A stretch of DNA of 64,000 nucleotides from Chloroflexota bacterium (GTDB lineage Bacteria > Chloroflexota > Dehalococcoidia > Lucifugimonadales > JADFKI01), in NCBI GenBank assembly GCA_009840355.1, contig VXNZ01000009.1, positions 62,001 through 126,000 on the forward strand, given 5' to 3'. The notes below the pieces were generated by a model. It made no database searches and was not told the DNA's origin. It saw nothing but the letters and a program-made list of their open reading frames with translations. Below are positions 1-64,000 of this stretch, one piece after another. The first letter of the stretch is position 1, and each line of letters opens with the position of its first letter. The translations under genes were made by a program, and so were the position numbers.

Positions 1-800
1 AGCAGCTTTCGGCGTCCGCCTTGCAGCACAATGCCGCCGGCTTCCATCACCAGCAGCGAACCGCCCGCCGCGTCCCACAGGAACGGCGCGGTGGTTATCG
101 TGTACTGCGTTACGCCCTTAGCCACCATCGCAAGCTCGTATGCGATGCTGCCGGTCATTCGCAGCTCGCCCACCTTACCGCGCAACTGCTTGCGCACATC
201 GAACAGCGCACCAAAGCCGCCGGGCAGCGTAACAAGCCTGTTGCCGTCCGGAGCATCCGCCGTCAACGCGGGCACGCGTGTGCCGTCGATGCGCGTGCCG
301 CCGCCCTTGCGCGCGTGCATCACGATGCTGCCGACATCGCTGGGCCAGGGCATGAACACCGCCGCCGCGATGGGCGCACCACGGTACAGCACGCCGATGG
401 AACTGGCGTATATCGGCAAGCCGGACAGGAAGTTACGCGTGCCGTCCAGCGGGTCCAGCACCCAGACGAAATCGGGCGCGGGCTGACTGTCCGCTCTTTC
501 GCGCGCGTTGGCGTCGTCTTCTTCGCCCAAAATGCCGTGATCGGGGAAGCGCTTGGCAATCTCGTTTTGCAGGTATCGCTGGCACTCGTAGTCGGCGTTG
601 GTTACGGGGTCGCTCTTCTTGTCGTCCTTGTACTCCACATTCAGCGCGCGCTCGAAGTGCCAGCGCAGAATCTCCCCCGCCTCGCGCGCGATCTTGACCG
701 CGTGGTTCTCAATGTCACGCAGCGCGCCGTAGTCGTCCGGCGAACCGCTATTACGCCCGCCGCCCACGACCGATTTCAAGCCTCTGAATATGTTTCGCAT
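1..800 (-). CDS. inositol monophosphatase family protein (3' end cut by window)
   Basis: Mg2+-dependent phosphatase of the inositol-phosphatase superfamily (inositol-1-phosphatase, histidinol-phosphatase and PAP phosphatase are the usual activities). Reading leftward from the ATG at 800, the metal-site motifs appear in order: GEED, then WVLDPLDGTRNF, then LWDAAGGSLLVMEAGG near the window edge. About 266 residues are present without a stop, so only the extreme C-terminus is missing. AAGG lies 8 bases upstream of the ATG. It is divergent from hicAB. The substrate cannot be read from sequence; the family assignment is secure. Confidence 0.88.
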   Translation of the reverse strand, partial: MRNIFRGLKSVVGGGRNSGSPDDYGALRDIENHAVKIAREAGEILRWHFERALNVEYKDDKKSDPVTNADYECQRYLQNEIAKRFPDHGILGEEDDANARERADSQPAPDFVWVLDPLDGTRNFLSGLPIYASSIGVLYRGAPIAAAVFMPWPSDVGSIVMHARKGGGTRIDGTRVPALTADAPDGNRLVTLPGGFGALFDVRKQLRGKVGELRMTGSIAYELAMVAKGVTQYTITTAPFLWDAAGGSLLVMEAGGIVLQGGRRKL

Positions 801-918
801 GAGAAAAGCCTTGCGTTCTCGCTATACTTGCTTGCCCGTTAGACACATTTGCTACGCCGAATTATACTGCATATCCTGTTCATTCAGTTCATCCATGATA
901 CGCTAAGTTGTCTGAACA

Positions 919-935
919 ATATCATTTCATGATAT
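919..935. promoter_or_regulatory. palindromic operator of hicAB
   Basis: ATATCAT-TTC-ATGATAT is a perfect 7-bp inverted repeat with a 3-base centre, 9 bases before the hicA ATG. A possible -35 (TTGTCT, 908-913) and -10 (TGATAT, 930-935) overlap it, so a bound repressor would block the promoter. HicB proteins commonly autorepress in this way; binding here is inferred. If that -10 is right the transcript starts almost at the ATG. Confidence 0.6.
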
Positions 936-944
936 GATTGACGC

Positions 945-1199
945 ATGAGGAGAAGGCATCGCAGAACGCTGGAAGCGATTTCCCGACACCCTACCCAGTC
1001 GGGAATTCGATGGGATGATATAGAGTCACTGCTTCTTGCATGTGGCGCGGACATAGAAGAACGCGCCGGGTCAAGAATAGGAATTGAGCTGAACGGCGTT
1101 CGGGCGCATGCTCATCGTCCGCATCCTCGCCCGGAGGCTACAAGGGGCGCAGTAGAGGCGATGAGAAGATTCCTGAGAGAGGCAGGCATAGAACCGTGA
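945..1199 (+). CDS. hicA: HicA-type toxin (mRNA interferase)
   Basis: An 84-residue basic protein with the small dsRBD-like fold pattern of HicA: an N-terminal Arg-rich helix, a WDDIESLLLACGA segment and a C-terminal AVEAMRRFLREAGI helix. HicA toxins cleave mRNA using a conserved His. Here the usual GSH is GSR, and His residues cluster slightly later (AHAHRPHP), as in a subgroup of the family. No Shine-Dalgarno precedes the ATG, so translation may be leaderless. The stop overlaps the start of the antitoxin gene. First gene of a two-gene operon behind the palindrome at 919-935. Confidence 0.82.
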   Translation: MRRRHRRTLEAISRHPTQSGIRWDDIESLLLACGADIEERAGSRIGIELNGVRAHAHRPHPRPEATRGAVEAMRRFLREAGIEP

Positions 1200-1516
1200 T
1201 GAAATACAAAGGCTACCAAGCCATTTTCAAATATGACGATGAGGCAAAGCTTTTTCACGGAGAGGTTATCGATACGCGCGATGTGATTTTCTTCGAGGGG
1301 ACTTCAGTAGAGGATTTGAACAAGGAATTCCGATTTTCGATAGACGACTATCTCGCCATGTGCGCCGAAAGGGGACAAGAGCCGGACAAGCCCTTTTCAG
1401 GACGAATCCCTCTCAGGATTAGCCCGGAGGTTCACAGGGCGGCGAATGCCGTTGCGAAGTCTGAAGGCAAGAGCCTCAACGCTTGGCTGGCAGAGACGAT
1501 TGAGCGGTCGGTTTGA
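1199..1516 (+). CDS. hicB: HicB-type antitoxin
   Basis: Antitoxin partner of the preceding HicA. Residues 1-60 form the degraded RNase-H-like HicB domain (YQAIFKYDDEAKLFHGEV, then EDLNKEFRFSIDDYLAMC). Residues about 68-105 are a ribbon-helix-helix DNA-binding tail (IPLRISPEVHRAANAVAKS) that would bind the upstream palindrome. The ATG at 1199 overlaps the hicA TGA; a GTG at 1196 in frame is an alternative start. The overlap implies translational coupling. Confidence 0.85.
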   Translation: MKYKGYQAIFKYDDEAKLFHGEVIDTRDVIFFEGTSVEDLNKEFRFSIDDYLAMCAERGQEPDKPFSGRIPLRISPEVHRAANAVAKSEGKSLNAWLAETIERSV

Positions 1517-1616
1517 CGCCCGCCACAAGTTCACAAATCCCGCCTGTATCCTATATTATCGTCCTATCCATCCTGTACACATCCTGTTAGCCCAACCAAT
1601 TCAAGGAGTTGCCACC

Positions 1617-2519
1617 GTGCCAGCACAACGAGAAGGTTTCGAGATATATGATGACCGCTTCGCTGCGATGATTCCGGATAACGCGGAGTTGGTCAAGCAC
1701 TTCACCGGGATGGAGTGGGCGGAAGGTCCCGTCTATTTCGCGGAGGGGGACTATTTGCTTTGGAGCGACATTCCGAACGACCGCATGCTGCGATATTCGG
1801 ACGCGGACGGCGTTTCGGTCTTTCGGCAGCCGGCGGGCTTTACGAATGGGCACTACCGCGACCTCGAAGGGCGGTTAGTGAGCTGCGAGCATGGCAATCG
1901 CCGCGTCAGCCGTACCGAGCACGACGGCGCGGTTGTTACGCTCGCCGACAACTACGAGGGCAATAGGCTCAATTCGCCGAACGACCTGGTGGTCAAGTCG
2001 GATGGCACTATCTGGTTCACCGATCCGCCGTACGGCATCCTCAGCGACCGCGAAGGGCACAAATCGGACAGCGAACTCACCGGCTGCTTCGTGTTCCGCC
2101 TCGAGCCGGACACGGGCGCGCTTGAGGTCGTGGTGGATTCGATGGACAGGCCCAACGGCATCGCTTTCTCGCCGGACGAGAGCATACTGTATGTCGCGGA
2201 CACCGGCGAGCCTGGAAACATCATGGCGTTCGATGTGGAAGACGGCAGGCAGCTGACGAATGGTCGCGAGTTTGCGGTCGTCAGCCCGGGCAAGTCGGAC
2301 GGATTCCGATGCGACACGGACGGCAACATCTTCACGAGCGCGGCGGACGGCATCCATGTGTACAGCCCCGACGCCGAGTTGCTGGGCAAGATTCTGGTGC
2401 CCGAAGACCGCAACGCCAACTGCTGCTTCGGCGGACCTGACAAGAACCGCCTATACATCTGCGCCGACAAGTCGCTGTACTCAATCGTGCTAAACGCAAA
2501 GGGCGCGCAGACGCCGTAG
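1617..2519 (+). CDS. SMP-30/gluconolactonase family protein
   Basis: A six-bladed beta-propeller lactonase or hydrolase of about 300 residues. Family signatures are EGPVYF (metal-ligand Glu), RLNSPNDLVVKSDGTIWFTDP (Asn ligand) and DRPNGIAFSPDESILYVADT (Asp ligand). SMP-30-type enzymes hydrolyse sugar lactones such as gluconolactone using a divalent metal; the exact lactone is unknown. I place the start at the GTG at 1617 because AAGGAG sits 8 bases upstream. The frame is open further upstream to 1446, but that part overlaps hicB and has no propeller sequence. No signal peptide, so probably cytosolic. Confidence 0.88.
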   Translation: MPAQREGFEIYDDRFAAMIPDNAELVKHFTGMEWAEGPVYFAEGDYLLWSDIPNDRMLRYSDADGVSVFRQPAGFTNGHYRDLEGRLVSCEHGNRRVSRTEHDGAVVTLADNYEGNRLNSPNDLVVKSDGTIWFTDPPYGILSDREGHKSDSELTGCFVFRLEPDTGALEVVVDSMDRPNGIAFSPDESILYVADTGEPGNIMAFDVEDGRQLTNGREFAVVSPGKSDGFRCDTDGNIFTSAADGIHVYSPDAELLGKILVPEDRNANCCFGGPDKNRLYICADKSLYSIVLNAKGAQTP

Positions 2520-2535
2520 GCATCGACGAACATGG

Positions 2536-3390
2536 ATGGACAAGATAAAGAGGCTAAATAAAGCGGCCCGAGTTTGGGTGTTGTCTGCGGCTTTGGTTCT
2601 TGTTGCGGCAGCAGTAGCGAGGGAAAGTTACTTGTTCGACAGATGGCTGGCGTTCTTCCCAACGAAGGAGATAACGAATACTCCTGACGACCTGGGTATG
2701 CACTTCGAGGAGGTGTATTTCTCCGCAGCCGACGGCACACAGCTGCACGGCTGGTTCATCCCCGGCAGAGGCGACGATACTCTCGTCTGGTTTCACGGCA
2801 ACGCGGGCAATATCAGCAACCGCGTGTACAACATGATGCTCCTCTACCAGCACGTCGGCGCGAATGTGTTCATATTCGACTACCGGGGATACGGTCTCAG
2901 CGATGGCAAGCCGTCCGAAAAGGGCGTGTACAGCGACGGAGAGGGTGCGCTGGAGTACCTGCGCTCACGGGATGATATAGACCATGACAGGCTGGTACTC
3001 TTCGGGCGCTCGCTGGGCGGCTGCGTGGTCGCGGAGCTGGCAATGCGCCATCGCGTCAAGGCAGTCATACTCGAGTCTTCATTCACATCGGTAGATGCCA
3101 TGGCGCGCTATAATCGACCGGCGATTACATTCTTCGTCCCGTCTCGCCTGCTTGTTAAGAGCAGGTTCGACTCCATCAAAAAGATGCCGCGCATACACAG
3201 TCCGGTGATGATTGTACATGGTGATAAGGATGTCACCGTTCCGATTCGCATGGGTAGGGAGCTGTTTAACGCAGCGAATGAGCCAAAGCTATTCTACGAG
3301 ATAAAGGGCGCGACCCACGACGACACGCACAGAGTGGGCGGTGAAGCTTACTTCAAGGCTCTGAGGGATTTCATAGACAACCCGCCGTAG
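2536..3390 (+). CDS. membrane-anchored alpha/beta hydrolase (BEM46/YfhR-like)
   Basis: A serine hydrolase of 284 residues with one N-terminal membrane segment (about residues 14-30), then an alpha/beta-hydrolase domain. The oxyanion motif WFHGNAGN, nucleophile elbow GRSLGG (Ser159), acid HGDKD (Asp232) and base GATHDDTH (His261) make a complete catalytic triad. BEM46-like enzymes are anchored thioesterases or esterases of poorly known substrate. The gene begins 16 bases after the SMP-30 stop and may be cotranscribed with it. Confidence 0.87.
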   Translation: MDKIKRLNKAARVWVLSAALVLVAAAVARESYLFDRWLAFFPTKEITNTPDDLGMHFEEVYFSAADGTQLHGWFIPGRGDDTLVWFHGNAGNISNRVYNMMLLYQHVGANVFIFDYRGYGLSDGKPSEKGVYSDGEGALEYLRSRDDIDHDRLVLFGRSLGGCVVAELAMRHRVKAVILESSFTSVDAMARYNRPAITFFVPSRLLVKSRFDSIKKMPRIHSPVMIVHGDKDVTVPIRMGRELFNAANEPKLFYEIKGATHDDTHRVGGEAYFKALRDFIDNPP

Positions 3391-3433
3391 CCCTGCCCTC
3401 CACTACTTGGCATAGTGTCTCTTATATGCGACA

Positions 3434-3740
3434 ATGATGAACATGAACGTCGTCTATACCGAAGTCTTCGAGTCTTGGATAAAAGGACTACGAGACCAAC
3501 ACACCAAATTTACCATTCTCTCCTGTATCGAGCGCATCGAAGACGGCCGAATATGGCAAATCGGGCGACCATAGATCCGTCGGGCGCGGTGTGAGCGAAC
3601 TTCGCGTCGATGTAGGTCAAGGATACAGGGTATATTACACTGTTCGCCAACGCACTGTGGCGATTCTGCTCTGCGGCGGCGATAAATCCAGCCAACGGCG
3701 CGACATAAGACGCGCGCAGCGTATGGTAACTGAAATCTAG
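3434..3740 (+). pseudogene. HigB/RelE-type toxin, broken by a +1 frameshift
   Basis: Two frames together give one HigB-like (Gp49/COG3657-type) toxin. Frame 1 starts at the ATG at 3434 (VVYTEVFESWIKGLRDQ, then IERIEDG) and stops at TAG 3572-3574. The adjacent frame continues the family sequence (GRGVSELRVDVGQGYRVYY, then LLCGGDKSSQRRDIRRA) to TAG 3738-3740. The switch is at about 3547-3548 (GGCC), where removing one C restores a continuous protein of about 100 residues. The toxin is therefore probably inactive unless this is a sequencing error. The antitoxin follows 13 bases later. Confidence 0.8.
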
Positions 3741-3753
3741 GAGAAAACGCGCT

Positions 3754-4029
3754 ATGCAACTCAGAGAATTCGATATAGTCGATTTCCTCGACAGCGACGA
3801 AGCCCTTGTCGAGTATTTGAATGTCGCGCTGGAAATGAGCGATCCCAAGTATTTCACAAAGGCGCTCGGCAATGTCGCCCGCGCGAAGGGTATGTCTTCC
3901 ATCTCGGAAAACACAGGCTTGGGAAGGCAATCTCTGTATCGCGCGCTGTCCGACGAAGGCAACCCGCGCATCGACACGCTGTTCAAAGTGCTTGAGTCGT
4001 TGGACATTCGGCTCGCCGTCACCCGATAG
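3754..4029 (+). CDS. HigA-type antitoxin, HTH DNA-binding
   Basis: A 91-residue addiction-module antidote (COG3636-like). Its helix-turn-helix lies around residues 45-80 (SSISENTGLGRQSLYRALSD, then PRIDTLFKVLESL). TAGGAG is 10 bases upstream and overlaps the toxin stop, so it is the second gene of the operon. It appears intact while its toxin is frameshifted. Such antitoxins normally neutralise the cognate toxin by binding and autorepress the operon. Confidence 0.85.
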   Translation: MQLREFDIVDFLDSDEALVEYLNVALEMSDPKYFTKALGNVARAKGMSSISENTGLGRQSLYRALSDEGNPRIDTLFKVLESLDIRLAVTR

Positions 4030-4084
4030 CGTGGGGCTTGCAATACAGACGGCATGGTAGCACTCCGTTTCTTCACTGAAAACT

Positions 4085-4093
4085 TGCTACAAT
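4085..4093 (+). promoter_or_regulatory. extended -10 promoter for the SppA gene
   Basis: TGcTACAAT matches the extended -10 (TGnTATAAT) at five of six hexamer positions, 45 bases before the TTG start at 4138. No good -35 is visible. Confidence 0.45.
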
Positions 4094-4137
4094 GAAAGCC
4101 CAAGTTACCCGACAAATCAATTGAACGGAGCACCACC

Positions 4138-4935
4138 TTGCTTGTACTCAGAGCCACCCGAAAAATGCGAAACAGAATCGCCGTAGTAGAACTCTTCGGC
4201 AGTATCGGCGGGCAGATTAAGTCGCCGACTTATGAGCAGATTTTCGCCACTATCGCGCAGGACGACAATATCCGCGCGCTTGTGCTGGACATCGATTCGC
4301 CCGGCGGCGGCGTGTCCGCGTCCGATTATCTTTATCGCAGCGTGCTGAAGGTCGCGGAGAAGAAGCCGGTCGTCGCGAGCATCCGAGGGCTTGGCGCGTC
4401 CGGCGCGTACTATATCAGTTGCGCCGCGCACAAGATTATCGCCAGCCACGCCGCTATCGTCGGCTCTATCGGCGTCATCTCGGTGCGTCCGGCGCTTCAA
4501 GAACTTATGCAGCGCATGGGCGTGGGCGTGAATGTGAACAAGAGCGCGGAGCATAAAGACATCGGCGCGTTCTGGCGAGACGCCACGCCCGAAGAGGAAG
4601 CGAAGATGCAGGCGCTGATTGACGATTCGTACAGCACTTTCGTCGGCATCGTGGCGAAGGCGCGCAATATGAGCGAAGACGATGTGCGCCGCATCGCCAC
4701 GGGCGAGGTGTATTGGGCGCCGCGAGCGAAGGAAGTCGGGCTTGTCGATGAACTGGGCGACCTCGACCGCGCGCTGGACATCGCGGCGGAGATTTCGGGC
4801 GCGCCGCGCAAGCCGGTCTATTTCCGCCCGCGCCGCAGCCTGCGCCAACTGCTGCTGAACCCGGCGGCTGAGGCGCTTACGGAGTCGATTGGGAATGAGG
4901 TCGAGCGAAGGCTGTGGGCAGGGTGGCTGCGATAA
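4138..4935 (+). CDS. sppA: signal peptide peptidase SppA, short S49 form
   Basis: A membrane-associated serine protease of 265 residues, about the size of one SppA domain. It carries LDIDSPGGGVSASDYLY, the catalytic-Ser segment GLGASGAYYISCAAHKI and GSIGVISVRPALQELM, followed by the NKSAEHKDIGAFW region that holds the catalytic Lys in the S49 family. It degrades cleaved signal peptides or membrane protein fragments. Start TTG at 4138 is chosen because GGAG lies 7 bases upstream; an ATG at 4165 is possible. No strong N-terminal membrane helix is evident, unlike typical SppA. Confidence 0.87.
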   Translation: MLVLRATRKMRNRIAVVELFGSIGGQIKSPTYEQIFATIAQDDNIRALVLDIDSPGGGVSASDYLYRSVLKVAEKKPVVASIRGLGASGAYYISCAAHKIIASHAAIVGSIGVISVRPALQELMQRMGVGVNVNKSAEHKDIGAFWRDATPEEEAKMQALIDDSYSTFVGIVAKARNMSEDDVRRIATGEVYWAPRAKEVGLVDELGDLDRALDIAAEISGAPRKPVYFRPRRSLRQLLLNPAAEALTESIGNEVERRLWAGWLR

Positions 4936-4950
4936 GGTCATCTCGCGTCA

Positions 4951-4979
4951 TTCCCCCATCCCAACCTTCCCCCAGGGGA
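4951..4979 (+). repeat. family B repeat copy B1 (short)
   Basis: A pyrimidine-rich arm (CCCCCATCCCAACCTTCCCCC) followed directly by a short GGGG arm. It is a truncated member of the hairpin repeat found at eight other places here, oriented toward the downstream MFS gene. A copy of the short motif ATCCTGTGCATC..ATCGATGTTA follows at 4986-5012. Confidence 0.6.
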
Positions 4980-5065
4980 TGTCCATCATCCTGTGCATCC
5001 CGTACATCGATGTTAATTCCCTGTGAAAATTGCGCTAATTAACCCTGTGCAATGTTCTGAACCTT

Positions 5066-5074
5066 TGCTAGAAT
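5066..5074 (+). promoter_or_regulatory. extended -10 promoter for the MFS gene
   Basis: TGcTAGAAT is an extended -10 about 80 bases before the GTG start at 5154. No convincing -35 is visible. Confidence 0.4.
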
Positions 5075-5153
5075 CTTATTCACCTGATTTGCATAGCGTC
5101 AGGCTCAAGCAGTAGCTGAAACTTTTACCGGATGAGGTGTAAAGAAAACACAA

Positions 5154-6668
5154 GTGAATGAGAACGGGTCTGGCGCGTTTCGCAAACCTGAAAGCTACTC
5201 ATTAGTTACTGACCTTACTCCTAACCCCACCAGTGCCGACGGCGCAGAGCCGACGGTCAAGAGCCTCGTTTCAACTGATGTTCCCGCTCCCGATGTGAGC
5301 ATTGCGCCCACGCCGGAGCAGCAGGACGTCGCCACCGCGCATCCGGTAGGCGAGATTCTCGTCGCGCCTGCCGATCCGGACGCGGAGCGTGTTCTGCCAC
5401 GTCGCCGGCTGCGTCCGCACATCCGCAAGCCGCGCGTTCCCCGCGTGCGCCCGATGCGGGTGCATACCTTCGATTCGCTGCTGCACCGCGACTACCGCTT
5501 CCTATGGGCGTCCACGTTGTTCTTCAGCGGCGCGTTCTGGATGCAGCAGGTCATCATCGGCTGGCTGACATACGAACTCACGCAATCGGCGCTGCTTACG
5601 AGCCTCGCGATGGGCTTGGACGCGCTGCCCATCCTGATAGCAGGACCGCTCGGCGGCTTGCTGGTGGACAGGTGGGACAAGCGCAAACTGCTGGCGGGCG
5701 TGTTCGCGTATCAGTCGCTGCTCGCGCTGGGATTCGGCGGGCTGGTGCTGCTCGGCGATGTGAACGCTTGGCATGTGTTCGGCTTCATATTCCTGATGGG
5801 CATCGGCTGGGTGATAGTCGATCCGGCGCGAATGGCGCTGATACCTTCGATTGTGCCGCGCCACAACCTGGTGAACGCATTCGCGCTGAACTCGCTGGCG
5901 TTCAGCATCACGCGGCTCGCGATACCCGCAGTCGGCGGCGCGCTGCTCGCATTCGCAGGCGCGGGTTTGGCGTTGATGCTGCAAGGCGTGCTGGTCGCGA
6001 CCGCGGCGGCGCTTGCGCTGGGACTCAACGCATTCGCGCCGGAGAGCAAGTCTAGCCTAAACCCACGTGCCGCGTTCGCGCAGATACTCGAGGGCGTGCG
6101 CTACATCCGCGAGACGCCGGTCGTACTCGGTCTGCTGCTGCTCGGCTTTTTGCCCGCCGTCTTGGTATCACCGTTCTTGCACGGGCTGATTCCGGTGTAC
6201 GCGGCGGAGGTGTACGCCGTCGGACCCGCGACACTCGGCTTGCTGATGTCGTCTGTCGGCGCGGGCTTTTTGACCGGCACACTGGTGCTCGCGTCACTGG
6301 GCGACGTGCAGCGCAAGGGCTTGATGATAATCGGCTGCATCGCGCTGATATGCGCGTCAATGGCGGCATTCGCGCTCAACTCGTCAATCACCTTGGCGTA
6401 TCCGATAATCGCGATCGGCAGCATGGGCACGATGGGCTTTTTCTCGATAACGAGCGCAACAATGCAGAGCATATTGCCGGATGGGATACGCGGCAGGGTG
6501 TCGGGCATATACATAATGACATTCGGCGCGATGCCGCTGGGCAACTTGACGGCGGGCATTATCTCCGAGAACATGGGCGCGCCCACCGCCACGCTGATAG
6601 CCTGCGGCATGGTCGTCGTCGTAGCCGCCGCGCTAATGACGCTGTTCCCGTCGTTACGCCGGCTGTAA
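5154..6668 (+). CDS. MFS transporter with a long N-terminal cytoplasmic extension
   Basis: Major facilitator superfamily permease of the MFS_3 (EntS-like exporter) kind, 504 residues. Residues 1-100 are polar and Pro/Asp-rich without recognisable domain. From about 105 (FDSLLHRDYRFLWASTLFFSGAFWMQQVIIGW) twelve membrane helices follow, with the MFS loop 2-3 motif GGLLVDRWDKRKLL. This subgroup usually exports small molecules such as siderophores or drugs; the substrate is unknown here. The GTG start at 5154 is weakly supported (AAAGAAA upstream); an ATG at 5454 just before the conserved part would remove the extension. Confidence 0.85.
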   Translation: MNENGSGAFRKPESYSLVTDLTPNPTSADGAEPTVKSLVSTDVPAPDVSIAPTPEQQDVATAHPVGEILVAPADPDAERVLPRRRLRPHIRKPRVPRVRPMRVHTFDSLLHRDYRFLWASTLFFSGAFWMQQVIIGWLTYELTQSALLTSLAMGLDALPILIAGPLGGLLVDRWDKRKLLAGVFAYQSLLALGFGGLVLLGDVNAWHVFGFIFLMGIGWVIVDPARMALIPSIVPRHNLVNAFALNSLAFSITRLAIPAVGGALLAFAGAGLALMLQGVLVATAAALALGLNAFAPESKSSLNPRAAFAQILEGVRYIRETPVVLGLLLLGFLPAVLVSPFLHGLIPVYAAEVYAVGPATLGLLMSSVGAGFLTGTLVLASLGDVQRKGLMIIGCIALICASMAAFALNSSITLAYPIIAIGSMGTMGFFSITSATMQSILPDGIRGRVSGIYIMTFGAMPLGNLTAGIISENMGAPTATLIACGMVVVVAAALMTLFPSLRRL

Positions 6669-6760
6669 GAAATACCGACCTGAAATACTGACTGGATATA
6701 CGGGATGAACGGGATGGGTTGATAGCGCTTTATCCTGAATGTATGGTCTTTCGATTATTC

Positions 6761-6860
6761 TGTCATTTCGAGCGGAGCGAGAAATCTAAACGCGCTGACT
6801 ACGGACAGGTTTGTTTCCACACAGCGATTTTAGACCCTTCACTTCGTTCAGCGTGACAAC
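6761..6860. repeat. family A inverted repeat copy A1
   Basis: A MITE-like element of about 100 bp. The left end is TGTCATTTCGAGCGGAGCG then AGAAATCTAAA; the right end is TTTAGACCCTTCACTTCG then TTCAGCGTGACA, an imperfect inverted repeat around a variable centre. It lies in the 299-bp gap after the MFS gene, where I see no gene. Related copies are at 8947, 16246, 16519, 36178, 39294 and 41804. Confidence 0.75.
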
Positions 6861-6910
6861 CGAAAGGCACTTATCCTAAATGTCCTGTCCATCCATGTCA
6901 GTTTCAATTT

Positions 6911-6919
6911 TGGTATAAT
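6911..6919 (+). promoter_or_regulatory. consensus extended -10 promoter for the BioD-like gene
   Basis: TGgTATAAT is a perfect extended -10, 49 bases before the ATG at 6968. The -35 region is poor, as expected for extended -10 promoters. Confidence 0.6.
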
Positions 6920-6967
6920 TGCGGCGGCAAGGCACAAACAGTTTGTAGCAGTTCACGGGAGCGGTGA

Positions 6968-7969
6968 ATGAGCATCCTATATGTCGTATCGGACCGGCCA
7001 AACGCGGGCAAGACGGCGCTGAGCATGGGCTTGGCGACGCTGTTGAAGGCACAGGACAAGTCAGTCGCGGTCATAAAGCCTTTCGCGGACGGCGAGGGCG
7101 ACACGGACGCCGCGCAGTACGCAGACTTGCTTGGCGCGAATACACAGGGCTGGCCAATTGCCACCGCTTCGAACGCAGCCGACTCCATGAGCGATGCGAC
7201 ATCGGCGATAAGCGCGCTGTCAGCCGCGAACGACATCGTGCTGGTGGAAGGCGCGAACGACTTGGATGGTAATCTGGCTCGAACTCTGTGCGACGATGTG
7301 GATGCGAAGGTGCTGGTGATAGCGCGATACGACACATCGCTGTCGCACGGCGCGGTACTGTCAGCGGGCATACCGTTTGGCGGGCGAGTCGCGGGCTACA
7401 TCATCAACGGCGTAACGCAGTACATGGGCAGCGATGCGCGCGACAACCTAGCGCCGCAGATAATGGCGCAGGCGTCGTCTCGCGGCGCACGAATGCTCGG
7501 GCTGATACCGGAAGACCGCTGCCTGCTCGGAGTGAGCGTCAGCCAGATTGCGGCGCATCTCAGCGGCGAGTTCATCAGCGAGGAAGTGGAAGACGACGCA
7601 TTGGTGGAGTATCTGATGGTTGGCGGAATGAGCCTCGACCCGGGCGAATACTACTACGGCATCCACGACAAGCGCGCCGCCATAGTTCGCGGCGACAGGC
7701 CCGACTTGCAGATGTCCGCATTGACGGCGCCCGGCTACACCGCTTGCCTAGTTGCGACTGGCGGCATCACGCCGATCGAGTATGTACGATACGAAGCCGA
7801 GCAGGAAGAAACGCCAATAATCCTAGTGCAGACAGACACCCTGGACACCATGGCGCGCTTGGACAGCCTGATAGACAGCAGCAATTTCAGCCACCCCGAC
7901 AAGCTAAAGCGCTGCACGCAGCTATTGGACGAGCATGTTGATGTAGAGGCGCTGGCGCATGTGCTGTAA
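6968..7969 (+). CDS. BioD-like N-terminal domain plus DRTGG domain protein
   Basis: A 333-residue protein resembling the N-terminal half of long phosphotransacetylases (COG0857). Residues 1-180 form a dethiobiotin-synthetase-like P-loop domain (SDRPNAGKTALSMGLATLL, later DIVLVEGAND). Residues about 215-320 form a DRTGG-type domain (LMVGGMSLDPGEYYYGIHDKRAAIVRGDRPDLQMSAL). The catalytic Pta domain is absent, so this is a stand-alone regulatory or nucleotide-sensing version. GGGAG precedes the ATG by 6 to 8 bases. Probably cytosolic; function beyond the domain content is unknown. Confidence 0.82.
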   Translation: MSILYVVSDRPNAGKTALSMGLATLLKAQDKSVAVIKPFADGEGDTDAAQYADLLGANTQGWPIATASNAADSMSDATSAISALSAANDIVLVEGANDLDGNLARTLCDDVDAKVLVIARYDTSLSHGAVLSAGIPFGGRVAGYIINGVTQYMGSDARDNLAPQIMAQASSRGARMLGLIPEDRCLLGVSVSQIAAHLSGEFISEEVEDDALVEYLMVGGMSLDPGEYYYGIHDKRAAIVRGDRPDLQMSALTAPGYTACLVATGGITPIEYVRYEAEQEETPIILVQTDTLDTMARLDSLIDSSNFSHPDKLKRCTQLLDEHVDVEALAHVL

Positions 7970-8042
7970 GCCACATTGTCGAACGCGCTGTCGGGCGTAG
8001 CGCGCCCCCATGCCCCAATAGCGCATCGCGCGAGTTCGACAA

Positions 8043-8082
8043 TTCCCTTACCCTATCAAGGGAAGGTTAGGATGGGTGTGAA
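8043..8082 (-). repeat. family B repeat copy B2
   Basis: Degenerate copy: CCCTTACCCTATCAAGGG with GAAGGTTAGGATGGGTGTGAA following on the plus strand. It lies between two convergent genes and is the only one of nine copies not pointing into a downstream start. Confidence 0.65.
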
Positions 8083-8131
8083 GAATCTCCACCACTCCCC
8101 TACCCCAGCTGCTTTGCATCAGCGGCGCCGG

Positions 8132-8893
8132 TCACTTCGCCACATCGTCCAAGAACGCACCGGCGGCGGATGATAGCAGCGTCGTCAGGTGGGTGTAGAG
8201 GTAGGTCACATCCTGCGACAGGTAGCGGCGCGTGGCGGTTGCGTTGCCTGCGGAGCCGGACACCTTGCCTGCTGCGGCTATCGTGGCGAATACGCTGTCC
8301 ATGGCGTTGCGCACTACGGGCGTGTCGGGCTGACCGGGGTATCCCAGCGATTGCGACAAGTCCGACGGTCCGACGAAGAACACATCCACGCCTTCGACCT
8401 GCACAATCTCGTCCACGTTCCGCACCGCTTCGCCCTCTTCCAGCTGCACGCAGACCAGCGTCTCGCGGTTGGACTGCTCGGCGTATTCGGACATTGACAT
8501 GCCGTAGCCGTATGAAGCGGCGCGCACTCCGGCGGCGAGTCCCCTATCGCCTAGCGGGTGATACTTGACCGCCTCGACCGCGCGGCAGGCGTCTGCGGCG
8601 GTGTTAACATGTGGCACTTGCACGCCCATCACCCCGCGATCCATCAGCTGCCCTATCGCCTCGAACGAGTTCACCGGCGGTCTCGCGATAGGCGTGATGC
8701 CGGCGGTCTCCGCTGCCATCACCATCAGCTCCACGCTTTCCAGCGAGATGGAGCCATGCTCGCAATCGATAAGCACCCAGTCGAAGCCGAGTCTGCCCAC
8801 GATGTCCACGACATGCGGACTGGGAAACATCACCGATACGCCGAACGCGGGCTGTCCGGCAAGCAGCTTGCTCTTCATTAGATTGGCGTTCAT
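8132..8893 (-). CDS. HpcH/HpaI family aldolase
   Basis: Class II (metal-dependent) aldolase of 253 residues, of the 4-hydroxy-2-oxoheptanedioate or 2-keto-3-deoxy-L-rhamnonate aldolase type. It retro-aldol cleaves 2-keto-3-deoxy acids to pyruvate plus an aldehyde. Seen motifs are FDWVLIDCEHG (base His), PIARPPV (substrate Arg), MGVQVPHVNTAADA, VQLEEGEAVRNVDEI and FVGPSDLSQSLGYPG (metal Glu and Asp region). The start is placed at the ATG at 8893, with GAGG 9 bases upstream; a GTG 15 bases earlier is in frame. It fits catabolism of sugar acids or aromatics. Confidence 0.9.
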   Translation of the reverse strand: MNANLMKSKLLAGQPAFGVSVMFPSPHVVDIVGRLGFDWVLIDCEHGSISLESVELMVMAAETAGITPIARPPVNSFEAIGQLMDRGVMGVQVPHVNTAADACRAVEAVKYHPLGDRGLAAGVRAASYGYGMSMSEYAEQSNRETLVCVQLEEGEAVRNVDEIVQVEGVDVFFVGPSDLSQSLGYPGQPDTPVVRNAMDSVFATIAAAGKVSGSAGNATATRRYLSQDVTYLYTHLTTLLSSAAGAFLDDVAK

Positions 8894-8946
8894 GGGGTAT
8901 GTCCTCACACCTAGATTAAGACGATGTCACAAATGCGATTTATAAC

Positions 8947-9035
8947 TGTCATTTCGAGCGAAAGCGAGAAATCTAAAGTCCGAAAATAGGCTTATATACA
9001 ACGATTTCAGATTCCTCACTGCGTTTGGAATGACA
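8947..9035. repeat. family A inverted repeat copy A2
   Basis: The left end TGTCATTTCGAGCGAAAGCG with GAGAAATCTAAA, and the right end GATTTCAGATTCCTCAC then TGCGTTTGGAATGACA, are imperfect inverted ends. It sits upstream of the HpaI aldolase gene, between it and the ABC operon. Confidence 0.72.
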
Positions 9036-9099
9036 TTATAAGCGTATCTGGGCGAATGTCCACAGAACCCGGTATGGGGAAATTACATCCTTATGCCTA

Positions 9100-11196
9100 T
9101 CAGTCCGCGGCGCTGGTATTGACCGCGCTGTCTGATAGTTGCAGGCGTTCTAGGTCGGCGATGGGGATGTGGCAGTTTATGGTGTGGGTTGCGCCGCCGG
9201 GACCCCGCTGCTCGGGCGGCGGCTCATTGTCGCAGATGTCGCCAATCTTGCGCGGGCACCTACCGGCGAAGAAGCAGCCCTTGAACGCGGAGCGCAGCGT
9301 TGGCACCGAACCTTCAAGGCGTATGTGCGTCGGCTCGGCGTCCGGGTCCGGCACCGGCGCGGCGGATAGCAACGCCTCCGTGTACGGGTGCGACGGCGCG
9401 GACAGCACCGAATCCGAGGGACCGTATTCCGCGACATGACCTGCGTACAGCACGAGGATATCGTCCGACACATAGCGCACCACACCAAGGTCGTGCGTGA
9501 TGAAAACATACGAATTGCCGGTCTCGCGCTGGTGCTGCTCAAGCAGATTAAGCACTTGCGCCTGCACCGACACGTCGAGCGCGGACACGGCTTCGTCCGC
9601 GACAACAAGGTCCGGGTTGGCGGCGAATGCGCTTGCCAAGGCGACTCGCTGCTGCTGGCCGCCGCTCAACTCGGATGGACGTCTGTCGAGATACAGCGGG
9701 TCTAGCCCTACGGCGTCCATCAACTCCTCGGCGCGCTCTTGGCTTTCTGCGCTGCTGACGCCCGCGAACTTGCGGAGCGCGCGCGTAATCGCGTGCTTTA
9801 TCGGCAGCTTCGGGTTGAGCGATGCCGTCGGGTTTTGGAAGACCATGCGCATAGACGACCGCTGCTCTTCGGTGCGGTCGCCGACATCGCCTTCGAGCGC
9901 CTCGCCGCGCAGTTCGAGCTTGCCTCTGTCTCGCGCTTCCAAGCCGACGATGGCGCGCGCGGCGGTGCTCTTGCCGGAGCCACTCTCGCCCACAATGCCG
10001 AGCGTGCGACCGCCATCGACCCGCATATCAATATCGACCAGCGCGCGCACGGGCGGGCGCACGGGCGGACCGAACAGGATGTACTTCTTGCGACCGCCGC
10101 CGTAGAACTTGCGCAAGTCTTCCGCGTTCAGCACAAGGAACGCGCTGTCAGACGCGGGCTTTGTCAGGCGTTCTCTAAGCTCGCCCCATAGGTCGTCCGC
10201 GACATCGACATGATGGTGGCAGCGCGCGACATGCCCTTCGGACACCTGCGCGATGGGCGGCGGTGTTTCGTTGCACAGGTCGGTCGCCATCGGGCAGCGT
10301 GGTGCGAACAGGCAGCCGTCCGCCTGCGTGTTCTGCGCGTCGAACACCGTGCCGGGTATGCTGCGGAGCTGCCGCTCTACCCCATCGTCGTCGGGCATCT
10401 GTGGGCAGCAGGACAGCAAACCGACCGTGTACGGATGGCGCGGATTCTTGAACAGGTCGCGGACGGGCGCTTCTTCCACAATCTCGCCGGCATACATCAC
10501 GGCGACCCTGTCCGCCACGCGCGCGATTACACCGAGATTATGGCTCACGAACAGAATGCCCGCGTTCACCCTATCCTTCAGCTCGACAATAAGGTCTAGG
10601 ATGGTCGCCTCTGTGGTTACATCCAAGCCCGTCGTAGGCTCGTCCATAATCAGCAGGTGCGGGTCGCACGCGAGCGCCATCGCGATGACCACGCGCTGCT
10701 GCTGCCCGCCGCTCAACTCGTGCGGATAGCGCCTGCCGATACGCTCCGGGTCTGCGAGTCCCACGCTGGCGAACAGTTCGACGGAGCGCGCCTGCGCTTC
10801 CTGCCCGTCCAAGTCCAGGTGATGCCGCAGCACTTCGACTATCTGCGGCCCAATGCGCATCGACGGATTGAGCGAAGTCAGCGGGTCCTGATAGACCATG
10901 GCGATGCGGTTGCCGCGCAGTTCGCGCAGTTCGGCATCGCTGAACTCCGTGATAGACTGCCCTTCAAAGCTGATTGCCCCGGACACTTGCGCCGTGCCGG
11001 GCAGGTAGCTCATCATCGCGAAAGCGACGGTGGACTTGCCGCAGCCGGATTCGCCGACAAGCCCCAGAACTTCGCCGCGCGCGATTTCCAGCGATGCGCT
11101 GCGCACGGCGCGGAACGAACCGCGCGGCGTCTGGAAGGTAACCGCAAGATCTTCGATCTGCATCAGCGGCGCTTCGGCGGTGGCGGCATGGTTCAT
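9100..11196 (-). CDS. peptide-type ABC importer ATPase, two fused ATP-binding domains (DppD-DppF)
   Basis: A 698-residue protein holding both ATPases of an oligopeptide/dipeptide/nickel-type importer. The first half has Walker A GESGCGKST (about residue 49), LSGGQQQR and LLIMDEPTTGLD, plus the OppD-type C-terminal zone with clustered Cys (GCLFAPRCPMATDLC). The second half has GESGSGKST (about 403), LSGGQQQR, VVADEAVSALD and GCFFAGRCPRKIGDIC. These Cys clusters may hold an Fe-S or metal site, as known for some DppD proteins. It is the last gene of the leftward operon and energises the two permeases upstream. Confidence 0.93.
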   Translation of the reverse strand: MNHAATAEAPLMQIEDLAVTFQTPRGSFRAVRSASLEIARGEVLGLVGESGCGKSTVAFAMMSYLPGTAQVSGAISFEGQSITEFSDAELRELRGNRIAMVYQDPLTSLNPSMRIGPQIVEVLRHHLDLDGQEAQARSVELFASVGLADPERIGRRYPHELSGGQQQRVVIAMALACDPHLLIMDEPTTGLDVTTEATILDLIVELKDRVNAGILFVSHNLGVIARVADRVAVMYAGEIVEEAPVRDLFKNPRHPYTVGLLSCCPQMPDDDGVERQLRSIPGTVFDAQNTQADGCLFAPRCPMATDLCNETPPPIAQVSEGHVARCHHHVDVADDLWGELRERLTKPASDSAFLVLNAEDLRKFYGGGRKKYILFGPPVRPPVRALVDIDMRVDGGRTLGIVGESGSGKSTAARAIVGLEARDRGKLELRGEALEGDVGDRTEEQRSSMRMVFQNPTASLNPKLPIKHAITRALRKFAGVSSAESQERAEELMDAVGLDPLYLDRRPSELSGGQQQRVALASAFAANPDLVVADEAVSALDVSVQAQVLNLLEQHQRETGNSYVFITHDLGVVRYVSDDILVLYAGHVAEYGPSDSVLSAPSHPYTEALLSAAPVPDPDAEPTHIRLEGSVPTLRSAFKGCFFAGRCPRKIGDICDNEPPPEQRGPGGATHTINCHIPIADLERLQLSDSAVNTSAAD

Positions 11197-11224
11197 TGAG
11201 CTACTCTCCTAGACGATTTCACAA

Positions 11225-11270
11225 GTCCCCTCCCCCGTGATGGGGGAGGGTTAGGGTGGGGGTGGAAATC
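11225..11270 (-). repeat. family B repeat copy B3
   Basis: Arms TCCCCTCCCCC and GGGGGAGGG form a hairpin followed by a GGGTGGGGGTGG tract. It lies in the leader of the fused ATPase gene and is oriented toward it. A single arm of a family A-like element (GATTCCCGCCTGCGCTGGAATGAC, without partner) follows at about 11299-11325. Confidence 0.75.
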
Positions 11271-11361
11271 TTCAGGACGCCTGTAATTCGACGATTTCTG
11301 GATTCCCGCCTGCGCTGGAATGACGATTTTGACTGCCGAAAGAGCAGTTGTCGAGTTGTCC

Positions 11362-12291
11362 CTATTCTCCGGTTTCAGGCAGGTTCTGCGCCTGTCGAAT
11401 GCCGTCCGCCAGCAGGTTGATGCCGACGACGAGCGACGCCATCGCAAGGCCGGGCGCGAGCGCCGCAAGCGGCACTTGTCCGATGTGGCGGAAGTTCTCG
11501 CTGACCATCAAGCCCCAGTCGGACGATGGCGGCTGCACGCCCAGCCCAAGGAAGCCAAGCCCGGCCGTAAGCAGCAGCGCGAAACTCAAGCGTATCGCCG
11601 CTTCCACCGCGACTACCGGCAGAACATTCGGCAATATCTCTCGGAACATGATGTATATCGTAGGTTCGCCCCGCAGCCGCGCGCTCTGCACGAACTCAAG
11701 CGGCTTTATGGCGAGCGCAGCACTGCGGATTACGCGGCTGTTGTTCGGCATAAACGATATGCCTATCGTGAGTATCACGAGCCAAGATTCGTCAAGGTCG
11801 CTGAATCGCTGTCTGCTCATATTGATGACCAGTATGGCGAGAAGCAGCGACGGGATGGCGAGGAACCAGTCCACGAAACGCATGATTATCTGATCTGTCT
11901 TTCCGCCGAAATATCCGCTGGTTACGCCCACGACGGTGCCGAGCGTAACACCCAGTATCGTGCCAAGCGTGGCAATCCACACGATTGAGCGAGAGCCGGC
12001 GAGCACGCGGCTCAACACATCACGCCCTTTGTCGTCGGTGCCGAGCCAGTGTTCCGCGGTGGGTCCGCTGAAGCGCGCGGGCAGGTCGTACTCGGTGGGC
12101 GGGTACGGCGTTATCCACGGTCCCAAGATTGCGACCAACAAATGAACAAGGACTATTGCAAAGGCTACGCGCCCCGTGTTCGTTCTGAGGATGAGCGCGA
12201 GTCCGTTTCGCGCGGCATTCGCGGCGCGCAACAGAGTTGACGGTCTGCCGCTTTCCAGTTCGGGTTGAAGCGCAGAGTCTTGAACTGCCAT
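11362..12291 (-). CDS. ABC importer permease, DppC/OppC type
   Basis: Inner-membrane subunit of 309 residues. It has an N-terminal OppC-type helix, the LGTDDKGRDVLSRVLAGSR signature and about five further membrane segments. The EAA loop region reads SARLRGEPTIYIMFREILPNVLP. Its ATG overlaps the stop of the preceding permease (TAATG), showing coupled translation. It pairs with the DppB-type protein to form the pore. Confidence 0.93.
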   Translation of the reverse strand: MAVQDSALQPELESGRPSTLLRAANAARNGLALILRTNTGRVAFAIVLVHLLVAILGPWITPYPPTEYDLPARFSGPTAEHWLGTDDKGRDVLSRVLAGSRSIVWIATLGTILGVTLGTVVGVTSGYFGGKTDQIIMRFVDWFLAIPSLLLAILVINMSRQRFSDLDESWLVILTIGISFMPNNSRVIRSAALAIKPLEFVQSARLRGEPTIYIMFREILPNVLPVVAVEAAIRLSFALLLTAGLGFLGLGVQPPSSDWGLMVSENFRHIGQVPLAALAPGLAMASLVVGINLLADGIRQAQNLPETGE

Positions 12292-13232
12292 TATGCCAGC
12301 CTCACTCTTGGGTTGAGCCAGCCATAGGTAAGGTCTGCCGCTAGATTGCTGAAGGCGTACACGGCGGCGATTACCATGGCGGTTGATTGGAGCAAGCGGA
12401 TGTCGCGGGCGTTGATTGCCTGAATGAGCAGACTGCCCATGCCCGGGTATGCGAATAGGTTTTCGATGATGATTAGCCCGCCGAAGAGCCAGCCCACATT
12501 GTTCGCTATGACGGTTATGGTGGGCAGCATAGCGTTGGGCAGCACATGGCGCACAACCACCGTGCGCATCGGCAAGCCCTTGAGTATCGCAGTGCGGACA
12601 TAGTTGCTGCCCATCACTTCAATCACATTGGCGCGCGCCATCCTCAATATGTAGGCGAAGAGTGCGCCCGTTACCGTAAGGATGGGCATCACCAGCACTT
12701 GCGGGTTACCGATAATGGTTTCGCCGGGCAGCATTATGCTCGACGACGGCAGCCAGCCCAGCGTGGAGGAGAACACGAGCACAAGCACAATGCCGGTCAC
12801 GAATTCGGGCAGAGATATAGTCACGAGACCGCCCAAAGTGAGGAATCGGTCTATCAGCGTGTCCGACTTGACACCCACGAGAACGCCCATTCCCAGCCCA
12901 AGCGGAACGGCTATCATGAAAGCGCCAACGGCAAGCAGCGCCGAATTGAATAGACGGCCCGGGACAATGCCGGATATTTCCTTGCCCGAGGCGGCGATGC
13001 CAAGGTCTCCGCGCAAAGCGCCCGTTATCCAATTCATGTAGCGCTCGTGCGGCGGCTTGTCCAGTCCCAGCCGCTCTCGCAGCGCCTTTGTGTTCTCAGG
13101 TGTGGCGGCTTGCCCCAGAATGACTGTCGCCGCGTCACCGGGCGCGAACTCGATGAGCGAAAAGATTGCTACGGAGACGGCAAGCAAAGTCACGACAATA
13201 AGCGCGAGCCTTACTATGAGAAATCTAGCCAT
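12291..13232 (-). CDS. ABC importer permease, DppB/OppB type
   Basis: A 313-residue membrane subunit starting MARFLIVRLALIVVTLLAVSVAIFSLIEFAPGD, with the family motifs LGLDKPPHERYMNWITGALRGDLG and a C-terminal EAA-like loop (YVRTAILKGLPMRTVVVRHVLPNA). About six membrane helices. It follows the binding-protein gene with a 203-bp gap that contains repeat B4, an arrangement that may lower permease expression relative to the binding protein. Confidence 0.93.
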   Translation of the reverse strand: MARFLIVRLALIVVTLLAVSVAIFSLIEFAPGDAATVILGQAATPENTKALRERLGLDKPPHERYMNWITGALRGDLGIAASGKEISGIVPGRLFNSALLAVGAFMIAVPLGLGMGVLVGVKSDTLIDRFLTLGGLVTISLPEFVTGIVLVLVFSSTLGWLPSSSIMLPGETIIGNPQVLVMPILTVTGALFAYILRMARANVIEVMGSNYVRTAILKGLPMRTVVVRHVLPNAMLPTITVIANNVGWLFGGLIIIENLFAYPGMGSLLIQAINARDIRLLQSTAMVIAAVYAFSNLAADLTYGWLNPRVRLA

Positions 13233-13296
13233 GCCGTCTCCGCGTTTGTTCTATTCTCTGTTGACGATGGGTAGCGTTTCCATTCCGGTGACAATA

Positions 13297-13340
13297 GTCC
13301 CTTCCCCCTTGATGGGGGAAGGTTAGGATGGGGGTGAAAT
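13297..13340 (-). repeat. family B repeat copy B4
   Basis: Canonical copy: arms CTTCCCCC and GGGGGAAG around TTGAT, then GTTAGGATGGGGGTGAAAT on the plus strand. It lies inside the importer operon, between the binding-protein stop and the DppB-type start, oriented toward the latter. Confidence 0.8.
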
Positions 13341-13435
13341 CGCTATATGACCACCTGAATGGAAAGGCTACCTTGACGATGATACTGTTTGAATCCAGAT
13401 TTCGGCTCGCCCTGAGGGAACGCGCCGGATTGCGG

Positions 13436-15274
13436 TTACTCTAGGAGCCACCACTCTTCTATCAGCCAGTGGGCGAGCGCGGCATGCGCTTGCACTCCGC
13501 CAACATTGTCGCGGTGCGCCCAGATTACGGGGGAGTATGCCAGGTAAAGCACAGGCACATCCTCGATCAGGATTTCCTGCATTTCGCGGAAATACTCCTT
13601 ACGCTGGTCCAGGTCCGGGGACGCCGCCGCAAGGTCAAGCAACTCGTCAAGGCGCGGGTTGTTGTAGAACGACTCGTTCCAGACGGTGCCGCCTCTGAGC
13701 TGCACATCTATCGCAGCATTGGCGGGCCTGCCGCCCCAGTTGCTCGTTACGAACGGGCAGCAAGGATCCATCCACTGAGCTTCCCAGTACGAAGCGGTGT
13801 CGTGTGTGGCGATTTCCACATTGATGCCCGCCGCTGCGACGGACTCTTTGAACGCCAGCGCCGCCTCAAGCTGGAAGCCGATGTCGGAAGTGTTCAGCGT
13901 TACCTCGATGCCGTCGGGATAGCCCGCATCGGCGAGATACTGCTTTGCTCTTTCGATGTCCTGCTTGATTATGGGCTGCTCGTCCCAGTAATACTGGTCG
14001 TTGACGCCGACGGGGTGGTCGTTTGCCGGCGAGCCTCGCCCGAACTGCGCCGCCTGGACTACGAAGTCTCGGTCAACGGCGTACTGCATCGCCTTACGCA
14101 GGTTCTTGTTGGCGAATATCGGGTCTTCCAAGCCTTGGAATTTGTCCCAGCCATCTATGCCTTGAAGGTGGGAGTATGCCGTATGCATGTCTATGACGAC
14201 CACATCCGCCGAAGGAGTGTCGGATATACGGATTTCGGGGTTGCCCGCAAACGCGCCAAGTGAGGCTATCGGAGGAGTCGGCACCACATCTAGCGCACCG
14301 GTCTTAAGCGCCTCTATGCGAGTAATCTGCTCCGGTATGTAGAAGAAGACGACCTCGTCGGCGTAGGGCCTGCCCTCACGCCAGTAGTCGGTGTACTTCT
14401 CGAATGTCGTACGCTCGGTAGGGTTGTGCGATGTCATCACATAGGGACCGGAACCGTACTCTTCACCAGTGAGAGTTTCGCCTGCGATTCCGTTCGGCAC
14501 AATCCGGGCATGATAGTCGGTCATGTCCCCCATTAGGAAGGCGTTGGGCGCGCCCAAGTTAAGCACGACCGTGCTTTCGTCAGGCGTGTCAATCGTATCA
14601 ATGTAGGAAATTTGCCCCTTCAGCGGCGACGCCGAATCTTCCGCTCTGATGCGGTCGAGCGTATATTTTATGTCGGCTGAAGTGAGCGGGTTGCCGTTGT
14701 GAAAATTGTTGCCTGCGCGCACCTTGAAGGTGTACTGAGACAGGTCGTCGCTAGAAGACCAAGACTCAACGGCCCAAGGGGTAATCTCACCATCGTACCA
14801 GTACATGACAACGCTGTCGTAAGCGATTTCGCCGTATGGCGACTGCGCTTGAGAAAGGCCGGCAAGCATGGGGTCTAGCTGTCCCTGATCCAAAAAGCCG
14901 ATGCGAAGCGTGCCACCAAACTGCGGCTCTAGGTTGGGCAGCGAGGGAACGGCTGTTACCTCTACCTGCACAAGCTTCTCGACTTCACGTACGACTTCGA
15001 CTTCTTTCTCGACTACCCTCTCAACTTCGACTTCTTTGACGACTTCGACTTCCTTTTCTACTTCGACCTCAACCTCTTTCACCACCTCGACCTGTACTTC
15101 TTTCTCGACTTCCTTCACCACCTCGACAGGTACTTCCTTCTCCACCACTTTTTCGACTTCGACGACTCGTTCGACGATTTCAGGCTCGGCGGCGCAGCCA
15201 ATAGCCGCGACTACGACTATCGACAGCAGCGCTGCAATCAGGGCAAACGACCTTGCCCTACTCCGAAATAACAT
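13436..15274 (-). CDS. ABC importer substrate-binding lipoprotein (SBP family 5) on a Val/Glu/Lys stalk
   Basis: A 612-residue extracytoplasmic binding protein. Residues 1-27 are a lipoprotein signal (LLSIVVVAAIGCAAEP, lipid Cys27). Residues about 30-109 are an unusual repetitive stalk of VEKEV/EVVKEV units. From about 115 on there is a family-5 domain (FGGTLRIGFLDQGQLDPMLAG, later KYTLDRIRAEDSASPLKGQIS and LRKAMQYAVDRDFVVQA). It captures peptides or similar solutes for the permeases and fused ATPase downstream. AAAGGAG is 7 bases before the ATG. The stalk probably projects the domain from the membrane. Confidence 0.92.
   Translation of the reverse strand: MLFRSRARSFALIAALLSIVVVAAIGCAAEPEIVERVVEVEKVVEKEVPVEVVKEVEKEVQVEVVKEVEVEVEKEVEVVKEVEVERVVEKEVEVVREVEKLVQVEVTAVPSLPNLEPQFGGTLRIGFLDQGQLDPMLAGLSQAQSPYGEIAYDSVVMYWYDGEITPWAVESWSSSDDLSQYTFKVRAGNNFHNGNPLTSADIKYTLDRIRAEDSASPLKGQISYIDTIDTPDESTVVLNLGAPNAFLMGDMTDYHARIVPNGIAGETLTGEEYGSGPYVMTSHNPTERTTFEKYTDYWREGRPYADEVVFFYIPEQITRIEALKTGALDVVPTPPIASLGAFAGNPEIRISDTPSADVVVIDMHTAYSHLQGIDGWDKFQGLEDPIFANKNLRKAMQYAVDRDFVVQAAQFGRGSPANDHPVGVNDQYYWDEQPIIKQDIERAKQYLADAGYPDGIEVTLNTSDIGFQLEAALAFKESVAAAGINVEIATHDTASYWEAQWMDPCCPFVTSNWGGRPANAAIDVQLRGGTVWNESFYNNPRLDELLDLAAASPDLDQRKEYFREMQEILIEDVPVLYLAYSPVIWAHRDNVGGVQAHAALAHWLIEEWWLLE
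14948..15187 (-). repeat. degenerate in-gene tandem repeat coding a Val/Glu/Lys stalk
   Basis: About 240 bp of degenerate short tandem units encode alternating VEV, VEKEV, EVVKEV and VERVVEKEV. There is no Pro or Gly after the first third, so an extended coiled coil or stalk is likely. The opposite strand reads as a Ser/Thr-rich open frame, which is only a shadow. Confidence 0.8.
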
Positions 15275-15521
15275 ACATGTCTCCTTTCGACATTGGTCTT
15301 TTGTTCCGTAAAGTTCTCATACTGCGCCCAACAAGTAAGTGAACGCTCGCATTCAATACCGCGACAAATATACAGGATATTGAAGCGAACGGTCAAATCA
15401 ATGAGACTTTGAGCTAGTCTTTGAGCACGCGGAAAGTAGTTCCGTGCCCAATGGAGGAAGGCTTAGAAAGGAGAGCAAAACTGACATCGATGCACAAGAT
15501 AGGCAGGATGCGCAAGAGGAA

Positions 15522-16118
15522 TTACCGGCTGGATACGCCGTGCTTGAATATCTCCCAGAGCTGGTGGCTATCGCCCACGGGGTAGTCTTCGCTGCCGAAG
15601 TGGTTGAGCGTGTTGACCGCCTGTATCAGCCCGTAGAACTGCAATGCGGCGGCGCGCAGGTCAACGCTGTCGCTGACTTCGCCCTTCTGCACGCCCACGG
15701 TAAGCTGCGCCTCTATCATCGACAAGTGCCGGTCTATGCACGCTTGCATCAGGTCTCGCAGCTCGTCGTCGCCGTTCATCAGCACTTCCGCGATAACGAG
15801 GTACGATACGCCCGTCAGCGTGGACGGCGCGACATTGTGGTGCAGCACCTGCCCTAGTCGCGTCAGACCGGAGTCCGGGTCGCCGTCGATGAGGTCGATG
15901 CGCTGCGTGAGCTTGCTGTCGATGTCTTCGATAACGCCGGCGAGTATGCGCTTTTTGCCGCTGAAGTGGCGATATATCGCGCCTTCGCTGACGCCCACGG
16001 CGCGCGCCAGATTACCAATCGTCAGCGACTGCATGCCGTGTCCGGTTATCAGCAGGCGCGCGGCGTCAATGATTTCGCGTCTTCTTACGCTGGTAGGGCG
16101 GCGGGATCTGACAACCAT
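15522..16118 (-). CDS. TetR family transcriptional regulator
   Basis: A repressor of about 198 residues. The N-terminal TetR helix-turn-helix is clear: RRREIIDAARLLITGHG, then TIGNLARAVGVSEGAIYRHFSGKKRIL. The C-terminal part is a helical ligand domain without a recognisable ligand class. The ATG at 16118 is chosen; a TTG at 16133 is in frame. It lies 247 bp upstream of the binding-protein gene in the same direction and may regulate the importer operon, which is inferred from position only. Confidence 0.88.
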   Translation of the reverse strand: MVVRSRRPTSVRRREIIDAARLLITGHGMQSLTIGNLARAVGVSEGAIYRHFSGKKRILAGVIEDIDSKLTQRIDLIDGDPDSGLTRLGQVLHHNVAPSTLTGVSYLVIAEVLMNGDDELRDLMQACIDRHLSMIEAQLTVGVQKGEVSDSVDLRAAALQFYGLIQAVNTLNHFGSEDYPVGDSHQLWEIFKHGVSSR

Positions 16119-16245
16119 CGGGGCAAGGACCAAGTACTGAGCAGGAGCGTCTATCGCGGTTAACTGCGAATATACCCAAACTATGGGTCAAGGTCAATGC
16201 TTGGAACTACGGCGCGCAGAGGCTTTCGGTTGTTGCGTTCCTCTG

Positions 16246-16430
16246 CCATGTCATTTCAAGTCACTCACCATGTCATTTCGAGCCATTTGCCATGTCCACC
16301 ATGTCATTTCGAGCCACTCACCATGTCCACCATGTCATTTCGAGCGAAGCGAGAAATCTAAAATCGCTGACTACAAGCTGCCTTGTTTTCGCACAGCGAT
16401 TTTAGACTCTTCACTTCGTTCAGAGTGACA
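16246..16430. repeat. family A element with tandemly expanded left arm
   Basis: Four copies of the arm CATGTCATTTCGAGC, separated by short linkers (CACTCACCATGTCCAC), lead into a full inverted element. That element ends GAAGCGAGAAATCTAAAATCG on the left and CGATTTTAGACTCTTCACTT then CGTTCAGAGTGACA on the right. It occupies the first half of the 578-bp gap 16134-16711, where I see no gene. Confidence 0.75.
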
Positions 16431-16518
16431 ACACTGAAAGACCCTGCTACGGCACAGCAATTAACAGGATATACGGGCAGGACATACTAGGCTCTGTGGA
16501 CATTTCTGATTTTCAGCC

Positions 16519-16667
16519 GTCATTCCTGCATTTTTCACTCGTCATTCCTGCGGAAGCAGGAATCCAGTGGTTTACAGATGGCATTATTGGCACGAATTCG
16601 GCTCCATCTTACGGCTCTGGATTCCCGTTCCTCGATCGGGGTCGAGGACATGCTTCACGGGAATGAC
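16519..16667. repeat. second intergenic palindromic element
   Basis: GTCATTCCTGCGGAAGCAGG with AATCCAG on the left, and CTGGATTCCCG to CACGGGAATGAC on the right, make outer inverted ends about 90 bp apart. The left arm is itself a palindrome (CCTGCGGAAGCAGG), and an extra half arm begins at 16519. It is related to family A but is a distinct sequence class. Confidence 0.68.
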
Positions 16668-16711
16668 GCAAATGTCCACACAACCTAGCAGCATACACAG
16701 GATGTACACGA

Positions 16712-18256
16712 TTATCTGATAAAGTCCACCGCGCGTTCTGCCATGCCTATGACGGTCAGGTTGAGGTTGGCGCGGACGGTGTCGGGCATAATGGATGCAT
16801 CTATCACGCGCAGCCCCTCGATGCCGTGTACTTTGCCGTATTGGTCAACGACGGCTTGCGGGTCGTCCGCCGGACCCATCTTGCATGTGCTGGATACATG
16901 GTGCGCGGTAACGACTTCACGCTTCATCCACGCGTCCAGTGCGCTATCGTCGCGCAGCACATCGTCGCCGGGCGCAATGCGCCGCTCCACTATGCCGCCG
17001 AAAGCATCGTGGCGGAACAGGTCCGCGCACAGCCTAAGCGCCTCTCGGACGCGCTTCCTGTCGAAGGGATGGTCGAGCAGGTTGAAGTCGAGGTACGGCT
17101 GCTGCGCCGGATTGCGAGAGCGCAATCGCATCTCGCCGTAACTCTCCGCGAGATACAGGCACAGGCTCACGCCAATGCCGGTGGGACGCAGGTTGTCCTG
17201 CCCGCGCATTGGTCGGTCCGCCGCGTAGTTGCCCATGTAAATCACGATGTCGTTGTCATGTGGCGAATCCGTCGCCGTAAAGCGCAGCGTAACCGTGCCG
17301 GTGGCGACCTGGTTCGTGTTCAGCGGGAATCCGTCGCGCGTGCGCCAAGACATTGGCACATCCGGATGGTCGCGCAGATTGTGTCCAACGCCGGGAATGT
17401 CTTGCACGACCGGAATGCTCAATCGCCGCAGCTGCTCTACCGGTCCCACTCCGGATAGCGCTAGGATGTGCGGCGAGCCTATCGCGCCGGCGCACAATAT
17501 CACTTCGTCGCCGTGCGCGGTGAACTCGCCCTGTTCGCCGATGCCGCGAACGCCAACCGCGCGCCTGCCCTCGAAGACGACGCCGTGCACCTCGCAGTTG
17601 GGCATAATGGTCAGCCCTGCGCGGTCGCGAGCCGGGTCTAGGTACGCTATCGCAGTGCTGACACGCAGGCGGTCGTCGATGTTGAACGCCAGCGGTCCGA
17701 CGCCCGTCGAGTTCGGCTTGTTGTGGTCAGGGCAGTCCGCGAAGCCCGCGTCGATGCACGCCTGATAGAACGCCTGCTGCTGCGGCTCCCACTCGCCGGG
17801 CTGATGCCGGTGCGCGACGATGGGTCCATCCGCGCCGTGGAAATTGTCAGCGAAGTCCCGGTCGGCTTCGAGCTTGCGTAGATACGGCAGAACCTTGTCG
17901 TAGCTCCACTCTGAGTTGCCCCGGCTCGCCCATCTGTCGAAATCGTCGGGCATTGCGCGCAGAAATTGCGCATCGTTGACCGCGCTCGAACCGCCGGTAA
18001 CCCTGCCGCGCGGGATGTCGATATAGGCACGGTCAGTCGCGCGGGCGCGGTAGTGCCAAATCTGCTCGCCTTCCCAGATGGTCGTGTCCGTGCCGTAGAT
18101 GTACTTCACAGCATCGGGCATGCGCCGCTGCGCCGGATAGTCCGCGCCAGCCTCTATCAGCAGCACGGCGCGGTCGTCGTTCTCGCTCAGCCGCGCGGCA
18201 AGCACCGCGCCCGCAGACCCGGCGCCAACGATGATGTGATCGTATCCCCTACCCAT
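16712..18256 (-). CDS. GMC family FAD oxidoreductase (choline/alcohol dehydrogenase type)
   Basis: A 514-residue flavoprotein. FAD-binding motif YDHIIVGAGSAGAVLAARLSE at the N-terminus; GMC signature 1 region IPRGRVTGGSSAVNDAQFLR; signature 2 region LCAGAIGSPHILALSGVGP; catalytic region TAHHVSSTCKMGP (His) and RANLNLTVIGMAE (Asn). GMC enzymes oxidise alcohols, choline or sugars and pass electrons to oxygen or a quinone. I choose the ATG at 18256 (AGGA 9 bases upstream), just before the FAD motif; an ATG 18 bases earlier adds six residues. Cytosolic, no signal peptide. Confidence 0.92.
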   Translation of the reverse strand: MGRGYDHIIVGAGSAGAVLAARLSENDDRAVLLIEAGADYPAQRRMPDAVKYIYGTDTTIWEGEQIWHYRARATDRAYIDIPRGRVTGGSSAVNDAQFLRAMPDDFDRWASRGNSEWSYDKVLPYLRKLEADRDFADNFHGADGPIVAHRHQPGEWEPQQQAFYQACIDAGFADCPDHNKPNSTGVGPLAFNIDDRLRVSTAIAYLDPARDRAGLTIMPNCEVHGVVFEGRRAVGVRGIGEQGEFTAHGDEVILCAGAIGSPHILALSGVGPVEQLRRLSIPVVQDIPGVGHNLRDHPDVPMSWRTRDGFPLNTNQVATGTVTLRFTATDSPHDNDIVIYMGNYAADRPMRGQDNLRPTGIGVSLCLYLAESYGEMRLRSRNPAQQPYLDFNLLDHPFDRKRVREALRLCADLFRHDAFGGIVERRIAPGDDVLRDDSALDAWMKREVVTAHHVSSTCKMGPADDPQAVVDQYGKVHGIEGLRVIDASIMPDTVRANLNLTVIGMAERAVDFIR

Positions 18257-18280
18257 AAATCCGCATCCTAGCATAGGCGC

Positions 18281-18289
18281 ATTCTAGCA
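18281..18289 (-). promoter_or_regulatory. extended -10 promoter for the GMC gene
   Basis: On the minus strand TGcTAGAAT lies 25 to 33 bases before the ATG at 18256. The sequence CTAGCATAGG occurs twice here (about 18268 and 18284), so a second weaker copy TGcTAGGAT is closer to the gene. Confidence 0.42.
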
Positions 18290-18330
18290 TAGGACAAGCC
18301 ACAGCCGTCCCGTCCCAGACAATTTCAAAA

Positions 18331-18386
18331 GTCCCTTCCCCCTCGATGGGGCCCTCGATGGGGGAAGGTTAGGATGGGGGTGAAAT
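18331..18386 (-). repeat. family B repeat copy B5 with internal 12-bp duplication
   Basis: A canonical copy in which CCTCGATGGGG is duplicated in tandem within the loop and arm. It is oriented toward the GMC gene. The duplication shows that the element changes by slippage. Confidence 0.78.
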
Positions 18387-18515
18387 ATGTGTCCACCACC
18401 ACCTTTTGCAAATGTCTCTCCCGTCCTGTCCACACTTTGCAGCCATGTAATATACTGCAAACCTGAGATGGACTATCGAGACTATCCACAATTCGAGAAT
18501 CAGGTGAGACGACGC

Positions 18516-19016
18516 ATGACAACCGACATTCCGCACGAAGTGCACGGAGACGAACTGCCACGCGGCGGGACGCGGCGCACGGTCGCCGTTGACTGCGAGC
18601 ATGTGGAGAAGATGCTGCACAGAGGCGAGCGCGAGCAGTTCGTGGTGTATTGCGACGAGCCGGAGCGCATGGGCGGCGATGACGCCTACCCGCCGCCGCT
18701 GACATACATCACGATGGGCATCGGCTTCTGACTGCTTACCCAGTTGAAGCGGTACGCTACAATGAGAAAAATCGTCATAGACGAAGCGCGCGTCCATGTG
18801 GAGATGGACTACTATCTGTCCGGCTCTGTGCTAGCCGGCACGGTAACCAGCGGCGTAACCGAAGTGCGCTCCGAGTTCCAAGTAAGCTCGCCCGCGCCGG
18901 AAGTGGACATCGCTTATGTAGTCCGGCTGGCAAAGAACGGCTGCTTCGCCGAGCGCCTTGTGGAAACGGCAGTGCCCATCAAAAGCACGCTGACGCTGAA
19001 CGGCAGGCAGATCTAA
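18516..19016 (+). CDS. OsmC family protein, candidate selenoprotein (in-frame UGA at 18729-18731)
   Basis: One OsmC/Ohr-like reading frame of about 166 residues is interrupted by a single TGA and continues in the same frame. Before it: GGDDAYPPPLTYITMGIGF. After it: LLTQLKRYATMRKIVI. In OsmC-family proteins the peroxidatic Cys lies 11 residues after the Pro of the NPxEL/PLEL helix start, which is exactly the UGA position here. The second Cys is kept (AKNGCFAERLVE). OsmC-like selenoproteins have been reported in marine metagenomes, so Sec is the natural reading. Expected role: thiol peroxidase for organic hydroperoxides. The ATG at 18516 has AGGTGAG upstream; an ATG at 18468 is also in frame. 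TATACT at 18451-18456 may be the -10. If UGA is a true stop, this is a pseudogene. Confidence 0.8.
18744..18762 (+). promoter_or_regulatory. candidate bacterial SECIS hairpin
   Basis: UUGAAGCGGUACGCUACAA folds as UUG-A-AGCG, loop GUA, CGCU-A-CAA: 3 bp, one A.A mismatch, 4 bp, triloop. The loop starts with GU, the usual bSECIS feature, and lies 20 nucleotides after the UGA, within the 16-37 range of known bSECIS elements. It is translated as part of the OsmC gene. Confidence 0.65.
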
Positions 19017-19039
19017 CATCGATGTACAGGATTACCGCC

Positions 19040-19666
19040 TTATTCGCCCGTATAGAACGCGGTCGTGCGCCTCGCAGCCGCATGCGCTATATCAGCATCA
19101 GTCCCAGCCGCTATCGCCGCTATCGCCCAGCCGTCGCTGCTGCCTGCGAAGAACGCCCTGCCAGAGTCTGAAGCGACAAATTCCGCCGCGCCCGGCATTG
19201 GCTCTATCGGCCGCTCCAGGTGAATCGCGAGTCCCAGCAGACCCCACTCCCAGCCGACTCCGGCAGCGCCCGGCCCGTACTCGTCCCAGTGCGCTGACAG
19301 GATAGCCGTATGCGTGAGCGTCAGGCGAACTTGCTCTTCTTCCGTGGCTTCCAGACTGACATCAACCCAACTCATATCGCCGCCGAACTCCCAGGTTACG
19401 GCGAAATGCGACAGCCGTTCGCACGCCGTGATTGTGCCGCTGGCATTGCCTTCCAACTGGAAGCGTCCACCAAGCTCCAGATTTCCGCTCACCGGGGTGA
19501 ACCAGCGGGAAATCCGTTCGGCATTCGTAACCCCGTCCCACACGTCCTCGATTGCCGCGTCAAAACTGCGGGACAGCGTAACCGCGCCGGCCGGCTGCCC
19601 ATCGCGCTCTAGCGCCGCCACCGAGCGCTCCACTGCAGCGAGATTAGATTGTACGTCGAAGTTCAT
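19040..19666 (-). CDS. SRPBCC/AHSA1-type START-domain protein
   Basis: A 208-residue protein of the activator-of-Hsp90-ATPase-like or polyketide-cyclase-like fold. Diagnostic segments are VTLSRSFDAAIEDVWDGVTNAERISRWFTPVSG, LGGRFQLEGNASGTITACE and VTWEFGGDMSWVDVSLEATEEEQVRLTLTHT. These proteins bind hydrophobic ligands; the function here is unknown. The ATG at 19666 has GGAG 7 bases upstream; earlier in-frame ATGs lack one. It is convergent with the OsmC gene and divergent from the SDR gene. Confidence 0.87.
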   Translation of the reverse strand: MNFDVQSNLAAVERSVAALERDGQPAGAVTLSRSFDAAIEDVWDGVTNAERISRWFTPVSGNLELGGRFQLEGNASGTITACERLSHFAVTWEFGGDMSWVDVSLEATEEEQVRLTLTHTAILSAHWDEYGPGAAGVGWEWGLLGLAIHLERPIEPMPGAAEFVASDSGRAFFAGSSDGWAIAAIAAGTDADIAHAAARRTTAFYTGE

Positions 19667-19770
19667 TGTCATTCTCCGCATCCTGTCAATTCTGTGTGTC
19701 TTGTGCATCCATGTTATATTTCTGTTGGCTAAAATGCACATGACGAATTAGCAGACGAAAGGATACTGCA

Positions 19771-20613
19771 ATGAATACGGAGCGCAAACCTGTCGCGGTG
19801 GTGATTGGCGCGACATCGAAGTGGCAGTCGGACGGGCGCAATACGCGGCTGATTCATGGCACGGATTTGGACGACAGCGACCTGCCCGTCGGCGTGCGCT
19901 GGGGCGTTGGCGGCGCAATATCGCAGAAGTTCGCGCAGGAAGGCTTTCTCACCGTGCTCACTACGCGCAACGCATCGAACGCGGCAGCCTTGCAGGCAGC
20001 CATCGGCGAACAAGGCGGAGCGAGCATCATCGTCGAGCTTGACCTATCGTCCCAGGAATCCATATCGAATGCCTTCGCGCAGATCCGGGAAGAAGCGGGC
20101 GAGCCGGATGTGCTGGTGTACAACGCGGGCTACATCGACGGGCGCGACCTTCCGCCGGAAAAGGAGCTGCTGGAACATATCCCGTTCGAGATACTCGAGA
20201 CCGCGCAGCACATATCCAGCAGCGGCCCCTTCTTGGTCGTCAAGGAAGTGCTGCCCGCGATGCGAGAGCGCGGCGAGGGGACGATCTTGTTCTCCAACAA
20301 CTCGTCGTCGCTGCGGGGCAAAAAGCGCTACACGGGGCAGTCGCTGTACTACCCGCGCGTGCTGATGCGCACACTGGCGCAGGCGCTGACGGAAGAGTAT
20401 TCCGAGTACGGCGTGCATGTCGCCAATGTGGTGATAGACGGCACGATAGACTCACCCGGCACGAGGGCGACGCCGCGCGCGCAGGAACAGCCGGAATTGC
20501 TGATGAACCCGGTGAAGATAGCCGAGGCGTTCTACTATCTGCACACGCAAGACAGGTCCTGCTGGACGCACGAATTGCAGCTGACGCCGCATCCGGTGAA
20601 ACCGAGCTTTTAG
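19771..20613 (+). CDS. atypical short-chain dehydrogenase/reductase
   Basis: A 280-residue Rossmann-fold protein of the SDR superfamily. The cofactor loop, normally TGxxxGxG, is split: VVIGATS is followed by about 28 extra residues before WGVGGAISQKFAQEGF. VELDLSSQESI and VLVYNAGYIDGRD (NAG motif) are normal. The catalytic YxxxK is not recognisable: the matching stretch reads SLYYPRVLMRTLAQAL, with Arg in place of Lys. Catalysis may therefore differ or be lost. The C-terminus (CWTHELQLTP) recurs as a fragment at 22494-22532. No clear operon partner. Confidence 0.82.
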   Translation: MNTERKPVAVVIGATSKWQSDGRNTRLIHGTDLDDSDLPVGVRWGVGGAISQKFAQEGFLTVLTTRNASNAAALQAAIGEQGGASIIVELDLSSQESISNAFAQIREEAGEPDVLVYNAGYIDGRDLPPEKELLEHIPFEILETAQHISSSGPFLVVKEVLPAMRERGEGTILFSNNSSSLRGKKRYTGQSLYYPRVLMRTLAQALTEEYSEYGVHVANVVIDGTIDSPGTRATPRAQEQPELLMNPVKIAEAFYYLHTQDRSCWTHELQLTPHPVKPSF

Positions 20614-20655
20614 CACCAAGGGCTATCGGGCTGTCTGAGCATGACGCTTATCTGC

Positions 20656-21084
20656 TCATGCCGATATGATACTCAGCCCTTCAAGCCGCTCGAAGTGCCT
20701 GCGATTGTTGGAAAGCAGCGTCAGGTCATAGCGCAGCGCTGTTGCGCCAATTAGAATATCCATGTCGCCGATAAGCGTTCCCGACGCTCTAAGGCGGCTT
20801 CGCTCACGAGCGAATATGCGGCAAATCGCGTCGTCCAACGGTATGACTTCCACACCGTTGAGGAAAGTTCGCAGTGTACGGGCCTCAGTCTCCGGGTCAG
20901 TGGAATTGAATTCGCCCTCGTAGAGTTCGCCAAGCGATACGATGCTGATTCCCAATCCGAAGGGCGCAAGTTCCCTGACGCGATTCACAACCCGCTCTCG
21001 CTGGTGCATGTGGTCGATAGCCCAATCCGAATCAACCAGATACCGTATATCGTTACGGCTTGGGAGTGTGTCGTGAACCATCAA
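20656..21084 (-). CDS. VapC-type PIN-domain toxin
   Basis: A 142-residue ribonuclease toxin with the PIN acidic residues in order: YLVDSDWAIDHM (Asp), SLGELYEGEF (Glu), LIGDMDILIGATAL (Asp, Asp), and the C-terminal LTLLSNNRRHFERLEGL. PIN toxins cleave tRNA or rRNA. The first codons overlap the antitoxin gene by 32 bases, so the two are translationally coupled. The first ATG is used; the next ATG, one codon later, would also fit. Confidence 0.87.
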   Translation of the reverse strand: MMVHDTLPSRNDIRYLVDSDWAIDHMHQRERVVNRVRELAPFGLGISIVSLGELYEGEFNSTDPETEARTLRTFLNGVEVIPLDDAICRIFARERSRLRASGTLIGDMDILIGATALRYDLTLLSNNRRHFERLEGLSIISA

Positions 21085-21298
21085 TGCGCGCCTGATATAT
21101 CATCTGCTTAAACTCGTCGGGGTCGTGCAACCCCTTCCATCCCCCGGCAGCCGCCATAAGATGCTTGATACGTTCCTCTTTCGAGAGTTGCGGCGTATCG
21201 TCGATAGACAGGGTTACTTCATCCCCTTCTTTCAACTCGACGGGTTCAAGCGGCGTGAGCGCGCCGTTGGTGTATCTCGCCCTCACCGTCGTTTTCAT
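21053..21298 (-). CDS. antitoxin of the AF2212/DUF104 type
   Basis: An 81-residue protein starting MKTTVRARYTNGALTPLEPVELKEGDEVTLSI, the beta-strand pattern of AF2212-like antitoxins that pair with PIN toxins. The C-terminal half (EERIKHLMAAAGGWKGLHDPDEFKQMIYQARI) is the probable toxin-binding helix. It is the first gene of the pair. A TACAAT that could be a -10 lies about 40 bases upstream on the minus strand. Confidence 0.8.
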   Translation of the reverse strand: MKTTVRARYTNGALTPLEPVELKEGDEVTLSIDDTPQLSKEERIKHLMAAAGGWKGLHDPDEFKQMIYQARIDGSRHTPKP

Positions 21299-21399
21299 TG
21301 CGTCGCCTTTCGTTTGATTTGTCGATTGGATGCAACGATTGTATCATACGCTCACGGTAGTCCACCGAGCAGCTTGAACGAACCGGAAGGAGTGGTCGC

Positions 21400-22464
21400 A
21401 TGGATGTAGGAATGATGATGATCTATTCCAGCTACGGCTGGGAAGATGGCTCGGACGGTCGGATGTGGGAGGAGGAGCTGCGACTCGCCGAAATCGCGGC
21501 TGATTCAGGCTTCGATTGTCTGTGGTCGGCGGAGCATCACTTCAACGACTATTCCTTCGTGCCGGACAACCTCCAGTTGATGACGCACCTCGCGGCACGG
21601 CATCCTGACATAGACGTGGGCACGGCAGCAGTCATACTCCCTTGGCACAATCCGCTGCGCGTGGCTGAGAACGCTGCCGTACTAGACCTGCTGAGTGGCG
21701 GACGGCTGCGGCTGGGATTCGGCAGAGGTCTGGCGCGACGTGAATTCGAAGCCTTCGGCATGAGCATGGACGAATCGCGCGAACGCTTCGACGAGGCGGC
21801 GCCGATGATAGTCGAAGCGCTCAACACGGGCTTTATCGAAGGCGATGGGAAATACTACAAGCAGGAGCGAACGGAGATACGTCCTCGTCCGCAGCACCCG
21901 TTCGACGGGCGCATCTACGCCGTCGCCGCCAGCGACGAGTCCGTTCTTTCAGCTGCCAAACTTGGGGCGCACATCATCATGTTCGCCGACCGTCCATGGG
22001 AGATGAGGATGCCGGGCATCGAGCGCGGCAGGGCATTACACCGCGAGTTTCACGGCACCGAGCCGCCAAACCTGATGCTCACCGAGTTCGCGATATGCGG
22101 CACAGACCTTGAGCAGACCGAGAATGAAGCCCGGCAGTACCAAGGCAAGTTCGTGGAAAGCAACTTCTACCACTACGAGTTTCTGGGTGATCACTTCAAG
22201 TCTGTAAAGGGTTACAACGCGTACCAGCAGAAGGCAGATATGGCGCGCGCAGCCGGACTCGAAGGCGCAGTTGAAGGTTTCATGAAAGCTGCCAGCTGGG
22301 GCACACCGGACAAGATACTGCGGGGACTGGAAGATCGCAGGGCAATCGTAGGCGACTTCGAGCTAAACGTCGCCTTCCGCTTCGGCGGCATCCCGCTGGA
22401 CATTGCGGAGCGGAGCCTCAAGCTTTTTGCGAAGGAAGTGCTGCCGGTATTGAAGTCGTGGTGA
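21400..22464 (+). CDS. LLM-class flavin-dependent monooxygenase (luciferase-like)
   Basis: A 354-residue TIM-barrel of the bacterial-luciferase superfamily: LAEIAADSGFDCLWSAEHHFNDY, VGTAAVILPWHNPLRVAENAAVLDLLSGGRLRLGFGRG and RREFEAFGMSMDESRERFDEA are family signatures. It uses reduced FMN or F420 and oxygen to oxidise small organic substrates; the specific one is unknown. GGAAGGAG lies 7 bases before the ATG. A piece of a second SDR gene lies just after the stop. Confidence 0.92.
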   Translation: MDVGMMMIYSSYGWEDGSDGRMWEEELRLAEIAADSGFDCLWSAEHHFNDYSFVPDNLQLMTHLAARHPDIDVGTAAVILPWHNPLRVAENAAVLDLLSGGRLRLGFGRGLARREFEAFGMSMDESRERFDEAAPMIVEALNTGFIEGDGKYYKQERTEIRPRPQHPFDGRIYAVAASDESVLSAAKLGAHIIMFADRPWEMRMPGIERGRALHREFHGTEPPNLMLTEFAICGTDLEQTENEARQYQGKFVESNFYHYEFLGDHFKSVKGYNAYQQKADMARAAGLEGAVEGFMKAASWGTPDKILRGLEDRRAIVGDFELNVAFRFGGIPLDIAERSLKLFAKEVLPVLKSW

Positions 22465-22493
22465 TACATGCTGGTAGGCGACTAAACGCGCGG

Positions 22494-22532
22494 GACATGC
22501 CCTGCTGGACGCACGAGTTGCAGCTGACGCCC
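22494..22532 (+). pseudogene. remnant of an SDR gene C-terminus
   Basis: In one frame it reads DMPCWTHELQLTP, matching DRSCWTHELQLTP at the end of the SDR gene (20551-20589). About 35 of 39 bases agree and all differences are single substitutions. The frame runs on to a TGA at about 22583 with unrelated residues. It looks like the leftover of a duplicated or deleted SDR gene. Confidence 0.6.
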
Positions 22533-22671
22533 GATAGCGTTTCCCACTGGCTGACAAAAGTCCCTTCCAAAATCACCGCTTGACAGCCCAACCACTTACC
22601 CTCATAATAAGAACATATGGTTGCCTAACACTCAAGCCCCGACGCCCGAACCCTGACACCTGATACCTAAA

Positions 22672-23787
22672 ATGTGCATCCAAAACACCCTACAACAGAA
22701 AATAGCCGAACTAACCAACGACGGTGAGACCATAGCCATGTTCTTGGCAGACACCTTGCAAAGCGACAGCTATGCCATCAAGACCTGCCACAAGATGGAC
22801 GCCGCACGTATGCTATCCAAGTACGGCTTCGCGCAAGTCGAAGGCAAAGTCATACCCTTCGACCCAACCGGCGACGAACCATCAACCGACAACTCTGAAC
22901 TGATAACTGATAACTCTAAACTGACACCCACGCTCAGAGACATCGTAGCCTACCCCATTGCCCGATACATCCGAGACCGCACAAACGAAGGCGAAACCCT
23001 AGTCGAAGCCCTCTGCGACATAATCCACGACGACGGAGAATACGACAGTCAAGCAGCGCAGGGCTTCGGATACGGTGGAGTCCGCCCGCCCGCAAAGCCA
23101 CACCACAAGCTCGCAGCAGCAAGCGAACTCCTGCGCCGCGCATTCGGCGAGTCCGCCAAACGCCGCAGGTCCGCATCCTACGACCCCGAAGCGGACTTAG
23201 ACGACGCAGCCCCCATCAACGGACACTTGGCAAAGCTAGTCCGAGACAAGACAAACGGCGGCACGGAAGCCGCAGAACTCCTCATACGCATAGCCGAAGA
23301 CGACCGCAGCGATGGTGACTGGACAGCCGCGCACCGCGTAGCAGCCGCGCGTGAACTGCTCCACCGCGCCTACGACCTCAACTACGAAGCCGTAAGCTGG
23401 GAGCATGTGCAGGCATACAAGCAAGCCACCGACTTCGCAGACGAAGGCGCGACCCTAGAACACGCCCGCATTCAAGCCGGACGCAACGCGCTGCTCCGCG
23501 AATTCAACGAGGCATACGAGTCCGGCGACGAAGAGGCAGCACAAGAAGCCGAGGACAAGTACAACGCCTACAACCGCTACATCACCGAAGGCAAAGACCC
23601 CGAAGACGCAATGGCATTCGCCACCTACGGCCCCAACGACCCCGACCCCGAAGACGAGCAGGGAATGCACGACGGTAAGTTGTCCCGCTACAACCCCGTA
23701 GGGGCGACCGGCCGATCGTCCCACACCGCCGCCGCCCAAATCCCCACTCCCAGGCTAACCGTCCCCATCAACAACCGCAGCCCCTAA
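22672..23787 (+). CDS. hypothetical acidic protein with three internal repeats
   Basis: A 371-residue protein I do not recognise. Three related helical units are seen at about residues 9-53 (KIAELTNDGETIAMFL to AARMLSKYGF), 98-158 (YIRDRTNEGETLVEAL to AAASELLRRAFG) and 190-243 (LVRDKTNGGTEAAELL to AAARELLHRAYD). The shared pattern is RDxTNxGET, a helix, then H-x-AAAxELLxRAF/Y. A Ser/Asp-rich linker (STDNSELITDNSKL) between units 1 and 2 comes from a DNA direct repeat (AACTGATAACT). The tail is Asp/Glu/Pro-rich and ends in a low-complexity region. No signal or membrane segment. Expression is not proven, but codon use is consistent throughout. Confidence 0.6.
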   Translation: MCIQNTLQQKIAELTNDGETIAMFLADTLQSDSYAIKTCHKMDAARMLSKYGFAQVEGKVIPFDPTGDEPSTDNSELITDNSKLTPTLRDIVAYPIARYIRDRTNEGETLVEALCDIIHDDGEYDSQAAQGFGYGGVRPPAKPHHKLAAASELLRRAFGESAKRRRSASYDPEADLDDAAPINGHLAKLVRDKTNGGTEAAELLIRIAEDDRSDGDWTAAHRVAAARELLHRAYDLNYEAVSWEHVQAYKQATDFADEGATLEHARIQAGRNALLREFNEAYESGDEEAAQEAEDKYNAYNRYITEGKDPEDAMAFATYGPNDPDPEDEQGMHDGKLSRYNPVGATGRSSHTAAAQIPTPRLTVPINNRSP

Positions 23788-23855
23788 AAACGCTATCAAC
23801 TCCACGCCGCTTCAGGGACGGTTACAGCCGTCTTCGCAGGGCAGGCCGCTGGTGC

Positions 23856-25046
23856 CTACCGCAACCTGCCATACACCGGCAGCGCATCGCCAAGCAGCGG
23901 GCGGGCGTAGTCCAGGAAGGCGGGCGTTACGAAGTTGCTGTCCGGGTCGATGTATTCGGGCGGCATTGTCTTGACTTTGCCGCCGACGGCGTTTAGCGGC
24001 GCGACGCCGGTGGTGCAGGCGTAGTCGTCGCCGCGCGCGCGTTCTAGCGTTACAATGATGTCGCGGTCGCCGGCGAGTGCATGCTGCACTGCGGCGCGGC
24101 CGACTTGCTCGGCTTCCTGCGCGTCCGTGCGCGATATACATGCCATCATGGAACGCTGTATCGTGCCCGGCTTTTCGTGGCGCGCCCGAACGCCAAGCCG
24201 CGCGCTCACCAGCGCGGCGAGATGCTTGGCAGGTCCTTCGTAGTATGGATGCCCGAAATCGTCGGTGTAGTACGGCTCGCCCTGTTCGCCTACCGGCTTG
24301 CCGTCCGGTGTGCGGATGTTCTCGGCGACTACGGCGACGGCTAGTCCGTGCCTGCGGTAGGTGTCTTCCATGCAATCCAGGAAGCGCGTTTCGTCCAGCG
24401 CGACTTCCGGCAAGCCGATGAAGTGCGGCGCATCTCGGTCGTCGCGCTTGGCAAATGCGGACGCTGCGGCGAGCCAGCCGGCGTCCCTGCCCATCACTTC
24501 GATGACGGTTATCGGCGATGCTATTCCCATCGACTCGGCGTCTCGTCCGGCGCCCATCGTGGCGAACGCAACAAACCGCGCCGCGCTGCCGTAGCCGGGG
24601 CTGTGGTCAGTCAGCACAAGGTCGTTGTCTATCGTCTTGGGGATGTTGATGACGGCAATATCCATGCCTGCGGATTCCGCCGCTTGCCCTACGGCGTGTC
24701 CCGTAGTGGCGGAGTCGTTGCCGCCTATAATGAACCAGCAGCCGATGTTGTGCCTTCGCAGCGTGTCTAGGATGGGCTGCACATCGTCAGCGCGCATCTT
24801 GCGGCGAGTCGAGCCGAGAACGGCGCCCGGCGTATCCGCGATGCGCCGCCATTCGTCCGATGGCGTGCGGCGCAGGTCTATCAAATCGCCGGCGAGTATG
24901 CCTTCCATGCCGTAGCGCGCGCCGTACATCTCGCGGAAATCGCCGGAGTGCGACAACGCCTCCCGCACGATTCCATACAAGCTGCGGTTGAGCACGGGCG
25001 TGCAGCCGCCGGACTGCATTATCAGGATGTTTTGGGAGTTTAACAT
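23856..25046 (-). CDS. 6-phosphofructokinase (probably PPi-dependent type)
   Basis: A glycolytic enzyme of about 396 residues that phosphorylates fructose 6-phosphate. Motifs: LIMQSGGCTPVLNRSLYG (phosphate donor loop), IIGGNDSATTG, IPKTIDNDLVLTDHSPGYGSA (catalytic TIDND), ITVIEVMGRDAGWLAAASA and EGPAKHLAALVSARLGV. The second Asp in GGND, where ATP enzymes have Gly, is characteristic of PPi-dependent family members. Some usual residues differ (GGC for GGP, NRSL for NASL). The ATG at 25046 is chosen; the open frame extends 24 residues further into repeat B6. Confidence 0.88.
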   Translation of the reverse strand: MLNSQNILIMQSGGCTPVLNRSLYGIVREALSHSGDFREMYGARYGMEGILAGDLIDLRRTPSDEWRRIADTPGAVLGSTRRKMRADDVQPILDTLRRHNIGCWFIIGGNDSATTGHAVGQAAESAGMDIAVINIPKTIDNDLVLTDHSPGYGSAARFVAFATMGAGRDAESMGIASPITVIEVMGRDAGWLAAASAFAKRDDRDAPHFIGLPEVALDETRFLDCMEDTYRRHGLAVAVVAENIRTPDGKPVGEQGEPYYTDDFGHPYYEGPAKHLAALVSARLGVRARHEKPGTIQRSMMACISRTDAQEAEQVGRAAVQHALAGDRDIIVTLERARGDDYACTTGVAPLNAVGGKVKTMPPEYIDPDSNFVTPAFLDYARPLLGDALPVYGRLR

Positions 25047-25063
25047 CGATGAACAAGATAATT

Positions 25064-25108
25064 GTCCCTTCCCCCTTGATGGGGGAAGGCTAGGATGGGG
25101 GTGAAATC
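25064..25108 (-). repeat. family B repeat copy B6
   Basis: A canonical copy in the leader of the phosphofructokinase gene, oriented toward it. The repeat is open in the gene frame, which produces a spurious 24-residue extension. CTTGTTCATCGATGTTA, a member of a second short dispersed motif, supplies the ATG used as start. Confidence 0.8.
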
Positions 25109-25232
25109 GCAAATGCAAGCACGGTTACTTCAGTACCTATCCCACCGAAGGATGATGCCTATCCCAGCGAAGGCTGATGAAGGAAGAGCCTACCTTGAAC
25201 TGAGAAGATGCGGAGCGAGAAATCTTTGTGTA

Positions 25233-26234
25233 CTATGGCCACTGCAAATCGCCGTCGTCGTAGATGGCGTCTAAGAAGTCGGTGCTGAAGGCGGTGTTGT
25301 AGTCGAAGGGCTTGGGCAGCGCTTCGTGCGCGGTCAGGTGGTCGTAGAGCGCCTGCCACTGCTCCGGCGACATCTGCCCCAAGCCGCGCGCATCCGTCAG
25401 CGGGCTTATGGCGTCCTCGAACTCGGTGTCGAGCATGTATCGCTGGTGCGCGGGGTCTTCTTCCGGCGCGTACTTCATCACGATTTCGATTGCTTCTTCG
25501 CGGTTGTCGCGCGCGAATTCGAGCGCTCGCATCGTCGCCTTCAGGAAGCGTTCGACCTTGTCCGAATCGGCGTTCGCCAGTTCCTCGCGCGTGATGTATG
25601 TCAATCCAAGCGTGGGCACGCCATAGTCTGCCGGGTCCCACAGTGTTACATCGAAGCCCATGCGCCTGACGGTGTTCGGCTCATTGGACTTAAACACGGC
25701 GAGCACATCGACCTGACCTTCGGTAAGCACGCGCGGATCAAAGCCGACGCGCACTTCCTGCACGGCGCTGCGGTCAACCTGTTCCGCATCCACGATGGCA
25801 AGATAGTCGGGCGGGATGGACACCTTGTAGCCGAATATCCTGCCTTCCCAGTCGGTAGGAGATGCGATGCCGCTGTCTTTCAGCGCGAGAAAGCCTTGCT
25901 GCCCGCGCTGCCCAAAGAGCGCGAACGCGACAATCGGCAATCCTGGGTCAGACCTGCGCTTCAGCACGGAAGGCGCGTCCGCCGTGCTGAAATCGACATC
26001 GCCCGACATCAGCAGTTGCAGATGCTCGCCGCTGGACGCATGGCGGATTTCAACATCAAGCCCTTGTTCCGCAAAGTAGCCCTTCTCCTGCGCGACATAC
26101 ACGGACACCACAGGCAAGTTCGCCTGCGCCTTGTAGCCGTTCATGAAGACTACACTTTCCGGTTCTGCCCGCGAGCAGGCGAGCGCGGCTATGGCGAGCA
26201 GGATGGCTAATGGGACTATTAGAATGTTTCGCAA
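25233..26234 (-). CDS. NMT1/THI5-like ABC importer binding lipoprotein (ThiY-like)
   Basis: A 333-residue extracytoplasmic binding protein. Lipoprotein signal LAIAALACSRAE (lipid Cys20), then VSVYVAQEKGYFAEQGLDVEIRHASSGEHLQLLMSGDVDFSTADAP, typical of NMT1/THI5 proteins that bind pyrimidines, sulfonates or similar heterocycles. With the permease at 28137-29009 and ATPase at 28963-29829 it would form a complete importer, but two other genes lie between. TTG start with GGAA upstream. Exact ligand unknown; a thiamine precursor pyrimidine is the best guess. Confidence 0.87.
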   Translation of the reverse strand: MRNILIVPLAILLAIAALACSRAEPESVVFMNGYKAQANLPVVSVYVAQEKGYFAEQGLDVEIRHASSGEHLQLLMSGDVDFSTADAPSVLKRRSDPGLPIVAFALFGQRGQQGFLALKDSGIASPTDWEGRIFGYKVSIPPDYLAIVDAEQVDRSAVQEVRVGFDPRVLTEGQVDVLAVFKSNEPNTVRRMGFDVTLWDPADYGVPTLGLTYITREELANADSDKVERFLKATMRALEFARDNREEAIEIVMKYAPEEDPAHQRYMLDTEFEDAISPLTDARGLGQMSPEQWQALYDHLTAHEALPKPFDYNTAFSTDFLDAIYDDGDLQWP

Positions 26235-26300
26235 GGCGTAGTTCCGTTCTTCCTATGGCAATCTACTTGGTGCAAACCGCCCGCGGCTATATTCTGCGAG

Positions 26301-27473
26301 CTACTCACCCGGGGCAGGTCCCAGAACCTTGTATATCTTGTCTTCGGTGCGCTCCGATGTGGGCAGCACCTCCACGACCACGCGCGACAAACCCACCACT
26401 TCTCCTTGTTCGTCGAAGCTGTAGTTGTCGCCAATGGCGCCGCTCCAAGTGATGTCGTACATGCAGTCGCGGAAGCCGTCCGCATCTTGGTCGTCTTGCG
26501 TCTGCTTCAGACACTCGGCGGCGATATAGACATCGTCGTATGCGGAGCCCATATGCCAAGGGAAGACGATGTAGCCGTAGCGCTCGCGGAAGTTGGCTAG
26601 GACTTCTTGCCCTTTGCCATTGGCGGGGTCAAGGTCGGCGGTGATTGCCTTCAAGCCGGTAGCAGCGTCACCGGCTATCTCCATGGATGTTGCGCCCACG
26701 GTTACGGTCTCCGCGTAAATTGGACCATCGTAGCCCAGCTCGCGCGCCTGCTTGATGATGGTGCCAGCCGAGAACTCGGATTGGGGCGCAATGTGGACCG
26801 CATCCGGGTTCGCCGCGAACATCTTCTCCAGCTGCGTGCGAAAGTCTGTTATATCGGACGAATAGCGCTCTTCGGCAACGACCGTTCCGCCGCGCTTTTT
26901 GAACTGATCGACCGATGTGCGTCTGATACCCTCTGCGTAGTCAGTGGACTCGGTGATGGTCGCCAGCGTGCGGATGCCGTCCGCCCACAGGGTGTTTCCG
27001 GTGTCGATGCCAGTCTGCACATCGCTAATCTGCGTGCGGAAGATGTAGTCGCCGGCGTTGGCGATATCCGGGTTGCTCGCAAGCCCGGAGAAGAGGATGG
27101 TTCCGTCCGCTTCTGCCAGTGGCGCAGCGCCGAGCATTGCGCCGCTGCACGATGTCCCCAGGATAATCTTGATGCCGTCCACATCGGTAAGCTTCCTGTA
27201 TGCGGCGATAGCCCCCTGTGCGCTGCACTGCGAGTCTTCGATGACGAACTCCAGCATCCGCCCGTCTATCCCGCCCGCTGCGTTAATCTCGTCGAGCGCC
27301 ATCTGCTTGACCTGATTTGCCATAGTGCCGTAGGTCTCGCCGGGTCCGGTCAGCGACTCCATGACCCCGATCCTATACGGCATGTCCTGCGAAGCATCTT
27401 GGATGCCGCACGCCACGAGCGTCGCAGCCAACAATCCCAGAGCAATGATACTCTTGAAAGCTGATGCCGACAT
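26301..27473 (-). CDS. branched-chain amino acid type ABC binding lipoprotein (LivJ-like)
   Basis: A 390-residue periplasmic-binding protein type I. Lipoprotein signal LGLLAATLVACGIQ (lipid Cys22), then YRIGVMESLTGPGETYGTMANQVKQMALDEINAAGGIDG, ILGTSCSGAMLGAAPLAEADG and YIFRTQISDVQTGIDTG. It is predicted to bind amino acids, amides or urea-like solutes. No LivHMGF genes are in the window, so it is an orphan or belongs to a distant transporter. GGGAAG precedes the ATG. Confidence 0.9.
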   Translation of the reverse strand: MSASAFKSIIALGLLAATLVACGIQDASQDMPYRIGVMESLTGPGETYGTMANQVKQMALDEINAAGGIDGRMLEFVIEDSQCSAQGAIAAYRKLTDVDGIKIILGTSCSGAMLGAAPLAEADGTILFSGLASNPDIANAGDYIFRTQISDVQTGIDTGNTLWADGIRTLATITESTDYAEGIRRTSVDQFKKRGGTVVAEERYSSDITDFRTQLEKMFAANPDAVHIAPQSEFSAGTIIKQARELGYDGPIYAETVTVGATSMEIAGDAATGLKAITADLDPANGKGQEVLANFRERYGYIVFPWHMGSAYDDVYIAAECLKQTQDDQDADGFRDCMYDITWSGAIGDNYSFDEQGEVVGLSRVVVEVLPTSERTEDKIYKVLGPAPGE

Positions 27474-27540
27474 GAATAGGTTCTTCCCGGTGATACTCAG
27501 TGCTAATACGCTTGGCGGTTCGCGGCGGTGATATACAATC

Positions 27541-27570
27541 CCGTTAGTCCCCGTTAGTCCCCGTTAGTCG
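27541..27570. repeat. three tandem 10-bp repeats
   Basis: CCGTTAGTCC is repeated three times (the last copy ends in G), upstream of the LivJ-like gene on the minus strand. This could be a protein-binding array or simple slippage. Confidence 0.7.
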
Positions 27571-27644
27571 CAAGCCGCTTGTAACGGTCCGCAGTTAGTA
27601 AATCAGGTTGGGAGTGAAAGCGCAAGTAATCTCAGCCTGCGATA

Positions 27645-27923
27645 CTACTCAGTACGGGGCGCTTCGGCTTCGACAGGCGACGGCGTGATGTCCCGCCGGC
27701 ATCTGGGGCAGACTGTCGCTTTGAGGTCGATGAACTCATCGCACTTGGGACATGGCACGACGCCTATGCTTGCGACGGGACCGGACACAAATCTATTCGG
27801 TGCGCGCGGTCGGAGGAGCGCATGCACCAGCGCGATTGGACCGAGAAACAACGCGTAGAAGACCCATAGTGATGTGTTCGCGCCCTTGTTCGCAGCGATT
27901 GTAATGATGGAGGAATCCGAAAT
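27645..27923 (-). pseudogene. zinc-ribbon membrane protein, 5'-truncated
   Basis: The frame reads ANKGANTSLWVFYALFLGPIALVHALLR (one membrane helix), then a zinc ribbon VPCPKCDEF and TVCPRCRRDI (two CxxC pairs). Similar small proteins start with a longer hydrophobic N-terminus. Here no ATG, GTG or TTG precedes the conserved part, and a TGA stands at 27924-27926. The first usable codon is TTG at 27851, inside the membrane helix. It seems to have lost its 5' end. TTGTACAGAGA occurs at about 27936 and again at about 28085, flanking a 140-bp segment that may be an insertion. Confidence 0.6.
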
Positions 27924-28136
27924 TCAGAGCGCGACTTGTACAGAGACGATTTCACAAATGGTCTTCGACTGCAAAAATCGTCTTTCCAGCGATAGTGGGA
28001 AACCAGAAAGCGTGGAATCACAGGCGTTCTGAAAATCTTCACATCGACGCCGCCGAAGGCGTGGATGAATTGTGAACTTGTCTTTGTACAGAGAATCTTC
28101 CATCAAAACCTCTGTGAAGAATGATGTCCCCGCGCG

Positions 28137-29009
28137 TCAAAACGCCATCGTCGAGTCGTGCCAGAAGAGCATTTTGCGCTCTATGTATGCGGTGATGATT
28201 GTAAGCGTGATGCCGAGGAATGCGAGTACTAGAATCGCTGAGAATAGCGTAGGCATGTCTAGGTTGTTGTGCGCCACGATGATGACGCTGCCCAAGCCTC
28301 TGTCTCCGCTGAACCACTCGCCGACGACCGCGCCGATGACCGACAGCGGTATGGATATGCGGAATGCTGCGAACAGGTACGGCAGCGAACTGGGCAGGCG
28401 CAGCTTGAAGTATGTCTCCGCGCGGGAAGCGTGCAGCGATCGGAAGAAGTCCAGCGCGCCCGGGTTGACCGCGCGCAAGCCGACCATCGCGTTCACCAGC
28501 ACGGGGAAGAAGGTTATCAGACTGGCGATCAGCACCTTGGGCAGTGAGCCGAATCCGAACCAGATGACGAACAGCGGCGCGACCGCGACTATCGGCGTAA
28601 CCTTGACGAGGATGGCAATGGGCAGTAGCGTGCGCTCCAAGAAGCGCGAGTGCGCCATAAGCGTCGCGCCGGTGAACGCCACCGCAGCGCCGAGCGCGAA
28701 GCCAGCCAACGCCTCCGCAAGCGTGATGCCGCCGTGCAGCACGAAGAATCCGAAGTCGCCCCACAACCGCGCGATGACCACAGTTGGCGCAGGGACGATG
28801 TACACAGGGACACCGGCGGCGCGAACCCACGCCTCCCATATCACCACTGCGACCGCGATGGCGAATGCGGGCGGCAGGACGTAGCCTAGCGCGCCGAATG
28901 GAGATGCAATACGATGTCGCCGCCCGCTCGACGAACGGCCTGAGGCGGCGTTGGCGTCCGTGCTATCGGACTGCCGGCGTCGCAGCGGGGACTCCACTAG
29001 AAAGCGCAT
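28137..29009 (-). CDS. ABC importer permease, SsuC/TauC/ThiX type
   Basis: A 290-residue membrane subunit with about six helices and the family EAA loop (DFFRSLHASRAETYFKLRLPSSLPYLFAAFRI), followed by GAVVGEWFSGDRGLGSVI, a signature of nitrate/sulfonate/pyrimidine importers. ATG at 29009; the start overlaps the ATPase gene by 47 bases, giving translational coupling. It is the likely partner of the ThiY-like binding protein. Confidence 0.9.
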   Translation of the reverse strand: MRFLVESPLRRRQSDSTDANAASGRSSSGRRHRIASPFGALGYVLPPAFAIAVAVVIWEAWVRAAGVPVYIVPAPTVVIARLWGDFGFFVLHGGITLAEALAGFALGAAVAFTGATLMAHSRFLERTLLPIAILVKVTPIVAVAPLFVIWFGFGSLPKVLIASLITFFPVLVNAMVGLRAVNPGALDFFRSLHASRAETYFKLRLPSSLPYLFAAFRISIPLSVIGAVVGEWFSGDRGLGSVIIVAHNNLDMPTLFSAILVLAFLGITLTIITAYIERKMLFWHDSTMAF

Positions 29010-29829
29010 CCTTAACCCTGTATGTGTAATCCAAGAAGCGCTCCGAGCGCTCCACATCTTGGCGGCGCGGTCGCGGCAGGTCGATGGCGATGTCGCCGAC
29101 GATTTCGCCGGGTCGGGCGGACAGCACAGCTACCCTGTCGGACAGCACGACCGCCTCTGGTATGCTGTGCGTGACGAACAGCACGGTCGGCCTCTGCCGC
29201 TCCCATAGACGCAGCAATTCGTAGCGCATCTCCTCGCGCGTCATCTCGTCGAGTGCGCTCAACGGCTCGTCCATCAGCAGCAGGTCCGGCCCGAATGCCA
29301 GCGCTCTTGCAAACGCAACGCGCTGCCGCATGCCGCCGGAGAGTTGGTGCGGATAATAACCCGCGAAGTCTGCAAGCCCGACCGCGTTCAGCGTCTGCTC
29401 AGCGTTCGCGAGCGAATCCGCAGCGCCGGAGCCGGTGTTGAGCTGGAACGGCAGGCGCACATTGTCCAACGCGGTGCGCCAAGGTAGCAGCGCCGCGTCC
29501 TGCGACACGAAGCCAATGCCCTTGTGTTGTTGCAACTGCTGCGGTGTCATGCCGGACAGCGAGATTGTGCCGTACGATGCGTCCGTCAGCCCGCCGATGG
29601 CGCGCAGCAGCGTAGTCTTGCCACAGCCGCTTGGCCCGATGAGCGATACGAACTCGGACGGTGCGACATCAAGGCGCACATCGCGCAGCACTTCAAGGCT
29701 GCCCGCGTCTGTATTGTAGCGATGGCTAAGTCCGCTGACGGCAATGCTGGTGATGAGTCGCTCTCCATTGCAATGGCTTGTGCCGCTAGTTCCGGGCACA
29801 ATGTTAGCATAGTGCGGGCAGAGTGGCAT
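28963..29829 (-). CDS. ABC importer ATPase, SsuB/TauB/ThiZ type
   Basis: A cytosolic ATPase of up to 288 residues. Walker A GPSGCGKTTLLRAIGGL, Q-loop FVSQDAALLPWRT, signature LSGGMRQRVAFARAL, Walker B DLLLMDEPLSALD and H-loop VTHSIPEAV are all present, and the Q-loop LLPW is typical of nitrate/taurine/pyrimidine importers. The first in-frame ATG (29829) is used. Homology begins only around residue 26, and a GTG at 29799 is an alternative start. Confidence 0.9.
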   Translation of the reverse strand: MPLCPHYANIVPGTSGTSHCNGERLITSIAVSGLSHRYNTDAGSLEVLRDVRLDVAPSEFVSLIGPSGCGKTTLLRAIGGLTDASYGTISLSGMTPQQLQQHKGIGFVSQDAALLPWRTALDNVRLPFQLNTGSGAADSLANAEQTLNAVGLADFAGYYPHQLSGGMRQRVAFARALAFGPDLLLMDEPLSALDEMTREEMRYELLRLWERQRPTVLFVTHSIPEAVVLSDRVAVLSARPGEIVGDIAIDLPRPRRQDVERSERFLDYTYRVKDALSSGVPAATPAVR

Positions 29830-30032
29830 GGAACACTAATGGTGAGAAGACAAGATGGATGTGAAACATCGTGCTATAGTCCCCGATATGCTGGCGTTTC
29901 CGTTGTATAGGGACGCGGCACATTGGGAACGGCAGGCGCGCAGGAATCGGAAAATGGAACCGTTGGCGCCGGCGGCGATAATTAGACTACGCCAGCGTTA
30001 GAATTCGATGCACACAGAACGGGAGCAGACCA

Positions 30033-31526
30033 TTGAGTACACTTGCAAGCGTATTGAACCCACGAAGCGCGTCCGATATGGCGATCAGCGTGCCGGACGG
30101 CGCGAATGTTACCTACGCGGAGTTCGGCGAGGAGATTGAGCGAGTTGCGGAATTGCTCGCCGGCGCGGGGATGCAGCCCGGCAGAGCCGTGTCCATCGCA
30201 CTCCCGAACGGCTTGGAGTTCATGGTTGTGTTCCTTGCAGTCGCGCGCGCAGGGGCAATCGCCGCGCCGCTGAACCCGGCGTACACCGCCGACGAGTTCA
30301 AGTTTTATATGGAAGACGCCGAGGCGCAGCTCGCGATACTGCCGCTGGGCGAACATCCTGCGCGCGAGGCTGCGGCGGAACTAGGCGTACCGACCATAGA
30401 GGCGGCGTTGGACGATGCAGGGCGCACTGTGCTGTCGCGCGGCGGCGATACGCTGGCGGCTCGACGAGACGCGCCCGCGCCATCGCCCGACGATGTGGCG
30501 CTGTTCCTGCACACATCCGGCACTACCAGCCGTCCGAAAGGCGTGCCGCTGACGCACGGCAATCTCGCCGCTTCCATCAAGAACATCGGCGACACATACG
30601 GCTTGACGCCGGACGACATCGCAATGGTGGTGATGCCACTGTTCCATGTGCATGGGCTTATCGGGGTGTCGCTGTCCACGCTGAGCACGGGCGGCTCGCT
30701 GGTCGTGCCGGCACGATTCAGCGCGAGCCGGTTCTGGGGCGAGCAGCGAGACAGCGGCGCTACATGGTACTCTGCCGTGCCAACAATCCACCAGATTTTG
30801 CTGGCGCGCGCGGACGACGAAGACGCGCCGCACAGCAGCTTCAGGTTCATACGCTCGTGCTCGGCGGCGCTCGCGCCTACGGTCTTCGACCAGCTTGAAG
30901 CGCGATTTGGCGCGCCGGTGCTCGAGGCGTATGGCATGACGGAAGCATCGCACCAAATGTCGTCGAATCTGCTGCCTCCGGGCGATCGGATGCCCGGCAC
31001 GGTTGGCAAAGGCACGGGCGTTGACATAGCCATTATGGACGACGACGGCAACTTGCTGAGTGCGGGCGGGCGCGCGGAGGTTGTGATACGCGGCGCGAAT
31101 GTTACGCACGGCTACCACAACAACCCGGACGCCAACGCAGAGGCATTCACTAACGGCTGGTTCCGCACGGGAGATCAGGGCTTCCTCGACGCCGCCGGCA
31201 CGCTGACGCTGACCGGGCGCATCAAGGAGCTGATAAATAGGGGAGGCGAGAAGATTTCGCCGTTGGAGGTGGACGCCGCGCTGCTGGAGCATCCATCGGT
31301 CGCGGAGGCGGTGTGCTTCGGTGTTCCGCACACGATGTACGGCGAGGCAGTACAGGCGGCGGTCGTTATATCAGCGGACACGGACGAAGCGGCGATACGC
31401 GAATACTGCGGCGAGCGCCTGGCGGCGTTCAAAGTGCCGGACCGCGTGTACATCATCGACACCATGCCGCGCACCGCCACAGGCAAAATCCAGCGCCGCC
31501 ACATTGCGGCGATGTTTACGGAGTAG
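30033..31526 (+). CDS. AMP-binding acyl-CoA synthetase
   Basis: A 497-residue ANL-superfamily ligase that activates a carboxylic acid with ATP and CoA. Motifs: LFLHTSGTTSRPKGVPLTHGN (phosphate loop A3), LEAYGMTEASHQMSSN (A5), NGWFRTGDQGFLDAAGTLTLTGRIKELINRGGEKISPLEVD (A7-A8) and PRTATGKIQRRHI (catalytic Lys A10). The closest known groups are FadD/oxalyl-CoA synthetase-like enzymes; the acid is not known. TTG start at 30033 with GGGAG upstream. It is divergent from the ABC importer across a 203-bp gap that holds no obvious gene. Confidence 0.92.
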   Translation: MSTLASVLNPRSASDMAISVPDGANVTYAEFGEEIERVAELLAGAGMQPGRAVSIALPNGLEFMVVFLAVARAGAIAAPLNPAYTADEFKFYMEDAEAQLAILPLGEHPAREAAAELGVPTIEAALDDAGRTVLSRGGDTLAARRDAPAPSPDDVALFLHTSGTTSRPKGVPLTHGNLAASIKNIGDTYGLTPDDIAMVVMPLFHVHGLIGVSLSTLSTGGSLVVPARFSASRFWGEQRDSGATWYSAVPTIHQILLARADDEDAPHSSFRFIRSCSAALAPTVFDQLEARFGAPVLEAYGMTEASHQMSSNLLPPGDRMPGTVGKGTGVDIAIMDDDGNLLSAGGRAEVVIRGANVTHGYHNNPDANAEAFTNGWFRTGDQGFLDAAGTLTLTGRIKELINRGGEKISPLEVDAALLEHPSVAEAVCFGVPHTMYGEAVQAAVVISADTDEAAIREYCGERLAAFKVPDRVYIIDTMPRTATGKIQRRHIAAMFTE

Positions 31527-31598
31527 CTGCTATTGATGGACGGGATAGGAGTTTACCGCTCGCCCTGAATTTGTCGAAGGACGAGCGGGAGTATGTCC

Positions 31599-34040
31599 TT
31601 AAGCGGCGACGTCAACGCTCTGCTTGCTGAACGCCAATCCATCATCGTCCGCATCCACATGCACAACATCGCCGGCGGCGTATTCGCCGCTGATTATGGA
31701 CATGGATAGCGGATTCTCGATGTGCAGCTGGATGGCGCGGCGCAGGGGGCGCGCTCCGAACTTGCGGTCGAAGCCGGCATCGGCTAGCCAATCTAGCGCT
31801 TCACCCGTCAGGTATATCGATACACCGTGATCTTGCAGGCGCGATTGCGTATCTGCGAGCAGCAACTCCACGATGCGACGCACCTGCTCCGGCGACAGCG
31901 AATCGAAGACAATGGTCTCGTCCAGCCTGTTCAGGAACTCGGGGCGGAACGCGCGACGCAGCGCATCGTCAACAGACGCGCGTAGGCGCGATTCGTCGGA
32001 CTGCCCGCCGGTGGCGAATCCTGCCGAGCGACGGCTCGCCTCTGCCGTGCCCAGGTTGCTGGTCATTATCACCAGCGTGTTGCGGAAATCCACCGTTCTG
32101 CCGTGCCCGTCCGTCAGCCGCCCGTCTTCGAGTATCTGAAGCAGCACGTTGAATACATCCGGATGCGCCTTTTCGATCTCGTCGAACAGGATTACGCGGA
32201 ACGGGCGGCGGCGCACCGCTTCCGTCAGCTGGCCGCCTTCGTCGTAGCCGACATAACCCGGCGGCGCGCCGATGAGACGCGATACGGCATGCTTCTCCAT
32301 ATACTCGGACATGTCCAAGCGCACCATGTTCTGCTCGTCGTCGAACAGGTACTCGGCTAGCGCGCGCGCCAACTCGGTCTTTCCCACGCCTGTTGGTCCC
32401 AGGAAGATGAAGCTGCCGATAGGGCGATTCGGGTCTTTAAGACCGGCGCGAGCGCGGCGTATCGCATCCGAAACGGCCACAATTGCATCATCCTGCCCGA
32501 TGACGCGCTCGTGCAAGCGCTCTTCCATGTACAGCAGCTTGTCCGCTTCGCTTTCCAGCAGGCGGTCAACGGGTATGCCCGTCCAGATGGCGACAAGGCT
32601 GCCGATGTCTTCCGCGCGGACGACAGTGTAATCTTGGTCGCCGTCAGCGCCGTTGTGCGCGCTGCGTTCTGAGTCGAACTCGGCTTGTAACCGCAGGCGT
32701 TCCGCGCGAATCTTCGCGGCGCGTTCGTAGTCCGCAAGCTCGGCTGCGGCGGCTTCGTCGTCGGCGAGATGGCGCAGCTGGTGTTCCGCGTCCTTCAAGT
32801 GCGCCGGTAGCAGCTGCGCGTCGATGCGGAGCTTGCTCGCCGCCTCGTCGATTAGGTCAACCGCCTTGTCGGGCAGCAGCCTGTCGGAGATGTAGCGCGC
32901 GCTCAGGCGAACCGCTGCGCTGAGTGCATCGTCATCGACACGCAGCTTGTGGTGCGCCTCGTAGCGTGGACGTAGCGCCTTCAGCATTTCGATGGCGGTG
33001 TCTTCGTCCGGCTCTTCGACCAGAACCGGCTGGAACCGACGCTCAAGCGCGGCGTCGCGTTCAATGTACTTGCGGTATTCTTCTTCGGTCGTCGCGCCCA
33101 TCGCTTGCAGTTCGCCGCGCGCTAGGGCGGGCTTCATCATGTTGCTGGCATCGACTGCGCCCTCAGCCGCGCCCGCGCCGACGACGGTGTGGATTTCGTC
33201 GATGAACAGGATAATCTCGCGTTGAGCCTTGCGCACCTCGTCGAGCACGGCTTTCAGGCGTTCCTCGAACTCGCCGCGGAACTTGGAGCCGGCGACCAGC
33301 CCGCCCATATCGAGCGCGAGAACGCGGCGGTCTTTCAGCTCGTCCGGCACATCGCCGCTCACGATGCGCTGCGCCAAGCCCTCGGCGATCGCCGTCTTGC
33401 CCACGCCCGCGCCGCCGATGAGTACGGGATTGTTCTTCGTGCGTCGGATGAGCGTCTGCATCACGCGCGCCACTTCCTGGTCGCGTCCGACTATCGGGTC
33501 GAGATTGCCGTCTGTCGCCAGCTGCGTCAGGTCGATGGTAAAGCGTTCCAGTGAGCGGTAGCGGCTCTCGGCTTGCGGGTCGCTAACGCGGTGCGCGCCG
33601 CGGATCTTTTGGAGCACCTGATAGACGGCTTCGCGCGTTACGCCGTGCGCCGCGAGCAGCCGCGCCGCCGGGTCTTGTTCGTTCTGTGTCAGCGCGATGA
33701 GCAGGTGCTCGGCGCTGATGTAGTCGTCCTGCAGCCGCTCGGACTCGGTCTTCGCGCTGTACAGGAGCTGGCTCGCGCGCGGCGTCTGATAAATCTGGTT
33801 CGTCTGCTGGTTCGCCTTGGGCGTGCGCTCCATCGCCTCGTGCAGCGGCTGCATAATCTGCCTTGCGTCCGCACCGATGGCGGCGAGCACATCCGCGACC
33901 ACGCCGCCCTGCTGTTCGAGCAGCGCCATCAGCACATGCTCCGCGTCCCACTGCGTATGGCGGTACCGCTGCACAATCTGCTGCGAGTCGTGCAGCGCCT
34001 GCCGCGCCGCATCCGTGAATTCGTCCGGTCTCAAAACCAT
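31599..34040 (-). CDS. clpC: ClpC-type AAA+ unfoldase (Clp ATPase)
   Basis: An 813-residue hexameric unfoldase. N-terminal double Clp repeat ([18 protein letters not shown] and [23 protein letters not shown]). First AAA domain: Walker A GGAGVGKT (about 209), Walker [16 protein letters not shown] short middle domain with a UVR-like stretch ([18 protein letters not shown]) indicates ClpC rather than ClpB, whose coiled coil is longer. Second AAA domain: [21 protein letters not shown] (about 547) and the C-terminal [18 protein letters not shown]. It unfolds proteins for ClpP or refolds them. It has its own promoter and a CIRCE-like operator. Confidence 0.9.
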
Positions 34041-34072
34041 CTTCTTCGCCCTTTCATATCAAGCATAGTTGC

Positions 34073-34092
34073 GCACTAAAGCAATCTAGTGC
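34073..34092 (-). promoter_or_regulatory. CIRCE-like inverted repeat at the clpC transcription start
   Basis: GCACTA-N8-TAGTGC is a perfect 6-bp inverted repeat. HrcA binds TTAGCACTC-N9-GAGTGCTAA; the GCACT and AGTGC cores agree, but the outer bases and the spacer differ by one. It covers the predicted start site of the promoter at 34098-34126, so repression is plausible. It may also be an unrelated operator. Confidence 0.5.
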
Positions 34093-34097
34093 ATATA

Positions 34098-34126
34098 AGT
34101 ATAGCAGTAGAGTTGATATGAATCAA
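34098..34126 (-). promoter_or_regulatory. sigma-70-type promoter of clpC
   Basis: On the minus strand TTGATT (-35, 34126-34121), 17-bp spacer, TATACT (-10, 34103-34098). Transcription would start near 34091, about 50 bases before the clpC ATG. Confidence 0.65.
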
Positions 34127-34256
34127 ATCAAGTTGGGGCATATGCAATTCTTCGTGATAAAATAGCCGCAGATAGGTTTTGCCATTTAAGTAAATGCTAC
34201 ATTACAAGTTGCTCTCTATTTCCTGAACAAAGATTGATTCCTCTACGGGAGATACT

Positions 34257-35018
34257 GTGATTGTCTCAAGCATGTTTCAGGGAGATGCTGGCGGTGACCG
34301 CGACATTCGTATTCAGTGGCTTCAGCATGATGTTTACGGAGAAGCATTAGATATTATTACGGGTTCTTGTCAAGAACATTTGAGGCGTGCGCATACATTA
34401 CTGGACGACTGGGAGGCGTGGGACTATATCGATAGCTACGATCATAGAACAATGCAAAGATCTCATGACCTGTTGGCAGCCGTATGGCGCTTTCGGCACG
34501 AATTTGAACTTAGACAGTTGAAATTGCCTATTGATGGAATGACTAAGACGAAGCACTCCGATGTTGTTGAGGAGTTTATTGAGAAAACTAATGGTTTCCT
34601 GAGGAAATCCGCCGTATCTGGCAGGATAGTCAGCGTCGGAGCATATTCCATTGAGATAATTCGGAATGATGTGCCTGCTCATGAACTAAACAACCACTAT
34701 ATCCATAACTATTCTCGGTATGGATATTCTTTTGTAAGCAGACCTCAATGCCCTATCGTATTCCCTCGCCAAAATATAAAGAAAGGTGAATTGTTAGTCA
34801 CTGACGACCGCAGCGATTTCCCAGGCTTTATAGGGCATTGGCTCTCGTGGCTTAGAAAAGAGGTCGAGTCTTGGGTAGATACGAAGCCAGATAGGATTCG
34901 TCTAGTTGCGCGAATTCTAAGAAACCAGAATCAACCTGCGGGCTATCGGGCTGAGGATGACTTATCAACGAGTATTATCAATGGCAACGAAGACGTGCCT
35001 TGGATAAACTATGCCTGA
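34257..35018 (+). CDS. hypothetical protein, AT-rich orphan
   Basis: A 253-residue soluble protein without recognisable domain. It is visibly more AT-rich than its neighbours, suggesting recent acquisition. Visible features are a Trp/Asp/Tyr-rich N-terminal helical part (LLDDWEAWDYIDSYDHRTMQRSHDLLAAVWRF) and an Asn/His/Tyr-rich middle (NNHYIHNYSRYGYSFVS). GTG start with GGGAG 6 bases upstream. An extended -10-like TGaTAAAAT lies at 34155-34163. The flanking gap 34041-34256 is AT-rich and holds the divergent promoters. Confidence 0.6.
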   Translation: MIVSSMFQGDAGGDRDIRIQWLQHDVYGEALDIITGSCQEHLRRAHTLLDDWEAWDYIDSYDHRTMQRSHDLLAAVWRFRHEFELRQLKLPIDGMTKTKHSDVVEEFIEKTNGFLRKSAVSGRIVSVGAYSIEIIRNDVPAHELNNHYIHNYSRYGYSFVSRPQCPIVFPRQNIKKGELLVTDDRSDFPGFIGHWLSWLRKEVESWVDTKPDRIRLVARILRNQNQPAGYRAEDDLSTSIINGNEDVPWINYA

Positions 35019-35053
35019 CAGAATAGAAGTATCTGATCGTATGAGAGAAATAG

Positions 35054-35965
35054 TTGAATAACTCGCGTTGTCACTTTACAGTTCGTGCTGTTTTTCAGGT
35101 TGCCATAATCTTCCTAATGTTGTCTTGTAGCAGTCCCGCGCAACCCGTCGTCGCCCCTACCCCAACCACCGCACCCGAAACCCTGCGCCTAGCCTTCGCT
35201 TCCAGCGATCTCGCCGTGGGCGGCAACCGCGTGGTGTTCGGCGTGATTGACACGGCGACGGGTCCGGTGCGTGATGCTTCAGTGCAAGTATCCACATTCT
35301 TTCTGCCGCCGGATGGTGGGCAGGAAGGTCCCGTAGAAGTGGTGGACGCGGTGTTTCGAGCTTGGCCGGTTACGCCGCGCGGCGTGTTTACGACACGGCT
35401 GAACTTCGACCGCGCGGGCGAATGGGGCATCGGCGCGGTGATTACGGACGCGGACGGCAATGAACGCACGGCGACTGCGCGTGTGCTGGTGAACGATGCG
35501 AGTGCCACGCCTGCGCTTGGGACTGCCGCGCCGCGCAGCATCAGCAAGACGCTCGCGTATGCAGGAGATTTCGAGCGCCTGACGACCGACTTTGAGCCGG
35601 ACGCCGACCTGTACTCGATGACCATCGCGGATGCGCTCGACACGGGCAAGCCGCTGATGGTCGTATTCTCCACGCCCGCGTACTGCCAGACAGCGACTTG
35701 CGGGCCGCAGCTCGATGTCATCAAGGATGTCAAGGCGGACTACGCGGACACGATGAATTTCATCCATGTGGAAGTGTACGATAATCCGCACGAGATCGAA
35801 GGCGACCTGACGAACGCGGTTATATCGCCGACGGTCGAAGAATGGGGGCTGCCCAGCGAGCCATGGACATTCATCATCGATGGCGATGGCGTGATACGCG
35901 CGAAGTTCGAGGCGTTCACCACGCGCGCGGAGTTGGACGAGGCGCTGGCGCTTGTAATTAATTAA
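35054..35965 (+). CDS. exported thioredoxin-fold lipoprotein with Ig-like N-domain
   Basis: A 303-residue lipoprotein: signal AIIFLMLSCSS (lipid Cys25), a beta-rich YtkA/FixH-like domain (about 40-150; RLAFASSDLAVGGNRVVFGVID, later GEWGIGAVITDADGNERTATARV), then a thioredoxin-like domain (about 165-303). The redox site is TPAYCQTATCGPQ, Cys211 and Cys216 (CxxxxC, longer than the CxxC of thioredoxin or CxxxC of Sco). It may reduce, or deliver copper to, an extracytoplasmic target. It precedes the His-rich and CopCD genes in the same direction. TTG start; no good Shine-Dalgarno. Confidence 0.78.
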   Translation: MNNSRCHFTVRAVFQVAIIFLMLSCSSPAQPVVAPTPTTAPETLRLAFASSDLAVGGNRVVFGVIDTATGPVRDASVQVSTFFLPPDGGQEGPVEVVDAVFRAWPVTPRGVFTTRLNFDRAGEWGIGAVITDADGNERTATARVLVNDASATPALGTAAPRSISKTLAYAGDFERLTTDFEPDADLYSMTIADALDTGKPLMVVFSTPAYCQTATCGPQLDVIKDVKADYADTMNFIHVEVYDNPHEIEGDLTNAVISPTVEEWGLPSEPWTFIIDGDGVIRAKFEAFTTRAELDEALALVIN

Positions 35966-36177
35966 CAGGATGTACGATACAGGGGCTTTTGGGTTTTCTC
36001 GCCTAATAGTCCTTTTCTGTTTGCCCCCTGCTTTCACAGGGGCAGGCTCTGAGCGTTTCCAAGGCGGATACGCAGGTTTGCGCCCTCGTGGTTCAACAGG
36101 CTCACCACGAACGGATTGTGGGCAACTCACTATAACCGAAATGCCCTGCGAAAAGCCCTGATTGAGGGACTTTCGGC

Positions 36178-36273
36178 TGTCACCCTGAACGGAGTGAAGG
36201 GTCTAAAATCTAGGCAAAAATAAGGTCTGCCACCAGTCAGCGCTTTCAGATTCTCGCTGCGCTCGAAATGACA
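36178..36273. repeat. family A inverted repeat copy A6
   Basis: The left end TGTCACCCTGAACGGAGTGA with AGGGTCTAAAAT and right end TTCAGATTCTCGCTGCG then CTCGAAATGACA are imperfect inverted repeats. The rest of the 380-bp gap 35966-36345 holds AACAGGATGTACGATACAGG (short motif) and a 63-codon frame at 35970-36161 that does not look coding. Confidence 0.7.
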
Positions 36274-36327
36274 AGAATAACCGAGATGCACCCAATGGGG
36301 AGATATAGGATGGTGTAGGCGGCGGCG

Positions 36328-36336
36328 TGCTATAAT
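36328..36336 (+). promoter_or_regulatory. consensus extended -10 promoter immediately before the His-rich protein
   Basis: TGcTATAAT is a perfect extended -10. A transcript starting 7 bases on would begin 3 bases before the ATG at 36346, so the message would be leaderless. Confidence 0.55.
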
Positions 36337-36345
36337 CGGGGTGCT

Positions 36346-36750
36346 ATGAGGTATAGAAAGGCAATCAGGAGCATTGGCTCGGTGTTCGCGCTTGTGGCGG
36401 TCGCGGCAATTCTCGCGCCATTGGCGGGACCGGCGCTCGACCACCACTTCGCAGAGCGGCAGCCCGGACACCTGCATTTCGGCGCGGTCGGCGAGCATAT
36501 CCATGCCTTCGAGTCGGCGTTCCACTATCATCCACGCCCGCGCAAAGCGCCGAGCGGCGACACGCCCATCGCGCTGTACAAGAGCGAAGCGGGGATCGCG
36601 GCGACCATCGTGGCATCGCACATGGACGTGGACGCTGCGGCGCTGCGGCAGTACCAGCCAACCTCCGTCTTTATACTTCCGCCGGCGCAGAACGCAGCCG
36701 CGCGGCAGCATATCCCCCATATTCCGCATAGACCACCTGCGCTCGTTTGA
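36346..36750 (+). CDS. exported His-rich small protein
   Basis: A 134-residue protein with an N-terminal signal/anchor (about 10-30; SVFALVAVAAILAPLAGPAL) and a mature part with about 12 His. Four close pairs lie near the start (DHHF, GHLHF, EHIHA, FHYHP) and three more form HIPHIPH near the C-terminus. This spacing suggests a metal-binding surface outside the membrane. No known family. It is the first gene of the collinear series ending at 43543. Confidence 0.68.
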   Translation: MRYRKAIRSIGSVFALVAVAAILAPLAGPALDHHFAERQPGHLHFGAVGEHIHAFESAFHYHPRPRKAPSGDTPIALYKSEAGIAATIVASHMDVDAAALRQYQPTSVFILPPAQNAAARQHIPHIPHRPPALV

Positions 36751-36852
36751 CGGCAGCTTTTGCCGATTTCCTTCTTGATTAACATCCGTCAACGAATGCC
36801 GGCGGCTACGAATACGCAGCGATTTCATTTCGTACAAGGGGAGGCATATCTT

Positions 36853-36887
36853 GCCCTCTCTCTAACCTTCCCCCTCAAGGGGAATGG
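36853..36887 (+). repeat. family B repeat copy B7 (short)
   Basis: CTCTAACCTTCCCCCTCAAG followed by a GGGG arm, oriented toward the next gene; its last bases include that gene's first ATG. Confidence 0.6.
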
Positions 36888-37621
36888 AGTGTTCGCAAAA
36901 CCGTCCGGAGCAGCGTGAGGTTCTGCCTGATTTGCCAAATCAAATGGTTCGGATAGCCGTCGTAGGCGCATTCCTTATATGCTTATCGTTGGTCGCGGCT
37001 GTGCATATTGCCGCGTCTCAGGTGTCCGCAAATGGGCGCGTCGTGGAGTTCGACCGCCGCATTGCAGGCGAATACGAGATTGCGCTCGGCAAGATTCCGC
37101 CATCGCCTATCGTGGGTAATTTCTACCTGTCCATCCTGCTCACCGAGACCGCGACCGAGACGCCCGTGCTAGGCGCGGATGTGGTCGTAACTGCGGTGGC
37201 CCCCATCCCTGTGGACGAATCAGGCACGCCGATAGATGCGGCGCAGACTAATGCGACACCGGCAAACGCGACAGTGGCAAGCGTATCGCAGTCAAGTCAA
37301 GCGGAATCCGCACAGGATGAAGCGGGGCAACCGGAGATTGGACCGATTACTGTTAACCCTGACCCGGATTCGGAGAACTACCCCGGCTATTACGACACCG
37401 AGCAGCCCATCGTGCTGGATAGGACGGGCTTGTGGATGTTCACTGTGAGCGTGGATAGCCCGACGGCAGGCGCGGCGACGGCGGATTTCCCTGTCGAGGT
37501 AACCACGCCGAACCCATTGACCGGCATCGTAACGCTCGTCGCGCTGATGGCGTTCATTGTGGTGGTCGCGCTCGCGGTGCGGATGTACATCAGGGAGAGG
37601 CGCAGGAGCAGGTCGTCCTGA
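36884..37621 (+). CDS. membrane protein with extracytoplasmic FixH/YtkA-like domain
   Basis: A 245-residue protein with membrane helices at about 22-44 (VRIAVVGAFLICLSLVAAVHIAA) and 213-235 (LTGIVTLVALMAFIVVVALAVRM), and the domain between them outside. That domain has the beta-strand outline of YtkA/FixH-type proteins (EYEIALGKIPPSPIVGNFYLSILLTE, DRTGLWMFTVSVDSP) interrupted by a Thr/Gln/Ser linker. Such domains occur with CopC and oxidase-assembly genes. The first ATG lies in repeat B7; an ATG at 36944 just before the first helix is an equally likely start. Confidence 0.7.
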   Translation: MECSQNRPEQREVLPDLPNQMVRIAVVGAFLICLSLVAAVHIAASQVSANGRVVEFDRRIAGEYEIALGKIPPSPIVGNFYLSILLTETATETPVLGADVVVTAVAPIPVDESGTPIDAAQTNATPANATVASVSQSSQAESAQDEAGQPEIGPITVNPDPDSENYPGYYDTEQPIVLDRTGLWMFTVSVDSPTAGAATADFPVEVTTPNPLTGIVTLVALMAFIVVVALAVRMYIRERRRSRSS

Positions 37622-37661
37622 CGCATTCGGATTGCAGACAGAACGAATTGGAGGGACATCC

Positions 37662-39185
37662 GTGACGAAGAAACTCTTGCCCGCTTTGGCGGCACTACTC
37701 TTTCTCGCGCTGTCGCTGGGAACGGCGCTGGCGCACGAATCGCGTGAAGACGAAGTCGAGGGCTTTAACTTTGTCGTCGGTTTTCTCGTCGAACCCGCAT
37801 ACGAAGGCTTGCTGAATGGCGTGTCGCTGCGGGTTACAAAGCCGGCGGAAGAAGACGCGCACGACCATTCCGCGCACGACCACGGGGAAGATGTGCATGA
37901 AGAAGCATCTGAAGACGACCACGCTGACCACGATCACTCGGCGCACGACCATGACGCGATAGAATCCTCTGTGCCTATCAGCGTACAGATGGTTGCCAAT
38001 GTCGAAGACGATGGCGGCGTGAACATCAGCCTGACGGCGGACGGATTTCGCTGGACGCCCGAGAATGTGGACGGCGCGAATGTCGATGGCGAAGGGCACG
38101 GGCATGTCTATGTGGACGGGGTGAAGGTCGGCCGAATGTACGGTCCACACTACCACTTGACAGGCTTGGAACCGGGCGAGCGCGAATTGCGCGTTACGCT
38201 GAATGCGAACGCGCATAACGAGATGACCTACAACGGCGAGCATCTTGAAGCAATCGAGACGATAACCGTGCCGGAGGCATCACATTCGCATGGCATGGGA
38301 ATCGGACATGCGGCGCCGGTGGACGCGGATTCCGCGATGTCGGTCGATGTGAACGCGCCCGCTGAAGCCGACGGAGCGTTCAATTTGCAGATTGTGCCTC
38401 GCGGGTTCACATTCGCGCCACAGAGCATTGGCGGCACGCACAAGTCCGGCGAGGGCTACGCTGTTGTGAGCGTGAACGGCGAAGACTACACGCGGATGTA
38501 CACTGATTGGATTCAAGTGGGCGACCTTGGCGAGGGCACGCACGCGATTGAGGTGCGGCTCGTGTCCAACGACCACTTCCCATACGCGTGGGACGGCGAT
38601 ACCGTGAAGGCGTCAACGACAGTGCATGTACACGCCGCCGAAGTCGCGCATGCCGCGATGGAATCCGAAGTCGCCGCGCCTGAAGACGACCATCATGCAG
38701 AGCCTGTGCCGGTCGAGGGCATAGAGCAGACTTTGCTGGTCGAGGTTACGCACATACCGACGGGCGCATCGCGCGTGATGACGCTGCACGCGGAGTTTGA
38801 CAAGCCCGGCTACTACAAGGCAAATTTCATCCCGACCGCATCGGGGCAGTACGCGTTCCACTTCAAAGGGAAGATAGAAGGCGTGCCGATTGACGAGCGC
38901 TTCGAGTCGGGCCCCGGCAGGTTCGACGATGTGCAGCCCGCGACAGACTTGCAGTTCCCGGTCAGCGCGGCATCGACCCGCGAGTTAGAGTCCGCAGTTC
39001 GCGGCGCGCTAGACTCCGCGCAGCAAGCGCAAGATGCAGCCCTGCGAATCGAGGCAGCCGCGATGGATGCGCAGAACGGCATCGTCCGCGCAACTACGAT
39101 GGCGATGGTTGGCATAGCGGTCGGCGCGGTTGGTATTGTGGTAGGCGTGGTCGGGGCGTTTGCGGCGCTGCGGCGGAGGAATTAG
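37662..39185 (+). CDS. large exported His/Asp-rich protein with C-terminal anchor
   Basis: A 507-residue secreted protein. Signal peptide 1-25 (LLPALAALLFLALSLGTALAHE), a beta domain (EGFNFVVGFLVEPAYEGLLNGVSLRV), then a His/Asp/Glu tract with two HDHSAHDH-like copies (about 68-107), two related beta-sandwich parts (SLTADGFRWTPENVDG and LQIVPRGFTFAPQSIGG), a YtkA-like segment with VEVTHIPTGASRVMTLHAEFDKPGYYKANF, and a C-terminal membrane helix. GGAGG 7 bases before the GTG at 37662 fixes the start. It probably binds copper or another soft metal and is anchored in the membrane. Confidence 0.75.
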   Translation: MTKKLLPALAALLFLALSLGTALAHESREDEVEGFNFVVGFLVEPAYEGLLNGVSLRVTKPAEEDAHDHSAHDHGEDVHEEASEDDHADHDHSAHDHDAIESSVPISVQMVANVEDDGGVNISLTADGFRWTPENVDGANVDGEGHGHVYVDGVKVGRMYGPHYHLTGLEPGERELRVTLNANAHNEMTYNGEHLEAIETITVPEASHSHGMGIGHAAPVDADSAMSVDVNAPAEADGAFNLQIVPRGFTFAPQSIGGTHKSGEGYAVVSVNGEDYTRMYTDWIQVGDLGEGTHAIEVRLVSNDHFPYAWDGDTVKASTTVHVHAAEVAHAAMESEVAAPEDDHHAEPVPVEGIEQTLLVEVTHIPTGASRVMTLHAEFDKPGYYKANFIPTASGQYAFHFKGKIEGVPIDERFESGPGRFDDVQPATDLQFPVSAASTRELESAVRGALDSAQQAQDAALRIEAAAMDAQNGIVRATTMAMVGIAVGAVGIVVGVVGAFAALRRRN

Positions 39186-39293
39186 CAATTGATGATGCAG
39201 TGATGTGATGTGGGTGGAAGATTGCTTGTGTAGCGCCGGCTTCGACTGGCTTGCGGCGGTCTTTCATCCCCCTTCCTGCTCTTCCCTTATCGT

Positions 39294-39372
39294 TGTCATT
39301 CCAAAACGCAGTGAGGAATCTAAAATTATGGATAGCAACGAATTCAGATTTCCCGCTTCACTCGAAATGACA
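39294..39372. repeat. family A inverted repeat copy A7
   Basis: The left end TGTCATTCCAAAACGCAGTG with AGGAATCTAAAATT and right end TTCAGATTTCCCGCTTCACT then CGAAATGACA. It lies in the 267-bp gap before the CopCD fusion, where I see no gene. Confidence 0.72.
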
Positions 39373-39452
39373 GTCAACGGATGCGCGAGATTGTGGATAT
39401 TGCCGCTTTGAATTGGGAATTGGACGCATTTCGTGGTGGAATGTAGTGAGTA

Positions 39453-41750
39453 ATGAGTAGCATCATTCGCTTGAAGTTTGGGCTGGCGCTGGTTTTGGCT
39501 TGCGTTGTTGGGCTTGCGGTGCAATCGCAGGTCGTAGAGGCGCATGCTAATCTGGTGCGCTCGGAGCCGGCGGGTAATTCGACGCTGGATGTAGCGCCGG
39601 AGCGGGTTGTCATCTGGTTCACGGAGCCGATGGAACCGGACTTTAGCGAGATTCGCGTGCTGAACAGCGCGGGCGTGCGCGTGGATGGCAAAGACAGCGT
39701 GGTTGATGCCAACGATTCGACGATTATGTCCGTCAGCCTATCGCAACTGCCCGACGGCACTTACACGGTCGCTTGGCGCAATCTTTCCACCGTTGACGGG
39801 CATACTTTGCGCGGATCGTTCGTGTTCTCGGTGGGCGAGCCAATAACCGCGAGCGCGATGTCTCCGGACAATGCCGAACAGCCGTTGCTGCAATCGCCGG
39901 AAGATCCATTCATTCGCTGGATCGTGCTGCTGAGCGTGCTGACGCTGACCGGCGGGCTGGTCTTCGAGCTGCTGGTGTCCGCGCCGGTGCTTGTCGCTGC
40001 CGGTACGCGATCGCCACTCGGCAGATTGCGCCCGCGCCTTCGGTCGCGCTCTCAGCGACTGATGTGGCTTGCCCTCATCGCGTTTCTAGGCGCGTCCGTG
40101 GTGCAGTTGCTTGTGCAAGCCGCCACGGCATTCGGCATCGAACCTGCTGCAGCGATTGGCGCGCCTGCCATCGAACTGGTGCAGAACACCGATTGGGGCA
40201 GGGTCTGGATGTACCGCGCAGGGCTTGGCGTTGTCGTGGCGGCGCTGTTCTTGCTGCCGCTTGTCGTGCAATTCCTGCGCGGACATGTGCAGGCACGGCT
40301 GATAAACATAGTGCTGCTGCTTGCGCTTCTTGCATCGTTGGGCATACTGCTGACTATAAGCCTGACAAGCCACGCAGCCGCCACGCTGGGGATAGCCCGA
40401 TACGCGCTGCTCAACGATGTGCTGCATCTGACGGCGTCCGCAGTGTGGGTCGGCGGGCTGATGCAGTTGATAGCGAACACGCCGCTGTTCATCGGCGGCA
40501 TATCGGAGACGGCACGGCGCACTGCCCTATCGCGGATTTTGCGGCGATTCTCCGCGGCAGCCGCGCTCAGCGTCATCGTGCTGGGCATCACCGGCGTGTA
40601 CAGCGCCTGGGCGCAGGTAACCGAGTTCGCTGCGCTCGCGACGCCATACGGCAGCGCGCTCACGGCGAAAGTTGCGATTGTCGCTGCGCTGCTGCTGGTC
40701 GGCGCGGTCAACCTGATATGGGTCGTGCCCCGACTTCGCAGCAACAGCCGCGCCGCAATCTGGCTGCGGCGCACCGTCATAGCGGAGATTGTGCTTGCCA
40801 CGCTGGTGTTGCTGGTCGTTGGCTTCCTGACGGCTCTTGAACCGGCGCGGCAGGTGGCGTCACGTATGCTCGCGTCTGAACAGCAGGGATTGGATTTTGC
40901 GGACACGGCGGACGGCACTGAAATATTGCTGAACATCTATCCTGCAAGTGTGGGGCAAAACACCTTCACCATCAGCTTGACCGACCGCTTGGGCGAGCCG
41001 ATAGACGACGCGACCGATGTGCGGCTGCGCGTGTCGTATCTCGATGCCGATTTAGGCGAGGCGTCGGTGCCTGCCGAGAATATCGGCGGTGGTGAATACA
41101 TTCTCTCGGATAGCCTAATCAGCATCGCCGGAGCGTATCAGGCGGAGATTCTTGTGCAGCGGCCGGACGCATTCGACGCGCGCGCCGCATTCCGTTTCGA
41201 GCTAGGCACAGCAGCCGGCAACGCAGGCGGCGCGGCGGCGATCGCGCCCGATACGGCGCGAGGCAGCTTGTACCTTGCCATAGTCTTGGGCATATTGGGC
41301 TTCGTGTTCCTCGCGGCGGGCATACCGATGGGCGGCTGGTACAACCGCACGGGCGCACTGACGATGGCTGTCGGCGCGGTGGCGTTCGTCATGGCGGCGT
41401 GGCTGCTCATAAGCGCGCAAGCGGCATCCGAAACGCAGGCAATCGTGCGCAACCCGATTCCGCCGACCGCAGACTCTGTGGCATCCGGGCGAGCCAACTA
41501 CGAACGCCACTGCATGACCTGCCACGGCGAGCATGGACTCGGTGACGGACCCGGAGGCATAGGCTTGGAGCCGCCGCCCGCAGACCTATCGATACATGTG
41601 CCTCTGCACGGCGACGCGGAATTGTTCCGCTTTGTCAGTGACGGCATCGAAGGCACATCCATGGTAGCGTTGAGCGACCGCCTGACCGAGGATGAGATAT
41701 GGCACATCATAAACTTCATCCGCGCGCAAGCCGACGAGCAAAATCGGTAA
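39453..41750 (+). CDS. CopC-CopD-YtkA-like-cytochrome c fusion protein
   Basis: A 765-residue multidomain membrane protein. Signal peptide to about 29, leaving His as first mature residue (EAHANLVRSEPAG), the CopC copper site. CopC domain about 30-128 (VVIWFTEPMEPDFSEIRVLN, WRNLSTVDGHTLRGSFVFSVG). CopD-type eight-helix region about 150-465. A YtkA-like beta domain about 485-590. Two more helices about 600-660. A C-terminal cytochrome c domain with CMTCH (687-691) and a later Met in SMVALSDRL. It may import copper and couple it to electron transfer. Confidence 0.85.
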   Translation: MSSIIRLKFGLALVLACVVGLAVQSQVVEAHANLVRSEPAGNSTLDVAPERVVIWFTEPMEPDFSEIRVLNSAGVRVDGKDSVVDANDSTIMSVSLSQLPDGTYTVAWRNLSTVDGHTLRGSFVFSVGEPITASAMSPDNAEQPLLQSPEDPFIRWIVLLSVLTLTGGLVFELLVSAPVLVAAGTRSPLGRLRPRLRSRSQRLMWLALIAFLGASVVQLLVQAATAFGIEPAAAIGAPAIELVQNTDWGRVWMYRAGLGVVVAALFLLPLVVQFLRGHVQARLINIVLLLALLASLGILLTISLTSHAAATLGIARYALLNDVLHLTASAVWVGGLMQLIANTPLFIGGISETARRTALSRILRRFSAAAALSVIVLGITGVYSAWAQVTEFAALATPYGSALTAKVAIVAALLLVGAVNLIWVVPRLRSNSRAAIWLRRTVIAEIVLATLVLLVVGFLTALEPARQVASRMLASEQQGLDFADTADGTEILLNIYPASVGQNTFTISLTDRLGEPIDDATDVRLRVSYLDADLGEASVPAENIGGGEYILSDSLISIAGAYQAEILVQRPDAFDARAAFRFELGTAAGNAGGAAAIAPDTARGSLYLAIVLGILGFVFLAAGIPMGGWYNRTGALTMAVGAVAFVMAAWLLISAQAASETQAIVRNPIPPTADSVASGRANYERHCMTCHGEHGLGDGPGGIGLEPPPADLSIHVPLHGDAELFRFVSDGIEGTSMVALSDRLTEDEIWHIINFIRAQADEQNR

Positions 41751-41803
41751 CTGACATCGCAACTAACATTGATATACGAGACGATTTCGCAAATCCCTAA
41801 TGT

Positions 41804-41891
41804 TGTCATTCCGAACGCAGTGAGGAATCTGAAATTCGTTGCATGCAAACCTGTTTCCGACTTTAGATTTCTCGCTTCACTCGAAATGACA
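41804..41891. repeat. family A inverted repeat copy A8
   Basis: TGTCATTCCGAACGCAGTGA with GGAATCTGAAATT on the left, and TTAGATTTCTCGCTTCACTC with GAAATGACA on the right. AAATGACAGGTATAAA occurs twice at the right border (41884 and 41905), a short local duplication. Confidence 0.74.
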
Positions 41892-41974
41892 GGTATAAAC
41901 CGCAAATGACAGGTATAAATTGCATTTGTGAATCGTCTTGATATACAGGATGGGCAGGATACTACACTTGCGCT

Positions 41975-43543
41975 ATGAATAAATTCCTTCACACTCTACT
42001 TGTCCTATCCATCCTGCTGTTCCTGTTAGCCCCCGTTCCCGTGTACGCGCACGCATTCGGGCAGCGGTATGATTTGCCGATACCACTGAGCTACTTTATG
42101 GCAGGCGCGGCGGCTACCGTGGCGCTGTCGTTCGTGGTCATCGGGCTGTTCCTGCGTGGTGGGAGCGCGGCGTATCGCTACCCGCGACTCAATCTGCTCG
42201 CGTTGCCGTTGCCCGGCGTGCGGCTGACTTCAAGAATCAAGGCGATGGTGGCGCGCGTGCTGTCGGTGTTGCTGCTTGCTCTGGTCTTCGCCGCGACACT
42301 GTTCGGCAGCGACAATCCGCTGGAAAACATCGCGCCTACCTTCATCTGGATAATCTGGTGGGTTGGGCTGGGTTACATATCCTCGCTGTTCGGCAACCTG
42401 TGGATGCTGATGAATCCGTGGAAGGCGCTGTTTGAGTTCGCCGAGTGGCTGCTGCAACGAGCAGGTGCGGGAATGCCCAAGCCGCGACCGTATCCGGAAG
42501 GCTGGGACATGCTGCCCGCGCTCTTCACATTCCTGATATTCGTCTGGCTGGAGAATGTGTATCCCGCTGCCATCGTGCCGGCGCATCTGGCGGTCATTAT
42601 CGTGTTGTATTCTGTGTACACATTCGGTGGCATGGTGCTGTTCGGCAAGCATGTTTGGCTGCGATACGGCGATCCGTTTTCGGTGCTGTTCGGCATATTC
42701 GCGCGATTCTCGCCGACGGAGGTGCGCGTCGTACGCGCCGATTGCGCCGGATGCAAGTCCGATAAGTCGAGCGGCAGCGTCGATGAGAATCGTGGCACTA
42801 GAGGATTTGCCGACGGGGACGGCTGCGTGGACTGCTATGAATACTTTGAACGCGCCGAACCGGAGCGACAGCAGTTCAATCTTCGTCCGTGGGCGGTGGG
42901 TCTGGTGCCGGCCGGTCGTGTGTCGTGGCAGGCTTGCGCTTTCGTGGTGCTCGCGCTCGCAGCCGTTTCGTTCGACGGCTTGCAGGAGACGACGAACTGG
43001 TTGGCGGTGCAGACAATCGGGCTGCGATTGCTCGGACCGGGCGGCGTGAGCGTAGTGGACACGCTAGGCGTAGTGCTGATACCGCTGCTGTTCCTTGGCA
43101 TATACCTGCTGTTTTGCATCGGCATACGGTCGCTGGGCGGCGAGCGCGAGTCGGTGACAGAAGTGGCACGCGCGTATGTCTATTCTCTGGTGCCGATTGC
43201 GCTGGCGTACAACATGGCGCACTTCCTGTCGCTGCTGCTGGTACAAGGGCAGCTCATCATCCCGCTCGCGTCCGACCCGTTCGGCTTCGGTTGGGACATC
43301 TTCGGCACTGCCGGCTATCGCATCGACCCAACCGTGATAAGCACAAAATTCGCGTGGATAGTGTCCATAGCGGCGATAGTCGTGGGGCACATCGTATCAG
43401 TTTATATCGCACACACGATAGCCATACGGCGCGCGCCCAGCCACAGATTGGCTCTGCGAGGGCAGTACCCGATGCTTGCGCTGATGGTCTTCTATACCGC
43501 CGTAAGTCTGTGGATAATCTCGCAGCCGATAGTGGCGGAGTAG
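41975..43543 (+). CDS. polytopic membrane protein with two CxxC pairs in a cytosolic or periplasmic loop
   Basis: A 522-residue protein with about 12 membrane helices. I do not recognise a named family. Between helices 7 and 8 lies a polar loop with DCAGCKSDK (Cys257, Cys260) and DGCVDCYEYFE (Cys284, Cys287), which could hold zinc or iron-sulfur or act as a redox switch. The N-terminus has a signal-like sequence ending VYAHAFGQRYDLP, giving a possible mature N-terminal His region as in CopC. It ends the collinear metal/redox series and may be the permease or sensor of the system. Confidence 0.7.
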   Translation: MNKFLHTLLVLSILLFLLAPVPVYAHAFGQRYDLPIPLSYFMAGAAATVALSFVVIGLFLRGGSAAYRYPRLNLLALPLPGVRLTSRIKAMVARVLSVLLLALVFAATLFGSDNPLENIAPTFIWIIWWVGLGYISSLFGNLWMLMNPWKALFEFAEWLLQRAGAGMPKPRPYPEGWDMLPALFTFLIFVWLENVYPAAIVPAHLAVIIVLYSVYTFGGMVLFGKHVWLRYGDPFSVLFGIFARFSPTEVRVVRADCAGCKSDKSSGSVDENRGTRGFADGDGCVDCYEYFERAEPERQQFNLRPWAVGLVPAGRVSWQACAFVVLALAAVSFDGLQETTNWLAVQTIGLRLLGPGGVSVVDTLGVVLIPLLFLGIYLLFCIGIRSLGGERESVTEVARAYVYSLVPIALAYNMAHFLSLLLVQGQLIIPLASDPFGFGWDIFGTAGYRIDPTVISTKFAWIVSIAAIVVGHIVSVYIAHTIAIRRAPSHRLALRGQYPMLALMVFYTAVSLWIISQPIVAE

Positions 43544-43553
43544 GAGCAAGTTC

Positions 43554-43976
43554 TCAGTCGTTCGACCATGGGTCGATGACATCAACGCCACAACCCTCGA
43601 AATCCCTCACATTTCTCGTTGCGACGCTCCAACCTATGGCGCGCGCAATCGCCGCTATCTGGCAATCGGAGTGCTTCACGGGCATTCCGGCGAAGCGTCG
43701 CGTGGCGGCTATCACCGCGTAAGCTTGGGCGGCAGCGCTGTCAAATGGAAGAATACGGCCCGCGAAGTCTTCCCCAATCGTTACTTCTATTGCGGAAAGT
43801 AGCCTTTCTCGCCGACGGCCCGCCGGAAGTAGCTCGACGCCGAATCGCAACTCCGCTTCCGTTATTGTGGAAAGGTACAAATCAGTCGGTATTTGTCTTG
43901 TCATCCATTCGATAACAGCATCGGATGGAGCCGGGCGCATCCATTCCGACACAACATTGGTGTCAAGAACAATCAT
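43554..43976 (-). CDS. FitB/VapC-type PIN toxin
   Basis: A 140-residue PIN-domain ribonuclease starting MIVLDTNVVSEWMRP (Asp4), with STITEAELRFGVELLP (Glu), VKHSDCQIAAIARAIG (Asp) and VATRNVRDFEGCGVDVIDPW, the typical FitB ending. The ATG at 43976 overlaps the antitoxin TGA (ATGA); an upstream frame extension of five codons is less likely. Confidence 0.9.
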   Translation of the reverse strand: MIVLDTNVVSEWMRPAPSDAVIEWMTRQIPTDLYLSTITEAELRFGVELLPAGRRRERLLSAIEVTIGEDFAGRILPFDSAAAQAYAVIAATRRFAGMPVKHSDCQIAAIARAIGWSVATRNVRDFEGCGVDVIDPWSND

Positions 43977-44233
43977 TGTTCGCAGCCCCAATCAAAATTG
44001 GGAGGCTCGCGCGCAAGCTCGCGCGGCGGCAATTCCAGTTCAACGCCGCCAAGTTCGGCGAACCTGGCGCGTATTCGATAGACAAAGTCCTTGCCTGATT
44101 GGGATTCCTCATCCAGCGCCGCCCTGAGAATGTCCCTGACTTCCTGCTCCATAGACTTGCCATTTTCCGCTGCTCGGATTTGCAGGCGTCGCTTCAATCC
44201 TTCGTCTAGGTTACGCACGGTAATGCTCGCCAT
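43973..44233 (-). CDS. FitA-type ribbon-helix-helix antitoxin
   Basis: An 86-residue antitoxin: MASITVRNLDEGLKRRLQIRAAENGKSMEQEVRDILRAAL is a clear Arc/FitA ribbon-helix-helix domain. The C-terminal tail (ELELPPRELAREPPNFDW) should wrap the toxin. GGGAGG is 7 bases upstream of the ATG at 44233. It precedes and overlaps the PIN toxin and probably represses through the palindrome at 44271-44289. Confidence 0.88.
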   Translation of the reverse strand: MASITVRNLDEGLKRRLQIRAAENGKSMEQEVRDILRAALDEESQSGKDFVYRIRARFAELGGVELELPPRELAREPPNFDWGCEQ

Positions 44234-44270
44234 AATCGACCTCCCATATGCAATGTTGCGCCATTGTACC

Positions 44271-44289
44271 ATGATTGCATTGCAATCAT
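44271..44289. promoter_or_regulatory. 19-bp palindromic operator of the FitAB-like operon
   Basis: ATGATTGCA-T-TGCAATCAT is a perfect 9-bp inverted repeat, 38 bases before the antitoxin ATG. A second smaller repeat, CAATG-N7-CATTG, lies at about 44250-44266. TACAAT on the minus strand (44268-44263), between them, is a candidate -10. Confidence 0.62.
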
Positions 44290-44349
44290 TTCGTCCCCTC
44301 TATCCTATACATCCATGTCCCATGTCGTCCGTTTCGCCCCAAAATCGCA

Positions 44350-44378
44350 TTGCCTTTATCGCCGCCCACGCCTATACT
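44350..44378 (+). promoter_or_regulatory. sigma-70-type promoter of the pur operon
   Basis: TTGCCT (-35), 17-bp spacer, TATACT (-10). It would give a leader of about 90 bases before purF. I see no purine riboswitch in it. Confidence 0.5.
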
Positions 44379-44477
44379 GATATTGAACCGACGGTGTAAC
44401 ATGCTTTCAACATCGCAGGCGTAACCATTGGCATATTCGCCCATTGCTACGCTATGCACCATTGAGCGGGGATGACT

Positions 44478-45923
44478 ATGAACCGCGATACCGCCCATCA
44501 TCCGACTTCCGCTGCCCCGCGAGACGACTATCCGCGAGAGGCTTGCGGTATCGTTGGCATCTACGCTGAAGGCGAGGATGTCGCGCGGCACGCCTTCTTC
44601 GGCATTTACGCCCTCCAGCATCGCGGGCAGGAGAGCGCGGGCATCGCGTCCAGCACGGGCGAGGGCATCAACACTCGTGTGTCGATGGGGCTTGTCGGGC
44701 AGGCGTTTCAGGAAGAAGACATCGCCCAGCTGCCCGGCCACATAGCCATTGGGCACACTCGTTACTCCACCACCGGCGGCAGCGTCATCGACAACGCGCA
44801 GCCGATATGCTCCGTCAGCGCGGCGGTCAACCTCGCGCTCGCGCACAACGGCAATGTCATTAACGCCATCGAGCTGAAGGAAGACCTCGCGGACTGGGGG
44901 GTGGAGTTCCACGGCAGCAACGACTCGGAGATTATCGCGCACCTCTTGGCGCACGCGCCGGGTCTGGACTGGCAGGAACGCATCGCATACTGCATGCGCA
45001 GGTTAAAGGGCGCGTACTCGCTCACGGTGATGACGCCCACGGAACTCATCGGCATTCGTGATCCGCTTGGCGTGCGGCCTCTGTGCATCGGCAGACTCAG
45101 CGGCGGGTGGGTGCTGGCGTCAGAATCTTGCGCGCTCGACCACATCGGCGCGGATTTCGTGCGCGATGTGGAACCGGGTGAGGCGGTGCTCGTCGATGCA
45201 GACGGTCTCCGCACGATCTACAAGCGCGCGCCGGACAACGGCAGGGTCTCGGCCGGATGCGTGTTCGAGTACATCTACTTCGCACGGCCGGACAGCACTA
45301 TCGAAGGCAGGCTAGTGCATTCGTCTCGCGCCGCGATGGGCGCGGCGCTGTCCGCTGAGTATCCGACTGACGCAGACCTCGTCATCGGCGTGCCGGACTC
45401 CGCCATCGCAGCGGCTGTCGGTTATTCGCAAGCGTCGGGCATCCCATACGCCGAAGGGCTGGTGAAGAATCGATATGTCGGACGCACATTCATCCAGCCC
45501 GACCAATCGCTTCGAGACCTTGGCGTGCGGCTGAAGTTGAATGTGCTGCCGGAGATAATCAGCGGCAAGCGCATCGTCGTGGTGGACGACAGCATAGTGC
45601 GCGGCACGACCACGCCGCATGTGGTCAACCTGCTGAGGCGCGGCGGCGCGCGCGAGGTGCATCTGCGAATATGCGCTCCGCCGATAGTGTCGCCCTGCCA
45701 CTTCGGCGTGGACATGGCGACTCGCCCGGAGCTTATCGCCGCCAACATGAGTGTTGAAGACATCCGCGACTATGTGGGCGCGGACTCGCTAGGCTTCCTC
45801 AGCCACGAGTCGCTGGTGGACGCCGTGGGCTTGCAGCGAAACGCGCTCTGCATGGCATGCTTCACCGGCGAATATCCCATCCCCGTGCAGCTGGAAATGG
45901 ACAAGCTGGCGCTCGAGGCGTAG
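44478..45923 (+). CDS. purF: amidophosphoribosyltransferase
   Basis: First enzyme of purine synthesis: PRPP plus glutamine to phosphoribosylamine. After a 22-residue propeptide the catalytic Cys23 starts the glutaminase (CGIVGIYAEGEDVARHAFFGIYALQHRGQESAGI). The PRPP loop is RIVVVDDSIVRGTTTPHV. Four Cys in AGCVFEY, SPCHFG and LCMAC fit the [4Fe-4S] ligands of the Bacillus-type enzyme, whose propeptide is removed with cluster insertion. ATG at 44478 preferred (GGGG 6 bases upstream); 44472 is in frame. Heads a run purF-purN-purM-fic-purH. Confidence 0.94.
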   Translation: MNRDTAHHPTSAAPRDDYPREACGIVGIYAEGEDVARHAFFGIYALQHRGQESAGIASSTGEGINTRVSMGLVGQAFQEEDIAQLPGHIAIGHTRYSTTGGSVIDNAQPICSVSAAVNLALAHNGNVINAIELKEDLADWGVEFHGSNDSEIIAHLLAHAPGLDWQERIAYCMRRLKGAYSLTVMTPTELIGIRDPLGVRPLCIGRLSGGWVLASESCALDHIGADFVRDVEPGEAVLVDADGLRTIYKRAPDNGRVSAGCVFEYIYFARPDSTIEGRLVHSSRAAMGAALSAEYPTDADLVIGVPDSAIAAAVGYSQASGIPYAEGLVKNRYVGRTFIQPDQSLRDLGVRLKLNVLPEIISGKRIVVVDDSIVRGTTTPHVVNLLRRGGAREVHLRICAPPIVSPCHFGVDMATRPELIAANMSVEDIRDYVGADSLGFLSHESLVDAVGLQRNALCMACFTGEYPIPVQLEMDKLALEA

Positions 45924-45928
45924 CGGCG

Positions 45929-46549
45929 ATGCGGATTGGCGTCCTAGCATCCGGCGGCGGCACGAACTTGCAGGCTATCATTGATGCATGCAAGCGCGGC
46001 GAACTGAATGCGGATGTTTGCGTGGTCATCAGCAACAACTCCGGCTCACGGGCGCTCGAACGCGCTCGAAGCGAAGGGATACCCGCGTTTCACATCAGCA
46101 CGGTTACGCATCCGCACACGCCGGACGGCGAGATTTGCCGCACACTCGAGGCGCACGATGTTGACCTTGTGCTGCTTGCCGGCTACATGCGACTGCTCGG
46201 TCCGGTAACACTCGGCAGGTACGGCGGGCGCGTGCTGAACAGCCATCCGGCGCTCCTGCCCAAGTTCGGCGGCAAGGGGATGTACGGCAGCAATGTGCAT
46301 CGCGCCGTCTTGGACGCCGGCGAAACCGTGACCGGCGTTACCATCCACCATGTCGATGGGCAATACGACCACGGCGATACGCTGGCGCAGTGCGAAGTGC
46401 CCGTGCTGTCGGGCGACACGCTAGAATCACTGGAAGAGCGCGTCAAGGAGCGTGAGCGCCGTTTCTGGGTGGAGACGCTGCACATGCTTGCGACGCGGGA
46501 CGGACTGACGGCATTGGACGATACAGGAGAGGCGCATTGCAGCAGATGA
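45929..46549 (+). CDS. purN: phosphoribosylglycinamide formyltransferase
   Basis: A 206-residue enzyme that transfers formyl from 10-formyltetrahydrofolate to GAR. Begins MRIGVLASGGGTNLQAIIDACKRG; active-site segments are NSHPALLPKFGGKGMYGSNVHRAVLDAGE (His) and VTIHHVDGQYDHG (Asp). The start lies 5 bases after the purF stop; upstream frame opens only into purF. It overlaps purM by 13 bases. Confidence 0.94.
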   Translation: MRIGVLASGGGTNLQAIIDACKRGELNADVCVVISNNSGSRALERARSEGIPAFHISTVTHPHTPDGEICRTLEAHDVDLVLLAGYMRLLGPVTLGRYGGRVLNSHPALLPKFGGKGMYGSNVHRAVLDAGETVTGVTIHHVDGQYDHGDTLAQCEVPVLSGDTLESLEERVKERERRFWVETLHMLATRDGLTALDDTGEAHCSR

Positions 46550-47571
46550 CTTACCGCGACGCCGGCGTAAATCTCGACGCCGCGCAGGACATCAAGGATC
46601 GCATCAAGGCGATTGTCGCGCCGACACACGGTGCGCTGGTGCTTGGCGGCGTTGGCGGGTTCGGCGCGCTGTACAGGCTTACGGATTACGATGACCCCGT
46701 GCTGGTGTCGAGCACGGACGGCGTGGGCACGAAGCTGAAATTAGCTATCATGATGAGCCGCTATGATACTATCGGCGAAGACTTGGTGAACGCCTGCATC
46801 AACGACATCATCGTGTGCGGCGCAGAGCCTCTGTTCTTTTTGGATTACCTTGCCGTGGGCGAACTAGACTCCGGCGTGGTGGAAGCGCTGATAGCAGGCA
46901 TGGCACGCGCCTGCGAACAGGCGGGCTGCGCCCTAATCGGCGGCGAGACGGCGCAGATGCCGGGCTTGTACGCAGACGGTGACTTCGATATGGCGGGCTT
47001 CGTGGTCGGCGCGGTCGAACGCGATGCCATACTCGACGGCAGCGACATTCGCGCCGGCGACATCATCATCGGCTTGCCGTCGAACGGCTTACACACGAAT
47101 GGCTACTCGCTGGTGCGTCACGCGCTAGGACTGGACGACGACCCTGCGCCGCTGCAAGAAGTCGTCCCCGAACTCGCCCGTGGCACAACCAATAGCGTAA
47201 CGCTTGGAGACGCGCTGCTCCTGCCGCATCCGTCGTATGTCGATGCCGCGCGCGCCGCACAGCCGCACATCAAGGGCATGGCGCACATCACAGGCGGCGG
47301 GCTAATCGAGAACATGCCGCGCATCCTGCCCGATGGAACGGCTGCGCGGTTCGACTCGTCGGCATGGCGCGTTCCGCCGATATTCACGCTGCTGCAAGAG
47401 CGCGCCGCCATATCCCGCGCCGAGATGTACCGCGTTTTCAACATGGGCATCGGCATGGCACTAGTGTGCGATCAGACGGAGGTGGATGCTGTTCTCGCAG
47501 GTATTCCAACCGCCGAAGTAGTTGGCGAGGTATCCCTAGACACAAACAACGAGCGCGTGAGTATCGTATAA
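46537..47571 (+). CDS. purM: phosphoribosylformylglycinamidine cyclo-ligase (AIR synthetase)
   Basis: A 344-residue ATP-dependent ligase forming the imidazole ring. Signatures: MTYRDAGVNLDAAQDIKDRI, YDDPVLVSSTDGVGTKLKLAI, AGCALIGGETAQMPGLY and MAHITGGGLIENMPRILPDG. TTG start 6 bases after GGAG, overlapping purN; an ATG three codons later is an alternative. Followed by the fic gene. Confidence 0.95.
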   Translation: MQQMTYRDAGVNLDAAQDIKDRIKAIVAPTHGALVLGGVGGFGALYRLTDYDDPVLVSSTDGVGTKLKLAIMMSRYDTIGEDLVNACINDIIVCGAEPLFFLDYLAVGELDSGVVEALIAGMARACEQAGCALIGGETAQMPGLYADGDFDMAGFVVGAVERDAILDGSDIRAGDIIIGLPSNGLHTNGYSLVRHALGLDDDPAPLQEVVPELARGTTNSVTLGDALLLPHPSYVDAARAAQPHIKGMAHITGGGLIENMPRILPDGTAARFDSSAWRVPPIFTLLQERAAISRAEMYRVFNMGIGMALVCDQTEVDAVLAGIPTAEVVGEVSLDTNNERVSIV

Positions 47572-47580
47572 TTTGCATGT

Positions 47581-49161
47581 GTGAATTGGACTAAACAGAC
47601 ACTGGCACAGATGCAAATGGCAGCGGATACCGACAATACCCCAAAGATTTTCCACAAGTGGAAGCCAATAGAGCCTATCGACTCTGCTAGTCAAGCCTAC
47701 GACTTCGGAGAGATTGACTCGCTTCAGCGCGAATGGCTGCGCATCAAGCAGGAGGTTGAAAGTTCCAATACGAACGCCTACAAAGCCTTCACCGACCGCC
47801 TAACCAGAAGGTGGTCCATCGAAACAGGCATCATCGAAGGCATCTACGACTTGGACAGTGGCGTTACGGAAACTCTGATCGAGCGCGGAATCGCCACCGA
47901 ATACATATCGCGCGGCTCCACGAACAAAGAGCCTGCTGAACTTGTGCAAGTCCTCAAAGACCATCAGGAATCAGTAGCATCGGTGAATTATTGGATTGAG
48001 CAGAGGCGTCCACTTTCCAAAACCTTCATCCTGTCTCTCCATTCACAGATACTGAGGAGCCAAGACACTCATACCGCCGTCAACCAATTTGGACAAAGGT
48101 TTGAGGCGACGCTCAATAGAGGTGAATTCAAGAATCAGCCGAATAACCCAACCCGGTCAGACGGTACCGTGCATGAATACTGCCCACCCGAGCAGGTAGA
48201 GAGCGAACTTGACAGCCTCTTGTCCATGTATGAGGGATACGACAGCGAGGGTTGCCATCCACTTATACTCGCTGCCTGGCTCCACCATAGATTCACTCAG
48301 ATTCACCCATTCGCTGATGGCAACGGCAGAGTGGGCAGGGCTATCCTCACATGGCATCTAGTGAAGAACAGGTACTTCCCAATTGTCATATCACGCGATG
48401 ACAGGACAGAATACATTGACGCCCTTGAGCAAGCCGACGCTGGGAATCTGAAACACCTCATAAGCTTGTTTGTCAACTTGGAAAAAACCGTTGTCGTGCA
48501 AGCACTCGCGCCGAGCGATCTGGTTGACGAAGTTATTGACAGTATCGTAGAACGCGCCGGGTTGCGGCAAGCTTCTGAATCACACCAGATGAGTCGCGTG
48601 AACGAAGTTGCAGTTAAACTACAGGAATCGGCGGAATTTTATCTATCTGAGAAAGCTCAGAATATTCAGAATAAGCTCGTCGAAGTCAACCTATTTGTGA
48701 GCCCTGATGTAAGAGCGGGACATACCTCTGGACACTACTTTCACCAATACAATGCCCACATGCATGAAATATCTAAGAAACTTCAATATAGCGTCAACTT
48801 CAACGAGTATATTTACACAATAGAATTGGACTTGGAGACACATAATGTAGGACTTGCCCCACGAATGTTGTTCGTAATTTCCTTATTCCACATAGGGCAT
48901 ACATCTCATTCCACGGGCGTAATGGCAGCAACTGCCTTTGCTGAAATGCAGGGCCCTATACCGTATTCCAGCCAGCGCCATCCAGAACTAATCACGTCTT
49001 CCATAGGCAATGCTCCTTTCTATAACTGCACTGTCGCCCCGTTCACCTTTACGTGGAATGACTCTGCCGAAGAAGTTAGTCCCAGATTCATCAATTGGAC
49101 GGAGGCATGTCTCAGCATCGCCTTGCGATACTGGATGGAAAATTCCGATGCATCACCTTAG
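47581..49161 (+). CDS. Fic-domain protein (AMPylase type) inserted in the purine operon
   Basis: A 526-residue Fic protein. The active site HPFADGNGRVGR is complete (residues 242-253). A self-inhibitory motif ETGIIEG (Thr82-Glu86-Gly87; T/SxxxEG) precedes it, marking the class II, N-terminal type. The C-terminal 230 residues form no domain I know. Fic enzymes transfer AMP from ATP to target proteins. The sequence is less GC-rich than purM and purH, and no Shine-Dalgarno precedes the GTG. It starts 10 bases after purM and ends 25 bases before purH, with the operon otherwise collinear. Confidence 0.9.
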   Translation: MNWTKQTLAQMQMAADTDNTPKIFHKWKPIEPIDSASQAYDFGEIDSLQREWLRIKQEVESSNTNAYKAFTDRLTRRWSIETGIIEGIYDLDSGVTETLIERGIATEYISRGSTNKEPAELVQVLKDHQESVASVNYWIEQRRPLSKTFILSLHSQILRSQDTHTAVNQFGQRFEATLNRGEFKNQPNNPTRSDGTVHEYCPPEQVESELDSLLSMYEGYDSEGCHPLILAAWLHHRFTQIHPFADGNGRVGRAILTWHLVKNRYFPIVISRDDRTEYIDALEQADAGNLKHLISLFVNLEKTVVVQALAPSDLVDEVIDSIVERAGLRQASESHQMSRVNEVAVKLQESAEFYLSEKAQNIQNKLVEVNLFVSPDVRAGHTSGHYFHQYNAHMHEISKKLQYSVNFNEYIYTIELDLETHNVGLAPRMLFVISLFHIGHTSHSTGVMAATAFAEMQGPIPYSSQRHPELITSSIGNAPFYNCTVAPFTFTWNDSAEEVSPRFINWTEACLSIALRYWMENSDASP

Positions 49162-49185
49162 ACTCGGCCAATATAGGAGGACATA

Positions 49186-50706
49186 TTGAAAGCGCTCCTC
49201 AGCGTGTACGACAAGACCGGTATCATAGACTTCGCCCGCGCCCTGCACGACAGCGGACACGAACTCGTCAGCACGGGCAACACGCAGGCTACTATCGCCA
49301 GCGCAGGAATGCCTGCGCGGCATGTCGAGGACATTACCGGCTTTCCGCAGATTCTTGACGGGCGGGTGAAGTCGCTGCATCCGAAGATTTACGGCGGCAT
49401 ACTGGCGCGGCGCGACATCGCTGAGCATAACGCACAGCTGGCGGAACATGGCATCGGGACGATTGATGTTGTCGCCAGTAACTTGTACCCATTCGTGGAC
49501 ACAGTGAGTCGTTCGGACGCGACGCTGATTGACGCGCTGGAAAACATCGACATCGGCGGACCCACGATGATTCGCGGCGCTGCGAAGAACTTCCCGCATG
49601 TGATCGTCGTGGTCGATCCCGCGGACTACGGCTGGATTGGCGAGCGCCTCGCGTCGGGCGAAGACCTGACGCAGGACGAGCGGCGCTCACTCGCTCGCAA
49701 GGCGTTCCAGCATGTCGCGCTGTACGACACGACCATATCGCAGTATCTCGGCAGTGATGCGCTGGAGCCGGACGAGACGACATTCGGCTTCAGCCGTCTT
49801 ACAGAATTACGCTATGGCGAGAATCCGCACCAGCGCGCCGGACTCTACGCCGCGCCGCTGTCGAGCGGCGGTATCGTGCGCGCCAAGCAGTTGCACGGCA
49901 TCGATATGTCGTACACGAACTACCTCGACGCCGATGCCGCGTGGCGCGTTGTCGCCGATTTCACGCAGCCCGCAGCGACCGTCATCAAGCACACGAACCC
50001 GTGCGGTCTCGCCGTCCACGATGACCAACCCACGGCGTATCGCCGCGCGTTCGAGGGCGATTCGGTGTCGGCTTACGGTGGTATTGTCGCGTTCAATCGC
50101 GCGCTGACGACGGCAACGGCGCAAGCGATGCGGGGTGTCTTGTTCGATATCATCATCGCGCCCGGCTATGAATCGAACGCGCTCGACATATTACGCCGCC
50201 GCCGCAGAACGCGCCTGCTCGAAGTCGCGGCGGCGTCCGGCCCGCAGGAAGGGCTGGATGTGCGCCTCGTGTCTGGCGGCGCGCTGGTGCAGCAGGCAGA
50301 CGAAATCGCGGAGTCCGCTGTGGACTGGAAAGTCGTCAGCGAACGCCAGCCTACGGACGCCGAACTCGCCGACCTAGAATTTGCGTGGAAGGCGGCTAAG
50401 CACATCAAGTCCAACACCATTGTGCTGGCGAAGGACAACACGCTCGTCGGCATGGGCGCGGGGCAGCCGAACCGGGTCGTAAGCGTTCATCTTGCGCTGC
50501 GCATCGCCGAGGACAAGGCTCAGGGCAGCGTTCTCGCGTCGGACGCTTTCTTCCCGTTCGCGGACAACATCGAGATGGCGGCATCGGGTGGCATAACGGC
50601 AATCGCGCAGCCCGGCGGCTCCATCCGCGACGACGAGGTTGTCGAAGCGGCGAATACGCATGGGATGACGATGTTGTTTACGGGGACGCGGCACTTTAGG
50701 CATTAG
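49186..50706 (+). CDS. purH: bifunctional AICAR transformylase/IMP cyclohydrolase
   Basis: A 506-residue enzyme that performs the last two steps of IMP synthesis. N-terminal MGS-like cyclohydrolase (LLSVYDKTGIIDFARALHDSGHELVSTGNT, GRVKSLHPKIYGGILARRD) and C-terminal transformylase (RYGENPHQRAGLYA, TVIKHTNPCGLAV, AYGGIVAFNRALT, SDAFFPFADNIEMAA). AGGAGG is 5 bases before the TTG start at 49186. It is last in the pur run. Confidence 0.95.
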   Translation: MKALLSVYDKTGIIDFARALHDSGHELVSTGNTQATIASAGMPARHVEDITGFPQILDGRVKSLHPKIYGGILARRDIAEHNAQLAEHGIGTIDVVASNLYPFVDTVSRSDATLIDALENIDIGGPTMIRGAAKNFPHVIVVVDPADYGWIGERLASGEDLTQDERRSLARKAFQHVALYDTTISQYLGSDALEPDETTFGFSRLTELRYGENPHQRAGLYAAPLSSGGIVRAKQLHGIDMSYTNYLDADAAWRVVADFTQPAATVIKHTNPCGLAVHDDQPTAYRRAFEGDSVSAYGGIVAFNRALTTATAQAMRGVLFDIIIAPGYESNALDILRRRRRTRLLEVAAASGPQEGLDVRLVSGGALVQQADEIAESAVDWKVVSERQPTDAELADLEFAWKAAKHIKSNTIVLAKDNTLVGMGAGQPNRVVSVHLALRIAEDKAQGSVLASDAFFPFADNIEMAASGGITAIAQPGGSIRDDEVVEAANTHGMTMLFTGTRHFRH

Positions 50707-50766
50707 ACGCAAGGAAATTAGGGTATGGAATGAAGTGGGTAAATTTCTTGTTCTTAATTTGATTTT

Positions 50767-50800
50767 GCCCCCACCCTAGCCTTACCCATTAGAGGGAAGA
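50767..50800 (+). repeat. family B repeat copy B8 (degenerate)
   Basis: CCCCCACCCTAGCCTTACCC followed by ATTAGAGGGAAG, upstream of and oriented toward the glycosyltransferase gene. Confidence 0.6.
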
Positions 50801-50864
50801 TTCTTAACTTGCCGCGATGCTGACGCATTACGTCTTCGAATGCATTGAGAAGAACGCTCGAATT

Positions 50865-51605
50865 ATGACCCAAAAATCCATTGACATTGTGATCCCGGTG
50901 CTAAATGAAGAGCGCGCCCTGCCGCAAAGCATACCCGTGCTTCACGCTCACCTTTCCGCGAACTTCAGCGCCTATGACTGGCGCATTCTGATCGCGGACA
51001 ATGGATCGGATGACGGCACGCCGGAGGTTTCGGCGCGGTTGGCAGACGAGTATCCCGGTGTGTCGCCGTTCCGCCTCGAGGAGCGCGGGCGTGGGCTTGC
51101 GCTGCGCACGGCTTGGCTTGCATCCGAGGCGGACATTGTGGCGTATATGGACGTTGACCTATCGACAGACCTAGCGGCATTGCAGCCGTTGGTCGGCGCT
51201 ATTGCTGATGGCGGATATGACATTGCCATCGGGTCGCGGCTGATGAAGGGCGCGCGCGTTGAACTGCGTCCGCTCAAGCGCGAAATCACATCGCGCGGGT
51301 ACAGCATGCTCTTTCGCACGATGTTCTTCACCGGCTTCCGCGATGCGCAGTGCGGCTTCAAGGCAGTCAGCCGCCGCGCTGTCGATGCGCTCGTGCCGCT
51401 GATTCGCAACAACCGCTGGTTCTTCGACACCGAGTTGCTCATCCTTGCGGAGGCGAACGGCTTCAAGATTCGAGAGATCCCCGTCCATTGGACCGACGAC
51501 CCCGACACACGCGTAAAGATACTCGGCACTGCTATCGAAGATGTCAAAGGGCTGCTGCGCCTGCGCTTCGGCGGCGTACCCCGTACCGGCACCCCCCGCA
51601 CTTGA
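50865..51605 (+). CDS. glycosyltransferase family 2 (dolichol-phosphate type)
   Basis: A 246-residue inverting GT-A enzyme. Begins IDIVIPVLNEERALPQSIPVLHAHL; nucleotide-binding and DxD-like motif ADIVAYMDVDLSTDLAALQPLV; DIAIGSRLMKGARVELRPLKREITSRGY; then QCGFKAVSRRA and a FFDTELLILAEANGFKIREIPVHW ending as in dolichol/polyprenyl phosphate mannose or glucose synthases. It transfers a sugar to a polyprenyl phosphate on the inner face of the membrane. The ATG at 50865 is chosen; an ATG at 50817 is in frame. Neither has a clear Shine-Dalgarno. Confidence 0.88.
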   Translation: MTQKSIDIVIPVLNEERALPQSIPVLHAHLSANFSAYDWRILIADNGSDDGTPEVSARLADEYPGVSPFRLEERGRGLALRTAWLASEADIVAYMDVDLSTDLAALQPLVGAIADGGYDIAIGSRLMKGARVELRPLKREITSRGYSMLFRTMFFTGFRDAQCGFKAVSRRAVDALVPLIRNNRWFFDTELLILAEANGFKIREIPVHWTDDPDTRVKILGTAIEDVKGLLRLRFGGVPRTGTPRT

Positions 51606-51683
51606 ACCGACACGGCGTAATGGCATATATTCAATGGTGGATTTCAAGTGTAGGCGAACACTTGACGGTGAGCATGTATAGGT

Positions 51684-51725
51684 TCACCCCCCATCCTGAC
51701 CTTCTCTCATCAAGTGGGAAGGGAC
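51684..51725 (+). repeat. family B repeat copy B9
   Basis: CACCCCCCATCCTGACCTTC then TCTCATCAAGTGGGAAGGGA, ending 1 to 2 bases before the ATG at 51727. The right arm (GGGAAGGGA) acts as, or replaces, the Shine-Dalgarno of the regulator gene. Confidence 0.7.
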
Positions 51726-51726
51726 A

Positions 51727-52437
51727 ATGTACACGGTCGCCGCGGAGGGAAGCGCCCGGGCTATGGTGAGATCACATCCGTTGCAAGACAGCGCGCCGCA
51801 GGATGAATGGCTGGACGCCCTAGACGACGAGGGCATCGAAGTGCTGCTGGTCGAACGCATCACGGACATAGACACGCTTGACGCCGCCGCGCTGCCGCAC
51901 ATCGCAGTTCTGGACCTTGATACGCTGTCTCCTGCCGCCACGAAGGCATCGATAGAGCGCTGCGAGTCGATGAAATTGCCCGTCATCGCGCTTGTGCCAG
52001 CCGAAATGATCATCGACTTCGACTTGGACCTTGGCGTGAACGATTTCGCGCTCAGCCCGCCGGACACGGAAGAGATGGTTACGCGCGTCAAGCTGACGCT
52101 GCATCGCAACCGCGATCAGGAAGACGACGATGTGATACGCGCGGGTAACCTCGTCATCAACCCGTCCACCTACGAGGTAACGCTGCGTGGCAAGCGCGTG
52201 AACCTGCGTTTCAAGGAGTACGAGCTGCTGCGTCTGCTTGCGACGAACCCGGGCCGCGTATATTCGCGCGATGCGCTGCTCAGCAGCATCTGGGGCTACG
52301 ACTACTTCGGCGGCACGCGCACAGTGGATGTGCACATCCGGCGGCTGCGCAGCAAAATCGAGGACGCCGAGCACCCGTACATCGAGACTATCTGGAATGT
52401 GGGGTATCGCTTCCGCGACTTTAACCAATCGAACTGA
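51727..52437 (+). CDS. OmpR-type DNA-binding regulator with pseudo-receiver domain
   Basis: A 236-residue protein. The C-terminal winged helix is standard OmpR/PhoB (NPSTYEVTLRGKRVNLRFKEYELLRLL, TRTVDVHIRRLRSKIE, IETIWNVGYRF). The N-terminal receiver is degenerate: no acidic Asp-Asp pair at strand 1, the switch Thr/Ser is missing (ALVPAEM), and the conserved Lys-Pro is SPP (FALSPPDTEE). The phosphoacceptor-like Asp (AVLDLDTL) is present. No histidine kinase adjoins. It probably binds DNA without classical phosphorylation. The gene is initiated directly from repeat B9. Confidence 0.85.
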   Translation: MYTVAAEGSARAMVRSHPLQDSAPQDEWLDALDDEGIEVLLVERITDIDTLDAAALPHIAVLDLDTLSPAATKASIERCESMKLPVIALVPAEMIIDFDLDLGVNDFALSPPDTEEMVTRVKLTLHRNRDQEDDDVIRAGNLVINPSTYEVTLRGKRVNLRFKEYELLRLLATNPGRVYSRDALLSSIWGYDYFGGTRTVDVHIRRLRSKIEDAEHPYIETIWNVGYRFRDFNQSN

Positions 52438-52484
52438 CAGTGATAGACAAGATGTAAAGGACGAAAAGAAAAGTGCTTTGTGCG

Positions 52485-52877
52485 ATGAGCAACGGAATTG
52501 TTAGGCTTGTCTTAGTTCTCACCGTCATGTCTGTGCTGATGTGCATTGCTTGCCAAGATACTGCCCCCCAAACGCTTGGTGAGAAAGTCGTCGCCATTGA
52601 CGGGCAGGCCGCCTACGCCAAGAGGGCGGAGTACTTAATTCAGTCAATCGCATATGCGTGCTCTTTCTTGACAAGTGAAGATGACGTCTTAGATATGGCT
52701 ATCAAGACGCGGGACACATTCCGAGACGATAGCGAAACTGAAGTGTCCGTGCTTCAAGTTTTGGAAGCGGCGAATGATAGCGTGATGTCTTCCGAAACTA
52801 GACCTGTCAATTGCGAAGAGGCATTTATCGGTGCTGTTGCATCTATCATCATAGAAGACATTTTTGCAGAACAGTGA
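52485..52877 (+). CDS. small putative lipoprotein
   Basis: A 130-residue protein with a signal ending VMSVLMCIACQDTAP (lipobox-like, Cys near residue 23). The mature part is acidic and helical without a recognised domain, with two more Cys (AYACSFL, VNCEEA) that may form a disulfide. ATG at 52485 is preferred to a GTG 12 bases earlier. Function unknown; the gene is more AT-rich than its neighbours. Confidence 0.6.
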   Translation: MSNGIVRLVLVLTVMSVLMCIACQDTAPQTLGEKVVAIDGQAAYAKRAEYLIQSIAYACSFLTSEDDVLDMAIKTRDTFRDDSETEVSVLQVLEAANDSVMSSETRPVNCEEAFIGAVASIIIEDIFAEQ

Positions 52878-52965
52878 TCCTATGGATGTACAAGCGTCCT
52901 GCCAAATCTACACTCTCGCAGCGCGCAATGACTCTATAAATCCCAAAATCGAAAGGTAATTACCA

Positions 52966-53856
52966 ATGACGCAAGAACGGGTCGTATATCTGAACGGTGA
53001 GATAATTCCGGAGAGCGAGGCGAAGATTTCGGTGCGCGACAGGGGCTTCCTGTACGGCGACGCAGTGTTCGACACCACGCGCACATTCAACGGCAAGATA
53101 TTCAAACTGAGCGACCATCTTGACCGCTTCTTCAACTCCTTGAAGTACCTGCGTATGGAGCCGGGCTTGAGCAAGCAGCAGTTCGCGGACATCACGATGC
53201 AGGTGCTTGAGGCGAACTTGCCGCTGCTGGAGGAAAATGGCGACTACTGGGTAACGCAGCGCATCACGCGGGGCGTGCCCGGCGGCAGCCCGACGGTGCT
53301 GGTCGAGTGCGTGCCGCTGCCGTTCGAGCAGCGCGCCAAGCACTACCGCGACGGCATGCCCGTCATCGTGCCGTCCATCCGGCGCACTCCGCCCGAAGCG
53401 ATGAGCCCGCGTGCCAAGATGCACAACTACATCAACCTAGTGCTTGCCACGCAAGAGGTCGAGGCGCAGAATCCGGACGCCTGGCCCATCCTTCTCGACA
53501 TGCAAGGCAACCTGTGCGAGGGTCCCGGCGCGAACATCTTTCTGGTAAAGGACGGCGCAGTCTTGACGCCGCGCGAGCAGTACGTGCTTGCGGGCATCAG
53601 CCGCGAGACGGCGATAGACCTGGCGCACGAGCTGGACATCACAGTGCGCGAAGCCGACCTCGACCTGTACGACGCATACACCGCCGACGAAGCCTTCATC
53701 ACATCCACAAGCTTCTGCATTGTGCCGGTGTCGTCGTTCAATGGCAATGTGATTGGCGACGCGGCGATCCCGGGCCCAGTCACGCAGCGGCTGACGCAGG
53801 CATACAGCGGCATGGTCGGCGTGGACATCCCCGGGCAGTACCTGGCGCGGTTGTAG
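52966..53856 (+). CDS. class IV PLP aminotransferase (branched-chain/D-amino acid type)
   Basis: A 296-residue fold-type IV enzyme. Starts VVYLNGEIIPESEAKISVRDRGFLYGDAVFDTTRTFNGKIFKLSDHLDR; PLP Lys in SPRAKMHNYINLVLA (Lys151); LLDMQGNLCEGPGANIFLVKDG and CIVPVSSFNG follow. It transfers an amino group between a keto acid and branched-chain or D-amino acids, as IlvE or Dat do; which is not settled. The ATG follows a TTACCA stretch with AAAGG about 9 bases upstream. Confidence 0.9.
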   Translation: MTQERVVYLNGEIIPESEAKISVRDRGFLYGDAVFDTTRTFNGKIFKLSDHLDRFFNSLKYLRMEPGLSKQQFADITMQVLEANLPLLEENGDYWVTQRITRGVPGGSPTVLVECVPLPFEQRAKHYRDGMPVIVPSIRRTPPEAMSPRAKMHNYINLVLATQEVEAQNPDAWPILLDMQGNLCEGPGANIFLVKDGAVLTPREQYVLAGISRETAIDLAHELDITVREADLDLYDAYTADEAFITSTSFCIVPVSSFNGNVIGDAAIPGPVTQRLTQAYSGMVGVDIPGQYLARL

Positions 53857-53886
53857 AGGTTGTACGGATTGTAAGGAAGCAGCCGT

Positions 53887-56800
53887 ATGCCACCTGACAT
53901 CAACGATCCAAAATTCAAAAAACTTGCCGCCGCCGTTCTGCTGCGCCACGAGCGCGGGGATGCGGAAGCGAATATCACCAGTGCCATACGCGATTTCCTC
54001 ATCGAAACGCAGCTCGCAAAGCCCGACGAAATCGTCGAGGAGAACCCGCCGTCGGACGGCTCGCGCCGCGCCGTTGATCTGACCGCGCTCGATACCTTCA
54101 TCGAGGTCAAGCGTAGGGTCAGCAATATGCAGGCAGGCTTCAACCCAGATCCTGACTACGTGCAACAGATAGACGACTACCTCGCGCTTTCGGCGAATGA
54201 GGGCAAGGGCGTTCGCACCGGCATACTAACGGACGGCAAGTATTGGTTGCTGCGCTGGCACGGCGCAGGCGCGGTGAAGACGACCGCGACCTACGGCTTC
54301 ACGCTCCTAAACGCCGACGGCTGGCTTACCCTCTACGAGTGGCTGCGCGATGACGCACTGGTCTCGCTCGAAAACATACCGCTTGACCGCGAAAGCATCG
54401 AGCGGCATCTCGGTCCCCAAAGTCCCGCCTACCAACGCGACATAGACACGCTGAAAAGGTTGTATGAGCGATCCGACGATAACGAAACCGTGAAGGTCAA
54501 GCGACGGCTGTGGCACGATCTGCTTCGCTCTGCGCTCGGCGAAATAGCGCGAGACAATGCCCAGATGGACGACCTTTTCGTGCGCCACACCTACCTCACG
54601 GCGGTCATCGGCATGGTCGTGCAGGCATCCTTCGGCATCGACATCCGCGCTCTGGCATCATCCAATCCCGCCGACCTGGTGTATGGGCGCGAGTTCCGCA
54701 ACAAGACCGGCTTGCAGGGCGTCGTCGAGTCCGACTTCTTCGCATGGCCCGCCGAAGTCGGCGGCGTGAACCTGCTTGCGACCATGGCGCGGCGCGTGGC
54801 GCGCTTCGACTGGCAGCACGGCAGCGCCCCCAACGACATCGCCGCCCTGCTCTACGAGACGGTCATCCCGCCCGACGAGCGCCGCACGCTCGGCGAATAC
54901 TACACCCCGCAATGGCTGGCGCGCGCCATGACCCGCGAACTCGTAACCGACCCGCTGAATCAGAGTGTTCTTGACCCCGCCTGCGGCTCAGGCACTTTCA
55001 TCGCCGAAGCGATAGCCAACTTCATCGAAGCGGCAGAGAACTCAGATATGCACCCGTCCGAGACATTCGGCAAACTGCGCGATTCGGTCATAGGCATAGA
55101 CATTCACCCCGTCGCCGTGCATCTCGCCCGCGCCGCCTATGTCCTCGCCGCCCGAACCGCAATCGAAGCCGCCTCCTACACATCCATCACCGTGCCCATA
55201 TACATGGGAGACGCGCTCCAGCTCCGCTACCGCTCCGGCGACCTCTTCGCCGAGCGCGAAATCACCATTCAGGTCAACGACGACGCCAACACCGAGCTTG
55301 CCTTCCCCGTAAGCCTCGTGGAGCGGCCGGAGACATTCGACGCGCTCATGGGCGATGTTGCAGAGTACATCGAATCTGGCGAAGACCCCATGCTCGCGCT
55401 GGACGACCACCACATCAATGATAAAGCGGAGCGCGATGCACTCGCTGCCACCATCACCACGATGCAGCGCCTTCACGCCGAGGGACGCAACCACATCTGG
55501 GCGTACTACACGCGCAACATGGCGCGCCCGGTCGCCCTCTCCCGCGCGAAAGTGGATGTCATCATCGGCAACCCGCCGTGGATAAACTACAACCAGACCG
55601 TTGACATACTGCGAACCGAGCTGGTGCGCCACAGCCGAAACACCTACGGCATCTGGGCGGGCGGCAGATACGCCAGCAATCAGGATGTCGCCGGTCTGTT
55701 CTACGCTCGCAGCGTTGACCTATACCTGCGAGAGGGCGGCACTATTGGAATGGTGCTGCCGCACAGCGCATTGCAGGCAGGACAGTACAGTAAGTGGCGT
55801 ACTGGCGCATGGCGCGGCAGCCAGGGAACGCGCACGCTATCCGTAGATTTCGGATACAAGACGGCGTGGGACTTGGAACGCTTGCAGCCCAATACATTCT
55901 TCCCCGTGCCTTCGTCTGTTGTGTTCGCCAGAAATCTCGGGCTTGCCGCAAACGCGATTCCGCTCGCTGGCGAAATAGAACGCTGGCTTGGAAGCGCAGG
56001 CGCAGACAATGTTCAGCGCGTGAGCGTAGCTATAATCGATACATCCGCAGCGGGGAATTCATCTTACGCCGGATACTCTCGTCAAGGCGCTGCAATTCGT
56101 CCGCGCCGCTTGATATTCGTGGAACGAATCGAGAATTCGGCAATCTTTCAAGCGCGCAACACAATCACTGTGAACCCACGGCGCGGCTCAAGCGACAAAG
56201 CACCTTGGAAAAACCTTGACCTTACGGCAATTACGGAGCAGACGATAGAGACATCGCATGTATTCGATGTCTATCTCAACGAAAGCCTTGTTCCTTACAC
56301 AACGCTCGAACCCCTAAAAGCAGTCTTGCCATTGAAGACAGATGATAATGAACTGCCTATAGATGAAAGCGGCGTTGGCGGTATAAGACTAGGTGGATTG
56401 GAGCGGCGCATGCGCGCGCGCTGGCAGACCGTCTGCAAGATGTGGGAGGACAATAAAGCACGGGCTAACAAGCTAGACTTGCTTGCAAGCATAGACCACT
56501 ACGGCAAACTATCCGCGCAACTTGAGTGGCAATATGATCACGGCGACCGTCCAATTCGTATTCTACAAAGTGAAGCTGGCGAGCCGACAGCAGCCCTGCT
56601 TTCTCAAGACACAGCGATGGTTGATGAGACGCTTTACTGGATTACCTGCAAAGACATAGCCGAAGCGCATTACCTACTCGCCATTATCAACAGCGATGCT
56701 ATGGCGGAAGCCGTAAGTCCGCTCATGCCCAAGGGACAATTCGGCGCGCGCCACTTACACAAGCACCTGTGGAAGCTGCCCATCCTCGAATACGACGGCG

Positions 56801-57000
56801 GCAACGCCCTGCACGCGGACATATCGGACGCAGGCAAGTCGGCGGCAGACGGCGCGGCGCGCGAACTTGCGTTGCTGAAGCAGGAACGCGGCGATGATGT
56901 CAGCGTCAGGATAGCGCGGCGGGAACTGCGGGCGTGGCTGCGTTCCAGCGAAGAGGGCAAGCGCGTCGAGGCGTCGGTCGAGGAGTTGCTAGGTGGGTGA
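53887..57000 (+). CDS. Type IIG-like restriction-modification enzyme (PD-(D/E)xK nuclease fused to N6-adenine methylase)
   Basis: A 1037-residue protein. An N-terminal nuclease with Asp64 and Glu73-Val-Lys75 (VDLTALDTFIEVKRR, a PD-(D/E)xK core) is followed by a helical part and an N6-adenine methylase: motif I VLDPACGSGTFIAEA (361 on) and NPPW at 562-565. The C-terminal 400 residues are the expected target-recognition region (FFPVPSSVVFARNLG, GQFGARHLHKHLWKLPI). Eco57I-like single-chain enzymes cut and methylate DNA by one polypeptide. Starts 30 bases after the aminotransferase. Two small genes follow that may belong to the unit. Confidence 0.88.
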   Translation: MPPDINDPKFKKLAAAVLLRHERGDAEANITSAIRDFLIETQLAKPDEIVEENPPSDGSRRAVDLTALDTFIEVKRRVSNMQAGFNPDPDYVQQIDDYLALSANEGKGVRTGILTDGKYWLLRWHGAGAVKTTATYGFTLLNADGWLTLYEWLRDDALVSLENIPLDRESIERHLGPQSPAYQRDIDTLKRLYERSDDNETVKVKRRLWHDLLRSALGEIARDNAQMDDLFVRHTYLTAVIGMVVQASFGIDIRALASSNPADLVYGREFRNKTGLQGVVESDFFAWPAEVGGVNLLATMARRVARFDWQHGSAPNDIAALLYETVIPPDERRTLGEYYTPQWLARAMTRELVTDPLNQSVLDPACGSGTFIAEAIANFIEAAENSDMHPSETFGKLRDSVIGIDIHPVAVHLARAAYVLAARTAIEAASYTSITVPIYMGDALQLRYRSGDLFAEREITIQVNDDANTELAFPVSLVERPETFDALMGDVAEYIESGEDPMLALDDHHINDKAERDALAATITTMQRLHAEGRNHIWAYYTRNMARPVALSRAKVDVIIGNPPWINYNQTVDILRTELVRHSRNTYGIWAGGRYASNQDVAGLFYARSVDLYLREGGTIGMVLPHSALQAGQYSKWRTGAWRGSQGTRTLSVDFGYKTAWDLERLQPNTFFPVPSSVVFARNLGLAANAIPLAGEIERWLGSAGADNVQRVSVAIIDTSAAGNSSYAGYSRQGAAIRPRRLIFVERIENSAIFQARNTITVNPRRGSSDKAPWKNLDLTAITEQTIETSHVFDVYLNESLVPYTTLEPLKAVLPLKTDDNELPIDESGVGGIRLGGLERRMRARWQTVCKMWEDNKARANKLDLLASIDHYGKLSAQLEWQYDHGDRPIRILQSEAGEPTAALLSQDTAMVDETLYWITCKDIAEAHYLLAIINSDAMAEAVSPLMPKGQFGARHLHKHLWKLPILEYDGGNALHADISDAGKSAADGAARELALLKQERGDDVSVRIARRELRAWLRSSEEGKRVEASVEELLGG

Positions 57001-57023
57001 GAGTGCCGCCGCGCGAGGGCGTG

Positions 57024-57032
57024 TGATAGAAT
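57024..57032 (+). promoter_or_regulatory. extended -10 promoter for the two companion genes
   Basis: TGaTAGAAT is an extended -10 with one hexamer mismatch, 39 bases before the ATG at 57071. It suggests the companion pair can be transcribed without the restriction gene. Confidence 0.45.
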
Positions 57033-57070
57033 GCGTCAACGCATGAACCGAGCGATTGCAGGGAACTTGG

Positions 57071-57565
57071 ATGTTGACTGACCAGCAAATTCTGGACTTG
57101 ATAGCTTGCCCTAAGACGATAGTGCAAAAGAATCCTGCTAGGGGATATAGAGAAGAAAATCGCCAAAGGCGATGTGACTTGGAGTTGCAAGCCAGCGAGG
57201 ACAATTCCCTGATATTTTCCGTTTTCGTCCGTCACAGCACTGAGTTCATAGAAAACTACTCAATCGGCCTACGGTATCAGACTAACGAAAGCAGACTAGG
57301 GACTGTTACCCTCGTCCGCTACAATGGGCCGCACGGCGAGACCAGCAGAGACCCGGATGGACATTACGCCCTGTCGCACATCCACCGCATTACGGCGTCC
57401 GAATTGGCGTCTGGCAGCGCTCAGCCGCAAGAAAGACATCGGGAAATTACTAACAGATATGGCACATTCGAGCAGGCTCTAGCCGTTTTCTTCACAGATA
57501 CGGGCATAGTTAACCCCGAATATTATTTCATGCTGCAAGGGAGTCTCTTCGATGGATATTGCTAG
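57071..57565 (+). CDS. hypothetical protein downstream of restriction gene
   Basis: A 164-residue protein I cannot place with certainty. It starts MLTDQQILDLIACPKTIVQKNP and has strand-rich middle parts (LRYQTNESRLGTVTLVRYNGPHGETSRDPDGHYALSHIHRI). Small proteins of this kind often accompany DUF1828-type genes, as here. It overlaps the next gene by 14 bases. The TTG at 57056 is an in-frame alternative start; AGGGA favours the ATG at 57071. Confidence 0.65.
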   Translation: MLTDQQILDLIACPKTIVQKNPARGYREENRQRRCDLELQASEDNSLIFSVFVRHSTEFIENYSIGLRYQTNESRLGTVTLVRYNGPHGETSRDPDGHYALSHIHRITASELASGSAQPQERHREITNRYGTFEQALAVFFTDTGIVNPEYYFMLQGSLFDGYC

Positions 57566-58319
57566 CGTCGAGGCATCTTTGGAACGGTCGCAAAGCGTCG
57601 GATTCGACATTCACGAGCGACGCACCGGGAAATACCAACTCATCGTTCCCATACTCCACGAGGACGGCGACATGGTGGATGTGTATCTGCAAGAAAGCCC
57701 TCGCGGTGAAGGCTATGTTCGCGTGTGCGATTTTGGATTGACGCTCATGCGCCTCTCATACACCTATGACATAAACACAGACACGAAGCGTCGAATTTTT
57801 GAAAGCATCCTCATTAACAATGGCGTAGAGAATGACGGCGGCAATCTGTATTTGGATACATCCCTTGGTATGCTACGCGAAGGTATCCTGCAATTTGTGG
57901 GTTGCGCGCAGAAAGTGTGCAATATGCGCTACTGGGGAAGAGAGGTTATTCGCAGCGCGTTTTACGATGATTTGAAGGCATACATTACCTCCGACTTGAC
58001 GCAGTTCGAGCCGCTCGCCGAACAATATCCTATTCCCGACTATCCAATCAGCGTCGATTGGCGACTGACGCATAACAATCGCGATTTCTATGTGTTTGGA
58101 GTGCGGGGCAGTGACAAGGCGAAGGTCGTGACCATAGCCTTGCTAGAGTTCCAAAAGGCAAACCTGCCTTTTATGAGTCTCGTAGTTCACGAAGATATGG
58201 AGGAGTTGGGGACAAAAGAAAGGTATTATCTCACAAATAACGCTGACACTCAGTACCCGGCGCTGAATGAGTTCCGCGACAAAGCCGCCACTGACATTAA
58301 CAGGTTTGCTATCATATAG
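57552..58319 (+). CDS. DUF1828/DUF1829-type protein
   Basis: A 255-residue protein. The N-terminal part (DVYLQESPRGEGYVRVCDFGLTLMRLSYTYDINTDTKRRIFESIL) resembles DUF1828 and the rest (ISVDWRLTHNNRDFYVFGVRGSDKAKVVTIALLEFQKANLPFMSLVV) DUF1829, families often found near restriction genes and toxins and of unknown activity. It is coupled to the preceding gene by a 14-base overlap and convergent, overlapping by 8 bases, with comF. A role in defence is inferred from position. Confidence 0.72.
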   Translation: MDIASVEASLERSQSVGFDIHERRTGKYQLIVPILHEDGDMVDVYLQESPRGEGYVRVCDFGLTLMRLSYTYDINTDTKRRIFESILINNGVENDGGNLYLDTSLGMLREGILQFVGCAQKVCNMRYWGREVIRSAFYDDLKAYITSDLTQFEPLAEQYPIPDYPISVDWRLTHNNRDFYVFGVRGSDKAKVVTIALLEFQKANLPFMSLVVHEDMEELGTKERYYLTNNADTQYPALNEFRDKAATDINRFAII

Positions 58320-59079
58320 TCCGCCACTGAACATCCTCCACGCCACCAGCATCCTTGTCGTCATCCCCAAACGACCCTTGCCGCGCGAATCCAATTCCCC
58401 AGACATGCGTTGCTCCAGCGTCTTTGAGCGCGGCGGCGCAGGCGGACATGGTGCTGCCGGTGGTTACCACATCGTCGATGAGGATGTATCGCTTGCCGTT
58501 GGCGCTGATGGCGCACTCGAAGGCGTCGGCGATGTTGCGCTGTCGCGCGCCCGCCGTGTCCATGCTGACCTGCGGCGGCGTATGGCGCGAACGCCGCAGC
58601 GCATCCGCATCGACGTCAACGCCCGTCATCGCGCTCAGCTCGCGGGCGATTAGCGCGGACTGGTTGAAGCCGCGACTGCGCTCGCGGCGCGGGTGCAGAG
58701 GCACGGGGCAGTATGCGTCCGCAGGATATGGATTGCGCTGCAAGTAGTCCGCGAGCAGGCGCGCGACATACGGCGCGGCGATTCGCACTCCGCGATACTT
58801 CAAGTCGTGGACGATTCGCCGCGCCGGTCCGCGAAACTCGAATGGTGCTCTCACGCTGTCGAATGCGGGCGCGCTGCTGCGGCATGAATCGCACAGTTGT
58901 GGCACTTTCGGCGCGGCGCACACGAAGCAGTACGGACGCCCCATCGCGGGCAGTTCGACCTCGCAAGCGTGGCAAATGTATCGCCCTTCGCGCCCGCATA
59001 CAACGCACCGCTCTGGCAGCGCGAGGTTGAGCAGCGCATTTGTCGCGCGCTGCAGTATGTCGGTAGTTCGGTTGGTCAG
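58312..59079 (-). CDS. comF: ComF-type phosphoribosyltransferase-like protein, apparent CTG start
   Basis: A protein of about 255 residues. N-terminal zinc finger (PERCVVCGREGRYICHACEVELPAMGRPYCFVCAAPKVPQLCDSC) then the phosphoribosyltransferase-like domain with YCPVPLHPRRERSRGFNQSALIARELS and PRPP loop YILIDDVVTTGSTMSAC. ComF proteins take part in DNA uptake in naturally competent bacteria; many others are of unknown role. The zinc finger lies before the first ATG (58944). Its frame has no ATG, GTG or TTG back to a TAA at about 59090. A CTG at 59079 with AAGGGA 8 bases upstream fits best. Confidence 0.82.
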   Translation of the reverse strand: MTNRTTDILQRATNALLNLALPERCVVCGREGRYICHACEVELPAMGRPYCFVCAAPKVPQLCDSCRSSAPAFDSVRAPFEFRGPARRIVHDLKYRGVRIAAPYVARLLADYLQRNPYPADAYCPVPLHPRRERSRGFNQSALIARELSAMTGVDVDADALRRSRHTPPQVSMDTAGARQRNIADAFECAISANGKRYILIDDVVTTGSTMSACAAALKDAGATHVWGIGFARQGSFGDDDKDAGGVEDVQWRTI

Positions 59080-59137
59080 TGTGCCAGTCCCTTATCCCGT
59101 CCTGCGCATCGTCCTGCCCATAGATGAAAGTCAGAGA

Positions 59138-60007
59138 TTACGCACGCACGAACTTGGAAACTCGCTCGCCTTGACCTATTTCGGTTACATAGATGCTGCC
59201 CTGCGAGTCCACGCAGATGCCGTGGCCGCCGATGACGCTGCCCGCCGCCGCGCCCTCGTCGCTGCCACGCCAGCGCGACAGCAGCTCGCCGTCCAGCGTC
59301 CAGATGCTCACACCCGTGCCGGCGCCCTGTTCCACCACATAGACGGTGCTGTCGTGAATCCACAGGTCGCCCGGCGACTCCATATCCGTCCACTCTTCGA
59401 TGAAGTTGCCCTCGCCGTCGAACAGCTGAATGCGGTTATTCTCGCGGTCGGCGATAATCACCCTGCCGCGCTCGTCCACCCAGATGTTGTGCAGCAGCGC
59501 GAACTCGCCGGGGCCCGTGCCCTGCTTGCCCCATGACAGCAGCAGCTCGCCGTCCGCGCTGAACTTGTGGACTCGGTGTCCGCCGTATCCGTCCGAGACG
59601 AACATATTGCCGTCCGGCGCGATGGCGAGACCCGACGGCATATTGAACGGCATCCCCTGGAATGATGGCGACGGCGCGAGCTTATTGCCGAGTGTGCGGA
59701 TAGTCTCGCCGCCGGGGGTATATTCGGTGGCGATGTGGAAATCGCGGTCAACCAGCCAGACATTGTCGTTCGGCGCGATGTAGATGCCGTGCGGATTCGC
59801 GGAGAAAGTGCCTTCGCCCCACGACGAGATGAAATTGCCATCCGTGTCCCAGATAGTCAGCGGATGCGCGCCCCTGCTGAAGATATACACCTCGTCCTTG
59901 GAGTTCACCGCGCCGTCGGACGCCGCGCCGAAAGCCCAATACTTGGGCATATTCGGCCAAACCGGAACTCGCTCATACTGATAATCGCCGGAGCCTACTG
60001 TTGCCAT
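59138..60007 (-). CDS. NHL-repeat beta-propeller protein
   Basis: A 289-residue six-bladed propeller of NHL units: GIYIAPNDNVWLVDRDFHIATEYTPGG, GLAIAPDGNMFVSDGYGGHRVHKFSADGELLLSWG, NIWVDERGRVIIADRENNRIQLFDGEGNFIEEW, GICVDSQGSIYVTEIG. Each blade ends with the ADxxNxRIQ-type strand. No signal peptide. Related proteins include peptidyl-glycine amidating lyase-like enzymes and structural propellers; I cannot assign a reaction. Confidence 0.85.
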   Translation of the reverse strand: MATVGSGDYQYERVPVWPNMPKYWAFGAASDGAVNSKDEVYIFSRGAHPLTIWDTDGNFISSWGEGTFSANPHGIYIAPNDNVWLVDRDFHIATEYTPGGETIRTLGNKLAPSPSFQGMPFNMPSGLAIAPDGNMFVSDGYGGHRVHKFSADGELLLSWGKQGTGPGEFALLHNIWVDERGRVIIADRENNRIQLFDGEGNFIEEWTDMESPGDLWIHDSTVYVVEQGAGTGVSIWTLDGELLSRWRGSDEGAAAGSVIGGHGICVDSQGSIYVTEIGQGERVSKFVRA

Positions 60008-60162
60008 GTTGTTTCTCCTCGTGAATTCAAGATTGGTTTTGTTCGGGGATGATTGTATGTTGGGGTAGTGGGATAGTCAAATTGGGGCATAGCATCACCG
60101 CCTTGAACCACAACGGACGCATTGATACACTGAATTGCAATTTAAGTTGATAGGTACGCTAC

Positions 60163-61872
60163 ATGCCGATAATGGTTCCGTCGGAGCTTCCGGACGACGC
60201 CCCGCAATCCGAGAAAATTGTATTCGAGCATCTCAAGTCCTCTTGGCATGCACGCTCCTGGAGGATTTATCATTCGGTATATGTGGACAATCCCAATAAT
60301 CCCACAAGACCGCGCGAGATAGATTTCGTCATCTGCATACCGGAGCGTAGCGCCGTTATCTGTGTAGAAGCGAAAGGTGGCAGGTATCGGACATTGGAAG
60401 GTGGCAGACAATGGCAGAGTATTGGCGGTAATGAAATCCTGAATCCTGCGCCGCCTGAGCAAGCCAGAACCGCCATGTTCGCCTTGAAGAACGAACTCGT
60501 GAGATTGGGCGTAGTCAAGCGGGACGCCGAGTCCTACATCTCTTTCGGATGCGCGATTGCCCTTCCCGACGGCAACTTTCCACAGGGCGCGAGATTGCCT
60601 AGGCAATCTCTGATTCTGGAACAACTTGACATCGACGACCCTTCGCGTCTAACTGATAAGATAAACCAATACGCCTACGCATTAGGTGGAAGAGCGCCCG
60701 TAGATGAGAAAGAGCGACTTGCGGCGCGGTTAGAGTTCAATGCCGTAATAGACTTCTTGGAGCGTGAGGAAGAGATGCAATCCCCCATAGTAACCTCCGG
60801 CTATCTCGATACCGTCCGCGAGTTGCTGCGCCTGACGCCCGAACAGCAAGCAAGCCAAGCGATTACCGCGAGCAATGACCGCTGCATCATCGACGGCGCA
60901 GCAGGCACGGGCAAGACGGTTCTCGCCAAGGAACTCGCGCGGCGGCTTTGTGAAGACAATGGCGAGTCCGTAGCGTTTCTGTGCAGCAATCCGGTTTTCG
61001 TAGAACATGACCTGAACGAATGGGTGAAGGCGCTTAGTACCGACAACGGCGGCAAAGTCATCGTAGGCACGCCCGATACCCTGCCGCAAGACGCCGTTTT
61101 CGACTACCTCGTTATCGACGAAGCTCAAAACCTTTGCGCCGACCCGTTCTTCGACCTTTTCGACAGACTTCTGAAAGATGGGCTTGTCAACGGACGCTGG
61201 ACAATGTTCGGCGATTTCGTCAACCAGAATATCGTTTCGCCCGATATAAGCAACGGCAGCGACGGCAAAGACACGCTAAAAGCCAAGTACGAAAATATCA
61301 ATTGGGTCAACTACCCCCTGACCGTCAATTGTCGCAACACACAGGACATTGCCTTGGAGACTTATAAGCTAGTTCGCATAGACGCGCCCACGATGCCCGG
61401 CGTGCGCGGGCCGGCGGTCGAGTTCGACTACTTCGGCTCACAGTCCGAGTTGGGCGACATACTGGACAAGCATGTGAGCAATTGGCAGAGTAACGGCGTT
61501 TCATCTATGCAGATAGTCCTACTGACCAGCGCCAACGGAGGCGAGTTCGACGCGACGCGCACCTATGGCGGCTCGAAGCTGGTCAATATACGCGAGTCGC
61601 AAGAGGGGCAAGGTGAAGCGATGTTGCGCTACAGCGACATCTACGACTTCCAAGGACTGGAGAGCGACGTGGTTATCCTTGTGCTTCCAGTAACCGAAGA
61701 CCAAGCGGTTATCGGAGGAGTAGTTACTCTGCCCAGCGAGAATCACATGCGGAGGATGTTCTACATTGGCATGAGCCGGGCAAGAACCGTGCTAGTTATC
61801 GTGGCAGAAGAGAGTTACAGGGAAGCGATAGAACTGCGTAGGGAACTATTTGACGAAATACGGAATTATTAG
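60163..61872 (+). CDS. NERD-domain superfamily 1 helicase
   Basis: A 569-residue protein. Residues 15-130 form a NERD nuclease-related domain (EKIVFEHLKSSWHARSW, PREIDFVICIPERSAVICVEAKGG). Helicase motifs follow: Walker A GAAGTGKT (245-252), Walker B LVIDEAQNL (316-324), motif III MFGDFVNQ, motif V-VI YDFQGLESDVVILV and MFYIGMSRARTVLVIV. It is a UvrD/DUF2075-type DNA helicase or translocase. Such NERD helicases occur in DNA repair and in phage defence; the neighbourhood makes the second possible. ATG at 60163, no obvious Shine-Dalgarno. Confidence 0.88.
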   Translation: MPIMVPSELPDDAPQSEKIVFEHLKSSWHARSWRIYHSVYVDNPNNPTRPREIDFVICIPERSAVICVEAKGGRYRTLEGGRQWQSIGGNEILNPAPPEQARTAMFALKNELVRLGVVKRDAESYISFGCAIALPDGNFPQGARLPRQSLILEQLDIDDPSRLTDKINQYAYALGGRAPVDEKERLAARLEFNAVIDFLEREEEMQSPIVTSGYLDTVRELLRLTPEQQASQAITASNDRCIIDGAAGTGKTVLAKELARRLCEDNGESVAFLCSNPVFVEHDLNEWVKALSTDNGGKVIVGTPDTLPQDAVFDYLVIDEAQNLCADPFFDLFDRLLKDGLVNGRWTMFGDFVNQNIVSPDISNGSDGKDTLKAKYENINWVNYPLTVNCRNTQDIALETYKLVRIDAPTMPGVRGPAVEFDYFGSQSELGDILDKHVSNWQSNGVSSMQIVLLTSANGGEFDATRTYGGSKLVNIRESQEGQGEAMLRYSDIYDFQGLESDVVILVLPVTEDQAVIGGVVTLPSENHMRRMFYIGMSRARTVLVIVAEESYREAIELRRELFDEIRNY

Positions 61873-61891
61873 TTCCCTCGACGCAACTCCA

Positions 61892-62470
61892 CTATTTCCT
61901 GTTCTTCAAGTTCTCCAAGTGTCGATCTATCTTTGCCGCGAACTCGCTCCCAAGTTTGCTCGCTTTCATGAAACACATCTCGGCTGAAAGCAAATCGTTC
62001 AGGAAGAGAGACCGCACTCCAGTATAGTAATAGTCGAACTCGCTCTTGCGCGGGCTGTTCACCACGCTCTTCAGCAACTCCATAGCAAGTTCTATACTAC
62101 CATCTATCGCGACAAATTTCTTATCGATAAAGTCGGCTTCATAATTGGGACACAGTCTTACGGCGTCATCTAAATCCGCAATGGTGCGGTCTTGATCACC
62201 AAGAATAGCGTAGGTAATTCCCCTGTTAAGATATGGGTAGGCGTGGTTAGGATTTATGCCAATGGCCTTGGCGTAATTCTCAATGGCATGGATATAATCG
62301 CCATTACCATAATATGCTAGTCCTTTGTTATTGTAGGCCTCAGGAAAGTCTGGGGTTAGACTGATGGCTTTGTCATAGTCGGCAATAGCACGGTCGTATT
62401 CACCTTTGTCTTTATAGGCACATCCCCTGTTGTTATAGGCTAAGGTAAGGGTCGATTTTGATAGCCTCAT
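61892..62470 (-). CDS. TPR protein, 3' part after a frameshift
   Basis: Three tetratricopeptide repeats (TLAYNNRGCAYKDKGEYDRAIADYDKAISLTPDFP, EAYNNKGLAYYGNGDYIHAIENYAKAIGINPNHA, YPYLNRGITYAILGDQDRTIADLDDAVRLCPNYE written as units) plus a C-terminal tail. The first residues (MRLSKS) are an out-of-frame reading of the end of the previous part (DEAIKID), so this is the continuation of one gene, not a separate one. The ATG at 62470 may still allow internal translation. Confidence 0.75.
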   Translation of the reverse strand: MRLSKSTLTLAYNNRGCAYKDKGEYDRAIADYDKAISLTPDFPEAYNNKGLAYYGNGDYIHAIENYAKAIGINPNHAYPYLNRGITYAILGDQDRTIADLDDAVRLCPNYEADFIDKKFVAIDGSIELAMELLKSVVNSPRKSEFDYYYTGVRSLFLNDLLSAEMCFMKASKLGSEFAAKIDRHLENLKNRK

Positions 62471-63236
62471 CTAAGTTCTGAATAGCACGGTCGTATTCAC
62501 CCTTGCGATAGTAAGAAAGTCCCATGTTGTTGTACGATTCAGCATAGTCTGGATTGATTTCGATGGCCTTGGCAAAGTCCAGGATGGCACGGTCATATTG
62601 GTTTTTGCTTCCGTAGGCGATGCCCCTGCTATAGTAGGCTAGGGCAAAGTTGGGATCAATGTCGATAGCTTTGCTGTAATCTCGAATGGCACGATCATAT
62701 TCATCCTTAACCTCGTACACGCTTCCCTTGCCCAAGTATGCCGTTGTATGTTCCGGGTTAATGTCGATAGCCTTATCGTAGTCTTCTAAAGCTCGGTCAT
62801 CTTCGCCCTTCATGCCGTGTATTGTTCCCCTGGCCAAGTAGGAATCAATATATTCTGGGTTGATGTCGATGGCCTTATCGTAATTTTTCTTAGCGTAGTC
62901 ATATTCACGCATACTGCCGTGGAAGTTTCCCTTATTGTAGAAGGCTTCAGCATAGTCAAGATGCGTCAGCGTCGAATTGAGCTTAGTCGCCCTCTCATAG
63001 TCCCTAATCGCATCTGAAAATCTGCCTTCCTGAACGCGCACAAGCCCTCTGCCAAAGTAGGCTTCCGCACAGTCAGGGTCAAGCCTGATTGCGTCGCTGT
63101 AATCCCTGAGCGCGCTAGCGTAGTGCATCCTACCGCGCTCACGGTAATAGTCGCCACGCTCCACACGCAGAGCGGCGTTACTCGGTTCGCGCCTGATTGC
63201 CTTGTCAAGTTCCCGTCTGCTTCTGCGCTCGCTCAT
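62433..63236 (-). CDS. TPR protein, 5' part ending at a frameshift
   Basis: About 267 residues with seven tetratricopeptide repeats of the sequence xAYYxRGxxYxxKxxYDRAIxDYxKAIDINP. The ATG at 63236 has AGGG 8 bases upstream. The frame closes at 62433 just after DEAIKIDP. At about 62449-62451 (GACCC/TTACC) adding one base continues into the second part, giving a ten-repeat protein of about 447 residues. TPR arrays are protein-interaction scaffolds. Base composition is more AT-rich than neighbours. Confidence 0.78.
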   Translation of the reverse strand: MSERRSRRELDKAIRREPSNAALRVERGDYYRERGRMHYASALRDYSDAIRLDPDCAEAYFGRGLVRVQEGRFSDAIRDYERATKLNSTLTHLDYAEAFYNKGNFHGSMREYDYAKKNYDKAIDINPEYIDSYLARGTIHGMKGEDDRALEDYDKAIDINPEHTTAYLGKGSVYEVKDEYDRAIRDYSKAIDIDPNFALAYYSRGIAYGSKNQYDRAILDFAKAIEINPDYAESYNNMGLSYYRKGEYDRAIQNLDEAIKIDPYLSL

Positions 63237-63318
63237 ACGCCAATCCCTCAACGCGCCCCTGCCTTTTCGATACACTCACATATTATACATCTATACATCC
63301 TCAAACCGCGTTTCACGC

Positions 63319-63346
63319 TTGCTTGCGCCGCCAAACCTGATACAAT
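63319..63346 (+). promoter_or_regulatory. promoter of the GatC-like/amidase pair
   Basis: TTGCTT (-35-like), 16-bp spacer, TGaTACAAT extended -10 ending 64 bases before the ATG at 63411. A short dispersed motif (CATCCTGTCCATAAATGTTA) follows at 63363-63382. Confidence 0.45.
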
Positions 63347-63410
63347 CCCACAAAATCCTCCCCATCCTGTCCATAAATGTTAGTTCCCCATAATGCTGGA
63401 GCCATCCCCA

Positions 63411-63623
63411 ATGCCCAACATAACCCCAACCGAAATCCAAGCCCTTGCCCGCATCGCCGGCATAACCATCGCAGACGACGAGCGCGCCGAAACCATCGCG
63501 GCGCGGCTGGAGTCCGTGCTGGAGGCGCTGGACGAGTTCCCGGCGGACGCGCTGGCTGCGGCTGAGCCTGCGATTGCCTTCACGCCGTATGCGGACGACG
63601 CAAGCGAGGCTGATGATGAGTAA
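63411..63623 (+). CDS. GatC-like small amidotransferase subunit
   Basis: A 70-residue protein with the GatC pattern ITPTEIQALARIAGITIADDERAETIAARLESVLEALDEF. GatC stabilises the amidase GatA and GatB in the Asp/Glu-tRNA amidotransferase. The acidic tail is unlike typical GatC, so it may serve a stand-alone amidase. GGAG is 9 bases before the ATG at 63411; an ATG at 63393 is in frame. It overlaps the amidase start. Confidence 0.75.
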   Translation: MPNITPTEIQALARIAGITIADDERAETIAARLESVLEALDEFPADALAAAEPAIAFTPYADDASEADDE

Positions 63624-64000
63624 TGCCCCGCTTCATTTCAAGCCGATTACCGAGCAGGCGGCGTTGCTGCGCTCCGGCGAACTGTCGCCCGTGGAACTGA
63701 CGCAAGCGTACCTCGATCGCATCGATGCGCTCAATGGCGAGCTGGGCGCGTACATCACCGTAATGGGCGAGCAGGCGTTGGCGCAGGCGCATCAAGCCGC
63801 AGCGGATATGCAGGCGGGCGCTGACAAGGGCGCGCTGCACGGCATCCCCGTCGGCATCAAGGACATTATCTACACTGACGGCGTGCTCACATCGGGCGGC
63901 TCGAAGGTGCTGGCGGACTTCGTGCCGGACTCGGATTCGACCATCGTGCGCATGCTCGACGCCGCCGGCGCGGTGCTGCTGGGCAAGCTGAACCTCAGCG
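63616..64000 (+). CDS. amidase signature family protein (GatA-like), cut by window end
   Basis: The first 128 residues of an amidase: LRSGELSPVELTQAYLDRIDALN, then LHGIPVGIKDIIYTDGVLTSGGSKVLADF, with the catalytic Lys of the Ser-Ser-Lys triad in GIKD, and AGAVLLGKLNLS. The ATG at 63616 has GAGG 6 bases upstream; ATG 63613 precedes it. The GatC-like partner supports an amidotransferase or amide hydrolase role. The Ser residues lie beyond the window. Confidence 0.88.
   Translation, partial: MSNAPLHFKPITEQAALLRSGELSPVELTQAYLDRIDALNGELGAYITVMGEQALAQAHQAAADMQAGADKGALHGIPVGIKDIIYTDGVLTSGGSKVLADFVPDSDSTIVRMLDAAGAVLLGKLNLS

Follow-up and report, generated by a model that had tools for sequence, protein, structure and literature searches.

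An OsmC-family gene with an in-frame UGA, very probably encoding a working selenoprotein, in a SAR202-type Dehalococcoidia bacterium

In the 64,000-nucleotide stretch of DNA analysed here (the window), a reading frame resembling the OsmC family is crossed by a TGA codon, which raises the question of whether this codon ends one gene, marks a broken one, or is read as selenocysteine (Sec). An earlier note, made from the sequence letters, had proposed the last of these, and translation confirmed its claim that the TGA at 18729-18731 is the only in-frame stop inside 18516-19016 on the forward strand. A Pfam profile search with the read-through product returned a match to PF02566 (OsmC; E=1e-11, residues 54-156) that spans the UGA and scores 45.6 bits against a curated cut-off of 27.5, placing the protein in the OsmC superfamily. 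An AlphaFold model of the read-through protein, with a 40-row alignment as input, has a mean pLDDT of 92.2 and sets residue 72, the product of the UGA, within a helix of residues 61-83; the best PDB fold matches of this model are all of the OsmC/Ohr type, with E-values down to 8.5e-9. The proposed spacing between a Pro-Leu pair and the UGA also holds, as residue 72 lies 11 residues on from the proline of Pro61-Leu62. Comparison of the window gene with close relatives gave dN/dS values of 0.11-0.12. The frame at 18516-19016 is very probably a working gene for an OsmC-family selenoprotein of a SAR202-type Dehalococcoidia bacterium, and its features are collected in Table 1.

Table 1 Coordinates of the probable selenoprotein gene and its features in the window
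Feature	Positions	Strand	Details
OsmC-family gene, very probably encoding a selenoprotein	18516-19016	+	166 aa if codon 72 is read as Sec; ends in TAA
Asp47-Glu48, conserved acidic pair	18654-18659	+	DE in 30/30 Sec rows
UGA codon 72, predicted Sec at the peroxidatic Cys column	18729-18731	+	ULLT = UxxT motif; UGA in 55/55 distinct genes
Bacterial SECIS hairpin	18743-18763	+	GUA tri-loop, A-A mismatch 18747/18759; from fold, relatives and covariation
Cys143, presumed resolving cysteine	18942-18944	+	Cys in 30/30 aligned Sec rows

The strongest evidence on how this codon is read comes from homologues. UGA falls at a single common column in every one of 55 distinct genes sharing 28-95% identity (duplicates removed, with the window gene and a second copy on contig C3 counted in), the hosts being SAR202/Dehalococcoidia, Nitrospinota and Betaproteobacteria MAGs that include marine and sponge-associated uncultured bacteria; a scan of named genomes likewise found TGA in matches from named SAR202, Nitrospinota and Betaproteobacteria MAGs. 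At the family level, six genomes hold seven copies, six of which have exactly one stop, a TGA, and the orthologues from the five other family genomes each have a single stop that is always TGA. When 393 genomes of the class were searched, all matches above 51 bits had a single TGA, except that the C3 copy had two, and those at or below 46.6 bits were uninterrupted, bar one marginal fragment. Among more distant Chloroflexota OsmC proteins, the Sec column holds Cys in 10 of 10, with sites in Cys relatives reading GFCFMT and AFCMLT, and the same is true of two plasmid-borne OsmC proteins, PDB 3cje and the aligned PDB homologues. Close relatives therefore have UGA at this column and distant ones Cys, the pattern that the earlier note had named as support. 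In the joint alignment of Sec and Cys proteins only Pro59 and residue 72 are invariant.

Other residues around the site are also retained. Thr or Ser stands at position +3 of the UGA in all 55 genes except L069, which has a deletion there. The presumed resolving Cys, said at the outset to be kept, is Cys143, and Cys occurs at its column in 4 of the 10 Cys-type rows as well; the Asp47-Glu48 pair we take to be the counterpart of the Ohr/OsmC active-site Glu. In the phylogenetic tree, one branch (99/97) parts the Sec from the Cys rows, the latter being few, distant and long-branched. No Cys form was found among the 55 genes of the clade, the scope for Nitrospinota and Betaproteobacteria being a peptide-pattern scan, and the clade is entirely UGA-encoded within the sampled genes. 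Sister genes showed no stops beyond the UGA, save the decayed C3 copy and the frameshifted record L069. In the latter (L069:5928-6500, the SAR202-II-177A copy), 12 bases are missing just past the UGA and an upstream frameshift splits the gene; the deletion would put the SECIS too near the UGA and reflects either error or decay.

Insertion of Sec in bacteria depends on a SECIS, a stem with a G in its apical loop located 16-37 nt after the UGA. Folding of the window sequence gave a hairpin, TTG-A-AGCG-GTA-CGCT-A-CAA, at 18744-18762 with an additional G-U pair at 18743/18763, and its first loop base lies 20 nt from the UGA; in spacing, conservation and covariation it agrees with the bacterial SECIS. 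Taken singly, the hairpin is not distinctive. Shuffled versions of the 44-nt stretch after the UGA fold about as well as the stretch itself (z -0.32), and hairpins of at least 4 bp with a G opening the loop follow 90 of the 174 window TGAs flanked by open frame (40 codons or more upstream, 30 or more downstream). The 174 read-through frames came from a scan of the window (59% GC) for other Sec genes, and many of them resemble shadow frames or the ends of genes. A search of the window against Rfam returned nothing at gathering score. Because a single hairpin is weak evidence, the case for Sec rests on comparison. The claim of a bacterial SECIS thus stood as regards position, loop, conservation and covariation, but the lone hairpin is not significant and had been given too much weight.

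The comparison revealed two stem registers among 53 genes (a count that leaves out L036 and L069). In 43 genes the stem closes on a GUA or GUU tri-loop, and each of its four uppermost pairs is present in 42-43 of these genes; in the other 10 it is shifted by one base and bears a GGUU-type tetra-loop. The apex GGU is almost invariant, and the apical GG is present in all 53 genes counted but the C3 copy. The covariation score was 0.360 for the tri-loop class (shuffled mean 0.134), with two-sided changes at three pairs, and 0.707 for the tetra-loop class (shuffled mean 0.199), with two-sided changes at six pairs; in neither class did any of the 500 shuffles or any slid version reach the observed score or percentage paired. 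The count of pairs with two-sided change did not stand out in the tri-loop class, where 380 of the 500 shuffles reached it, and support in this class therefore lies in the score and the paired cells. The above-chance signal is thus the UGA column conserved in 55 genes together with the covarying stem pairs.

The machinery for decoding UGA as Sec, which the earlier note had suggested seeking as selA, selB, selC and selD in the same genome, was found in full. The host's own genome (3.28 Mb, 97% complete) encodes SelA (531 bits), SelB (342 bits) and SelD (389 bits), all above curated cut-offs, as well as a tRNA-Sec (66 bits) that ARAGORN calls SeC with anticodon TCA. The SelD gene (G000:C14:129387-130307, L013) itself contains a UGA, within the N-terminal motif CAGUAS. 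A tRNA-Sec was detected in 23 of the 24 genomes with the UGA gene, the exception being 57% complete, and also in 18 of the 22 genomes of the order that lack the gene; since it is common without the gene too, this co-occurrence is consistent with Sec decoding but weakly discriminating. Five genomes of the class (G271, G106, G295, G126 and G068) each have two or three matches resembling tRNA-Sec that pass the Rfam cut-off.

The same bin carries a second OsmC-Sec copy on contig C3 (G000:C3:3963-4457, L021; L086:3963-4457) at 79% identity, in which the apical SECIS loop G is changed to A, Ser replaces Cys143 and an additional in-frame TGA lies at codon 160. This copy is either a decayed true paralogue or part of a contaminant contig, the contamination figure for the bin being 4.3%. 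Adjoining it are an NHL beta-propeller gene and a 223-aa ORF with no Pfam match, which in L055 and L052 lie downstream of the only copy there and are absent beside the window copy (19016-19040); L055 (SAR202 bin90) is syntenic with most of the window locus. At G004:C5:445005-445888, the NHL beta-propeller gene is broken into two parts that lie in different frames, and one part contains an in-frame TGA.

These decay signs are what speaks for the view that an ordinary Cys gene gained the UGA through a nonsense mutation or a wrong base call. However, independent assemblies show the identical UGA in 55 distinct genes, and the window gene has a dN/dS of about 0.1 and no further disabling change, which leaves a pseudogene or sequencing error with a negligible probability. 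It is very improbable, too, that the locus comprises two genes, the upstream one encoding 71 aa and the other a 90-aa ORF starting at the TTG at 18744, or that the UGA is read as another residue: a mechanical ORF list does show both halves as ORFs, but codon 72 interrupts neither the OsmC domain nor the central helix, and UGA is a stop elsewhere in the window while the Sec machinery is present. Reassignment of the genetic code was also considered and is unlikely, because UGA still terminates 5 of the 31 window genes.

Decoding of UGA 72 as selenocysteine is, on the sequence and comparative evidence of the Sec column, SECIS, machinery and fold, very probable. In the proposed mechanism, SelB with Sec-tRNA(Sec) would bind the GGU-tipped hairpin just 3' of the UGA, leading to insertion of Sec at position 72. 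We infer that the gene is expressed and, from Ohr/OsmC, that the Sec72 selenolate of the folded protein would most likely reduce organic (fatty-acid-type) hydroperoxides; Sec72 may then pair with Cys143 as a selenenylsulfide (Se-S), which a small dithiol or a donor of the lipoyl type would reduce again, as happens in Ohr/OsmC. A peroxidase role, drawn by analogy, appears reasonably likely. There is a lesser chance, which we consider rather unlikely, that Sec is inserted yet the protein is another selenol or thiol redox enzyme and no peroxidase. The nearest solved relatives, 2opl and 3cje, are OsmC-like without a demonstrated substrate in their records, the sequence resembles OsmC-like proteins whose substrates are unclear more closely than it does Ohr, for which a peroxide substrate has been demonstrated, and the neighbouring genes (GMC oxidoreductase, AHSA1, SDR, luciferase-like), examined for a conserved operon, gave no functional hint and no peroxide link. 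Against this, the peroxidatic and resolving positions and the Asp-Glu pair are all conserved.

A selenoprotein gene anchored in a genome with full decoding machinery indicates that SAR202-type Chloroflexota, a widespread and uncultured group that is difficult to study, put selenium into redox chemistry. Standard annotation would split the gene at 18516-19016 in two, and a search of a literature library for SAR202 with selenocysteine yielded just two papers, in each of which selenocysteine is mentioned once. We tentatively suggest, as a possibility still open to considerable doubt, that an essentially always-Sec OsmC subfamily was gained once and spread among Chloroflexota, Nitrospinota and Betaproteobacteria, serving organic-peroxide defence in SAR202-type bacteria; if true, selenium would be part of that defence.

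The precedent claimed for this family in marine metagenomes was borne out. OsmC-like selenoproteins with the motif UxxT were described from three sequences in a 2005 survey of the Sargasso Sea (Zhang et al. 2005, PMC1088965) and from five sequences in the Global Ocean Sampling (PMC2398784), and the group appears in two reviews (PMC13188914, PMC9312934). The window protein has in common with those of PMC1088965 the OsmC/COG1765 domain, the UxxT motif (ULLT here) and a bSECIS right after the UGA, this kinship being judged from the published motif and domain; because ULLT matches UxxT, the window gene joins an already described selenoprotein family. The published accounts rest on 3-5 sequences from metagenomes or on a single example accession, whereas the window gene lies in a near-complete genome with Sec machinery and belongs to a set of 55 genes from three lineages. 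What is new here is the host, the spread, the SECIS detail with its two stem registers, the all-UGA clade in the sample and the decayed C3 copy. Among solved structures, Jann_2040 (PDB 3cje) has the same fold, with CVMT (CxxT; the site reads GCVMT) at the Sec column and a second Cys in KKGCF that matches KNGCF of the window protein, but it has Cys for Sec and 21% identity in the fold match. The organic hydroperoxide resistance proteins of the Ohr/OsmC type (1vla, 6mjn and 1n2f) likewise share the fold and the two redox residues with the window protein, and differ from it in having Cys as the peroxidatic residue and 13-17% identity.
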